Notes under the pieces: generated by a model
What the model saw: only the letters and a program-made list of their open reading frames with translations
Told to the model about the DNA's origin: nothing
Databases searched by the model: none
Source: Pelagibacterales bacterium SAG-MED31
Lineage (GTDB): Bacteria; Pseudomonadota; Alphaproteobacteria; HIMB59; GCA-002718135
Reading direction: 5' to 3'
DNA length: 53,094 nt
NCBI GenBank assembly: GCA_014653715.1
Contig: JACWEB010000004.1
Location: forward strand, 1 to 53,094
Shown: positions 1 to 53,094 of the stretch, in pieces
How the letters are laid out: each line of letters opens with the position of its first letter
Numbering within the stretch: position 1 is the first letter of the stretch
Program-made: the position numbers and the translations under genes

Positions 1-2
1 TG

Positions 3-1670
3 CACAAGACTTTTGGAGTTACCAAAGCCTTAAATGGATGTTCTTTTAAAGCTAACTTTGGTGAAATTCATGCAATTGTTGGTCCAAATGGATGTGGAAA
101 AAGTACTCTAGCAAAAGTTTTATCTGGTGTAATTCCTGTAGATAAAGGAAAAGTTTCTATTCTTGGACACACTCCAACATCTCCAGTTATGGCAAGAAGC
201 CTTGGTATAGCTACTGTTTTTCAAGAGGTAATGATAGCGGAAGAAGCTTCAGTTGTAGACAATTTATTTATTGGCTCTGATGATTTTTGGTACAAAAGAA
301 TGACTCAAAGAGAGAAAACGATAAAAGCTGAGGAACTAATGGAGGAACTTGTAGGCGAGTATGTCGATCCAAATACCTTAGCTATGAATTTATCATTATC
401 AGTAAAGGCATGGATAACTATTGGTAGAGCTTTTTTAAGAGAAAATACAAAAGTTTTGATACTTGATGAATCATCAGCAGCGTTGGACTTTGATTCCACT
501 GAAAGACTCTTCAATAAAATGCGACAAATGAGAGATAATGGTGCTGCTATATTTATTGTAACTCATAGGATAGCTGAATTAATACGTATTAGTGATAAAG
601 CAACAGTTATGCGAGATGGAGTTGATGTCGGTGTTCTTGAAAAAAAGGATATAACAGAAAAAAATTTGTTAAGTTTAATGACTGGCAAAGTCCAAACTGA
701 AAGTAGAGAAAAAACTTCTGCTTTAAAAACGCAGAACAAAGAAGTGATCATGAATGCTAAAAATTTAAAAGTTTGGTCAGAAAGTGATGAGGTAAATTTT
801 GAACTTATTAAGGGAGAAATTCTTGGAGTGACAGGTTTAGATGGTCATGGTCAAGATGATTTTGTCAAAATACTTGCAGGTGTTCAAGAGTCATATGGTG
901 GGGAAGTAGAAATAAAAAATGATAATAAATTTTTAAAATTTAATAATTTAAAAGAAGCAAAAAATTTCGGTATTTCATTTGTTTCAGGAGATAGAAAAAA
1001 AGAAGGAATTTTACCCAACTTAAGTATCTATGAAAATATGGTAATACCACTTTATAGAACAACTAGTCGTGGAGGATTTTTAGGTTTTATTAATTGGCTT
1101 GAACTAAATGGTATGTATGAATGGGAGCTTGAAAGACTTAAAATAAAAACTGGCTTAAAATCTGATTTAATAACTTCTTTAAGTGGAGGTAACCAGCAAA
1201 AAGTTATGATTGCTAGATCTTTTGCTCAACACCCAAAAGTTTTAATACTTAATGACCCTGCAAGAGGAATAGATGTAAATACAAAAAGAGATTTATACAA
1301 GCATTTGAGAACTTATGTCGAAGAAGGAAATTCTGTCATTTTTTTATCAAGTGAACTAGAAGAATTTATAGGTCTTTGTTCTAAAGTTTTAGTTTTTAGG
1401 CATGGGAGCGTTTTTGATATTTTTGAAAATGAGAAAGTTGAACCAGTAGGATTATTAGAGGGAATGTTTGGGCAAACAGAGGGAGTTAAAAAAACTAATA
1501 TAAAAAAAGATAATAATACTGATAATAAAATTATAAAAAATAATAAACCAACTTTCTCAAAAGATAATCAATCTTTTTCTAAAAAATATATAAAAGTTTT
1601 AGACTTTGATAAAGATAAAAAAGAAGCCGTCTCTGTAAATTTAAAAAAAATCAAAGTAAAACATTTTTAA
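3..1670 (+). CDS. Sugar (ribose-type) ABC transporter ATP-binding protein, double NBD, 5'-truncated by window edge
   Basis: The frame of the 189..1670 ORF is open back to base 3 and encodes GPNGCGKSTL (Walker A) upstream of the ORF-track start; Walker B VLILDESSAALD; second NBD signature LSGGNQQKVMIARSF. Confidence 0.9.
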   Translation, partial: HKTFGVTKALNGCSFKANFGEIHAIVGPNGCGKSTLAKVLSGVIPVDKGKVSILGHTPTSPVMARSLGIATVFQEVMIAEEASVVDNLFIGSDDFWYKRMTQREKTIKAEELMEELVGEYVDPNTLAMNLSLSVKAWITIGRAFLRENTKVLILDESSAALDFDSTERLFNKMRQMRDNGAAIFIVTHRIAELIRISDKATVMRDGVDVGVLEKKDITEKNLLSLMTGKVQTESREKTSALKTQNKEVIMNAKNLKVWSESDEVNFELIKGEILGVTGLDGHGQDDFVKILAGVQESYGGEVEIKNDNKFLKFNNLKEAKNFGISFVSGDRKKEGILPNLSIYENMVIPLYRTTSRGGFLGFINWLELNGMYEWELERLKIKTGLKSDLITSLSGGNQQKVMIARSFAQHPKVLILNDPARGIDVNTKRDLYKHLRTYVEEGNSVIFLSSELEEFIGLCSKVLVFRHGSVFDIFENEKVEPVGLLEGMFGQTEGVKKTNIKKDNNTDNKIIKNNKPTFSKDNQSFSKKYIKVLDFDKDKKEAVSVNLKKIKVKHF

Positions 1671-1673
1671 ATT

Positions 1674-2270
1674 ATGAAAAAAAATAATGTAAAAAAAGAA
1701 GATAAAATTGAAACTCAATTTTATTCTAAACAGGATCTCAATCAACTTAGCAGTATAGTTAATTTTAACAATTTAATTTTTAACTCTGTAAAATCTGAAA
1801 CTAAAGCAAATTTAGTTACGGTTAAATATTCACAGTCTGATAAAGAAAAATTTCAAAATATAATTGATAATAAATATGAAAAACTTGAGTATGTTTCGAA
1901 TAAAAATGATCAGATAGAAATAATAAAAAAATCTAAAAAAATGATGCAATTTACTTTAGGAGATGAAAAAATGTTTGAAAAGTTAAATAATTTTTCATTA
2001 TATGTATCTTCTAATTATGATCTATATAAAAAAGAAAATAAAAAAGTGATTTCTGATTCAGTTAATTATAGTGCAAAAGATATTTCAGCATTTAATCGAA
2101 TTTTAAATAATAAAAAGAGTAACAAGGACAATATAAAAAAACAAAAAGAGTTAAGTTCAAAATTTAATAAAAGTTCAATGAAAATAATTGATTATGATAA
2201 GACTGAAAATAGAGCAACTAATTTTGATATTGGTAGTAATAATAATATTAAGATCAAATATTTTGATTAG
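1674..2270 (+). CDS. Hypothetical Lys/Asn/Ser-rich soluble protein, no recognised family
   Basis: 198-aa ORF between ATPase and permease genes with tight spacing; low-complexity composition. Confidence 0.6.
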   Translation: MKKNNVKKEDKIETQFYSKQDLNQLSSIVNFNNLIFNSVKSETKANLVTVKYSQSDKEKFQNIIDNKYEKLEYVSNKNDQIEIIKKSKKMMQFTLGDEKMFEKLNNFSLYVSSNYDLYKKENKKVISDSVNYSAKDISAFNRILNNKKSNKDNIKKQKELSSKFNKSSMKIIDYDKTENRATNFDIGSNNNIKIKYFD

Positions 2271-2284
2271 AGTAAGCAAATAAA

Positions 2285-4606
2285 ATGACGATAGTAGAAA
2301 AAGTAAAACAAAGTTTCAAAACTAGCGGCGATACTGGGGCACATAAATATCTTATGGTTCCAATTTTTATGTTTTTTGCTTTATTAATTTTTGCTCTAAT
2401 TAGAAGTCCTATCTTAATTTCAAGTTCAGGAATAGGGAGTGCAATTATTTTAACCGCTCCATTAATCTTAGCAACCTACTCTCTCACAATAATTGTTATG
2501 GCAGGAAGAGGAGGTGTGGACTTATCAATTGGACCATTTATGGGTTTTATCAATGTTAGTTTGATTCAATTATATGCCTATGGCTATCTTCAGCATCCTG
2601 TAAGTTTTTTCATATACGCAATTGGAATGGGTATTTTATATCAATTGTTATTTGGAATAATTGTTGTATTTGTTAGAGTATCTCCAATCATTGTAGCATT
2701 AGCAGGTTACCTAGCTTTTGTTGGTATAAATATAGTTATATTGCCACGACCAGGAGGTGTTTCACCTGATTGGTTAACACCATGGGGAGCTGGCTTTACG
2801 ATTTTTAATGAAATTTTACTCCTTCTTATTTTGGCAACAATCTTTTTTTATTTAATTACTCATACAGCTTTTTGGGGACATTTAAAACTTATGGGCTCTG
2901 ATGAAAGGGCAGCTTTTACAAGTGGAGTCAGGATTAATTGGGTAAGAATAGTAGCTCATGGATTGGCTGGAATATTTGCAGGTTTATCTGCAATAACATT
3001 TACTGCATTAATTGGTTCTGGTGATCCTTTGCAAGGAACTAAGTATACTCTTTTAGGTGTAACTGCTTTAGTGCTGGGGGGTGCAAGTTTAGTCGGAGGT
3101 AGAGGTGGAGCCTTTGGGGCAATATTAGGTGCTTTAATATTATACTTAATTAATTATATTTTAGTTACTTTTCAATTTGAAAGATTACAAAGTTTTGTGT
3201 CTGACTTGTCATATGGAGGTGTGTTAGTTATTGCTTTATTAATAAGTTTAACATTGCCTGTTGTTCAAAAAGTTACAAAACACTTATCAGTATTTGTTTT
3301 TTTTATATTAATGACAATAGCTGGACTAGCTGTTGTTATCCATGCAACTCAAGATATACCTATTAAGGATGAAACAGTTATTATTGATTCATCAAAAGAT
3401 GATTCTTATGAAAGATCAACTATTGTTCGTAAACTAGATAAAACTGGTAATATTATTGTAGAGGGAGATGCTGACTCCACAACTGGTCAAGGTACTTCTC
3501 AAGGGGGCTCATTAGCAGGTCACTCAGTTGTTAGTTGGGGAGATACTCCTGGAACAATAGTACTTTATGTAATACTTGGTGTAGCAGGATTGTCTTTTTT
3601 GATGACTTTACTTTTTAGAAATCGAGATGCCACTACAACACTATTTGCAATTGTAATAGCTCTAATATCTCTTGGTCTCATTTTTGATCCTGAAAATAAA
3701 AATAATGAAACTAGCCAAAATGAAGAAAAACAAATTTCAGAATTAAGTTCTATAGAGAGCTTTTCACCTGAATATTTTAGTATTGAAAAAATAAATTTTT
3801 TTTCAAATATATCATCAAATGCTAGTATTATTGTCAGTTCCACATATAGTTTAATTTACGCAGTTGGAATTATACTTCTTACATCTCTAATAGTTTTAGC
3901 AATGCTACCTCAGTTTAGTAATAGAGTTAAGGCAACAGCAATGTTGTTGTTTGTTGGTGCACTAACAGTTATTCTTTTAGGAGGAGTATCATATTATAAT
4001 TTAGAGAATAATTTTAATCCAAGTTTTTTTGGGTTACAAGGTTATGGAGTTATTTTAGTCGGATTACTTCTATTTGTTATTACAGCTCCTTTCGTTAACT
4101 CAAACATATCAAATCTTACAAACGTTTATATTTTTGGATTAAGTGTTTTAGCAATTATTGCTGTTTATTTTTTAGCAGGAAAAACATATACAATTAATGA
4201 TCCTTCAATTTATCAAATGCAAATCATCAGTGAATTAAAATTAGGAAATTTATCAGAAGTAATTTACCCAGAACCACTAAGACAAATGAATTCTGGAATT
4301 GCTCCTTTATCTCAGGTTGCATATAGTGCTTTAGTGATTTTTTTATTCCAGTTTTTTATTTTCATTGCAATGCAAAAACAAAATAAATATCTAAATTTTG
4401 CGCCTTTGATGTACATTATAATTATAGCTGTTTTTTTATGGTCTACAATTTTTTATGCTGTAGGATACTCTTTGTATAAAATTATTGCAGTTATAATAAT
4501 TGGTCTACCTATTACCCCATTAGTATGGCAATTTTTTGGAGTTTACTTAAAGAAGATTGCACGTGATAGAAAATTAAGTCAATGGGAACAAGAGAAGGAA
4601 GTGTGA
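2285..4606 (+). CDS. Sugar ABC transporter permease (BPD_transp_2/RbsC-like) with about 430-aa extra membrane C-terminal region
   Basis: N-terminal MAGRGGVDLSIGPFMGF and VLGGASLVGGRGGAFGAILGA motifs typical of RbsC-like permeases; later part contains many additional hydrophobic helices. Confidence 0.85.
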   Translation: MTIVEKVKQSFKTSGDTGAHKYLMVPIFMFFALLIFALIRSPILISSSGIGSAIILTAPLILATYSLTIIVMAGRGGVDLSIGPFMGFINVSLIQLYAYGYLQHPVSFFIYAIGMGILYQLLFGIIVVFVRVSPIIVALAGYLAFVGINIVILPRPGGVSPDWLTPWGAGFTIFNEILLLLILATIFFYLITHTAFWGHLKLMGSDERAAFTSGVRINWVRIVAHGLAGIFAGLSAITFTALIGSGDPLQGTKYTLLGVTALVLGGASLVGGRGGAFGAILGALILYLINYILVTFQFERLQSFVSDLSYGGVLVIALLISLTLPVVQKVTKHLSVFVFFILMTIAGLAVVIHATQDIPIKDETVIIDSSKDDSYERSTIVRKLDKTGNIIVEGDADSTTGQGTSQGGSLAGHSVVSWGDTPGTIVLYVILGVAGLSFLMTLLFRNRDATTTLFAIVIALISLGLIFDPENKNNETSQNEEKQISELSSIESFSPEYFSIEKINFFSNISSNASIIVSSTYSLIYAVGIILLTSLIVLAMLPQFSNRVKATAMLLFVGALTVILLGGVSYYNLENNFNPSFFGLQGYGVILVGLLLFVITAPFVNSNISNLTNVYIFGLSVLAIIAVYFLAGKTYTINDPSIYQMQIISELKLGNLSEVIYPEPLRQMNSGIAPLSQVAYSALVIFLFQFFIFIAMQKQNKYLNFAPLMYIIIIAVFLWSTIFYAVGYSLYKIIAVIIIGLPITPLVWQFFGVYLKKIARDRKLSQWEQEKEV

Positions 4607-4613
4607 ATAAAAA

Positions 4614-6038
4614 ATGACAAAATCAGCATTTCTTTTTTTTAAATCATTAGGTTTATTTTTTGCAATATTAGTTGGTATAGGTACAGCGGTACTAGGGTGG
4701 TTTGATTCTGCTGACTGGATGAATATTGTTTTTTATTCAGTTGCTACCTCTGCATTAGTTCTATGGGGCTGGTATCATTTTTCTATTCGCTGGATTCATA
4801 GTGATTTAAAACAAAATATTTTTTCACATATTTCCTCAGAAGAAGAGAGATCAAAAGATGAAATTGCTGAAGAGCAAGAAGATAGTAGTGAAAAAAATTT
4901 TTTTTATACAACGCTATTGCCTTATAAATGGGTAGCAATTGGATTTCTTCTCATCATTACTATCTTTATTTTTGTTTCTTTTATTTTTGATGGATTTTTT
5001 TCTGGAAGAACTTTAATTTCATTTTTAATTTTTTTAGGTTTCATAATAATAGCGTCTGTTATTGGCAGATATATTAAAGGTCAAAAAAGCACATTTATTG
5101 GAATATGTGTATTGATAGGATTGTTTATAATAGGGGCTTTGACAATAAATGGTTTTCTGTCTCTTTTAAATTTGAAATCAATGTTGGTCTTTGCAGCTTT
5201 TTTAGGTTTAGCAACTATAGGTCAAACTCTAGTTGCACTTTTAGGAGGTCTTGACTTATCAATACCATTTATAATTGGTTCTTCAAACGTAGCCTTAATG
5301 TCAATGATTTCAAAAGGTGTGCCTCCATGGCTAGCAGCATTAGTGGTTTTATTATTTGGCATAGGTGTAGGACTTATTAACGGTGTTCTTAGTTTTAGAC
5401 TGCAAGGTCAGGCTTTAATCTTAACTTTGGGTGTTGGTTTTTTTATGGTTGGCGGAGTTCAAATTTTAGTTGCCATGAATACATTTTCAGCAGGAACAGT
5501 TTTTGGAGTAGTTCCTGAATGGATGAGAAATCTAGCTTCAATGAACGGTAAAACAATTGGCTTGCCAGTACCACCTGTTATTTTAATATGGATTGCAGCA
5601 TCTATTCTTGTAATAGTCGGGTTAAGATACACAAAATGGGGAAGAAATCTTTATGCACTTGGAGGAAATAGATTATCGGCTGATAGACTTTCAATTTCTG
5701 AGAGAGCTTATTGGATTGGCGTTTATGTTATAAGCGGTTTTTTCTCAGCATTTACAGGTGCCTTACTTTTAGGTTGGAGTGGAGGAGGTTTTGTTGGTGT
5801 TGGAGATACTTATTTATTCTTAACTCTAGCTGCAGTTGTTGTGGGAGGGACATCGTTGCTTGGCGGTTGGGGAGGATATGGCTTAAGTGTCATTGGTGTT
5901 CTAATTTTACAAGTTCTCAACACAACACTTATCGGTTGGGGTTTAAGCTTTGAAGCGCAACAATTTATATTAGGATTGCTAATTATACCAATGGTTGCAC
6001 TTTACGCAAGATCACCTCATATTAGGACACAGGTGTAA
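4614..6038 (+). CDS. Sugar ABC transporter permease (RbsC-like) with N-terminal membrane extension
   Basis: LLGGLDLSIPFIIGSSNV and VVGGTSLLGGWGGYGLSVIGVLILQ motifs; follows the first permease. Confidence 0.85.
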   Translation: MTKSAFLFFKSLGLFFAILVGIGTAVLGWFDSADWMNIVFYSVATSALVLWGWYHFSIRWIHSDLKQNIFSHISSEEERSKDEIAEEQEDSSEKNFFYTTLLPYKWVAIGFLLIITIFIFVSFIFDGFFSGRTLISFLIFLGFIIIASVIGRYIKGQKSTFIGICVLIGLFIIGALTINGFLSLLNLKSMLVFAAFLGLATIGQTLVALLGGLDLSIPFIIGSSNVALMSMISKGVPPWLAALVVLLFGIGVGLINGVLSFRLQGQALILTLGVGFFMVGGVQILVAMNTFSAGTVFGVVPEWMRNLASMNGKTIGLPVPPVILIWIAASILVIVGLRYTKWGRNLYALGGNRLSADRLSISERAYWIGVYVISGFFSAFTGALLLGWSGGGFVGVGDTYLFLTLAAVVVGGTSLLGGWGGYGLSVIGVLILQVLNTTLIGWGLSFEAQQFILGLLIIPMVALYARSPHIRTQV

Positions 6039-6070
6039 GATGAAAATAATATATTTTGAGAAATATTTTT

Positions 6071-6089
6071 TGTTTCATATTATGAAATA
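6071..6089. promoter_or_regulatory. Palindromic putative operator TGTTTCA-TATTA-TGAAATA upstream of rhodopsin
   Basis: Inverted repeat in the 108-bp gap before the rhodopsin ORF; same architecture as 28752..28770. Confidence 0.5.
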
Positions 6090-6146
6090 TGTTCACAAAA
6101 TATTATTATCACAATATAACGTCTACTTGTTTTTTGGGAGAAAAAT

Positions 6147-6851
6147 ATGAACAAGTTACTATTTCCTCAAGATATTGTTGGAGGTTCTTTTTGGTTAATT
6201 TCAGTAGCAATGATTGGTGCGTCATTATTTTTCTTTCTTGAAAGAGGTAGGCTTTCAAAAAAATGGAACACCGTAATGACTTTAGTAGGTGTTATTGCTT
6301 TAATGTCTTCAATTCATTATTTTTATGCAAAAAATCTATGGGTGATGAATGGTCAGGCCCCAATTGCTATAAGGTATATTGATTGGACTTTAACTTTTCC
6401 TCTTCAAATTCTAACATTCTACGTAATGCTTGCGACGGTCACCGATGTGAAGAGAGGTATGTTTTGGCGTTTACTAGTAGGTACTTTAGTTTGGGTGATA
6501 GCACAGTTCTTAGGTGCGTCAGGTTATATGAGTGTAACTTTAGGCTTCTTAATAGGCATTGCTGGATGGCTATATATTATTGGTGAGCTTTATATGGGTG
6601 AAGCAGGTAGAAGAAATGCTGGATGTGGAAATCAAAATGTGCAAATGGCATTTTTTGCAAACAGATTAATTCTTACAATTGGTTTTGCGATATACCATAT
6701 TGGATATTTTATAGAACACCTTGGTGGAGGAGTAAATATTAGTAGTTTAAATGTTATTTATAATCTTGGAGATATATTAAATAAAATAATATTTGGTATG
6801 ATAATTTATAGCGCTGCTTCACAGGATTCTAAAAAAGGAAGTAGTGTTTAA
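6147..6851 (+). CDS. Proteorhodopsin-like microbial rhodopsin (divergent, D-T-T motif)
   Basis: Helix C RYIDWTLTFPLQILTFY; helix G NLGDILNKIIFG with Schiff-base Lys; conserved His in SSIHYFYAKNLW; preceded by GGGAG. Confidence 0.95.
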   Translation: MNKLLFPQDIVGGSFWLISVAMIGASLFFFLERGRLSKKWNTVMTLVGVIALMSSIHYFYAKNLWVMNGQAPIAIRYIDWTLTFPLQILTFYVMLATVTDVKRGMFWRLLVGTLVWVIAQFLGASGYMSVTLGFLIGIAGWLYIIGELYMGEAGRRNAGCGNQNVQMAFFANRLILTIGFAIYHIGYFIEHLGGGVNISSLNVIYNLGDILNKIIFGMIIYSAASQDSKKGSSV

Positions 6852-6900
6852 GATGACATTTAAAAATAAATATGCTTAATATTATGGAGGAAAATATAAC

Positions 6901-8886
6901 ATGACACAGGGAGCAGATATTATAGCAACTATTATTTTAATTGCTTTAGCAATTGCTATAATAGTTTACCTTTTACATTGGTTATACAGAAGATCATCTA
7001 AGGAAGTATCTTTTGTTCGAACAGGAATGTTTGGTGAAAAAGTAATTATCAGTGGTGGTGCTTTTGTTTTACCAATTATTCATAATATTACCCAAGTTGG
7101 AATGCGTACTCTATGTATCATAGTTAAAAGAGGTGGAGATAAGGCTCTAATAACTAGTGATCGTATGAGAGCAGAAATATTAGCAGAATTTTATGTAAGA
7201 GTTGCTCCAGATAAAAAATCTGTTGCTATAGCAGCCCAGACCCTTGGTAATAGAACTCTTGACCCAGAGCACTTAAGAGAATTAGTACAAGGAAGGTTTG
7301 TTGATGCATTAAGTATCGTTGCAGCAACTATGACTATAGATGAGATACAAGAAAATAGAGGTAAGTATGTTAAAGAGGTTACAAATATTGCTGAAGAGTC
7401 AATAGGACATACAGGACTTGAATTGGAGACAGTTTCATTGACTGGACTTGATCAAGCTCCAATAGAAATGTTTAATCCTTCAAATACATTTGACTCACAA
7501 GGTTTAACAAGATTAACAGAACAAATTGAAGCTAGAAGAAAAAAACGTAATGACATTAAACAAGATACTAAAATTCAAATTGAAAATAAGGATTTAGAAA
7601 CAATTCAAAAAGAATTGGAGATTCAAAAAGATAAAGAGTTTGCAAAATACAAGCAAGAAAGAGAAATTTCTAATCAAAAATCTTTAGAAAAAACTGAGAC
7701 AGTTAAAGTTAAAGCTCAAAATGAGATTGATGCTGAAGAAGCAGAAATTAATGCAGCAGAAGAAATTGAAAAAGCTAAAATTTCTCAAGCGCAAGTTATA
7801 GAAGTTGAAAAACGTTTGACTGAAACAAGATTAATAGAAGAGATTGAGAAAAGAAGAAGAGAACAAAATGAACTTGAGCAAAGTGCAGCTCTATCAATTA
7901 GAGAAAAAAATCTTGAAACAGAAATTAAGATTTTAGATCTAGATAAACAAAGTGAATATGCAAGATTAGAAAAACAGAGGTTGGTTGATATTAAAAAGGC
8001 CCAAGAAAGAGCAGAAATTGTTAAAGAGCAATCTGAAAGAAATAGGGATGCTGAAGAAGCCCAAATTATTTCTGAAGAACAAGTTAAAAATGCAAAAATT
8101 AGTCAGCAAAAAAATATTGATTCTTATAGAATTATAGCAGAACGAGAAACAAGATTGTTAGATATTGAAAAAGCAAAAAGAATTAAGCTTGAAGAACACC
8201 AAAAAGAACTTGAAATTATTGATAAATCTAAAACAGTTCTTAAATCAAAAGCTGAGGAAGAAGCAACAAGAGCTAAAGTTCTGGAGGCAGAAGAAAAAGC
8301 TCAATCGGCTAAATTTATAGAAAAAGCAGAAGGAATAAAACAAGTTGAAGTTATATCTGCCGCTTCTAAAGCAGAGCAAGATAGATTTGCCACCTTAGCA
8401 GCTAAGCTAAGATATGAAATTGATGCAGCTGGTAAAAAAGCTCTTAACACAGCAGAAAATCTAAGAAGTGATGCAAGCAGAAGAAGCGCATTAAGATTAA
8501 AATTAGCAGAAAAAATTGAAGACATCATAAGGGAAAGTGTTAAACCAATGGCTAATATAGGTGATATAAAAATTGTTGATGTTAATGGATTACCTGGTTT
8601 TAGCGGAGGTATGTCTGGAGGAGGAAATGGTTCTGGTGACTTAGCTTCATCAGGAGGTTCTGGAAGAGATGGTAATTTAGCAGATAGCGTTGTTAACTCA
8701 GCTCTACGTTATAGAGCTCATCAACCTTTTTTAGACAGTTTATTGAAAGAGATAGGAATGAATCCTGGAGAAATAAGTAATATTAGAAATATTTTAGGTG
8801 ATTATGAAAATCCAAAAAAAGATTTTCATATGAATTTTGATAAAGATCCAACTAAAAACTCTAAACCAAAAAGTTCAAAAACTTAA
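6901..8886 (+). CDS. Flotillin/YqiK-like SPFH-domain membrane protein with long coiled coil
   Basis: Single N-terminal TM, SPFH-like segment (GGAFVLPIIHNITQVGMRTLCI), long Glu/Lys/Ala coiled coil; GGAGG RBS. Confidence 0.85.
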   Translation: MTQGADIIATIILIALAIAIIVYLLHWLYRRSSKEVSFVRTGMFGEKVIISGGAFVLPIIHNITQVGMRTLCIIVKRGGDKALITSDRMRAEILAEFYVRVAPDKKSVAIAAQTLGNRTLDPEHLRELVQGRFVDALSIVAATMTIDEIQENRGKYVKEVTNIAEESIGHTGLELETVSLTGLDQAPIEMFNPSNTFDSQGLTRLTEQIEARRKKRNDIKQDTKIQIENKDLETIQKELEIQKDKEFAKYKQEREISNQKSLEKTETVKVKAQNEIDAEEAEINAAEEIEKAKISQAQVIEVEKRLTETRLIEEIEKRRREQNELEQSAALSIREKNLETEIKILDLDKQSEYARLEKQRLVDIKKAQERAEIVKEQSERNRDAEEAQIISEEQVKNAKISQQKNIDSYRIIAERETRLLDIEKAKRIKLEEHQKELEIIDKSKTVLKSKAEEEATRAKVLEAEEKAQSAKFIEKAEGIKQVEVISAASKAEQDRFATLAAKLRYEIDAAGKKALNTAENLRSDASRRSALRLKLAEKIEDIIRESVKPMANIGDIKIVDVNGLPGFSGGMSGGGNGSGDLASSGGSGRDGNLADSVVNSALRYRAHQPFLDSLLKEIGMNPGEISNIRNILGDYENPKKDFHMNFDKDPTKNSKPKSSKT

Positions 8887-8908
8887 CATTGCGAAAGAAT
8901 AATTTTTT

Positions 8909-9298
8909 ATGAGTGCAGAAATAAATAATTGGTCAAAAAAATTTGAAGATTTAACAAATAGCAATGAGACCATTAATGCTATGGCAAAATACTACACTTG
9001 CTCATTTATGTTTGATATGGAAAAAGTAAAAATTATTATTGAAATGCATGATGGAAAAGTAAAAAAAATAAATACAAATCCAGCACCATTAGATCCGTAT
9101 GATTTTGCACTTCGAGCTTCAGCTAAAACTTGGAAGGAATTTGGCAAACCTATTCCAAAACCAATGTACCATGGGATTTGGTCTGCAAGTTTTCAAAGAG
9201 ATCTAAAAATCGAAGGTAATCATTTAATCCTAATGCAAAATTTAAGAAATTTTACTGTACAGTTTGAACTTCTAAGACAATCTGGGGTACCTGTATAA
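8909..9298 (+). CDS. Hypothetical protein
   Basis: 129-aa ORF in tight gene series. Confidence 0.6.
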   Translation: MSAEINNWSKKFEDLTNSNETINAMAKYYTCSFMFDMEKVKIIIEMHDGKVKKINTNPAPLDPYDFALRASAKTWKEFGKPIPKPMYHGIWSASFQRDLKIEGNHLILMQNLRNFTVQFELLRQSGVPV

Positions 9299-9304
9299 TA
9301 TGAA

Positions 9305-10174
9305 ATGGAGAAAGAAAAAATAATGGTAAAACATCATGATGTCGTAGGTAGATATGTAACAATTGAAGTAGATGATTGTGAATATAAAGTTTTTTATCTT
9401 CAAAATGGAAAAGGAATCCCTCTTATATGTCAGCATACTGCAGGTTGTCATAATCATCAGTGGAGAGATCTTCTTGAAGATGAAGAAATAACCAATAATT
9501 ATAATGTAATTGCATACGATTTACCTAGACATGGAAAATCTGATCCACCTCATAATAAAGAATGGTGGAAAGAGGAATATAAACTTACCGCTGAACATTA
9601 CTGTAACTTTGTTGTAAAATTATGCGATGCTCTAGATTTAGATAATCCTATTTTTATGGGATCTTCCTTTGGTGGAAATGTAGCTTTGCAACTCGCTTTA
9701 CATCACCCAAACAAATTTAGAGCTGTAATACCTGTAGAGGCTGCAGATTATGCACCAGGCTTTTATTTAGATTGGTGGCGTCATCCTCATGCAAATGCAG
9801 CCCAAGTATGTGCAAGTGGCGTTTGGGATTTAATGGCACCACAGTCTCCTGAGATGGATAGATGGTTAACTTGGCATTATTATACACAAGGCTCAGAAGC
9901 ATTTAAAGGTGACTTGCACTTTTATTCAGTTGATCATGATTTAAGAAATGAGCTAGAAAATATTGATGGAAGAAAATGTCCTGTAATAATGCTAACAGGC
10001 ACTTATGATTATCTCACTCCACCAGAAGCGACAGAAAATACAGCAAGACAAATAAAAGGCGGGGTTTATATTGAAATGAATGATATTGGTCATTTTCCAA
10101 TGAGTGAAAATCATGATCTCTTCCGTGTTTACTTATTGGAGGCACTTAAAATTATTGAAGAAAAAACTAGTTAG
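9305..10174 (+). CDS. Alpha/beta hydrolase
   Basis: Nucleophile elbow MGSSFGGNVALQLALHHP; C-terminal DIGHFPMSE His; GTYDYLTPPE acid. Confidence 0.85.
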   Translation: MEKEKIMVKHHDVVGRYVTIEVDDCEYKVFYLQNGKGIPLICQHTAGCHNHQWRDLLEDEEITNNYNVIAYDLPRHGKSDPPHNKEWWKEEYKLTAEHYCNFVVKLCDALDLDNPIFMGSSFGGNVALQLALHHPNKFRAVIPVEAADYAPGFYLDWWRHPHANAAQVCASGVWDLMAPQSPEMDRWLTWHYYTQGSEAFKGDLHFYSVDHDLRNELENIDGRKCPVIMLTGTYDYLTPPEATENTARQIKGGVYIEMNDIGHFPMSENHDLFRVYLLEALKIIEEKTS

Positions 10175-10220
10175 TAGGTATGTATAAAATATGCTTATTT
10201 GTAATAAATAGAGGAATGTT

Positions 10221-10628
10221 ATGATAAAAGATAAAACAGGTGTTCAACTTAATTCTGCACATACAGCTACTGATGATTTTATTACAAAAAAATATATTTT
10301 ACCTTTGCTTCAAGATGAAGAAACTCGTAATCGCCTTATAGCAGAGCATAAAGCAACTCCTGTTGGTAGAGCTCCTAATAAAGGTAATCCAGCTGTTGAA
10401 CATTCCAAAGATTTGATAACTGTTCTTGATAAATTAAGAAGGCATCCTATGGCTGGAAAGTATGTTACGATATGTAAAAACCCTTTTGAGGATTATAGAA
10501 TTGGTATTTGTAGTGGTATTAGAGGTGTTCCTGTTGAAATTTTAGAAGACTCTTTTTCCTCAGAAGAAGCATGTGAACATGCAATATTTCTAAAAAGGGT
10601 TTTTGATTTGTTAGAGAAATATTCATAA
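10221..10628 (+). CDS. N,N-dimethylformamidase-like small (alpha) subunit
   Basis: C-terminal segment GKYVTICKNPFEDYRIGICSGIRG...FSSEEACEHAIFLKRV resembles DMFase small subunit as recalled; 1-nt TAATG overlap with the large-subunit-like gene. Confidence 0.7.
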   Translation: MIKDKTGVQLNSAHTATDDFITKKYILPLLQDEETRNRLIAEHKATPVGRAPNKGNPAVEHSKDLITVLDKLRRHPMAGKYVTICKNPFEDYRIGICSGIRGVPVEILEDSFSSEEACEHAIFLKRVFDLLEKYS

Positions 10629-12985
10629 TGTTAAAAATTACAGGTTATAGTGATAAGTATGCAGTTCATCCAGGAGATAAAGTAGAGTTTTTAATTAATT
10701 CAGAAGATAACGAACCATATGATGTTCAAATTGTAAGATTAATTCATGGAGATACTAATCCAGATGGACCTGGTTATAAAGAAGAGGAAATTGGGGCAAG
10801 TTGTAATGGAAGTTATGAAGGTAGAAACCAAAAGATACATGGTGGCTCTTATTTGATTATTCCTCAAGATGAAAGAATGAACACAGAAAGTTTTACTATT
10901 CAGGCTTATATTTTCCCCACAACACCTAATAAAGGTAGGCAGGGCATTTTAACAAAATGGAATGAGTCTAATTCATCTGGTTACGGATTATTCGTTGATG
11001 ATGAAAGTTGCCTAAGCTTAATGATAGGTGATGGTGAAGGTCAGCAGTTTAAAATTTCTAGTGAAAAAAAATTAATGAGAAAAGTTTGGTATTTAGTTGC
11101 TGCAAGTTATGATGCTGAAACTGGAAAAGTGAAATTATATCAAGAGCCAACTGTTACTCCTACTAATGGAGGATTAGGAATGTCTCTTTTACATCCTGCA
11201 GATGAGACAACTGCTTATATTGAAAGTTCTAACAATGTTAAACCTGGAAAAAATGAGGCGCCATTTTTAATGGCAGCCTCAACTCTGGTAAATTATTCAG
11301 GCAGACATATTTATGGAAAACATTATAAGGAAGCACTTTCCCCCATTGAATTACCAGAACAGGGATTTCTATTTAATGGTAAAATTGATCGACCAAGATT
11401 AAGTAATAAAGCTCTATCAAAAGATGAGATAAAAATATTAGCAAGTGGTTATAGTGGGTGTGACTCAGATTTAAGATCGAAAGCACTTGGAGTTTGGGAT
11501 TTTCATGCAAATATAACTTCAAATATTGCATCAACGCATATACTTGATATGTCCCCTAGTCATCTTAATGGTTTTATAGTTAATTTACCTGTTAGGGCAA
11601 TGACTGGATATAATTGGACAGCTGATGATATTGTGTATCATCATAAGCCTAATGAATACGGAGCAATCCATTTCCATGATGATGATATAGATGATGCTAG
11701 ATGGGAAGTAGACTTTGTATTTGATGTTCCTGATAAAATCAAAAGTGGTATCTATGCTGCTAGGCTAAGAATTAATGGAGAGGATTCTCCAGAAACTGAA
11801 GATTTTGTACCATTTGTAGTAAAACCACCTAAAGGAAAAGCCACTTCCAAGATAGCATTTATTGTTCCTACAAATAGTTATATAGCTTACTCTAATGATA
11901 ATTTAGGAACAAATTCTGTTGTAGCACAATTACTTGCAGGTAAGGTACCTGTGCTATCGGCTTCTGATTTATATTTAAATGAGCATAGAGAATATGGACT
12001 TTCAACATATTCTCAACATTCAGATGGAAGTGGAGTCTGTTATTCATCTAGGCTTAGACCAATTTTAAATATGCGTCCTAAATACAGACATTGGTTATCT
12101 CCTTCACTATGGCAATTAAATGCAGATTTGCATTTGACAGATTGGCTTGAAGAAAAAGGATTTGATTTTGATTGTGTAACTGATGAAGATCTTCATCTTG
12201 AAGGGGTAGAACTACTTAATCGATATCAATGTGTACTCACAGGTTCGCATCCTGAATATAGCTCTGAAAAAATGCTTGCTGCTTATGAAGCTTATCAATT
12301 ACAAGGAGGTAGATGGATTTATTTAGGAGCTGATGGCTTTTATTGGATCAGTGAATATCATCCTGATAATCCAAATATTATTGAAGTTAGAAAGGGTGAA
12401 GCTGGCACAAGAGCTTGGACTGCTAATCCTGGAGAATATAACAATGCCTTTGATGGAAAATTTGGAGGAATGTGGCGTGCAAGAGGAAGAATACCAACTA
12501 AAGTTTGTGGATTAACTTTTACTGCTTATGGATTTGATGTTTCATCTTATTATAAAAGGTCTGATGATAGTTATAGGCCAGAATGTTCTTGGATCTTTGA
12601 GGGTGTTGGGTCTGATGAACGTATTGGTGATTTTGGTCTTGTTGGTGGGGGTGCAGCTGGAGTTGAATTAGACAGATATGATCTAGAATTTGGCACACCT
12701 CATAATGCTTTTCTCTTAGCACAATCAGAAGATCATACTAATTTAATGCTTCAGGTTAATGAGGAAATTCATTTTTCAGTTAGAGGTTATCATGGTGGTG
12801 GTACAGAAAATCCCATGGTTAGAGCTGATATGATCTATTATAAAACACCTAACGATGGTGCATTATTTGCCCCAGGTTCTTTATCATGGTGTGGTAGTTT
12901 ATCTTATAATAATTATGAAAATAATGTTTCTAAAATTTTAGAAAACGCAATTAAAGGTTTTTTAAAAGAAGGTCCTCTTCCATAA
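10628..12985 (+). CDS. N,N-dimethylformamidase-like large (beta) subunit
   Basis: 785 aa; N-terminal sugar/LamG-like region; NSYIAYS, TGSHPEYSSEKM and RWIYLGADGFYWISEY motifs of the DMFase beta-subunit-like family. Confidence 0.85.
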   Translation: MLKITGYSDKYAVHPGDKVEFLINSEDNEPYDVQIVRLIHGDTNPDGPGYKEEEIGASCNGSYEGRNQKIHGGSYLIIPQDERMNTESFTIQAYIFPTTPNKGRQGILTKWNESNSSGYGLFVDDESCLSLMIGDGEGQQFKISSEKKLMRKVWYLVAASYDAETGKVKLYQEPTVTPTNGGLGMSLLHPADETTAYIESSNNVKPGKNEAPFLMAASTLVNYSGRHIYGKHYKEALSPIELPEQGFLFNGKIDRPRLSNKALSKDEIKILASGYSGCDSDLRSKALGVWDFHANITSNIASTHILDMSPSHLNGFIVNLPVRAMTGYNWTADDIVYHHKPNEYGAIHFHDDDIDDARWEVDFVFDVPDKIKSGIYAARLRINGEDSPETEDFVPFVVKPPKGKATSKIAFIVPTNSYIAYSNDNLGTNSVVAQLLAGKVPVLSASDLYLNEHREYGLSTYSQHSDGSGVCYSSRLRPILNMRPKYRHWLSPSLWQLNADLHLTDWLEEKGFDFDCVTDEDLHLEGVELLNRYQCVLTGSHPEYSSEKMLAAYEAYQLQGGRWIYLGADGFYWISEYHPDNPNIIEVRKGEAGTRAWTANPGEYNNAFDGKFGGMWRARGRIPTKVCGLTFTAYGFDVSSYYKRSDDSYRPECSWIFEGVGSDERIGDFGLVGGGAAGVELDRYDLEFGTPHNAFLLAQSEDHTNLMLQVNEEIHFSVRGYHGGGTENPMVRADMIYYKTPNDGALFAPGSLSWCGSLSYNNYENNVSKILENAIKGFLKEGPLP

Positions 12986-13356
12986 TGAGTTCTTCATCTT
13001 TCATTAGACCAGAAGGTACAGATGGAAAAGCTATTTTGGGCTCAGATAAAAACACACAATTTAATAAGTTAGAAAAAAATGCATTAAATGATTTAGATTC
13101 TGCTAAGTTGAATGATTTAGCGGAGTGTTTGTTTGTCTTAAATAATAAAAGATATGGACCAATTCCAGGTGCCTATATGGTTATGTGCACTAAACCTGGA
13201 AAAGAATGGTGTGTTGGTCAACTTAATGCAGATAGAGCAAAACCTTTCATTCTTTTTGATGATAAAATATTTTTTTCTCCTGAAGAAGCCCAAAAAGAAG
13301 CAGAAAGAATAAAAAAAGATAAGGGAGAAACAGAACCTCCAAGAAGGTGCACTTAA
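12985..13356 (+). CDS. Second small-subunit-like protein of the DMFase-like module
   Basis: 123 aa; PGAYMVMCTKPGKEWCVGQ...FFSPEEAQKEAERIKK aligns by eye with C-terminal part of the 10221..10628 product; TAATG junction. Confidence 0.5.
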   Translation: MSSSSFIRPEGTDGKAILGSDKNTQFNKLEKNALNDLDSAKLNDLAECLFVLNNKRYGPIPGAYMVMCTKPGKEWCVGQLNADRAKPFILFDDKIFFSPEEAQKEAERIKKDKGETEPPRRCT

Positions 13357-13637
13357 ATATGGCTAAGCCAACAGTATTAATAGATAACGAAAAAACAAAA
13401 GTAACAGAATGGTTTTTTGAAGTAGGTGATAGTACGGGAATGCATGTTCATGAACATGATTATGTTGTTGTGCCTATGTTAGATGGAGAATTAAAAATTT
13501 TGGATAAAAACAATAATGAAACTATTTCAAAGCTAACCAAAGGAGGCGCTTACTATAGGGATAAAGGTGTTGAGCACAACGTATTTAATAATAATGAATT
13601 CCCCTATACCTTTATAGAAATAGAAATAATTAAGTAA
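13347..13637 (+). CDS. Cupin-domain protein (likely ATG start 13359)
   Basis: GMHVHEHDYVVVPMLDGEL ... GVEHNVFN cupin motifs. Confidence 0.8.
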   Translation: MHLNMAKPTVLIDNEKTKVTEWFFEVGDSTGMHVHEHDYVVVPMLDGELKILDKNNNETISKLTKGGAYYRDKGVEHNVFNNNEFPYTFIEIEIIK

Positions 13638-13641
13638 TTTA

Positions 13642-15693
13642 ATGTCTGATAAAATCTTATGGTTTTTTATTTTTTTAATTCTTTATGTTTCCTTTTGTGT
13701 TTTTTGGGCAATAAGAGGATCAAAAACATCTATTAATGAACAAGCATATTATCTGGCAAACAAAAGTATTTCTTCTTGGGTTTTCTTTTTTTCTGCAACA
13801 GTTGCAACATTTGGTGGCTTAATATTTTTTTTTCAAATAAACACTATTTATATTGATGGATTTCAATACGTAGGTACATCTTTTGTAGCAATTACCATAC
13901 CACTTGCAAGTATACTCTTTTTTAAAAGACAATGGATGTTAAGCAGAAAGTTTGGATATATTACACCTGGTGAATTATATTATGACTATTATAAAAGTGA
14001 CACTATAAGAATTATTACAGTCCTCGTTACATTTTTTATTAGTGTACCCCTACTGGCAACTTTATTTGGAGCAACTGGTTTCCTAGTTAATATGATTTCT
14101 AATGGAGCAATAACTCGTGAATTAGGTATGTGGGTAATCTCTTCCGTAGTTTTATTGTATGTAGTAATGGGTGGTTTTAAAGCTACAGTTAGCATTGGTG
14201 TTCTGCAATCGTGGTTATTTATGGCAACATTTGTAATTATAGGTTTTATTACTTTTATTTTTATTGGAAGTTTTGATACATTTAGTCTTTCTTTATCTAA
14301 TATTGCATCTTCTAATTTAAATTCTCTAGGGAGCACAAGAGGTTATGGTGGAGGAGATTACAACAGCTTTTTTGCTGTTCCAGGAGTTATACAGTGGGTT
14401 GGAGGCCTCGGCAAAGAACCTTCAGTTGGTGGTCCATGGACAGCAATGATGATTTTAACATTCTGTTTATCATTTATGGGAATAATTTTGTCCCCAATCT
14501 TTTCAATGTGGAGCTTCTCCACAAAACATACAAAGGTATTTTCTTATTACCAAATTTGGGGAAGCGCAGCAGCCATTGGATTTTTATTATTTATTTTTGC
14601 TACCATCATAGGTGTTGGTGCAAATTTATTAGGAGCAAATGCAGATATTAATACTAATTCTTTATCCTTGAGTAATGTACTTCCAGAAATATCTAAGTCA
14701 GAGAGTTCAACGTTAATTTTTTACATTGTAAGTATTATGGATGATCATGCTATTTGGATTACAGGTTTTCTTTTTATAGGTTTAATAGCCGCCATTCAAT
14801 CAACAGCTGCAGCATTTTTATTTAGCTCAGGTAGTATAATTACGAGAGATTTATATAAAATTTACATTGATAAAGATATGCAATGGAATAAAGAAATAAT
14901 GGTTGCAAGATTAATTATACTTTTTGTTTTTCTTTCAGCTTTATATTTGGCAACTTTTGCAAAACCTGCAATGATATTATTTAGTGGTATAGCTATCCCG
15001 CTTGCTTTTCAGTTTATTACTATTTTACTTGGTGTTCTTTGGTTTTCTTGGATCACAAGAGGGGCAGCAACAATGGGTATTATTATAGGGTTTATAATTG
15101 TAATTTTAACTGAAACAATTGGTCAACAAATTACAGGCAATAGATTGCCATGGGGAAGATGGCCTCTGACTATACATTCAGGTATTTGGGGTTTAATATT
15201 TAATTTATTAGTTTGTTTTTCAATTTCAATTTTTTCATTTTTTTCAAAAAATGATATTTATAAATTACATAGAGAAAAATATCATAATTTTTACAGAGAA
15301 CATTCTGGACTTCATCCAAGTAGACGAAGAATAAGATCTTTTGCCTATGTTATAGCTTTGATATGGTTCTTTGCAATTGGGCCAGGTCTTGTAGTTGGAA
15401 ATGATATCTTTGGTATCCCAAATGAAGGTTATGATACATGGTATATGAAAATTCCATCAATATGGGGATATCAATTAATTTGCTGGATTATAGGAATTGG
15501 TTTGCTATGGTTTTTAGCTAACAAAATGGATCATTCAACTTTACCAACAAAACCTATTCAACCTGGTGATTTGTTTGAAGACGTAGAAGATAATATTAAC
15601 TACACAGAAAATGTAGGTTCTAGCTATGGATGGATTTTAATATTAATCGGATTAGCAATTTTATCTATTGTATTTTATATCTACGTTGTTTGA
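13642..15693 (+). CDS. Sodium:solute symporter (SSS family)
   Basis: Multi-TM; YYLANKSISSWVFFFSATVATFGGLIFF; IAAIQSTAAAFLFSSGSIITRDLYKIY signature region. Confidence 0.8.
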   Translation: MSDKILWFFIFLILYVSFCVFWAIRGSKTSINEQAYYLANKSISSWVFFFSATVATFGGLIFFFQINTIYIDGFQYVGTSFVAITIPLASILFFKRQWMLSRKFGYITPGELYYDYYKSDTIRIITVLVTFFISVPLLATLFGATGFLVNMISNGAITRELGMWVISSVVLLYVVMGGFKATVSIGVLQSWLFMATFVIIGFITFIFIGSFDTFSLSLSNIASSNLNSLGSTRGYGGGDYNSFFAVPGVIQWVGGLGKEPSVGGPWTAMMILTFCLSFMGIILSPIFSMWSFSTKHTKVFSYYQIWGSAAAIGFLLFIFATIIGVGANLLGANADINTNSLSLSNVLPEISKSESSTLIFYIVSIMDDHAIWITGFLFIGLIAAIQSTAAAFLFSSGSIITRDLYKIYIDKDMQWNKEIMVARLIILFVFLSALYLATFAKPAMILFSGIAIPLAFQFITILLGVLWFSWITRGAATMGIIIGFIIVILTETIGQQITGNRLPWGRWPLTIHSGIWGLIFNLLVCFSISIFSFFSKNDIYKLHREKYHNFYREHSGLHPSRRRIRSFAYVIALIWFFAIGPGLVVGNDIFGIPNEGYDTWYMKIPSIWGYQLICWIIGIGLLWFLANKMDHSTLPTKPIQPGDLFEDVEDNINYTENVGSSYGWILILIGLAILSIVFYIYVV

Positions 15694-15696
15694 TAG

Positions 15697-16971
15697 ATGG
15701 GAATTTTAAACATTAAAGAAAAAGTTTTTGGGCTAGATGCAACACAATTAAAATTTGGACAACAAAGCTTAAATGAACTTAGTTGGGAAATAAAAAAATT
15801 TAAACCTAAAATAATTTTATTAGTAATAGACCCTGCTCTTAAAAAATTTAATATTAATAAAAAGATTATTAATCAAATAAAAGTTACCAAAATACAATAT
15901 AAAATTTATCAACAAATAAAAATTGAACCGTCTTTGGACAGTCTTGAGGCTGCATCTGAGTTTGCAAAAAAAAATAAATTTGATCTAATCATTGCAGTTG
16001 GAGGAGGGTCGACAATAGACACTGCAAAAGTAATTAATTTAATTAAAGTTTGTAAGGGTGAGGTTATGGATTATGTTAACCAACCAATTGGAAAAGGTAA
16101 AAAACCTAATAAAAAACTATTGCCTCTTATAGCTATTCCAACAACATCAGGATCTGGTTCAGAAGCTACTACTGTAGCTGTTCTTGATATACCTGAGTTG
16201 AAACTCAAAACTGGTATTTCTCATACTTTGTTAAGACCTTCTTTAGCGCTAGTTGATCCAGAACTCTCTAAATCCTCTCCCTCAGGCGTTACTGCTTCTG
16301 CAGGATTAGATGTTATATGTCATGCTATAGAAAGTTATATATCAAAACCTTATTTTTTAAGAAATAAACCTTTAACACCAGGAGATAGACCTCCTTACCA
16401 AGGCAGTAATCCTATTTCTGATATTTGGTCTTTGCAAGCAATAGAGTACTCGGGTAAATATTTTTTGCGATCGGTTATAAATGCAAAAGATCTTGAGGCG
16501 AAGGGTTTTATGATGCTTAGTGCAACCCTTGCCGGTATAGGTTTTGGATCAGCTGGTGTACATATTCCTCATGCTTGCGCATATCCAATAGCTGGATTAA
16601 AACATTCTTTTAGAGCAAAAGGTTACAAAACTGCTTTTGTTCCTCATGGTATTTCTGTATTTTTAACTGCACCAGCATCTTTTAGATTTACCTATAGTTC
16701 AAATCCTAAAAAACATATAAAGGCAGCAGAGCTATTAAAAGGCTCTCCAATAAAAAATCCTAATAAAGAAAGTCTTCCTAAAGAATTAATCAGAATTATG
16801 AAAAAAATTAATACACCAACTGGCTTAAAAGATTTGGGATATACAAAAAAAGACTTACCTGAATTAATTTCTGGATCATTTAAACAGCAGCGCTTACTAG
16901 CATTATCTCCTAAAAAAGTTCAAGAAAAAGACATTAAAAATATATTAGAACAATCAATGAAAAACTGGTAA
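15697..16971 (+). CDS. Iron-containing alcohol dehydrogenase
   Basis: AVGGGSTIDTAKVINL, IPTTSGSGSEAT, DVICHAIESYIS, HACAYPIAGLKH motifs. Confidence 0.9.
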   Translation: MGILNIKEKVFGLDATQLKFGQQSLNELSWEIKKFKPKIILLVIDPALKKFNINKKIINQIKVTKIQYKIYQQIKIEPSLDSLEAASEFAKKNKFDLIIAVGGGSTIDTAKVINLIKVCKGEVMDYVNQPIGKGKKPNKKLLPLIAIPTTSGSGSEATTVAVLDIPELKLKTGISHTLLRPSLALVDPELSKSSPSGVTASAGLDVICHAIESYISKPYFLRNKPLTPGDRPPYQGSNPISDIWSLQAIEYSGKYFLRSVINAKDLEAKGFMMLSATLAGIGFGSAGVHIPHACAYPIAGLKHSFRAKGYKTAFVPHGISVFLTAPASFRFTYSSNPKKHIKAAELLKGSPIKNPNKESLPKELIRIMKKINTPTGLKDLGYTKKDLPELISGSFKQQRLLALSPKKVQEKDIKNILEQSMKNW

Positions 16972-16980
16972 TTTAAAAAT

Positions 16981-17796
16981 ATGTATGAAAACACAATATC
17001 ATTTAATACAAATATCAAACTGTATATGTTTCAAACGGGTATTTTAAAAACTAAATTAAAATATATCAAAATGAATCAATCGAATGAAGATTTTGAAATC
17101 CCTGTCCCGTGGTTTTTAATTAAACACCCAGAGGGTGATGTAGTAATAGATGGTGGAAATGCTATTGAAGTTGCTATTGATAAACACTCTCATTGGGGAG
17201 ACGTAGTAGCTGCGTATGATCCTTTAATGCAAAAATCTGAAAATTGTATTGATCAAGCAAAGAGTGTTGGAATTAATATATCTGATGTAAGATATTTAAT
17301 TCAATCGCACTTACATCTTGATCATACAGGTGGGATTGGTCGATTTCCTAATGCAACACACATAGTTCAGAGATTAGAATATGATTATGCTTATAATCCA
17401 GATTGGTTTGCCTCTGCTGCATACATAAGAAAAGATTTTGATAAACCTAATATTGAATGGAAATTTTTAAATGACAAGAAAACTGACTTCTTTGATTTAT
17501 ACGGAGATGGAGTAATAAAGATTATTTTTACACCAGGTCATGCGCCAGGTCATCAATCTATATTACTCAACCTCCCTAAAACAGGTCATGTTTTATTAAC
17601 AATAGATGCAGCTTATACGATGGATCACTGGAATAATAAATGCTTACCAGGCCTTCTTCATTCTTCTTCTGATGCTGCAAAATCAGTGACCAAATTAAGA
17701 AAAATAGCAAAAGAAAATAAGGCAATTATAGTGACGGGACATGATCCTGATGCATGGGCTACATTTAAAAAGGCACCCACTTTTTATTACGAATAA
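16981..17796 (+). CDS. Metallo-beta-lactamase-fold hydrolase (N-acyl homoserine lactonase-like family)
   Basis: QSHLHLDHTGGIG (HxHxDH), TPGHAPGHQS, VTGHDPDAW. Confidence 0.85.
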   Translation: MYENTISFNTNIKLYMFQTGILKTKLKYIKMNQSNEDFEIPVPWFLIKHPEGDVVIDGGNAIEVAIDKHSHWGDVVAAYDPLMQKSENCIDQAKSVGINISDVRYLIQSHLHLDHTGGIGRFPNATHIVQRLEYDYAYNPDWFASAAYIRKDFDKPNIEWKFLNDKKTDFFDLYGDGVIKIIFTPGHAPGHQSILLNLPKTGHVLLTIDAAYTMDHWNNKCLPGLLHSSSDAAKSVTKLRKIAKENKAIIVTGHDPDAWATFKKAPTFYYE

Positions 17797-17849
17797 TGCT
17801 ATAAATTCTGATTTCATTTTAGAATCGTAAATTATGATTAATATGAAAT

Positions 17850-18494
17850 TTGATTATGTTATCTAAGGTTATAACTATAGCTCAACAAAAAGGTGGAACT
17901 GGTAAGACAACACTGGCTGTTAATTTAGCTCTATCTTTTATTAAATTTCACAATTTTAAAGTAGCAATAATTGATACTGATCCTCAAGGCAGTCTTGGTA
18001 AGTGGTATATGATTAGGAATGATAAGGGATATTCAAATAAAAACCTTACATTTAAAACAGCAAGTTTATGGGGAGCTCAGTATGAGTCTAAAATTTTAAA
18101 GGAAACTAATGATGTTATAATAATTGACACTCCTCCAAAAATTGAATCTGATGCAAGACCAGCAATAGAAGCGGCTGATCTGGTGCTGATACCCCTTGCT
18201 CCATCTCATGTTGACTTTTGGGCAACTGAAGCAATTATTGAAATAGCAAAAAAAGCAAAAAGAAAAATATTAACACAAATTAATAGAGCCAATCATCGCT
18301 CTAAATTAATTCAAGATACTTATGACTATATTAAAAGTATTAATGTTTTATCCACTAATACTTTATTAGGTCACAGACAAATCTTTGTATCCTCAATGGG
18401 AGAAGGCAGAACTGTTGTTGAAAAGCAAAGAAAAGGTAAGGCTATTGAGGAAATAAAGGCAATAACAAATAAAATTATAAGTGAATTAAACTAA
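17850..18494 (+). CDS. ParA-family ATPase, no adjacent ParB (ATG start probably 17856)
   Basis: QQKGGTGKTTLAVNLA deviant Walker A; DTDPQGSLGKW; IIIDTPP. Confidence 0.85.
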   Translation: MIMLSKVITIAQQKGGTGKTTLAVNLALSFIKFHNFKVAIIDTDPQGSLGKWYMIRNDKGYSNKNLTFKTASLWGAQYESKILKETNDVIIIDTPPKIESDARPAIEAADLVLIPLAPSHVDFWATEAIIEIAKKAKRKILTQINRANHRSKLIQDTYDYIKSINVLSTNTLLGHRQIFVSSMGEGRTVVEKQRKGKAIEEIKAITNKIISELN

Positions 18495-18555
18495 AATATT
18501 ATACAAGACATTCCTTAATTTTTATAAGACACTTTATTAGGTTATTAGGAAATTT

Positions 18556-20634
18556 TTATTCTATACCTAGTAATTTTTTTCTTTCATTTGACCAAGTTCT
18601 AATTAGATTATCTACAGCAAGACATATAAATGATATAAATATTCCAAGAGTAAAACCAATTCCTGCTCCATTTGGTCGAGACAAACTTCCCATTATTAAC
18701 TGACCTAGGTCTTCTGTTCCAATTAAAGCCCCAAGTACAATCATCATCAAAGCAAATATCACTGTTTGATTTATCCCAAGCATAATATGAGGTAATGCCA
18801 GTGGTAAATCAATCAATCGCCATCTTTGCATTTTTGATACTCCAGACATTGATCCTGCATCATGTAATGATGGTGGTACACTTCTTAAACCTTCAACAGT
18901 ATATCTTGTTGCAGGTACACTGGCATATACAATTGCAGCAATCATCACTGAAGTGTCTGTAATACCAAATAAAAGAATTACTGGTATTAAATAAATGAAT
19001 GATGGAAACGTTTGAAAAAAATCACATAAAGATAGAATTGATTTACTAGCAAAATTGTTTTGAGAACACAATGACCCCACTATAATTCCTGAAATAGCTG
19101 AAACACTAACAGCAAATGTTGCCATATATAAAGTAATAAGAGCTCTGTCCCAGTATTCAGATAAAGCAATGAAAAGAATAAGACTGCCCACTATTAAGCA
19201 AGATCTTATTCCTCCAATAATATAACCTGCTCCCATAAATAATAGAAAAGTAGAGATTACAGGCATATTAAGGTAAGCTTGTTTCATTGGTCCTAAGACA
19301 TTTGTTAGTAAAAAAATATTAAAGGTATTTAAATAATAAAAAAAAGTATTCCAAATCCAGTCAACAAAGGCATCTAAAATAGGAGATACTGTCAGACCTT
19401 TATTAAAAGGAATTAAATATAAATAATTAAATCCTTCAGGAAAATAATAGGAAGCAAAGAAAGCAACTATTGAACAAATAATAGTAAAGAAGATAAAAAA
19501 AATAGATAATCTATTTCTTTGATAAAAACCAAGATTAGCAAAATAGTCCTTTTGCTTGTTAGCCCAAGCTAAAGAGAGTTTATCTAATACTACAGCAATA
19601 ATTACAACACAAATTCCTATTTCTGCAGCTTTACCAATTTTAAGTGAGTTTAGTGCAACTTTTAAATTAAATCCTAGTCCTTTTGCACCAATAAAAGCTG
19701 CAATTGTTGTCATTGCTAAACATTGCATAATAACCTGATTTACACCGATTAATATATCTCTTCTAGCAGTAGGTATTAAAACTCTAAACAAGAGTTGAAA
19801 TTTATTACAACCACTCATTAATCCTGATTCAATTACTTCAGGAGATATTTTTTTTAATCCTAATATAGTAAGTCTCACCATTGGTGGAGTAGCAAAAATT
19901 ATTGTTGCTATAGATCCTGCATGGTCTCCAACACCAAATAAAACAACAATTGGGACCAGATAAGAAAAGTGAGGCATGGTTTGTGCAACATTTAAAATTG
20001 GTTGAAGAGTAGCTTCAACTCTTTTACTTAAATATCCCCAAATACCTAAAGATAAACCAAGGATAAAACATACAGGAGCTGTAAATAATACTAATGATAA
20101 AGTCTGCATTGAAGGCTCCCATTGGCCAAAAACTGAAACATATAAAAATCCAATACCAGCTATTATTGCCAATCTAATTCCTTCAAGTTTATAACCGATT
20201 ATAGCAGCACCAATTACAACAGCCGTCCACGGAAGTGCAGGTATATAAAGCCATGAGAATGTTTTTGTTATACCATCACCCAGTATCGAGGATACTGTTT
20301 GATAACCTCCTAAAAAAATTTCTCTAATAAAAATTATAAAAAATAATACAGAATTAGATATTGAACGAGTAATGATTCTAAATAAAGTTTTATCTTCATA
20401 CATCTGCCAATCAGGATCCCAAACTGGTACAGTAAACCAATTGAACATCAAGTTATCCAATAAAGTATTAAAGATTAAAGGAATATCTTTTAATAAAGGA
20501 GGCAATCTCCAAAAATAACTAGCTTCATTCTTAGGTACAAAAAAATATAAAATTAAAAAAATAAAAAAAAGAAAAAGAAATTGTTTCTGTCTTGATTTTT
20601 TAATATCTTCAAACATTAAATATTTATTTTCCAA
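18556..20634 (-). CDS. tmoV: TMAO ABC transporter permease, two fused permease domains
   Basis: Two EAA-like loops (ESGLMSGCNKFQLLFRVLIPTARRDI and DAGSMSGVSKMQRWRLIDLPLALPHI); operon with tmoW/tmoX. Confidence 0.8.
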   Translation of the reverse strand: MENKYLMFEDIKKSRQKQFLFLFFIFLILYFFVPKNEASYFWRLPPLLKDIPLIFNTLLDNLMFNWFTVPVWDPDWQMYEDKTLFRIITRSISNSVLFFIIFIREIFLGGYQTVSSILGDGITKTFSWLYIPALPWTAVVIGAAIIGYKLEGIRLAIIAGIGFLYVSVFGQWEPSMQTLSLVLFTAPVCFILGLSLGIWGYLSKRVEATLQPILNVAQTMPHFSYLVPIVVLFGVGDHAGSIATIIFATPPMVRLTILGLKKISPEVIESGLMSGCNKFQLLFRVLIPTARRDILIGVNQVIMQCLAMTTIAAFIGAKGLGFNLKVALNSLKIGKAAEIGICVVIIAVVLDKLSLAWANKQKDYFANLGFYQRNRLSIFFIFFTIICSIVAFFASYYFPEGFNYLYLIPFNKGLTVSPILDAFVDWIWNTFFYYLNTFNIFLLTNVLGPMKQAYLNMPVISTFLLFMGAGYIIGGIRSCLIVGSLILFIALSEYWDRALITLYMATFAVSVSAISGIIVGSLCSQNNFASKSILSLCDFFQTFPSFIYLIPVILLFGITDTSVMIAAIVYASVPATRYTVEGLRSVPPSLHDAGSMSGVSKMQRWRLIDLPLALPHIMLGINQTVIFALMMIVLGALIGTEDLGQLIMGSLSRPNGAGIGFTLGIFISFICLAVDNLIRTWSNERKKLLGIE

Positions 20635-21670
20635 ATAGAACTTTAATTACTTTTGAAGGTTGTAAAATACCGACAGGCTCATTATTTTTTTTAGAGTCGA
20701 TAACAGTTAAGTTTTCTTTACTTTCTAAAATTGACTCTGCAACAGTTTCAATTATGGCATCTTTAGATACGGTATTATTACCTGCTAAAGATTGATTATA
20801 TTTATCCATAATAGATTCAATTTTTAGTACTTTTTCTCTTGGAACATCTTCTGTAAATTTTTTAACATATTCTGTGGCAGGATTAAGTACTATGTTATCA
20901 GGTGTATCTAGTTGTTCAATTATACCATCTTTCATTATTGCAATTCTATCCGCCAGTCTAAGAGCTTCATCAAAATCATGTGTAACAAACATAATAGTTT
21001 TGTGAAGAGAGTCTTGTAATCGTAAAAACTCATCCTGCATTTCTTTTCTTATTAATGGATCAAGAGCAGAAAACGGTTCATCTAAAAACCAAATATCAGG
21101 TTCAACTGCAAGTGATCTAGCAATACCCACTCTTTGTTGTTGACCTCCAGATAATTCTCTTGGAAAATAATTTTCTCTTCCTTTTAAGCCAACAAGCTCA
21201 ACCATTTCCATAGCTTTTGTTATACTTTCATCTGTTGGAAGACCTTTGATTATAAGAGGAAAGGCAATATTTTCTAAAACAGTTTTATGAGGCAAAAGTG
21301 CAAAACTTTGGAAAACCATACCCATTTTATTTCTTCTTAATTCAATAAGCTGTTTACTATTCATCTCGAGTAAATTTTTTCCATCAATAAATATATTACC
21401 TGAAGTGGGATCTGTTAATCTAGAGATACAACGAAGAAGTGTTGACTTCCCAGATCCTGAAAGCCCCATTACTACTAACATTTCACCTTTATTAATTTCA
21501 AAGGAAGCATTATTTACACCAATTATACAGCCAGCTTTTTGAAATTCTTCAGCAGATATAGGACCACTTGCATTTGCTAATAGTTTAGCTGCGTTGTTTC
21601 CAAAGATTTTATATACAGACTCACATTTGATTACTGGTTCTTTACCTATTGTTGATGAGTCATTTAACAT
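20624..21670 (-). CDS. tmoW: TMAO ABC transporter ATP-binding protein
   Basis: GLSGSGKSTLLRC, LSGGQQQRVGIARSLA, WFLDEPFSALD; ProV-like; operon context. Confidence 0.85.
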   Translation of the reverse strand: MLNDSSTIGKEPVIKCESVYKIFGNNAAKLLANASGPISAEEFQKAGCIIGVNNASFEINKGEMLVVMGLSGSGKSTLLRCISRLTDPTSGNIFIDGKNLLEMNSKQLIELRRNKMGMVFQSFALLPHKTVLENIAFPLIIKGLPTDESITKAMEMVELVGLKGRENYFPRELSGGQQQRVGIARSLAVEPDIWFLDEPFSALDPLIRKEMQDEFLRLQDSLHKTIMFVTHDFDEALRLADRIAIMKDGIIEQLDTPDNIVLNPATEYVKKFTEDVPREKVLKIESIMDKYNQSLAGNNTVSKDAIIETVAESILESKENLTVIDSKKNNEPVGILQPSKVIKVLFGK

Positions 21671-21728
21671 TATAAACTTATAGCACTCAAAAGTTGATTA
21701 ATTAAAAAGAAAATTATTAAATTTAAAA

Positions 21729-21756
21729 AAATCCCCCCTAAATATAGAGAGGATTT
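21729..21756 (-). terminator. Intrinsic terminator-like hairpin between tmoX and tmoW
   Basis: Minus strand AAATCCTCTC-TATATTTA-GGGGGGATTT (10-bp stem with two G-U pairs) followed by T run. Confidence 0.6.
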
Positions 21757-21775
21757 ATAAAAAAAAAGATTACGA

Positions 21776-22726
21776 CTAGTTCATCCAAAGATCCATAAGA
21801 TCTCTGTGATCAGCAATAAATTGAGTTGCAGCATCAGCATGACTCATGCCTTGATTGTCAACTAGATCTGCCATTAGGCCGATTTGAGGCGCAGTAAATG
21901 ACATTTTTGTATAAAATTTATACGCTGCTGGATGAGTAATTGGGAACTTGATATGAGCAGCTTTTTTAAGCCATCCCTTTGGTGAACCACAACCAGTAGT
22001 TTCTAAAGACCCACCATTTTCAAGTCTGCAACCCTCAAAGTAAGGAGGGAAATCAATAAATGTAAATCCTGAAGCATCTGTGAAATTCGGAGACCAGTTA
22101 AAAATTACTGTTCCTCTTCCTTCCTTCTTTGCTGCATCAAGTTCTGCCCATAATGCATCAGCACTACCTGCAAACTTAACCATCCATAAATCATCAATTC
22201 CTAGACCTTTTAGTCTGTTAGGCATAACGTCAGTATGCCACTCGTAAGGTCCTTCTAACCATCTACCTTTACCACCTGAGTCAGCAGTAGCAAAGTTAGC
22301 TGCACACTCTGGTGATTTAAGAGCTTCCCAATTAGGTAGTCCTGGGCACAAACCCTCATCAATAACCCAGTTAGGAATTCCCATTTCCTCAAAAGTTATA
22401 AGATCATGACTTCCAGCATCAATTAAGCCACCTTTATCCATAGCTTCATAAAATGGAAGAGCCATTGTAGACTCCCAAGTCTCATGTGCTACGTGCAGAT
22501 CACCAATTCTTACAGCTTCATATCTGGAAGCTGATTCAGCTGGAACTAATTCAGCAGTAAACCCTTGTTCTTCAAAAATTTGTGCCATAACATTTGCCAT
22601 TACTATTTGACTTGACCAGTTAAGCACAGGTATTCTAATTGGATCAGCAGCTTTAGCAATACTTCCAAATATTGTGAATGAAAGAATCACAGAAGCTAAA
22701 ATAAATCCTTTAAAAAATTTTACCAT
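21776..22726 (-). CDS. tmoX: TMAO ABC transporter substrate-binding protein
   Basis: Signal peptide; ProX-like PIRIPVLNWSSQIVMANVMAQIFEEQGF; adjacent to tmm/tdm. Confidence 0.8.
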   Translation of the reverse strand: MVKFFKGFILASVILSFTIFGSIAKAADPIRIPVLNWSSQIVMANVMAQIFEEQGFTAELVPAESASRYEAVRIGDLHVAHETWESTMALPFYEAMDKGGLIDAGSHDLITFEEMGIPNWVIDEGLCPGLPNWEALKSPECAANFATADSGGKGRWLEGPYEWHTDVMPNRLKGLGIDDLWMVKFAGSADALWAELDAAKKEGRGTVIFNWSPNFTDASGFTFIDFPPYFEGCRLENGGSLETTGCGSPKGWLKKAAHIKFPITHPAAYKFYTKMSFTAPQIGLMADLVDNQGMSHADAATQFIADHRDLMDLWMN

Positions 22727-22800
22727 ATTTCCTCCTGTTTGATTTTTGAATTTAAATCTAATTAATTGATATGCTCATCAAATCATAAAACTGTAAAGAA

Positions 22801-22817
22801 TTTCTTATTTTGAAACA
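22801..22817. promoter_or_regulatory. Degenerate copy of palindromic operator: TTTCT-TATTT-TGAAACA in tmoX/tmm divergent intergenic region
   Basis: Right half TGAAACA identical to that at 28752..28770, same N5 spacing. Confidence 0.3.
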
Positions 22818-22880
22818 AAATTTTACTTTAAAAAATGAAAAATTAGTACAATAATTACTCTTTATTTTCTGGGGGGATTA

Positions 22881-24215
22881 ATGACAAAAGTAGCTATAAT
22901 TGGTTCAGGCCCATGTGGGCTGTCAATATTAAGAGCTTTTCAACAAGCTGAAGAGAAAGGACACATCATTCCTGAAATTGTTTGCTATGAGAAACAAAAA
23001 GATTGGGGAGGTTTATGGAATTATAGTTGGAGGACTGGCTCTGATCAATACGGTGACCCCGTCCCAAATAGTATGTATCGTTATTTATGGTCCAATGGCC
23101 CTAAGGAATGCTTAGAGTTTGCTGACTATTCTTTTGATGAACATTTTAATCAACCAATTCCATCTTTCCCTCCAAGAGAAGTTTTGTATGATTATATTTT
23201 AGGCAGAGCCAAAAAAGCAAATATTAAGAAGTATATAAAATTTAATACAACAGTTACACAAGCAAAATATAATGGAAGTCAGTTTGAAATTTCTACATTA
23301 AATAAAATAGATAATACTTTAAATACAAATAATTTTGATTATCTTGTTGTGGCATCAGGTCATTTTTCGGTGCCGTATATTCCTGAATATGATGGAATGA
23401 AATCTTTTCCTGGTAGAATTTTACATGGTCATGATTTTAGAGACGCAGAAGAATTTAGAAATAAAGATGTGGTTGTTTTAGGTAGCAGTTATTCAGCTGA
23501 GGATATATCACTTCAATGTTACAAATATGGTGCAAAGTCTGTCACTATTGGATATCGAAACAATCCTATGGGCTTTAAGTGGCCAGATGGAATGAAAGAA
23601 GTTTATTATTTAGATAGATTAGAAGGGAACAAGGCAATTTTTAAAGATGGTCATGAACAAAATGCTGATGCAATTATATTATGCAGCGGCTATCTCCATC
23701 ACTTCCCCTATCTTGAAGATACTTTAAAACTTAAAACAGGAAATAGATTATATCCACCCAAGCTATATAAAGGTGTTGTTTGGCAAGATAATCATAAAAT
23801 GATGTATCTAGGTATGCAAGATCAATTCCATACTTTTAACATGTTTGATTGCCAAGCTTGGTTTGCAAGAGATGTAATAATGGATAAAATAAAAATGCCT
23901 AGTGATGAAGAAATAGAAAAAAATATTAGTAAATGGGTATCAGAAGAGGAGATTTTAGAAGATCCAATTCAAATGATTGATTTTCAAACTGAATATACGA
24001 AAGATTTGCACGCTTCATCTGACTATCCTAAAATTAATTTTGAATTAATCAGAGAGCATTTCAAAAATTGGGAGCACCATAAAGAAGAAGATATAATGAC
24101 TTATAGAAATAATTCTTTTTCATCACCTGTTACAGGAACAATAGCTCCTATTCACCATACACCTTGGGCAGAAGCGATGGATGATTCAATGGATACATTT
24201 ATGAAGTCTAAATAA
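22881..24215 (+). CDS. tmm: Trimethylamine monooxygenase
   Basis: GSGPCGLSILRAFQ; EIVCYEKQKDWGGLWNYSWRTG; MYRYLWSNGPKECLEFADYSFDEHF; GHDFRDAEEF characteristic of bacterial Tmm. Confidence 0.93.
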   Translation: MTKVAIIGSGPCGLSILRAFQQAEEKGHIIPEIVCYEKQKDWGGLWNYSWRTGSDQYGDPVPNSMYRYLWSNGPKECLEFADYSFDEHFNQPIPSFPPREVLYDYILGRAKKANIKKYIKFNTTVTQAKYNGSQFEISTLNKIDNTLNTNNFDYLVVASGHFSVPYIPEYDGMKSFPGRILHGHDFRDAEEFRNKDVVVLGSSYSAEDISLQCYKYGAKSVTIGYRNNPMGFKWPDGMKEVYYLDRLEGNKAIFKDGHEQNADAIILCSGYLHHFPYLEDTLKLKTGNRLYPPKLYKGVVWQDNHKMMYLGMQDQFHTFNMFDCQAWFARDVIMDKIKMPSDEEIEKNISKWVSEEEILEDPIQMIDFQTEYTKDLHASSDYPKINFELIREHFKNWEHHKEEDIMTYRNNSFSSPVTGTIAPIHHTPWAEAMDDSMDTFMKSK

Positions 24216-24217
24216 AT

Positions 24218-24583
24218 TTAGTCTTCAGAATAAATATATTTTCCTCGATGTGTTACAATGCTAGTGCAACCACTTTTGGTTGTGCTGTGATGAGAAGAAC
24301 CTGAAGAAAGCTGAACAAAATCTCCTTTTTTATAAATAAACCCATCGGAGTCAGTTAGATCGCCTTCAAGTATAAAAAATTCTTCTGGCCCAGTGTGTTC
24401 ATGTGCTTTTGATATAGTATTTGCTTCCATTCTGTAGAGATAAGAGCCTTCTCCTGTGTTATGATTATAACTTAAATTAAACCAATATATATTACCTAGT
24501 TGATTTTTTGATTCGTCTTCTAATAATTCCCATTTTAGACTTTCAATATTAAATACTTTTCTGAGATCAGATAAATTATTCAT
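24218..24583 (-). CDS. Cupin-domain protein
   Basis: KAHEHTGPEEFFILEGDLTD, GSSHHSTT. Confidence 0.75.
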   Translation of the reverse strand: MNNLSDLRKVFNIESLKWELLEDESKNQLGNIYWFNLSYNHNTGEGSYLYRMEANTISKAHEHTGPEEFFILEGDLTDSDGFIYKKGDFVQLSSGSSHHSTTKSGCTSIVTHRGKYIYSED

Positions 24584-24598
24584 TTATCATTATTTAAA

Positions 24599-26956
24599 TT
24601 AAGCCTTAACTCTACTTTTTGTTGGATCATAAAAAGGAAAACCTACAACTTTGGCAGATATTCTTTTTTGATGCCCATCAAGTTTACCCACCTCAAGCTC
24701 TGTACCAATTTCAGATGAGCGAATATCAACTCTGCATAAGGCTATATTCTTATTTAATGTTGGAGAAATTGTTCCACTTGTTATGATGCCAACTTGAGCT
24801 CTACCACTATGAACACAATCGCCGTGATTAACTTTTTCATTTCCTTCTAACTCTAATCCAACTAATTTTTTATGAGGATGTGCTTTTCTTTCAACTAATG
24901 CCTCTTTACCAATAAAATTTTGTTCTTTAGTTTTAAGAGGAACAGTAAAACTTATTCCAGCCTCAAAAGGATCAGTCTCATCACTAAATTCATTACCTCC
25001 TAGAATTAATCCAGCTTCAATTCTAAGCATATCAAGTGCTTCAAATCCCATTGGTGAGATATTAAATTCTTGTCCAGCATCCCATATCGCATCCCAAACT
25101 TTAGGTGCATCATTAGGGTGACAATAAATTTCATAACCAAGTTCCCCAGTATAACCAGTTCTAGATAACATGATCGGTATTCCTGAGTGGTCTCCAATTC
25201 TGCTAATTGTAAAATGAAACCATTCTAGATTATTAACTTGTGGGTGAGCAGGAGGTGTCCAAATAATTTTGGATAACAATTTTCTACTGTTTGGTCCTTG
25301 TACTGAAATATTATGAAGGTGATCAGTTGAGGATTTAATGTTGGCATGAAGTTTTAATTCTTCGCTTAATTGCGTGAGCCATTCTCCTGAATAATCACTG
25401 CCACAAATCCAACGAAAATTATGATCTCCTAATTTATAGAGAGTACCATCATCAATCATGGTACCATTTTCATAGCACATTGCTGTGTACACAACCTGAC
25501 CAACTGATAATTTTTTAATATTTCTTGTAAGTGCTACATTGAGTAATTCCTCTGAGTCAGGTCCAACAATTTCAAACTTTCTTAATGAAGACAAGTCCAT
25601 CATTACTACATTGTTCCTGCATTCAGTATATTCTCTAATAGTTCCAAAATTATTAAATTTATTTGGAATCCAAAAACCATAAGATTCCATCATATCATTT
25701 GTTAATTTAGATGTTCTTGGATGAAAACCTGTTTCTTTTGTCAGCATAAAATCACTTCCAGCATTTTTTCTATAACCAATAGATTTTGCAAATCTATTTT
25801 TTTCTGAGTAAACTCTAACGTAAATGTCTGTGGGGTTCCAGTCATTTGCAGTATCAATATCATCAGGACATGATGATGATACGCATACAAGATCTTTCTG
25901 TGCTTTAAAAAGAACGTAATCACCAGGACGTGACCATGGCATGTCAGAATAAATTACATTGTTTGCGTCTATTCCAGTATTAAAAAATAAATTTATAGCA
26001 GCCCATCCATTTCTTTTTTCAACTCCATATTTATCAAGTGCATAATTAAAATTATCTGAACAATTTATATGACCAAAATAACCTTGATCTTCATAAAGTT
26101 TTCTTGTGCAAGCTGTACCAAAAGTGTCATGCCGGCCAATTGTGTCTTGAACTACTTCAACTAGAGGTTCTAGATTTTTATCAAAATATTTTGAGTGCAA
26201 ACCTGGCATTGCATATGCACCACCAACGATTGCTCTACTCGCTGTTGTATCAATTGATAGTTCTTTTCCATTTTGTAAACCATCACTATCAAAAGCCATA
26301 AAGTCTGAGCACTGTCTCCCATATAAATCAATAATTTGAATGTAATCGCCTTTTTTAATTTCATATGCAGTTGCAGAACTATCTTTTATTAAAATTTCTT
26401 CTTTAGGTGAAGCCAATGGTTCAGGTAAAACTCTTTCTAATTTATTTTTTTTTGGATTAATTCTTTTAACTATAACTTCTATATCGGTAGGAGGATTTTG
26501 ATTTCTAACAATCATATTTTCTCCAGGACAAGCTAAGACAATAAAACAATTTTCATTTATGATTATCTTTTCACTATCATTTCTTTTTGAATTTTCATTA
26601 AAGATTAAAGATGAAGCAAATTTATCAAGGTTAATTTTTTTATTTTTTAATTTTTGAATTAAAAACAATTTATCTGAGTTATTATTTAAAATTTTTTTTA
26701 AAAAAGAATTTTCTATTTTAGGTTTTTTATTAATTATATTTTGATTGTTATTTCCTTTTTGATCAAAGATAGTTATTTCACAAACTTGATTTCCATCTAA
26801 ATTTTTAAGATATAAATTATCACCTTTATCCAAATCAATGCCAATTAATCCTTGTCCTTTAACTAAATATCTCTCCGTATCTTCAGGAAGTCCATAGGAG
26901 CCAATGACAATAGGATTAGATCTTCTTACTTGGTATTTACTAATATCAATATTCAT
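24599..26956 (-). CDS. tdm: Trimethylamine N-oxide demethylase (DUF1989-GcvT fusion)
   Basis: N-terminal DUF1989-like (DYIQIIDLYGRQCSDFMAFD), C-terminal GcvT-like (MLSRTGYTGELGYEIYC, FIGKEALVER); next to tmm. Confidence 0.88.
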   Translation of the reverse strand: MNIDISKYQVRRSNPIVIGSYGLPEDTERYLVKGQGLIGIDLDKGDNLYLKNLDGNQVCEITIFDQKGNNNQNIINKKPKIENSFLKKILNNNSDKLFLIQKLKNKKINLDKFASSLIFNENSKRNDSEKIIINENCFIVLACPGENMIVRNQNPPTDIEVIVKRINPKKNKLERVLPEPLASPKEEILIKDSSATAYEIKKGDYIQIIDLYGRQCSDFMAFDSDGLQNGKELSIDTTASRAIVGGAYAMPGLHSKYFDKNLEPLVEVVQDTIGRHDTFGTACTRKLYEDQGYFGHINCSDNFNYALDKYGVEKRNGWAAINLFFNTGIDANNVIYSDMPWSRPGDYVLFKAQKDLVCVSSSCPDDIDTANDWNPTDIYVRVYSEKNRFAKSIGYRKNAGSDFMLTKETGFHPRTSKLTNDMMESYGFWIPNKFNNFGTIREYTECRNNVVMMDLSSLRKFEIVGPDSEELLNVALTRNIKKLSVGQVVYTAMCYENGTMIDDGTLYKLGDHNFRWICGSDYSGEWLTQLSEELKLHANIKSSTDHLHNISVQGPNSRKLLSKIIWTPPAHPQVNNLEWFHFTISRIGDHSGIPIMLSRTGYTGELGYEIYCHPNDAPKVWDAIWDAGQEFNISPMGFEALDMLRIEAGLILGGNEFSDETDPFEAGISFTVPLKTKEQNFIGKEALVERKAHPHKKLVGLELEGNEKVNHGDCVHSGRAQVGIITSGTISPTLNKNIALCRVDIRSSEIGTELEVGKLDGHQKRISAKVVGFPFYDPTKSRVKA

Positions 26957-27038
26957 TATTTAATTTAGTATAAATTTTTTTCTTAATATTTTATTTTCTT
27001 AAATAGTGAAAATTATCTTAATCTATATAATATAAACT

Positions 27039-27914
27039 TCAATTTATTTTAAATTCTTCATCAAAAGATTTGTTAAATTTTGATAAATTATCTGAAGTAT
27101 AACCCTTATAATCAAATTCAATATTAGAGGTAAGTTCTGAAACCATACTCCACATGGTTTCTCTCAATAAAGACGCAGATTTAATGGCTTTATATTTTAG
27201 GTGTAATTCTGATGATAATTTTTTTTCAAAATAACTTTCTAGTAAATATTTTTCTTCATCTTCACTAAAGTTGTTATTAGAAGCAAGTCCCCCAAGGTCA
27301 AATAAAGGAGTATTAAATCCAGCATATTCCCAATCTATTAACCATATTTTTTCTTGGTTTTGAATAAAGTTGGCTGGAAGAAGATCATTATGACTAAATA
27401 CAATTTCAAAGGGTGATGATACATTTTCTAATTTTAATGCTTTCTTTAAAAGATCAGGAAGGATTTTGATATATGAACTGTGATTATCCTCTAAAAATTT
27501 TTTATAATTTTTTATTACATGAAAGACCCAAAAAATAACAGATTGACCAATAAGTTGATCAGGCATTTTGGTGTGAACTTTTTTCACAAGTTTAGTTATA
27601 TTATCTATATTTTTTTTAATATCTTCTGAGTCAAATGTTTTACCATCTACATAGTTAAAAACTTGAATTGATTTGTCATGAAATAATAATTTTGGACATA
27701 TGCCTATTTTTGAAGCTGCCTTACTAGCTTGTACTTCATTTGATCTAAAAACCAAATGCTCTGATATATCATCTCCTATCCTCACAAAATATTTACGAGA
27801 CCCATCAGTTACAAGAAAATTTTTATTCGTAATTCCTCCTTTAATTGGAGAAATATCAATTGCACCTTCCCAGAAATTAATACTGTTTATTAATTTAGTG
27901 CTTTTTTTATCCAT
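27039..27914 (-). CDS. Choline kinase/APH-family phosphotransferase
   Basis: FSHNDLLPANFI ... WLIDWEYAGFNTPLFDLG. Confidence 0.8.
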   Translation of the reverse strand: MDKKSTKLINSINFWEGAIDISPIKGGITNKNFLVTDGSRKYFVRIGDDISEHLVFRSNEVQASKAASKIGICPKLLFHDKSIQVFNYVDGKTFDSEDIKKNIDNITKLVKKVHTKMPDQLIGQSVIFWVFHVIKNYKKFLEDNHSSYIKILPDLLKKALKLENVSSPFEIVFSHNDLLPANFIQNQEKIWLIDWEYAGFNTPLFDLGGLASNNNFSEDEEKYLLESYFEKKLSSELHLKYKAIKSASLLRETMWSMVSELTSNIEFDYKGYTSDNLSKFNKSFDEEFKIN

Positions 27915-27987
27915 AAATTATTTAATATATTATATTTTAATATAATTTATTTACTATTAATCATATATATTTTGCATACATTTTATT

Positions 27988-28749
27988 ATGACGCGTAATT
28001 ATTTAAGTGGATCAATTAAAAAAGCTTTAGCTATAATTGAATGCGTTGGAAAATCGCCTAAACCTCTTAAAGCTAGCCAAGTTGCTTCTATTACTAAATT
28101 AGATAGAGCCACAGCATTTAGAATTTTAACTTATCTGACGAGTCTTGGATATGTTTTTAAAGATACTTCGAATAATTTATACTCATTAGGCCATAAGATT
28201 TTTGAATTTGGAGATAAATCTGATTTTCTTAAAACGCTTACAACTTTATGTTTTGAGCATATTAAAAATTTATCCTACGAGACTAATCATATTACATATT
28301 TAGCTGTTTTAGAGGGGCCACACATTGTTTATTGTGATAAAGTTGATCCACTTGGAGACAATGCGCCAAGAGCTTTTAGAATGAGATTAGATGCACATAG
28401 TTGTGCCTTAGGTAAAGCTATACTAGCTTTTAAATCAAGGGATGAGTTGAGAGAGATTTATAAAAGTTATACACTACATAAACATACAGCAAATACGATA
28501 ACTTCACTTGATAAATTATATGCAAATTTAGATAGGATCAGAAAACAAGGATACAGTTTGAACGAAGCTGAAACTTTTGATTATGTATACGGAATCGGTG
28601 CGCCTATTATGGATTCTCAAAGTAGAGCAATTGCTGGGATTTCAATTTCAGGAACTAAAGGTAGTATTAATGTGAAAACAGTTCAGGAGTTAGCGATAAA
28701 AGTAAAAAATACTTCAAAATTAATATCAAAAAAACTTCAAGAAAATTAA
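27988..28749 (+). CDS. IclR-family transcriptional regulator
   Basis: N-terminal wHTH (KASQVASITKLDRATAFRILTYLTSLGYV) and C-terminal IclR effector domain (YGIGAPIMDSQSRAIAGISISG). Confidence 0.9.
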   Translation: MTRNYLSGSIKKALAIIECVGKSPKPLKASQVASITKLDRATAFRILTYLTSLGYVFKDTSNNLYSLGHKIFEFGDKSDFLKTLTTLCFEHIKNLSYETNHITYLAVLEGPHIVYCDKVDPLGDNAPRAFRMRLDAHSCALGKAILAFKSRDELREIYKSYTLHKHTANTITSLDKLYANLDRIRKQGYSLNEAETFDYVYGIGAPIMDSQSRAIAGISISGTKGSINVKTVQELAIKVKNTSKLISKKLQEN

Positions 28750-28751
28750 GA

Positions 28752-28770
28752 TGTTTCAGCCAATGAAACA
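28752..28770. promoter_or_regulatory. Perfect palindromic putative operator TGTTTCA-GCCAA-TGAAACA
   Basis: 7-bp perfect inverted repeat with 5-bp spacer directly downstream of IclR gene, upstream of FAD oxidoreductase. Confidence 0.6.
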
Positions 28771-28834
28771 TTTACTTTATGGTTATTTGACTTTCAAATA
28801 TGTGTTCAAAAAAAAATTATAAAGGAATATTTTT

Positions 28835-30182
28835 ATGGCTTTTCCTGAAAAAGTTGATTACGTAATAGTTGGTGCTGGTATCCATGGCCTTAGCACTGCC
28901 TGGCATCTTGCTGCTAAATTAAAAGCTAAGGGTAAGGGAGATGGTTCAAAAATTGTTGTTATAGATAAAGATAGTATTGCTGCAGGCGCCAGTGGAATTG
29001 CATGTGGTGTAGTTCGTAACAATTACTTCCAACCTGCCATGCGAGAATTAATGGCAATGTGTGTAGAGGTTTGGGAAAGTGATGCAAAAAACTTCCACTA
29101 TCACGATGTTGGATATATGCAAATTAGCCCTGAATGTATGGAAAATGATGTAGCAGAAATTTATGCACAACAAAAAAAATATTGGATATGAATCAGTATT
29201 TATTCAAGGTGAAAAAGATTCTGAAAATTACATGAAGAAAATGTTTGGTGATTGGCAAGCAAAAGGTATTACAAGCGTTTTGCATGAAAAAAGAGGAGGT
29301 TATGCTAACAACACATCTGCTATTTATGGTCTAGCAGATAAGGCAGAAGCCGAAGGTGTTAGAATATTAACTGGAACAACCGTAAAAGGTTTTCAATATG
29401 GATCAAACTCAAGTGCAGTAACAGGTGTAGAAACAGACAAAGGTCTAATAAAATGTGATCACGTAATTGTTGGAGCAGGTCCCTGGGCAAAAACATTTTG
29501 GGATATGTTAGAACTTCCTAATGAAATTACTATTAAGGGATCAGGTGGAAATTTAAATACTAATATACCAATGTGGCACTATTGGATGCTAACTGAAGGG
29601 GTTTTAAGAGTTGACCCTGATTATCTTAAAACTGACAGTGGAGATATGCCACCGGTTATTCATGTTGATACTGATGCGCCACTTTATTCAGATACAGATA
29701 AAAGTTTAATAACTGACAAATTATGGGGTATTTATTATAAACCTGATTTTCACTTTAATGGTATTCAGGGAGGATCATCACCTTACAAAGTTGGAAAACC
29801 AGGAGGTGAGGGAGTTAATGTTGATCCTTATGGGCCAAAATCTGCTGACTTTGTTATTAGTGATGAATTCGGCGATATGTGGACTTCAGCTTTAGCCTTT
29901 TGTCATAAAAGATTTGAGGGAAAATCTCATTTATTTAAAAAAGGAGCAACTGGAGGTTTGGGTTGTTTTACACCAGACTCATTCCCTGTTTTTGATCAAT
30001 TTAGAGAAAATGTTTATATGATAGCTGATTCTAATCATGGATATAAAATGATTGGAGTTGGCAAATTAGTAGCGGATGAAGTTTTAGGAGAAAAATCATC
30101 TCTTTTAGAGCCATTCCGTTTTTCAAGATACGAGCAAGGAAATTTACATCCAACTTCTAATAGTCCTTTTCCGTGGAGTTAA
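28835..30182 (+). pseudogene. FAD-dependent oxidoreductase (sarcosine oxidase beta/N-methylglutamate dehydrogenase-like), split by a frameshift at an A8 run
   Basis: N-terminal DYVIVGAGIHGLSTAWHLA in ORF 28835..29191; remainder in ORF 29163..30182; removing one A from 29172..29179 joins the frames as IYAQQKNIGYESVF. Confidence 0.8.
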
Positions 30183-30220
30183 TTTTGTTGAATGTTATAA
30201 TTATTTAAGGGGGGGTAGAA

Positions 30221-31693
30221 ATGACAGATTTAGAAAACTTTGTAAATCAATCAGGTAGAGATAAGCTAGTTAAAGATGTTAGAAAAAAAATTGATGAGCT
30301 TGGAATAACTTATATATACTATCAGTTTGTTTCAGTTACAGGAAGGATTGTTGGTAAAGGAGTTCCAGCAGATCATTGGGAGTCTATGTCAGAAAAAGGT
30401 TTTCAGCTTGTATATGGAGCTACTGCAAATTTATTTGTAGACAGGCACGGTGAATACATTGGTTATGGACCTGAGTCATCTGAGTTAGTAGGAATACCTG
30501 AGCCTGATACTTTTGTTCAGCTCCCATGGGACAAAAGAGTTGCTCGCGTATGGTGTACTTGTTTTAGAAATAGAGAAGAAGAAGAAAACCCAGGTGGTCA
30601 TCTAACTTCAGATTGCCGTGGAAACTTAAAAATATTCCAAGATCAATTCCAAGAAAAATTTGGAATGAACATGCGCGCAGGTACGGAACCTGAAATGATG
30701 TGGTTAACAAAAAAAGATAATGGAGAACCTACTGGTGATGGATTTTCAAGACCATATTGTTATCATATAGATCAATTTGAATCCTTAAGACCTGTTTACA
30801 TGAAAGTCATCGAGTATTGTCGAGCTATGGGACTCGATGTAATTCAAGGTGATCATGAAGATGCGCCTGGTCAATTAGAATTAAATTTTATGTATGATGA
30901 TGTTTTAAGAAATGCAGATAGACTCACTACTTATCGACAAATTTGCGCTCAAGTTGCTAGAGAATTTAATTTGATTGCTTGCTTCATGAGTAAACCATTT
31001 ATGGGCGTTTCAGCAAATGGTTGTCATACAAATGTTTCGTTATGGAAAGGTGGAGATCTTAAATCTACACCAATAGGCAATAATCCTCTTCCTGGAATGG
31101 ATCAAGTTTTCAAGCATATTTCAGGTGGTGAGAATATGTTCATGCCTGATCCAAAAATTGATGCAGTAAAACCTGGTCCTGTAGGATTAAATAGTATTGC
31201 AGGTCTTCTTAAGCATTTACCAGCATTAACTTGTCTTGGGTCACCTACAGTTAATTCTTATAGAAGATTGTGGGATACAGGTTTTTGGGCACCAGTTTAT
31301 GCTGATTGGGGATATCAAAATAGAACTTGTAGTGTACGTGTGTCTGCACCAGGTCGAGTAGAATATAGATCTGTTGACTCGTCTCATAATCCATACTTAA
31401 TGGGTGCTGGAATTTTAAAAGCTTTTGAAGATGGTTTGGATAATAAAATGGATCCAGGTGAACCGGAGAAAAAAAATATCTATGATGCAATGAAAGAAGG
31501 TAAGGAAGTTGATAAGTTGCCTTTAACTTTAGGTGAAGCTATACAACGTTTGGATGGTGATGATATTATAAAATCAGCACTACCAGAAGATATGCTTAGA
31601 GTATTTATGCATTATAAAAATGATGAGTGGGAAAAATTCTTGTCTGCAGTTACACAGTGGGATGTCGATACTTATTTGGATGTACTTCCATAA
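30221..31693 (+). CDS. Type III glutamine synthetase-like/gamma-glutamylmethylamide synthetase-like ligase
   Basis: GS fold motifs (GTEPEMMWL, QGDHEDAPGQLELNF, NGCHTNVSLW, NRTCSVRVSAPGRVEYRSVDSSHNPYL); adjacent to mgsABC-like genes. Confidence 0.8.
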   Translation: MTDLENFVNQSGRDKLVKDVRKKIDELGITYIYYQFVSVTGRIVGKGVPADHWESMSEKGFQLVYGATANLFVDRHGEYIGYGPESSELVGIPEPDTFVQLPWDKRVARVWCTCFRNREEEENPGGHLTSDCRGNLKIFQDQFQEKFGMNMRAGTEPEMMWLTKKDNGEPTGDGFSRPYCYHIDQFESLRPVYMKVIEYCRAMGLDVIQGDHEDAPGQLELNFMYDDVLRNADRLTTYRQICAQVAREFNLIACFMSKPFMGVSANGCHTNVSLWKGGDLKSTPIGNNPLPGMDQVFKHISGGENMFMPDPKIDAVKPGPVGLNSIAGLLKHLPALTCLGSPTVNSYRRLWDTGFWAPVYADWGYQNRTCSVRVSAPGRVEYRSVDSSHNPYLMGAGILKAFEDGLDNKMDPGEPEKKNIYDAMKEGKEVDKLPLTLGEAIQRLDGDDIIKSALPEDMLRVFMHYKNDEWEKFLSAVTQWDVDTYLDVLP

Positions 31694-31716
31694 ATTATAA
31701 AAAGAAGGATAATAAT

Positions 31717-32658
31717 ATGTGCGGAATTGCTGGTTTAATACATAGGGGTAAGTCAACAAATGTTGGTGGAGAAATGCAGAAGATGCTTCAATCTCTAAAA
31801 CATCGTGGACCTGACTCAACAGGTTATGCTTTGTATGGTAGCGGAAAATCTAAAGATTATATTTTAAGATTTAAAGTTGGTGAAAATGTAAAAGAAGGTA
31901 GTTCGGCTATTATGGAAGATGCTTCTTTATATGACGCTAGAAGAGATGAAGTAAATAACCAAATTAATGAAGTTGGAGGAAAAATAATTAAAGAAGAGCA
32001 GATTACTCCTTACTCATTTAGATATGTAATAAAGTGTGATGATGATTTGTTAGAATTAGCAAAAAAAATTGAGTCAGTAGAGATGACTGAAATATTATCT
32101 TTAGGTCAATCTTTGGAACTTATAAAAGATATTGGGGATGCTCAAGTTGTTGCTGATCAATACAACTTAAACAAATTTAATGGAACTCATGGAATAGGAC
32201 ATACTCGAATGGCCACTGAATCAGGAGTAGATATTAGATCTGCTCATCCATATTGGGCATATCCATTTAGTGATGTTTCAGTTGTTCATAATGGTCAATT
32301 AACTAATTACTGGAATAACAGAAGAGCACTTGAGCGAAAAGGCATGCGTTTCATGTCATCTTGTGATTCTGAACTAATAGCAGTCTATTTAGCAAATAAA
32401 ATTAGAGATGGGTATGATTTAGAAGATTCAATGCGCTCATCTTTATCAGACTTAGATGGTGTTTTTACCTACATGGTTGCTACAAAAGATAAATTAGGAA
32501 TGGCGAAAGATACTATGGCTGCAAAACCAATGGTTCTATATGAGAGTGATGATTTAGTTGCTCTTGCTTCTGAGGAAGTTGCAATTAGAAGCTTGCTTCC
32601 TCATGAGATCGATACATATGATCCTTATGAAGGAGAGGTAAAAGTATGGCAAGCATAA
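31717..32658 (+). CDS. mgsA: N-methylglutamate synthase-type subunit A, class II glutamine amidotransferase
   Basis: MCGIAGLIHRG N-terminal Cys nucleophile; ATG at 31717, in-frame inside ORF-track ORF starting 31627. Confidence 0.8.
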   Translation: MCGIAGLIHRGKSTNVGGEMQKMLQSLKHRGPDSTGYALYGSGKSKDYILRFKVGENVKEGSSAIMEDASLYDARRDEVNNQINEVGGKIIKEEQITPYSFRYVIKCDDDLLELAKKIESVEMTEILSLGQSLELIKDIGDAQVVADQYNLNKFNGTHGIGHTRMATESGVDIRSAHPYWAYPFSDVSVVHNGQLTNYWNNRRALERKGMRFMSSCDSELIAVYLANKIRDGYDLEDSMRSSLSDLDGVFTYMVATKDKLGMAKDTMAAKPMVLYESDDLVALASEEVAIRSLLPHEIDTYDPYEGEVKVWQA

Positions 32659-33494
32659 CAAAAAACGAACATAAGTCTTACGGTATGGGACTTCATGATG
32701 AAGTATTAACAGGAAGAACTCAGCAAACTTTTTTTAATCCAGAAGAAGGTGAAAATTTTTTTTATAATGATGCTTTTGATGTAGATTTTAATAAGCGCAC
32801 ATCTATTAATGTAGAAAATCTCAAATGTTTAGAACTGAATAAGAAAATCAAAGAGTTGATGAAGAAAGGGTACGGAACAATTGTGTTAAAAAATCCAGGT
32901 GCTAAACATAGTCTTGGTGTCGGAATTCTTCAAAAATTAAATCTTATTATTGAAGGCAGTCTTGGTTATTTTGGAGTTGGTTCAATTGATGGACCAGTAG
33001 TACGAATTTCTGGTCGTGTTGGATGGTCTTGTGCTGAAAATATGATGTCTGGAAAAGTAGTAATTGAAAAAAATGCCGGCTCATGTTTTGGAGCTGCTAT
33101 TCGTGGTGGTGATTTAATCTGCAAAGGCAGTGTTGGTGCTAGATCTGGAATAGACATGAAGGGTGGTACCATAATAGTTGGAGGAGATGCAGGAGCTTTT
33201 ACAGGCTTTATGATGCAAAGGGGTAGAATAATTATCTGCGGAGATGTTGGACCAAACTTAGGAGACTCTCTTTACGATGGAACTATTTTTGTAGGAGGAA
33301 GTATAAAATCTTTAGGTGCAGATGCCGTCGAAGCAGAAATGACAGACCTTGATATTTCTTGGCTAAAAAGAAAATTAAAAGTAGCTGAAATTGATAAGAA
33401 AATAGATTTTAAAAAAATGACCAAAATTGTTTCTGGTAAAAAATTATGGAATTATGATAATTTAGAACCATCGGAACGAAAAGGCGCAATATAA
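32646..33494 (+). CDS. mgsB: N-methylglutamate synthase-type subunit B, GltB GXGXG domain
   Basis: Repeated beta-helix GxxGxxxG pattern (GRVGWSCAENMMSG, GARSGIDMKGGTIIVGGDAGAFTG). Confidence 0.8.
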   Translation: MASITKNEHKSYGMGLHDEVLTGRTQQTFFNPEEGENFFYNDAFDVDFNKRTSINVENLKCLELNKKIKELMKKGYGTIVLKNPGAKHSLGVGILQKLNLIIEGSLGYFGVGSIDGPVVRISGRVGWSCAENMMSGKVVIEKNAGSCFGAAIRGGDLICKGSVGARSGIDMKGGTIIVGGDAGAFTGFMMQRGRIIICGDVGPNLGDSLYDGTIFVGGSIKSLGADAVEAEMTDLDISWLKRKLKVAEIDKKIDFKKMTKIVSGKKLWNYDNLEPSERKGAI

Positions 33495-33505
33495 AGGGAA
33501 TAAAT

Positions 33506-34864
33506 ATGGCAAAGAAAATTAAAAATAAAAAAGGTGAAAATGAAAAAAGTATTCTAGGTAAAAATGCTATTTTTACTCCTAATGTAATTAACGACATCCA
33601 TATTAAGTCTCAACTTGGACGTTATCGTATGCGCGGAATGGCACTAATGAAAAAAATTCCTCACTGGGATGACCTTACCTTCTTACCCGGAACTCTTACA
33701 AGGTTCGTTATTGAGGGATATAGAGAAAAGTGTGAAACAAAGACTGTAATTGGACCCAATTGTAAAAATCCTGTTAAGCTTGATATCCCAATTTATATTA
33801 CTAGCATGAGTTTTGGAGCCTTATCATATGAAGCTAAAACTGCTTTAGCTAGAGGAGCAACAATGGCTGGAAGTGCAACTTGCTCTGGTGAAGGTGGAAT
33901 GATACCAGATGAAAGACGATATTCAGAATTATGGTATTATCAATGTATTCAATCTCGTTATGGATTTAACCCTCATCATGCACAGTTAGCTGATGGGATA
34001 GAGGTGTTTATTGGCCAGGGCCAAAAAGTTGGAATGGGCGGTCATCTAATGGGTCAAAAAGTAACTGATCAAGTAGCAGAAATGAGATCATTGCCTGCAG
34101 GTATTGATCAACGTTCCCCAGCTAGACATCCTGATTGGCTAGGCCCTGATGATTTGGCACTGAAAGTTGAAGAGCTGCGAGAACTAACTGACAATCAAGT
34201 TCCAATACAATTAAAACTTGGCGCAGCAAAAGTTTATGATGATGTTCGTATGGCTGCCAAATGTAATCCTGACTCAATTTATTTGGATTGCATGGAAGGA
34301 TCTACTGGAGCTGGCCCTCATATTGCGGCGGCTAACACAGGAATTCCTGGAATTGCAGCAGTTAGAGAAGCAAGAAGAGCTTTGGATGATGTTGGTAAAA
34401 CTGGAGAAGTGTCACTAGTTTTTGCGGGAGGTATTAGAGATGGTGCAGATATGGCAAAAGCCTTAGCTTTAGGTGCTGATGCAATTGCAGTGGGCACTGG
34501 AGCATTGATTGCTTTGAATTGTAATAAAGATATCCCTGAAGCTGACTTTGAAAAAGAGTTAGGTGTTTCTGCTGGTGATTGTTATCATTGTCATACAGGA
34601 AGATGTCCAGTGGGTGTTGCAACTCAAGATCCAAAATTAAGAAAACGTCTAAATCCTGATGATGCAGCTTTAAGAGTATATAATTATTTACACTCAATGA
34701 CTCTAGAAGCACAATTACTTGCAAGAGCTTGTGGTAAAACAAATATTCATTCTTTAGAGCCAGAGGATTTAGCAGCATTAACAATGGAAGCATCGGCTTT
34801 AGCGAAAGTTCCTCTTGCAGGTACCGAATATACAGTTGGTGTCGATGATTATCATTCAATTTAG
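33506..34864 (+). CDS. mgsC: N-methylglutamate synthase-type subunit C, FMN glutamate-synthase domain
   Basis: ITSMSFGALSYEAKTALARGA, GEGGMIPDER, GGIRDGADMAKALALGADAIAVGTGAL, CHTGRCPVGVATQDP. Confidence 0.88.
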   Translation: MAKKIKNKKGENEKSILGKNAIFTPNVINDIHIKSQLGRYRMRGMALMKKIPHWDDLTFLPGTLTRFVIEGYREKCETKTVIGPNCKNPVKLDIPIYITSMSFGALSYEAKTALARGATMAGSATCSGEGGMIPDERRYSELWYYQCIQSRYGFNPHHAQLADGIEVFIGQGQKVGMGGHLMGQKVTDQVAEMRSLPAGIDQRSPARHPDWLGPDDLALKVEELRELTDNQVPIQLKLGAAKVYDDVRMAAKCNPDSIYLDCMEGSTGAGPHIAAANTGIPGIAAVREARRALDDVGKTGEVSLVFAGGIRDGADMAKALALGADAIAVGTGALIALNCNKDIPEADFEKELGVSAGDCYHCHTGRCPVGVATQDPKLRKRLNPDDAALRVYNYLHSMTLEAQLLARACGKTNIHSLEPEDLAALTMEASALAKVPLAGTEYTVGVDDYHSI

Positions 34865-34873
34865 GAGAAGAGA

Positions 34874-35296
34874 ATGGCAAAGAAAAAAGTAAAAAAAACT
34901 ACAAAAGCTAAAAAAACTTCATCTAAAAAAGGATCAAAGGAATCAGGAATTAAAACTGCTAGAGAGAAGATGATAGGACAGCATATTGGTTATAGATATG
35001 ATGTTAATCTTCTCCCTGATTATAATAGACTCACTCCTTTTTTAAAAAAATATATTGAGCATATGGGATGGGACGACCTTAATTGGTTGGAAGATGTTCA
35101 TATGGGGTACGAGAATGGTAAACCTGCAGTATTTGATAGAAATATCAATGGTTGGGTGACTACTCCAAAGAATATGAAATTACCTAAAGGTCAACAAGAT
35201 AGGGATATGATTGCAAGAGAACTGTTAATTAAATTCCAAATGTCTCCAAATCATCCATTAGTTGTATTAAAAAAAGCTTACCAAAAATTTGATTAA
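34874..35296 (+). CDS. Hypothetical protein with Lys-rich N-terminus, terminal gene of mgs operon
   Basis: 140 aa, 9 bp after mgsC with good RBS. Confidence 0.7.
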   Translation: MAKKKVKKTTKAKKTSSKKGSKESGIKTAREKMIGQHIGYRYDVNLLPDYNRLTPFLKKYIEHMGWDDLNWLEDVHMGYENGKPAVFDRNINGWVTTPKNMKLPKGQQDRDMIARELLIKFQMSPNHPLVVLKKAYQKFD

Positions 35297-35838
35297 TTAA
35301 TTTTTTTTAGTCCTGTCTTAACAGGACTAAAATTTAATATTTCAATATCTTCACTTAAAGTTGGATTAAAAAAACGATTATGCCAAAAAGTATATTGCCA
35401 TTTAGAATTATTTTTTTTTAACTTAGTAACACTCACTGAAAAACTAAAACCAGTATCACGTTCAAAAAATTGAGCATTTACTTTTTTCTTTTTTAATAGA
35501 TCTTTTGCTATACTTGATTGATATGGAAATGTTGCAGTAAAAGAACCATCAAAATTTTTTGGAGTATTAAAATATTCAGAAGAAAAAAATTTGATAGCTT
35601 TATCAAATCGTGTTTCAGGATCATGAGTTTGTTTATGCATGAACTCAAACATTTTAGACGTATTTTCACAATCATCTTCAATTAAAATAGAACGAATATC
35701 TCCAATTTGAATGTTTGAGTTTAACTTTGAAAAGCTAGCAATGGTTCCCTCTGAAGGTTTGCCGCTGAACATTCTAAAATTACGTTGCCTAAGGCTGCAT
35801 TGCCAAATTACAAAATCACTCCAACCTATGCGTGCCAT
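35293..35838 (-). CDS. Hypothetical protein
   Basis: 181-aa ORF, 18 bp upstream of GS-like gene stop, same strand. Confidence 0.6.
   Translation of the reverse strand: MARIGWSDFVIWQCSLRQRNFRMFSGKPSEGTIASFSKLNSNIQIGDIRSILIEDDCENTSKMFEFMHKQTHDPETRFDKAIKFFSSEYFNTPKNFDGSFTATFPYQSSIAKDLLKKKKVNAQFFERDTGFSFSVSVTKLKKNNSKWQYTFWHNRFFNPTLSEDIEILNFSPVKTGLKKIN
35305..35332. terminator. Bidirectional terminator-like hairpin TTTTAGTCCTGT-CTTA-ACAGGACTAAAA
   Basis: Perfect 12-bp stem with T/A runs between convergent genes; overlaps last codons of minus-strand ORF. Confidence 0.75.
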
Positions 35839-35856
35839 TTTGACTATTATATCTTA

Positions 35857-37209
35857 TTAACAATCAAGAGTGTTATCTTTTTCCCATTGTGTAATAATAT
35901 TTTTTTTAATTGATTGCTTTGAGCCTTTGAAACCAATTTTTTTATTACTTGAAGAATTATATTTTTTAATCTCTATATTTTTAAGTTTAATATAAGAATT
36001 AATTGTTTCTTTACTAAATGCATCTTTTAGAACTTTACTTTTATTTAAATGTGATAAAGATTTTTCTAATGTCAGCGGTAGTTTTTTAGCTCCTTTAACC
36101 TTGTGACCATCTTTATACATATTTACGTTTATAGGCTTTCCAGGATTTCTTTTCTTTTCTATACCATCAATACCTGCGGCTAAAATACCAGCTTGTAATA
36201 AATATGGGTTAGTAGCGCCGTCCATAAGTCGTAACTCAAATCTACCTGAACCAGGCACTCTTATCATATGAGTTCTATTATTTCCTGAATAAGTAATTGT
36301 ATTGGGCGCCCAAGTTGCGCCTGACGCTGTCACTGGAGCATTTATTCTTTTGTAACTATTTATAGTTGGATTAAACCATGCAGTTAACGCTTCTGCAGAA
36401 TTTATTATACCACCCATAAAATTATAAGCTGTTTTAGATAATCCTAAATTATCTGATTTATCAGCAAATAAATTTTTTCCTTTATTATCCCAAATAGATA
36501 AATGGGCATGACAACCATTACCAGTTTTATTTAAAAAAGGTTTTGGCATAAAAGTTGCACGTAAACCTTTTTTTTCAGCAAGAGTTCGAACCATAAATTT
36601 AAAAAAAACATGACGGTCTGCTGTTTGAAGGCAATCTGAAAAATCCCAATTCATCTCAAATTGTCCATTTGCATCCTCATGATCATTTTGATATGGTCCC
36701 CAGCCAAGCATAATCATACTGTCACAGATAGCTCTGATTAAATCGTATTGACGCATTAGAGCTGATTGATCATAACAAGGTTTATCAGCAATATCATTTT
36801 GATCAGCTATTGAATTCCCATCGGGCGTTATTAGAAAGTATTCACACTCTACCCCACTTTTTAAATTCATATTTTTTTTTGCTAATCTATTTATTTGATT
36901 ACGAAGCATAACTCGTGGTGAGGAAGCTACTGGCTTACCATTCATCCATAAATCTGCAGCCAACCAACCAACATCTGTTTGCCATGGAAGTTGTATTAAA
37001 CTTTTAGGATCAGGAATTGCAGCCATATCTGGGTCTGATGGCGACATATCTAGATAAGTTGAAAAACCTGCAAAACCCGCACCTTCTTTTTGCATTTCTT
37101 TAATAGATCCTGCTGGAACTAATTTAGAACGCAGCACACCAAAGAAATCAACATAACTGATTAAGAAGTATTTTATTTTTCTTTTCTTTGCTTCCTTTTG
37201 TAAATCCAT
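35857..37209 (-). CDS. Type III glutamine synthetase/GMAS-like (GlnT-like); start probably 37209, not 37221
   Basis: GVECEYFLI, NDHEDANGQFEMNW, NGCHAHLSIWDNKG, NRTHMIRVPGSGRFELRLMDGATNPYL; internal Met preceded by G-run. Confidence 0.85.
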   Translation of the reverse strand: MDLQKEAKKRKIKYFLISYVDFFGVLRSKLVPAGSIKEMQKEGAGFAGFSTYLDMSPSDPDMAAIPDPKSLIQLPWQTDVGWLAADLWMNGKPVASSPRVMLRNQINRLAKKNMNLKSGVECEYFLITPDGNSIADQNDIADKPCYDQSALMRQYDLIRAICDSMIMLGWGPYQNDHEDANGQFEMNWDFSDCLQTADRHVFFKFMVRTLAEKKGLRATFMPKPFLNKTGNGCHAHLSIWDNKGKNLFADKSDNLGLSKTAYNFMGGIINSAEALTAWFNPTINSYKRINAPVTASGATWAPNTITYSGNNRTHMIRVPGSGRFELRLMDGATNPYLLQAGILAAGIDGIEKKRNPGKPINVNMYKDGHKVKGAKKLPLTLEKSLSHLNKSKVLKDAFSKETINSYIKLKNIEIKKYNSSSNKKIGFKGSKQSIKKNIITQWEKDNTLDC

Positions 37210-37350
37210 ATTCCCCCCCATTATACTTATGTAATTTTGATTTATTTATAGGTTATTTGAAATTAAGAGTAGCTTTATTTATTTCATATAACAAAATAAA
37301 TTAAGGATTTTATTAAGATAATTCACATATAATCAAGCTTTTAAGCCGAA

Positions 37351-37378
37351 AAAAAGATTATTTTCTTAGAATCTTTTT
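37351..37378. other. Leader inverted repeat AAAAAGATT-ATTTTCTTAG-AATCTTTTT upstream of amt
   Basis: 9-bp perfect inverted repeat in amt 5' region. Confidence 0.4.
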
Positions 37379-37431
37379 AATTTTAAATTAAAGTTAATTA
37401 CTTTTTAATTTATTTCTCGAAAGGGGGTAAC

Positions 37432-38724
37432 ATGACTTTAGAGGAATTAAATATCTTTGTCACCACCCAAGCTAATGTTGGTATGGAAGCTTATTATTGG
37501 TGGTGTACTGGATTTATGATTATCATCCATGTTGGGTTTCTAATGTATGAAGTTGGTGCAACAAGAATGAAGAATGCAGTTTCTTCAGGAGTTAAAAACT
37601 TGTTAGCTTTTGCATTTATGATACCAACTTTTTGGTTATTTGGATGGTGGATCTACTTAGTAATGTATAATGGTTTTATTCCATCTGATTCTGGTTATGG
37701 AGCTACTTATGGTCTACCATGGGATGTATCTATGGGACCTATGCTGAGTGATCAAGCAACCGGCGTATTCTGGGCAGCATTTACTTTGTTTGCTTGTACA
37801 ACTGCATCAATTTTTTCAGGTGCTGTTATTGAGCGAATAAGAATTAGTGCTTTTGTTTTTCTTGCAGTAATCTTAGGATCTGTTGTTTGGATCTGGGGTG
37901 CTGCTTGGGGATGGCATGGTGCAGGATGGTTAGTAGTTAACTGGGGGTATCATGATGTTGCTGCAGCAGGTGTGGTACACACTATTGCAGGCTTTTTCGC
38001 ATTTGGTGTTTTGCTGAATTTAGGTCCAAGAATTGGAAAATACAATGAAGATGGATCTGCTAATGAAATTGAGGGACACAGTTTAGTTTCTTCATTTGTT
38101 GGTCTCCTGATGCTTATAGTTGGTTTCTTTGGTTTTTTAGGCGCTTGTCTAATTTGGGGAGCTTCTGACTTAGGTGGATGGACCAATATCTATGGAGCTC
38201 CTGCTACATTATCTTCATTTGCATTCAACACACTTATGGGCTTAGCCGGAGGAATGATTGGTGCTTTTTGGTGGAGTAAAGGTAATCCATTTTGGATGAT
38301 GTCTGGAGGTCTAGCAGGCATATTTATTTGTGCTGCTGGTCTAGATATATGGTATCCAGGGTTTGCATTTGTTTTAGGTATTATAGCTGGATGTGTGGTC
38401 ATCCCTGCAAATAACTGGCTCCATAATACTTTTAAAATAGATGATTGTGTAGGAGCTGTTTCTATTCATGGTGTTTGTGGATTTTTAGGGGTTGTTGTAG
38501 TAGGTATTTTTGCTGCAGGATTTCCTGGACCTGAGGGAATACCTCCGACATCATTTTTAGGTCAGCTAATTGGAGCAATAGTAATGCTATTGGTTGGTTT
38601 TATTCCAGGATATGGCTTATCTTTTATAATGAAATCAATGGGTTGGTTAAGAGTTCCTGATGAGGTTCAAGCTGCTGGTATTGACAGTGCTGAACTAAAT
38701 TTAAGAGCTTACGCCGATAAATAA
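37432..38724 (+). CDS. amt: Ammonium transporter (Amt family)
   Basis: 11-TM-like protein; VVWIWGAAWGWHGAGWLVVNWGYHDVAAAGVVHTIAGFFAFG; DDCVGAVSIHGVCGFLGVVVVG. Confidence 0.93.
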   Translation: MTLEELNIFVTTQANVGMEAYYWWCTGFMIIIHVGFLMYEVGATRMKNAVSSGVKNLLAFAFMIPTFWLFGWWIYLVMYNGFIPSDSGYGATYGLPWDVSMGPMLSDQATGVFWAAFTLFACTTASIFSGAVIERIRISAFVFLAVILGSVVWIWGAAWGWHGAGWLVVNWGYHDVAAAGVVHTIAGFFAFGVLLNLGPRIGKYNEDGSANEIEGHSLVSSFVGLLMLIVGFFGFLGACLIWGASDLGGWTNIYGAPATLSSFAFNTLMGLAGGMIGAFWWSKGNPFWMMSGGLAGIFICAAGLDIWYPGFAFVLGIIAGCVVIPANNWLHNTFKIDDCVGAVSIHGVCGFLGVVVVGIFAAGFPGPEGIPPTSFLGQLIGAIVMLLVGFIPGYGLSFIMKSMGWLRVPDEVQAAGIDSAELNLRAYADK

Positions 38725-38743
38725 GTAAAGAAAGGAATTTATT

Positions 38744-38917
38744 ATGAATTCATGGCCGGGACCAGAAAATAGTTGGGAAGGTGTTGATGCTTATTTTACA
38801 TGGGCTGACTCACCTGGAATGCTTGTTTTTATTGTTCTTGTAATGTGCGCTATAATGATTGGTATCATTTGGTCAGCAGCAAGACATGAGAGCGACGTAG
38901 CTGACAAGCATAAGTAA
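38744..38917 (+). CDS. 57-aa single-TM small membrane protein, absent from the supplied ORF track
   Basis: MNSWPGPENSWEGVDAYFTWADSPGMLVFIVLVMCAIMIGIIWSAARHESDVADKHK; GGA RBS; 19 bp after amt stop. Confidence 0.75.
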   Translation: MNSWPGPENSWEGVDAYFTWADSPGMLVFIVLVMCAIMIGIIWSAARHESDVADKHK

Positions 38918-38928
38918 ATTATTAAATA

Positions 38929-38950
38929 AAGGGCAGGTATACCTGCCCTT
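38929..38950. terminator. Hairpin-forming perfect palindrome AAGGGCAGGTATACCTGCCCTT
   Basis: 22-bp perfect palindrome immediately after the microprotein ORF; only a short T tract. Confidence 0.65.
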
Positions 38951-38958
38951 AAAAACAC

Positions 38959-39126
38959 ATGAATTATTTAGTTGTTCAATCTTTTTTTGAAAATATTTTT
39001 TCTTTAGTTTTAGAGTACAGAATAGCTTTAGGAATATTTTGGTTTGTTTTTTTTGGATACTTTCTATGGAGGTTATCGAAAAAAGATAATGATTTTGTTT
39101 TGAAAGATTTTTTTAAGAAAAAATAA
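38959..39126 (+). CDS. Small (55-aa) predicted membrane protein
   Basis: MNYLVVQSFFENIFSLVLEYRIALGIFWFVFFGYFLWRLSKKDNDFVLKDFFKKK. Confidence 0.45.
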   Translation: MNYLVVQSFFENIFSLVLEYRIALGIFWFVFFGYFLWRLSKKDNDFVLKDFFKKK

Positions 39127-39128
39127 AT

Positions 39129-39374
39129 TTATTTTTTATTTAAAAAGGAAATTATAAATAGGTATATTAAACTTAACATTCCACAAAATACTGAGGCAAA
39201 AAAAATTGTACTAAGTGTAAAAAATAACACAGATAGATTTTCTATTTTGGAAAAAAAGATCGGTGTGTTTAATGTTTGATCAACAAAACACATAAAAGTA
39301 ATTACAAAAAAAGCTAAAAGAAAGCTTCTTTTATAATACTTAGACCAGTTTTCCCCAAAAAATCTTATATTCAT
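39129..39374 (-). CDS. Small predicted membrane protein
   Basis: 81-aa ORF with two hydrophobic segments, no overlapping gene. Confidence 0.5.
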   Translation of the reverse strand: MNIRFFGENWSKYYKRSFLLAFFVITFMCFVDQTLNTPIFFSKIENLSVLFFTLSTIFFASVFCGMLSLIYLFIISFLNKK

Positions 39375-39484
39375 AAATAGATATTATATCATATAAAAAT
39401 TTGTTAAAATAATTTAATTATAAAATTATCTAGACTCTTCTTGAGTTTTAGAAATGTTTTTTACTTATAGATTTTAAAATAAAT

Positions 39485-40330
39485 ATGAAAGCAATAGCAC
39501 TTAACATATCGGCATGGATGCTTTTACCATTTATGGATGGATTGGCTAAATTTTTAAGTCAAGATATCCATTTTTTGCAAGTTGTGTGGGGTAGATATTT
39601 TTTTATGGCTTTTTTTAGTATAATTATTACTTTTATATTTTTTAATAGACATTTTAATTTTCCAAAAGGGATTCAAATTCAAATTTTTAGAAGTCTATTT
39701 TTATTTTTATCTACAGTATTTTTTTTCTACGCTATCTCTGTAATATCATTACCTGAAGCTTTAACTCTTGCATTTATCTCTCCCATTATAGCCACCATAC
39801 TATCTGCTATAATATTAAAAGAAAAAGTAGGTCCTAGAAGATGGATAGCGGTTATCATGGGTTTTGTTGGAGTTTTATTTGTCATTAGACCAGGTTTTAA
39901 TGAGATTAATTTAGCTACTGTCGCTGCAGTTGGTGCAGGTGCTTGTTATGCATTTTATATAATTAGCACTAGAAAATTATCGTCTATCGATAGTCCTTTG
40001 ATGACTCTTATTTTTACGGGATTATCAGGAGCTATTGTAATTTCATTAATTGTCCCATTTTTTTGGACCTGGCTTTCGTTATCTCAGTGGTTATTGTTAA
40101 TTTCTCTTGCTGCCATAGGAACACTAGCTCATTTTTTACTTATTCTTTCTTTAAACTATGCTGAAGCATCAAAGTTGGCACCTTTAGCTTATTCTGAAAT
40201 TATAATGAATGTAGTAATTGGATATTATTTTTTTGGAGACTTTCCAAATCAGTGGATTTGGATTGGACTTTCAATAATCATTGCCAGTGGCGTATATATT
40301 TCGTTAAGAGAGAATAAAAAAAATAGATAA
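39485..40330 (+). CDS. EamA/DMT-family transporter
   Basis: Repeated 5-TM pattern; PLAYSEIIMNVVIGYYFFGDFPNQWIWIGLSIIIASGVYI. Confidence 0.85.
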   Translation: MKAIALNISAWMLLPFMDGLAKFLSQDIHFLQVVWGRYFFMAFFSIIITFIFFNRHFNFPKGIQIQIFRSLFLFLSTVFFFYAISVISLPEALTLAFISPIIATILSAIILKEKVGPRRWIAVIMGFVGVLFVIRPGFNEINLATVAAVGAGACYAFYIISTRKLSSIDSPLMTLIFTGLSGAIVISLIVPFFWTWLSLSQWLLLISLAAIGTLAHFLLILSLNYAEASKLAPLAYSEIIMNVVIGYYFFGDFPNQWIWIGLSIIIASGVYISLRENKKNR

Positions 40331-40342
40331 TTAGTTATTGCT

Positions 40343-41191
40343 ATGAGTAAAAGTGCGCAAGGTTTATTATGGACATTTTTTGGGGTAATTATTATTAGTC
40401 CTGACAGTCTTCTAATACGTTTATTAAATCTGACAGATTATAGTTTAATTTTTTATAGAAGTTTTTTTCCTGCAATAACCTTACTATTATTTATTTTTTG
40501 GTCTTATAAGAAGGAAACATTTAATGCGTTTCTCTTAATTGGGATCCCAGGCATTATATATGCTGTATTTTACGCAATAACTCATATTTGCTTTGTGTAT
40601 GCCATTCAATATACATCAGTTGCAAATACTTTAGTTATTGTAGCTGGCGCTCCTATTTTTGCTGCTTTATTTTCAATGCTATTTTTAAAGGAAAAACCAA
40701 CTTTATTTACGTGGATTATTATCATAGTCGCATTAGTAAGTATGTTTACGATAGGGTGGGGAAGTTATACCTCAACAGGTATTTTTGGAGATTTCATGGC
40801 ACTTATAGTCGCTATATCAATGGGCTCAAGTGGAGTATTAGTTAGATATTTTAGAAAAATAGACCTTGTTCCTGCTTGTTTACTGGGCTGTTTAATCGCA
40901 GGTTTGTATTCTCTTCCTTTTGAAATAGAATTTAATCTCAATTGGACACAAATTTTATATCTTTCATTAATGTGTTTTATAATGCTCCCCGTTCCTTTCA
41001 TTGTATTAACAATAGCACCTAGATATACACCTGCATATCAGGTTTATCTTATATTTTTACTTGAGAGTGTTTTTGGTACAGCTTGGGTATGGGTAGTTAT
41101 TAATGAAGTGCCATCTTTAAATACTATTATTGGAGGATTTACGCTTCTATCTTCAGTATTAATATATACGGTCATAGAGACAAGAAAGTAA
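40343..41191 (+). CDS. EamA/DMT-family transporter
   Basis: 10-TM DMT pattern; tandem with previous gene. Confidence 0.8.
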   Translation: MSKSAQGLLWTFFGVIIISPDSLLIRLLNLTDYSLIFYRSFFPAITLLLFIFWSYKKETFNAFLLIGIPGIIYAVFYAITHICFVYAIQYTSVANTLVIVAGAPIFAALFSMLFLKEKPTLFTWIIIIVALVSMFTIGWGSYTSTGIFGDFMALIVAISMGSSGVLVRYFRKIDLVPACLLGCLIAGLYSLPFEIEFNLNWTQILYLSLMCFIMLPVPFIVLTIAPRYTPAYQVYLIFLLESVFGTAWVWVVINEVPSLNTIIGGFTLLSSVLIYTVIETRK

Positions 41192-41232
41192 AATTTAATT
41201 GAAGAATGAATAAAATTTAAATATATTTTTTT

Positions 41233-42324
41233 ATGGATTTTTTTTTAGATGAAAATGGATTTTTGACTTCAAATCATATTAATTTTAAAAATTTCTCAAT
41301 CCACCCTCTTTGGTTACGTGAAAGATTAAGCAGTGAAAATTATTTAGATCAAAATAATTATCAGAGATTATATGAACCGTCTTTATTGGATCCAGATATA
41401 AAATTTTTAAAATATGTAATAGAAGATAATTTTTTAAAAATTGAATTTACTGATAATTCAAAAGGAATTTTCTCAATAGAGTCTCTAATCAACGCATTGT
41501 ATTCAAATGATATAATTCCTGAAAAAAAACCATGGAAAAATGATTTCAATACTTTACCAATATATGACTTTAGATCTCTAAATGATGACAAATATTTTTC
41601 TAAATTACTCTCTAATTTTCAAGAGTTAGGTTTTGTAATAGTTAATAATACATCAACCGAAGAAGGTACTGTTATTAAATTTGCAGAAATGTTTGGTCCA
41701 ATTAGAACTACAAATTTTGGTAAACATTTTGATGTAGTGTCAAAGCCCAAAGCAAATGATTTAGCTTATACAAGTCTTGGCATTAAAGCACACACTGATA
41801 ATCCATATAGAAAGCCTATGCCCGGTATTCAAATATTACATTGTATATCTAATGAGGCAAAAGGAGGAGATTCGTCTTTAGTTGATGGTTTTGCTGTTGC
41901 TGAATATTTAAAAGTAAATGAACCAGAAATGTATGAAGTTTTAACCACTACAAATGTCTTATTTAAATTTGTTGATAAGGATATTATTTTAGAGAACTAT
42001 GGTAAATTAATTGAATTAGACCATAATAACAAATATCTACAGAGTAGATTTAGTGGAAGATTAGATTACGTACCTTATGCAGAGCCACTGCATTTAGAAA
42101 AATTTTATGCAGCACGAAAAAAACTCTACCATTTATATGAGTCTGAGGAATTTGAATTAAATTTTCGTCTTGATAGCGGTATGTTAATGATGTTTGATAA
42201 CATGAGAGTTCTTCATGGGAGAACTGAATATAATGTTAATACAGGCTTTAGACATTTACAAGGTTGTTACATTGATCATGATTCAACTGAAGGCAAGCTA
42301 AGAAGATTAAAATCAAGTTTATAA
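41233..42324 (+). CDS. Gamma-butyrobetaine dioxygenase/TauD-like Fe(II)/2OG oxygenase with DUF971-like N-terminus
   Basis: HPLWLRERL; KAHTDNPYR (HxD); MLMMFDNMRVLHGRTEY; GFRHLQGCYID. Confidence 0.85.
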   Translation: MDFFLDENGFLTSNHINFKNFSIHPLWLRERLSSENYLDQNNYQRLYEPSLLDPDIKFLKYVIEDNFLKIEFTDNSKGIFSIESLINALYSNDIIPEKKPWKNDFNTLPIYDFRSLNDDKYFSKLLSNFQELGFVIVNNTSTEEGTVIKFAEMFGPIRTTNFGKHFDVVSKPKANDLAYTSLGIKAHTDNPYRKPMPGIQILHCISNEAKGGDSSLVDGFAVAEYLKVNEPEMYEVLTTTNVLFKFVDKDIILENYGKLIELDHNNKYLQSRFSGRLDYVPYAEPLHLEKFYAARKKLYHLYESEEFELNFRLDSGMLMMFDNMRVLHGRTEYNVNTGFRHLQGCYIDHDSTEGKLRRLKSSL

Positions 42325-42337
42325 CCTTATAGTTGTT

Positions 42338-43510
42338 TTATTTAATTACTGGGATTTCCCTAGGTGTTCTTTTTGTTATTAGTTCAGCGCCATCTTTATG
42401 AATTATGATATTTTCTTCATGAACTATCATTTTTCCTTCTTCATATTCTATTCCAGGTTCAATTGTTAACACCATATTTTCTTTTATTACAGTTTTATCT
42501 TCAGGGCGATGGGAGGGTGGTTCTGTTAGTTGCAAACCAAGACCATGGCCTAGTCTTCCGACATTATTTCCTAGTGCACCACCTTCCTCTAAAATACTAT
42601 TCATTGAATTAAATACATCAAAAGTCGAGTTCCCTGGTATTGCTGTTTTAATTCCTACTTCAGTTGCTTGCCATAAAATCTCATGCACTTTTTCGATATC
42701 ACTGTTTGCAGATCCAAAAGCAAAATTTCTATTAAAGTCACAAAAATATCCATCAAAAGTTGAACCAGTATCTATAAAAAGAATGTCACCGTTGTTTAAT
42801 ATACGATCAGATGGCCCACATACTATTTGGGAGACACCACCTAGTCCAGATATGCCAGGCATAAATGGCACATTATCAGCGCCTCTTTTTAGTATATCAA
42901 TTTTCAATTTATTTACTGCGTCTCTCTCAGAATTTCCAATTGATAATTTTGATGGAAGATCGTTATAAGCATCACTTGCAATTGAGCATATAAATTTAAT
43001 ACGTTCAATTTCAGCATCTGTTTTTATCATTCGCATATCCCAAATGGCATCAGAACCATCAATTATATTTGTGATGGTAATATCCTGTAATTTAAAAAGA
43101 TCTCTAATAGGCATTCTGATTGTCATTTCTTTGCCAAATTCAGCACCAATTTGACCATGATTTTTAGGTAAATCATCAAGAGTTGACTTTGCTAATAAAA
43201 TCCCCTCATCTTCTTGCCTTGGAGAAGGCCAGGATTTAATTTCATCTAACCAAGTTTTTTTAAACTCAGATTCTCCAATTTCTGGAACAATTGCAATAGG
43301 TTTACCTGATGCTGGCACAACTAGAAACCAGGACCTTGTAGGACTCTCCCAAAATTGAGAGTTATATCCAGTAAAATAACGAATATTCTGAGGTGTAGTT
43401 AATAGAATACCATCTAATTTATAACTCTTCATAATTTTTTGAGCTCTTAGTAAGCGCTGTTCAAACTCTTGTTCTAAAAAGCCTCTTTCAGGAGTAATTT
43501 TATTATTCAT
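42338..43510 (-). CDS. M24-family metallopeptidase/creatinase-fold hydrolase
   Basis: Metal ligand pattern ILFIDTGSTFDGYFCDFNR, GRLGHGLGLQLTE, LTIEPGIEY, HEENIIIH. Confidence 0.85.
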   Translation of the reverse strand: MNNKITPERGFLEQEFEQRLLRAQKIMKSYKLDGILLTTPQNIRYFTGYNSQFWESPTRSWFLVVPASGKPIAIVPEIGESEFKKTWLDEIKSWPSPRQEDEGILLAKSTLDDLPKNHGQIGAEFGKEMTIRMPIRDLFKLQDITITNIIDGSDAIWDMRMIKTDAEIERIKFICSIASDAYNDLPSKLSIGNSERDAVNKLKIDILKRGADNVPFMPGISGLGGVSQIVCGPSDRILNNGDILFIDTGSTFDGYFCDFNRNFAFGSANSDIEKVHEILWQATEVGIKTAIPGNSTFDVFNSMNSILEEGGALGNNVGRLGHGLGLQLTEPPSHRPEDKTVIKENMVLTIEPGIEYEEGKMIVHEENIIIHKDGAELITKRTPREIPVIK

Positions 43511-43513
43511 ATT

Positions 43514-44986
43514 TTAACGAATATTAAATGGATCACTTAGTGGTTCAGTTGAAGTGCTAATCCAAGTTGTTTTGATATTAGAATAATCTTTCATTACTTC
43601 TAAACCTGACTCTCTTCCATAGCCACTATTTTTAAAACCACCAAAAGGAGCAACTGGTGAAATTAATCTGTAGGTATTAACAAATACAATTCCTGCTTGA
43701 ACAGCTTTTGATACTCTCATTGCTATACCATTATTTTCAGTAAATATTCCAGCTGCTAATCCAAAAGTGTTGTCATTCATTAATTTAATAACCTGATCTT
43801 CATTTTTAAATTTCATGACAGATAGTACAGGTCCAAACAATTCATTTTCTGCAGCAGGTAAATTATGATTATCACATTCAATAATTGTGGGTTCAAAATA
43901 GTATCCATTTTTAAAATCACTAGCCCTATTGCCTCCTGTAATTATTTTCCCACCTTGCTTTTTTGTTTGTTTAATTTTTTCTTCAATATTTGTTAATTGA
44001 TTATATGTTGCAAGTGGGCCTAATTGAGTAGTAGTTGATAATGGATCACCAATTTTAATAGCTTCAGTTCTATTTTTTAATTCTTCTAAGTAGTCTTGAT
44101 AAATATCTTCTTGTAAATATAGTCGCGAACCAGCAATGCAACTTTGACCACTAGCTCCAAAAATACTCGCCATTATACCATTAATAGCATTATCTTTTCT
44201 TGCATCTTTAAATACAACAACTGGGCTTTTTCCTCCAAGCTCAAGGGATAATTGTGATAAATTTTCTGCAGAATTTTTAACGATATGTTTTGCAGTGTGC
44301 ACACCACCAGTAAATGCAATTTTATTTATTTTGGGATGAGAGGTAAGAATTCTGCTACAAGTATCTGCATAACCAGTAATGATATTTACAACACCTTTAG
44401 GCAATCCTATTTTATCAATTATTTTTGCAAATTCTAATAATGGAGTTGGGGCAATTTCTGATGCTTTAATTATAATTGTATTACCCATTGCTAACGCTGG
44501 AGCAAGTTTAACAGCAGTAAGAAACATTTGTGAATTCCAGGGAATGATTGCTGCAACTATACCAAGCGGGACTCTACTAGTAAAAACATGCATATCTTCT
44601 TTATCTATTGGCAGAGTTGATCCTTCTATTTTATCTACTAATCCAGCATAATAGTAATAGTATTCTGCTATATAGTTTGCTTGAAATTTAGTTTCTTTAA
44701 ATAATTTTCCTGTATTTTTTGTTTCAATTGTTCCTAGTAATTCCGCTTTCTCTTTAATTTGATCACCAATTGACCTTAAGTATTGGCCACGTTTGTAAGG
44801 TAAAACTTTTGACCATTCTCCATTAAACGCATTATATGCTGACTCAACAGCTAAGTTGACTTCAAATTCTTCTGCTGCCGTAATTTCAGCAAACTCTTTT
44901 TCAGTGGATGGATCGATAGTTTTAAAAGAGTTCTCTGATTTTGATTCTACAAATTCTCCATTAATATAATTTTTAAATTTTTGCAT
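43514..44986 (-). CDS. Aldehyde dehydrogenase
   Basis: IPWNSQMFLTAVKLAPALAMGNTIIIKASE; LELGGKSPVVVF; GASGQSCIAGSRL. Confidence 0.92.
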   Translation of the reverse strand: MQKFKNYINGEFVESKSENSFKTIDPSTEKEFAEITAAEEFEVNLAVESAYNAFNGEWSKVLPYKRGQYLRSIGDQIKEKAELLGTIETKNTGKLFKETKFQANYIAEYYYYYAGLVDKIEGSTLPIDKEDMHVFTSRVPLGIVAAIIPWNSQMFLTAVKLAPALAMGNTIIIKASEIAPTPLLEFAKIIDKIGLPKGVVNIITGYADTCSRILTSHPKINKIAFTGGVHTAKHIVKNSAENLSQLSLELGGKSPVVVFKDARKDNAINGIMASIFGASGQSCIAGSRLYLQEDIYQDYLEELKNRTEAIKIGDPLSTTTQLGPLATYNQLTNIEEKIKQTKKQGGKIITGGNRASDFKNGYYFEPTIIECDNHNLPAAENELFGPVLSVMKFKNEDQVIKLMNDNTFGLAAGIFTENNGIAMRVSKAVQAGIVFVNTYRLISPVAPFGGFKNSGYGRESGLEVMKDYSNIKTTWISTSTEPLSDPFNIR

Positions 44987-46053
44987 TAAACCTCAAATAT
45001 AATTTTATCATCATAAAATTTACTCATATTTATTTTCCAATTTTGATAATTATTAGAGTGAATTAGTGAAACAGTAAATCCTCCAAAACCTCCTCCTGTT
45101 AGTCTTGCACCTTCTGCTCCAGACGATATTGATCTCTCAATGATAAGATCGACATCTTTTGTTGATGCTTCAAAATCTTCTGCGTATGATAGGTGACTTT
45201 CATTCATTAGTTTTCCAAATAATTTTATATCTGTATTTAATATACTTTGTTTAGCTTTGAGCACTCTATCATTTTCTGTAATTACATGTCTTGCTCTTTT
45301 TAAGATTAATTCATCATTTATTTTGTTTTTATAAAATTGATTAGGCTTGACTGAACCAAGGTATTCTACTCCAAGATATTGTTCAGCTTTTTTAAGTTGA
45401 TTATATCTTTCATTGTAGGCACTGTCTCTTAGATTCCTTTGAACTGCAGAGTCTACTAAGCAAAAAACCCAGTTTCTTGGTAGATCAATCAAATCATATT
45501 TTAAAGTTAAACAATCTAAAAAAAAAGCTTTTCTCGTAATACCGATTGAAGAGACCATTTGATCCATTATTCCTCCAGAAACACCAATATAATTTCGTTC
45601 AACTTTTTGCGCTAAAATTGCAATATGTTTTTTTGAATATTGTGATTTAAAAAAATTATTTAATGTTTTTAATATAGCTACACATAGGGCAGATGATGAT
45701 GAAATACCTCTACCCATTGGAATAGTTGATGATATAAAAATGTTTAAGTATGTATTTGGTATATATTTATTTTCATCATAAAATACAAATAGGCATCCTT
45801 TTACATAATCTATCCAATCAATATTTTTTGATTTAATAAAATCTGTAAAGTTTTTTTGCTCATTAAAGTTTTCAGAATAAACTTGATATATCTTTTTATT
45901 ATTTTGTGAAATTTGAATAGTAGTTTTAAAATTTAATAAAGATGGAAAAACATAACCACCAGTATAATCGGTATGTTCACCTATCAAATTTACTCTAGCA
46001 TGGGCGCTGTTAACAACTGAAGAATCTTCTTGAAATATATCTTCAAAACTCAT
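44986..46053 (-). CDS. Galactokinase-family GHMP kinase
   Basis: ARVNLIGEHTDYTGGYVFPS; IPMGRGISSSSALCVAIL; ARLTGGGFGGFTVSLI. Confidence 0.85.
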   Translation of the reverse strand: MSFEDIFQEDSSVVNSAHARVNLIGEHTDYTGGYVFPSLLNFKTTIQISQNNKKIYQVYSENFNEQKNFTDFIKSKNIDWIDYVKGCLFVFYDENKYIPNTYLNIFISSTIPMGRGISSSSALCVAILKTLNNFFKSQYSKKHIAILAQKVERNYIGVSGGIMDQMVSSIGITRKAFFLDCLTLKYDLIDLPRNWVFCLVDSAVQRNLRDSAYNERYNQLKKAEQYLGVEYLGSVKPNQFYKNKINDELILKRARHVITENDRVLKAKQSILNTDIKLFGKLMNESHLSYAEDFEASTKDVDLIIERSISSGAEGARLTGGGFGGFTVSLIHSNNYQNWKINMSKFYDDKIIFEV

Positions 46054-46081
46054 GATAAACTAAATATATAAATTATTGATA

Positions 46082-47944
46082 ATGGAAATACACTTAATTT
46101 TTACTAAAAATAATAAATTAAAACTATTTATTTTAAATAACCAATTTCAACATCGTGATTTTAAAATTTGTTTTTCTTTAGTTTATTCAATTCAGAGTAT
46201 TGAGGGAGGGGCTATTTTAAAAAAGATTGGCAGATATTATGAAATTCATTCTCATAAAAATGAAATAATTTTTTCATTACAAGAGCCTAGAATAGGCACT
46301 TATAATCTTTCTTGTGGTCCTGAGGGATTATTTATTTTAGATATGAATGATCAACAAATAGAGTGTAAAATTAATCCACTCAAATTTGAATATCCAATTT
46401 CACAAAAAGTATACTCTAATGATTATGAGATAAAATTTAATCCAATTATTCCTCTACCAAGAAAATTAAAATTAGAAAAAGAAACTATTCAAATTAAAAA
46501 TTTAGATTTTAAAATACCTATAAGTGAAAATGAATTTTTTGAAAATTTTAATAATATTTTAAAAACTTCAAATATTAATTTTAATTCTTCCAAAGGACAT
46601 TTAATAATATTTGAAAAACACAACTTTCAATCTGAAACGTACAAAATCTTGATTGATAAAAGTTCAGTAACAATTCATTACTCAGACTATGGAGGAAAAT
46701 TTTATGCAATAATAACACTTATTCAATTAGTTAACTTTTATAAAACCAATTTGCCTCTTGGATACATTCAAGACTCTCCGGTTTTAAATTGGAGAGGTAT
46801 GCATCTTGATTGTGCAAGGCAATTTTATTCTATTGAAGAAATAAAAAGACTCTTAGACTATATGAGTTATTTTAAACTTAATCGATTTCATTGGCATTTA
46901 ACAGATAATGAAGCTTGGAGAATTGAATTAAATCAATATCCAAACCTAACAAAAGTAGGTGCATTTCGAGGGTACAATGAAAAAATCCCTCCTTTTTATG
47001 GCACTGGTTACAAAAAAAGTGGCGGATATTACACTCGAAGTGAAGTTAAGGATTTAATTAATTACGCTAAAAGACGTAATATAGAAATTATGCCAGAGAT
47101 TGATTTACCTGCACATTCGTGGACCTTGCTCCAGATTATGCCTGAGTTACGTGACTTAACTTCTAATATTTCAGCGGAGGATGTGGGTAATTACCCAGAT
47201 AACACCATTAATCCCGCACTTGATGAAACTAATACTTTTTTAAAAAATATATTAGAGGAATTAAGTGAGATTTTTTCATTTAATACAATTCACGTAGGCG
47301 TTGATGAAAGACCTAAAGAGTCTTGGGAAGGTTCTCCAAAAGTAATTAAATATATGAAAGAAAATAACATCTCATCTTTTGATGAATTACAAGATGATTA
47401 TATGAATAAAATAATTTCTATTATTAAAAATAAACAAAAATTGACAGCGGCTTGGAACGAAGCAGCTCTTCCACCTCATAACGATATAGGATCTTCTGGT
47501 AGCGCAGGTAAAGTTGATAAATCCTGTATTATATTCGCTTGGGAACATCCACAGGTTGGAATAATGTCTGCAAAAAATGGATTTAAAACAGTCCTTTGCC
47601 CAGGTCAGAAAACCTACTTCGATATGGCACACAATAACTCTACTTTTGAAAGAGGTATTTGTTGGGCTTCTACTATAGAAGTAAAAGAAGTTTTTGAATG
47701 GCAGCCATTGAAAGAATATGAACTTAAAGAAATTGAAAATGTATTAGGAATACAAGGCCAGCTTTGGTCTGAAACGATAACAGATAAAGATTATTTTGAT
47801 GAAATGATTAACCCTCGTCTTGCAGCACTTGCTGAAATTGCTTGGTCCTCAAAAGCACAAAGACCTTGGAGTGAATTTAGATCATCTCTAATTCATAATG
47901 TAGATTTTTTATCAAAATTGGGGTGGAAGTTTCATAATTTTTAG
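46082..47944 (+). CDS. Beta-N-acetylhexosaminidase (GH20)
   Basis: LNWRGMHLDCARQFY; FHWHLTDNEAWRIEL; EIMPEIDLPAHSW; HVGVDERP. Confidence 0.9.
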   Translation: MEIHLIFTKNNKLKLFILNNQFQHRDFKICFSLVYSIQSIEGGAILKKIGRYYEIHSHKNEIIFSLQEPRIGTYNLSCGPEGLFILDMNDQQIECKINPLKFEYPISQKVYSNDYEIKFNPIIPLPRKLKLEKETIQIKNLDFKIPISENEFFENFNNILKTSNINFNSSKGHLIIFEKHNFQSETYKILIDKSSVTIHYSDYGGKFYAIITLIQLVNFYKTNLPLGYIQDSPVLNWRGMHLDCARQFYSIEEIKRLLDYMSYFKLNRFHWHLTDNEAWRIELNQYPNLTKVGAFRGYNEKIPPFYGTGYKKSGGYYTRSEVKDLINYAKRRNIEIMPEIDLPAHSWTLLQIMPELRDLTSNISAEDVGNYPDNTINPALDETNTFLKNILEELSEIFSFNTIHVGVDERPKESWEGSPKVIKYMKENNISSFDELQDDYMNKIISIIKNKQKLTAAWNEAALPPHNDIGSSGSAGKVDKSCIIFAWEHPQVGIMSAKNGFKTVLCPGQKTYFDMAHNNSTFERGICWASTIEVKEVFEWQPLKEYELKEIENVLGIQGQLWSETITDKDYFDEMINPRLAALAEIAWSSKAQRPWSEFRSSLIHNVDFLSKLGWKFHNF

Positions 47945-47974
47945 TGTTAAGTTTTTAAAAATAAGAGGATTGAG

Positions 47975-49123
47975 ATGAAAATTGGTGCTGTAGGTTTGGG
48001 AAATAGAATTGCACACGTTTATCACGAATTATCACAAATAAATAAAGAAGCAAAATTAGTAGCTTATGTAGATCCTTTACCAATCGGTAAAGAATATGCT
48101 GAAAAAAATAATTTTTTTCCAACAAAGCAATATGCCTCTTTAAAGGAAATGCTAAAAAATGAATCTTTAGATTTATTAATGATAGGTTCACCAAACCATC
48201 TTCATTTAGATCATATTAAGGTAGGATTAAATGCAGGAGTAAGAATCTTTGCTGAAAAACCAATAGTTGTTAATGAAAATCAATCATATGAACTTGTACA
48301 ACTTCTAGCTGAGTTTGGTGAGGATCAAGTTTTAGTTGGTTTGGTATTAAGATATTCCAAACATGCAAGATCTTTAAGAGAGTTAATTAATAAGAATGTT
48401 CTAGGAAACATAGTGTCTGTAGAAGCTTCAGAGCATATTATGCCATGGCACGGTGGATTTTTTATGCGAAATTGGCGCCGTAAAGAAGAGTTTTCTGGAG
48501 GTTTTATGCTAGAAAAGTGCTGCCATGATATTGATTTTTATAATATGATTGTTGGATGCAGACCGCTTCGAGTTGCAAGTTTTGGAGGAAGACATTCATT
48601 CATACCTTCAAACCAACCAATTTATAACCTTGACGAATTTTCAAGATACAATTTACATGGATGGGAAACAAAAGATAAAGTTTTTGATAGTGATGCTGAC
48701 ATTGTTGACCACCAAGTTGCAATTTTAGAATATGAAAATGGTGCAACATTAGCATTTCATACGAATATGAGAGTTCCTGATGAATTTAGACGTTTTGCCG
48801 TTATTGGCACTAATGGTATGGTTGAAGGTGATTTTGTAAGAGGCTATCTTAAAGCTCATGATCAAGAAAATAATCTTGTTCTAGATGAAGATTATGGAGC
48901 TGCTTTTGGAGCATCAAAAGGACACTATGGAGCAGATAACCTAATGTTAAAAGACATTAATCAACACTTAACAAATTTAGAAAAAATAAATTTACCTGTT
49001 GGTGTAAAAGATTGTATTGAGGCTGGTATTATTGCTATGAAAATAGATGAGTCTCGTAAAACTGGAAAAATAGTTGATTTAACTAATACTTGGCAAAAAC
49101 TAGATCTAAATATGAAAAACTAA
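47975..49123 (+). CDS. Gfo/Idh/MocA-family oxidoreductase
   Basis: IGAVGLGNRIAHVY; GIFAEKPIVVNENQ-like segment (VRIFAEKPIV). Confidence 0.88.
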   Translation: MKIGAVGLGNRIAHVYHELSQINKEAKLVAYVDPLPIGKEYAEKNNFFPTKQYASLKEMLKNESLDLLMIGSPNHLHLDHIKVGLNAGVRIFAEKPIVVNENQSYELVQLLAEFGEDQVLVGLVLRYSKHARSLRELINKNVLGNIVSVEASEHIMPWHGGFFMRNWRRKEEFSGGFMLEKCCHDIDFYNMIVGCRPLRVASFGGRHSFIPSNQPIYNLDEFSRYNLHGWETKDKVFDSDADIVDHQVAILEYENGATLAFHTNMRVPDEFRRFAVIGTNGMVEGDFVRGYLKAHDQENNLVLDEDYGAAFGASKGHYGADNLMLKDINQHLTNLEKINLPVGVKDCIEAGIIAMKIDESRKTGKIVDLTNTWQKLDLNMKN

Positions 49124-49170
49124 ACATTAATAATAAATTTAAAACTCTAGATCCTTCTATATTTTTTAGG

Positions 49171-50031
49171 TTAGTCTTTAACTGCTCCAGCAGTAAGTCC
49201 TGCTACAAGATACTTTTGCAAAAATAAAAATACAAACATAACAGGCAAAACACCTACCAAAGCTGCAGCCATCATTTCATTCCAGGTCACGGTCTGATAG
49301 CCGATGAATTCATATAATCCAGCAGGCAGTGGTTGGTATTCGCGAGTCTGATTGAATGTTATAGCGAATAGGAATTGTTGAGCATATGCACCTATAAATA
49401 CGGCCACGCCTACAACAATCAAACCAGGGGTGGAAAGCGGAAGTATGATGCGACCTAGCATATAGAGACGGCCGGCACCATCAACAAACGCAGCTTCTTC
49501 CAATTCCCGTGGAATTTTTTCAAAATAGGGTTTTAAAAGCCAAATGCCAGTTGGAATTAAAAATGCTACTCCAGGAATAATCATCGCCCAATAGGTATTT
49601 AGTAGTCCTAATATTCTGAGCACACGGTAGAGTGGAATCAATAAAACTGCTCCTGTAAACATATTAACACCAAGAAACATTGAAAGTGTTACATTTTTAA
49701 GAGGAAAATCTAATCGCGCAAATGCATAAGCTGCAGGAATAATTAAAATCATTGTTATTAAGGTAACCATCGATGATATGTAAATTGAATTCCATATATA
49801 TCGTCCAAGCAATGGAACGGTTTCCCACATTTTATGATATGCTTCAAAACTAAAATCATCAGACCAGAATTGATACGGAGCACGAAAAAGATGATCTAAT
49901 GGCCTTAAGGATGTCATAAACATTTCAAAGAATGGCAAAAGAATAAAAGTCAAAAAAATTGCTATACCTGAGTAGATTAATACAAGTTGAACTTTGGAAT
50001 ACTTATCCATAAACTTATTCTCTCTCTTCAA
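49171..50031 (-). CDS. Sugar ABC transporter permease (MalG-like)
   Basis: EAA loop EEAAFVDGAGRLYMLGRIILPLSTPGL. Confidence 0.9.
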   Translation of the reverse strand: MKRENKFMDKYSKVQLVLIYSGIAIFLTFILLPFFEMFMTSLRPLDHLFRAPYQFWSDDFSFEAYHKMWETVPLLGRYIWNSIYISSMVTLITMILIIPAAYAFARLDFPLKNVTLSMFLGVNMFTGAVLLIPLYRVLRILGLLNTYWAMIIPGVAFLIPTGIWLLKPYFEKIPRELEEAAFVDGAGRLYMLGRIILPLSTPGLIVVGVAVFIGAYAQQFLFAITFNQTREYQPLPAGLYEFIGYQTVTWNEMMAAALVGVLPVMFVFLFLQKYLVAGLTAGAVKD

Positions 50032-50905
50032 ATTTGTTTAATTTTTTTATCAAAGAATAATAAAAAAAAGAAAATATTCCAAGCAATGCAACGATGATTA
50101 CAGCTCTGGCTGCACCTTCACCAAATTTCCAATTACCTATGGCAGTTTTGTAAGTATCAACAATTAATGTTGTTGTTGCACCACGTGGGCCACCTTCGGT
50201 TAAAATCCAAATAATTTCAAAGCTATTAAAAGTCCAGATCATTGAGAGTAAAGACATAGTTACAATAACAGGCATAATTTGTGGAATAGTAATTCTTCTA
50301 AACCTATGCCAGCGTCCAGCACCGTCTACCCAAGCTGCTTCATAAAGATCACGACTAACTCCTTGCATTGCTGCGAGGAAAAAAATAGTAACCATTGGCG
50401 TACCTACCCATACATCTGTAACAATTGCTGAATAAAAAGCAGGTGTTTTGTAAGCTAAAAAACCAAATGGACCATCGATCAAACCAATTCGTTGAGCTAT
50501 ACCTGATAAGAGTCCAAAATGACTATTGTAAAGCCATAGCCAACCAATACATCCAATGGCAATTGGAATCACCCAAGGTGGCATAACTAATACTCTAAAA
50601 AGAGCCCGTCCTGGTACGGCAGCGTTTAAAAGCGTTGCTCCAGCTAAGCCCAATAAAATTTTTAAACCAACTGATAAAAACATCCAAAAAAAAGTTCGAG
50701 TGATGACGCGATGAAATTTCTTTTTTTCAAGAAGTTCTTGATAGTTTTCAAAGCCGACGTAACTCTCCCCACCAAGTCGTGCATCAGTGAGTGATAATCG
50801 AAAAGTTTCGATCAAGGGCCATGCAACAATTACAAGAATAAAAATCAGTGATGGAGCAAGTAGAAAGTAAGGATAGAAATCTAATTTACTCTTTTTTACA
50901 ATCAT
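50015..50905 (-). CDS. Sugar ABC transporter permease (MalF-like)
   Basis: EAA loop YEAAWVDGAGRWHRFRRITIPQIMPVI. Confidence 0.9.
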   Translation of the reverse strand: MIVKKSKLDFYPYFLLAPSLIFILVIVAWPLIETFRLSLTDARLGGESYVGFENYQELLEKKKFHRVITRTFFWMFLSVGLKILLGLAGATLLNAAVPGRALFRVLVMPPWVIPIAIGCIGWLWLYNSHFGLLSGIAQRIGLIDGPFGFLAYKTPAFYSAIVTDVWVGTPMVTIFFLAAMQGVSRDLYEAAWVDGAGRWHRFRRITIPQIMPVIVTMSLLSMIWTFNSFEIIWILTEGGPRGATTTLIVDTYKTAIGNWKFGEGAARAVIIVALLGIFSFFYYSLIKKLNKFEERE

Positions 50906-50947
50906 TTTGTATATTTTTTATAATACTGTATGAACGAAATAATAGTC

Positions 50948-50972
50948 CAGGGCGGAGTAGATTACCGCCCTG
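50948..50972. other. GC-rich stem-loop between binding-protein and permease genes
   Basis: CAGGGCGG-AGTAGATTA-CCGCCCTG, perfect 8-bp stem; no T run after it on the minus strand. Confidence 0.65.
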
Positions 50973-50987
50973 AGTAAAATTTAAATT

Positions 50988-52208
50988 TTATAGAAGTTCG
51001 TCGAATTCTTCACCAGCGATTGACACTAGATTGTCTACTGTGTCATCACCCAATAAAATACCCTGAATCATATTGACGAACACCGATTGCATAGATTTAA
51101 AATCTTCAACAAGTGGCTCTGGTCCACCTGCACCAATACCATTGATAAAGACTGCCCAATAGTCATCACCCTTGTAGTAAGGATCTGATATACCAAGTTT
51201 CTCATAGTCAAAGATTGGAGTAAGACCCCATCCACCATCTGGTGTATCAAGTGCATATTGACTTTCACCACTTGTTAATGTGGTAGCAAGTTTATGTGCC
51301 ATGTCTTCATGTCCTGAACCTTTAAATACAGCGATCGAGTCGGTAATGAGAAGAGTGCCACTCACGCCACTAGGTCCTGCTGGAATTGGAACTGCTATTT
51401 CGTTCATTCCTTCGTTATGTACGCCACGACCCCAAGGACCTTCCACATACATTCCTACTTGTCCATCATTATAAAGGTCTTTAACTTGTGAACGTTCGAA
51501 AGCAGTTGGCCCTTCTTGAGCAACTCCAACTAGTTTCTCATAAAGTGCAAGTGTCTCACGAGTACTTTGGCTATCAAGCATATTTGCTCCAGTTTGTAGA
51601 TCAATTACTTGACCTCCATTAGAATAGAGCCAAACTAAAAATTGATGCATAGTATTGTCAAAGTCTTTTCCAACGAGACCAATACCAGCTGCGTCTGTAT
51701 TATCATTTATTGCTTTAGCCATGTCATATAATTCATCCCAATTTGTCGGGGCTTCACAGGCCACACCAGCTTGTTCAGCCAAATCACAGTTAATGAACAG
51801 TGCCTTTGTTGAAAACGCTCGAGGATATCCCCAATGAGTTCCCTTTACTGTAACAGTATTTAAGATACCAGTTTGATAAGCTTCCATTAAATCACTAGAA
51901 ATTTTAGCTGGAACAATCAAATCATTGTTGGCAAGCTGACGAAGTGTACGTGATCCCATGTATGCAATTGATGGTGGATCACCTGCTGCGGCAAGCGTTA
52001 ATGACTTGTCTTGACAAGTGCCCCAAGGAACTGCCTCAATATTAACGTTTACACCAGGATTATTTGCAACAAAAGCATCTACAACAGTTTGATCTGCCTC
52101 TCTAACTTCACCGCCACACATTATAAAATGTAAGTCAGCTGCACGTATAGAGAAAGAACTTCCTGCTACTAATAATAAGCCTATAAGAGCTAATTTTATA
52201 CTTTTCAT
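50988..52208 (-). CDS. Sugar ABC transporter substrate-binding protein (start probably 52208)
   Basis: Signal peptide MKSIKLALIGLLLVAGSSFSIRAA; family-1 extracellular SBP features; RBS AGGAGGAATAT before 52208. Confidence 0.88.
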   Translation of the reverse strand: MKSIKLALIGLLLVAGSSFSIRAADLHFIMCGGEVREADQTVVDAFVANNPGVNVNIEAVPWGTCQDKSLTLAAAGDPPSIAYMGSRTLRQLANNDLIVPAKISSDLMEAYQTGILNTVTVKGTHWGYPRAFSTKALFINCDLAEQAGVACEAPTNWDELYDMAKAINDNTDAAGIGLVGKDFDNTMHQFLVWLYSNGGQVIDLQTGANMLDSQSTRETLALYEKLVGVAQEGPTAFERSQVKDLYNDGQVGMYVEGPWGRGVHNEGMNEIAVPIPAGPSGVSGTLLITDSIAVFKGSGHEDMAHKLATTLTSGESQYALDTPDGGWGLTPIFDYEKLGISDPYYKGDDYWAVFINGIGAGGPEPLVEDFKSMQSVFVNMIQGILLGDDTVDNLVSIAGEEFDELL

Positions 52209-52341
52209 ATATTCCTCCATGAAAATTTTTCTTATTTATAACTATTGAATACTTTAAATTAATACTAGTCAATGCAAAATTTTTTTTAAAAAAAACATCC
52301 TTTTTTAATTAATTTTCTTATCAAATTTAAGACAAAATAGC

Positions 52342-53094
52342 TTATTTATTATCTTTTAACATGCGAATTAGAGCATTGTAGGTGAATTTAGATACAGTAT
52401 TTTGACAATTATTATAAGTTAAACAAGATATCCAATTTATTGATCCTACTGAAAATACTGCTCCACCAAAAAGTGTATCAAACCAAACAAGATCAGCCCG
52501 AATATTTACATCGTCTTGTTTTAGACAATCGCGATTAATTTGGCAAATTTCCTCAATTGCTTGATGATACTCATTTGAAAAACCAATTGCCGAACCAAGA
52601 ATTATTGCTTGATTAGGTGTTCCCAGTTTAGGATCTACTCTGTCAATCTCATCTCCTGCAGCGCCACGACCAAGGCCCAGTGAATCAAAGTCTCCGATCA
52701 ACTCACCTTCATTAATGCCTTTGTATAGATCTGAAACACGATTATCATTACGGGCGTTACTTTGTATGTATGGTTGAGCAGGCCCACATCGATCATCTTC
52801 AGTCCATCCCTGAGCAGTAAAACCAACACCTGTTAGCTTTTGAGGTGGACGTCCTCTTCCTCGCCAGAGACCACCAATTTCACCAGAAAATTGATGTCTT
52901 CCCTCTCCTGGCTCTGATGACCATGGACGAGTTCCGTTCGGTCTTCGAACTTCAATTGTTTTTTCGTCACATGATAAGTCTGTTACCCAATAAAACCCGT
53001 TTCCACCTAAATACATCAAATTGCCACCTGATTTAAGGAAGCCTTCAATTCCATCAAGCATTCGACTAGATGCATATTCTGGGTGAGATCCAGT
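52342..53094 (-). CDS. N,N-dimethylformamidase-like large subunit, N-terminus truncated by window edge
   Basis: Frame open to window end giving TGSHPEYASSRMLDG; MYLGGNGFYWVTDL; paralogous to the C-terminal part of 10628..12985. Confidence 0.88.
   Translation of the reverse strand, partial: TGSHPEYASSRMLDGIEGFLKSGGNLMYLGGNGFYWVTDLSCDEKTIEVRRPNGTRPWSSEPGEGRHQFSGEIGGLWRGRGRPPQKLTGVGFTAQGWTEDDRCGPAQPYIQSNARNDNRVSDLYKGINEGELIGDFDSLGLGRGAAGDEIDRVDPKLGTPNQAIILGSAIGFSNEYHQAIEEICQINRDCLKQDDVNIRADLVWFDTLFGGAVFSVGSINWISCLTYNNCQNTVSKFTYNALIRMLKDNK

Follow-up and report, generated by a model that had tools for sequence, protein, structure and literature searches.

A Pelagibacterales-type flotillin-associated rhodopsin with a rebuilt retinal pocket in an alphaproteobacterium outside Pelagibacterales

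Introduction

Flotillin-associated rhodopsins (FArhodopsins, FARs) are abundant in dim ocean waters. The window, the whole stretch of 53,094 nucleotides analysed here, carries one that raises a question of function: what does a rhodopsin do when the Lys and Asp of its Schiff-base end are kept and the residues around the retinal are replaced? The comparisons below focus this question on five fixed pocket residues next to an invariant pair of Lys and Asp.

Identity of the rhodopsin

The rhodopsin gene is an intact open reading frame whose 234 aa product matches the Bac_rhodopsin family of Pfam.

6147..6851, + strand: FArhodopsin, DTT-Q motif, 234 aa (Pfam PF01036, 1.7e-26; PDB 9r21 FAR, 6.1e-90; tree clade, 100/100; 82-92% identity to FAR loci of single-cell genomes)

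Its top PDB matches are entries of flotillin-associated rhodopsin, 9r21 (E 6e-90) and 9r23 (5e-89), which the fold search identifies as PsFAR and its H84V/E120G double mutant; the structure model of the window protein is weak (mean pLDDT 63.6) and served for the fold search only. An alignment and a tree, proposed as a check in an earlier sequence-only reading, place the window in the FAR clade (100/100) with PsFAR, the Pelagibacterales FARs and the FARs of family f2, apart from the pumping proteorhodopsins. Inside the window-type DTT subclade (100/99), the window and the single-cell genome AG-464-G03 (93/83) are sister to the Pelagibacterales FARs. Fifty loci lie in named genomes, mostly single-cell genomes of Pelagibacteraceae at 82-85% identity, with AG-464-G03 at 92%. 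The window protein is therefore a FArhodopsin of the Pelagibacterales type, an already published kind of marine rhodopsin paralogue whose gene arrangement is described in Pelagibacterales, HIMB59 and Pseudothioglobus (PMC10308929), and which was seen earlier as the abundant deep-water "DTT" rhodopsins of SAR11 (PMC5864233). No relative of the window rhodopsin occurs among the viral contigs, and a viral origin was rejected for that reason.

Residues are numbered as in green proteorhodopsin (GPR), whose letters were checked against PDB 8cqc; K213, F84 and Q120 of the window protein correspond to positions 231, 102 and 138. The alignment to GPR gives H75, D97, T101, Q105, T108, F197, H201, D227 and K231, and so bears out every residue named by the sequence-only reading, including the changes E108T, W197F and P201H. 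Four further changes, V102F, M134W, G138Q and E142A, were absent from that reading. Since position 142 is Ala, helix D offers no substitute carboxylate there for the lost donor, and the refutation that the sequence-only reading had foreseen in helix D does not arise at this site. The triad D97-T101-T108 makes the motif DTT in place of DTE, and DTT, DTL or DNI at these positions is a FArhodopsin trait. The sequence-only reading knew of no characterised rhodopsin with this combination of residues; it is in fact the hallmark of the Pelagibacterales-type FArhodopsins, on which papers appeared in 2018 and 2023, and PDB structures of the related PsFAR were released in 2025. The DTT-Q form of the window is a rarer one, not itself new: such sequences have been found at low frequency, with transcripts at 500-1000 m (PMC5864233).

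The retinal pocket

Five of the substituted positions, 102, 134, 138, 197 and 201, map to what we take to be the retinal-lining positions of bacteriorhodopsin. In the window's own numbering they are F84, W116, Q120, F180 and H184 (V102F, M134W, G138Q, W197F and P201H), with K213 kept. Since these positions are substituted together in the window-type FARs, the helix-F changes F197 and H201 are, on the alignment, part of a rebuilt pocket for the ring and the polyene, and the bulky or polar residues would fill the retinal (vitamin A) pocket and obstruct it.

Every one of the 48 window-type FARs has T108, F102, W134 and Q138, and all 47 that can be read at positions 197 and 201 have F197 and H201, although the sequences compared come mostly from a single group of single-cell genomes and cannot count as independent. 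With such fixation, neither chance nor sequencing error accounts for these residue states. K231 is invariant both in the window-type FARs (47/47 readable) and in the f2-type FARs (33/33). The rest of the Schiff-base end, R94, D97, W98, Y200 and D227, is likewise kept in the window-type FARs, with Glu in place of Asp at the counter-ion position 97 in two from Pelagibacterales (L056 and L071). The proteorhodopsins of the relatives have canonical pocket residues in 16 of 16 cases, and the FAR pocket substitutions are absent from them. A dN/dS of about 0.03 (pairs with dS < 1.5) shows that the rhodopsin is under strong purifying selection and is a working protein.

The sequence-only reading took the retinal site to be intact and proposed a slow photocycle with a sensory or otherwise non-standard role. 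The Schiff-base end is indeed intact, but F102, W134, Q138, F197 and H201 occupy the beta-ionone and polyene positions, so the claim holds for only one end of the site. A role other than that of a standard proton pump is nevertheless likely, as that reading had it, since both the carboxylate donor E108 and the canonical pocket of the proteorhodopsin pumps are absent (T108 and the five pocket substitutions). It is highly improbable that the protein is an ordinary outward pump in which direct water access replaces E108: a DTQ-Q rhodopsin of SAR11 that has no carboxylate donor gave acidification in E. coli (PMC5864233), but the window protein has an altered retinal pocket as well, and DTT-T introduced into working pumps abolished pumping (PMC5864233).

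The two sites mutated in PsFAR, 84 and 120, are F84 and Q120 of the window (GPR V102 and G138), and the H84V/E120G mutant has the proteorhodopsin residues there; its authors presumably aimed at reopening the pocket. AlphaFold models of FARs clash with retinal (PMC10308929). When produced in E. coli, DTT-T rhodopsins of SAR11 did not bind retinal and did not pump (PMC5864233), even though, as both papers caution, failure to bind retinal in E. coli may reflect misfolding when flotillin is missing (PMC5864233, PMC10308929). These results tell against a slow photoreceptor, the view of the sequence-only reading. In such a protein retinal would sit in a distorted pocket and loss of the donor would slow the photocycle, through which flotillin microdomains or partner proteins would be modulated. 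The invariance, or near invariance, of K231, D97 and D227 speaks for such a photoreceptor, while the five substituted retinal-contact positions speak against it, and we regard it as rather unlikely.

The gene cluster

The rhodopsin gene stands in a cluster of + strand genes, of which the flotillin gene starts 49 bp downstream.

2285..6038, + strand: two BPD_transp_2 ABC permeases, upstream of the rhodopsin (Pfam PF02653)
6901..8886, + strand: flotillin (SPFH/Band_7 and Flot domains), 661 aa (Pfam PF15975, 6.6e-29; PF01145, 4.9e-11)
8909..9298, + strand: conserved FAR-cluster gene, 129 aa (synteny, 74-88% identity in FAR loci; no Pfam family)
9305..10174, + strand: alpha/beta hydrolase, conserved in the FAR cluster (Pfam PF00561; 83-92% identity, syntenic)
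10221..10628, + strand: conserved 135-aa FAR-cluster gene, right before the dimethylformamidase-like gene (synteny; no Pfam family)
10628..12985, + strand: N,N-dimethylformamidase beta-subunit-like protein of the FAR cluster (Pfam PF20254, 3.5e-94; syntenic)
13642..15693, + strand: sodium:solute symporter of the FAR cluster (Pfam PF00474; also in the AG-464-G03 and f2 FAR clusters)

The order rhodopsin, flotillin, 129-aa gene, hydrolase, 135-aa gene, dimethylformamidase-like gene is kept in AG-464-G03 and in Pelagibacterales (for example AG-390-L03). The f2 genomes, including G091, which is a single contig of 1,410,127 bases, have the symporter between the hydrolase and the 135-aa gene, the order being otherwise largely common. 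The permease pair has the same position in the AG-464-G03 and f2 FAR loci, and was not seen in the flanks read of the Pelagibacterales FAR loci. The 129-aa gene occupies the place of a sterol-carrier-like gene in the published FAR cluster, and in Pelagibacterales the two genes for rhodopsin and flotillin are transcribed together (PMC10308929). A flotillin homologue is present in 6/6 FAR-containing genomes tested and in 0/9 genomes that have no FAR; in one locus, that of SCGC AAA288-N07 (L077, 6718-8662), the flotillin gene is in two pieces, possibly by a frameshift.

No transducer gene occurs among the FAR-block genes scanned, and the describers of the FArhodopsins remark on the same lack (PMC10308929), which is a further point against a sensory photoreceptor. 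The distribution of the family, mainly in the photic and lower photic zones and in genomes that usually have a proteorhodopsin too (PMC10308929), is in its favour, as is the second, proteorhodopsin-type match in 38 of the 47 FAR-containing genomes.

The latter count also bears on a hypothesis of the FArhodopsin authors (PMC10308929), that FAR serves the cell's own proteorhodopsin as a subunit or modifier, tuning or stabilising the pump in hetero-oligomers in dim light. The PsFAR entries have five chains each, as do several GPR and BPR entries, consistent with this. However, no proteorhodopsin was found in AG-464-G03 (1.5 Mb) or in the window's genome, both of which may be incomplete, and we consider the hypothesis quite unlikely. 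In the latter assembly, only 54% complete, the missing second rhodopsin proves nothing, and incompleteness can explain all nine FAR-containing genomes that have no proteorhodopsin-type match. G094 (94% complete, with no PR, BCD or PSY match) was rejected as a genome without proteorhodopsin; since its contig ends at the proteorhodopsin locus, an assembly gap is the best explanation of the absence.

The FAR cluster ends with an AttM-family N-acyl homoserine lactonase (16981-17796; NF045700, 436.9 bits, cut-off 390), which is also present in AG-464-G03. Farther on, a methylated-amine gene set (18556-38724) comprises an OpuAC-type ABC transporter, a trimethylamine monooxygenase (22881-24215; NF058570, over the cut-off), a DUF1989+GCV_T protein (24599-26956) similar to TMAO demethylase, one gene like glutamine synthetase, a triplet like glutamate synthase, and an ammonium transporter. 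An FAD-dependent oxidoreductase (DAO) lies in two overlapping frames (28835-29191 and 29163-30182), likely through a frameshift or sequencing error. The dimethylformamidase-like gene of the FAR operon may feed the same methylated-amine metabolism.

Host lineage and transfer of the cluster

The assembly contains no 16S gene for typing the host. The RpoB comparison groups the host with genus g1 (G001, 95% identical) and with AG-464-G03 (79%); f2 (64-66%), which is assigned to the host's own order, and Pelagibacterales (60-62%) stand at about the same distance from it. The host is thus an alphaproteobacterium outside Pelagibacterales, apparently a new detail for a FAR of the Pelagibacterales type. 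The window FAR is 83-85% identical to the Pelagibacterales FARs and only 66-69% to the f2 FARs of its own order, while the proteorhodopsins of the host's genus and of Pelagibacterales are about 58-61% identical. Within the host's genus (G000-G090), a FAR-level match occurs only in the window's own genome, among the matches listed. The flotillin tree joins the Pelagibacterales sequences to that of AG-464-G03 and leaves the window's outside this group (98/97). Taken together, these sequence comparisons indicate that the FAR cluster was transferred from one order to another, and they hint at a direction, perhaps out of this lineage into Pelagibacterales.

Proposed function

Since the pocket appears to be filled by bulky residues, the protein is probably neither a light-driven pump nor an ordinary light sensor; and since the filled retinal site is combined with the kept Lys and Asp, its likely state is a retinal-free one, not a slow photocycle. 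We therefore think it likely that FAR is a retinal-free, or retinal-poor, seven-helix protein that does not pump or undergo a photocycle and acts independently of light in a flotillin-organised microdomain. The protein would have the seven-helix opsin fold and would probably form oligomers as proteorhodopsin does. The Schiff-base Lys, both counter-ion Asp residues, Arg94 and Trp98 are in place, but with the proton donor lost (E108T) and bulky or polar residues in the retinal tunnel, all-trans retinal would not be held in the normal way, and neither pumping nor a photocycle would follow. As a light-independent membrane component, FAR would stabilise or regulate membrane partners, either the ABC permeases and symporter of its cluster or the cell's ordinary proteorhodopsin; a scaffold role together with flotillin in a membrane microdomain would be the most likely one.

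The invariance of K231 is odd if no aldehyde is ever bound. The kept Lys and Asp may form a structural salt bridge or may serve another ligand. Retinal-free proteoopsin holds decanoate, a precedent for an occupied apo pocket (PMC11322631). In a rather improbable variant, the former pump has become a receptor or holder, in which the Lys/Asp pair at the bottom of the re-shaped pocket would bind a lipid tail or a small compound with a carbonyl group and link this ligand both to flotillin domains and to the genes for uptake and breakdown in the mobile operon, which moved between alphaproteobacterial orders.

Comparison with known systems

The Pelagibacterales FArhodopsins (DTT; single-cell genomes AG-390-L03 and AAA288-N07) are 82-85% identical to the window protein and share T108, F197, H201, F102, W134 and Q138 as well as the gene order from rhodopsin to dimethylformamidase. 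They differ in having mostly T105, where the window has Q105, while the window differs in its f2-like upstream permease pair and in its host. The FArhodopsin of AG-464-G03 (L032) is closer still, 92% identical, with DTT-Q, the same upstream permeases and the same host lineage in the RpoB tree, even though the host RpoB is only 79% and the flotillin 82% identical. The f2 FArhodopsins (DNI motif; probably of the HIMB59 family) belong to the same clade and cluster and have F102 and a bulky residue at 134, but they are only 66-70% identical, have N101 and I108, keep W197 and P201, and mostly have W at 155.

PsFAR (9r21; mutant H84V/E120G, 9r23) is about 60% identical to the window protein and its best structural match, also with residues unlike those of proteorhodopsin at 84 and 120. 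It differs in H84, E120, M108, W197 and P201, and in the Phe that replaces the helix-B His. The proteorhodopsins (GPR, BPR HOT75 and Med12) share the fold, the Schiff-base Lys and the counter-ions, but are only about 41-48% identical and have the canonical retinal pocket and the E108 donor. To these known systems the locus contributes a host lineage at odds with the phylogeny of the rhodopsin itself, and a sequence that is sister to the Pelagibacterales type.
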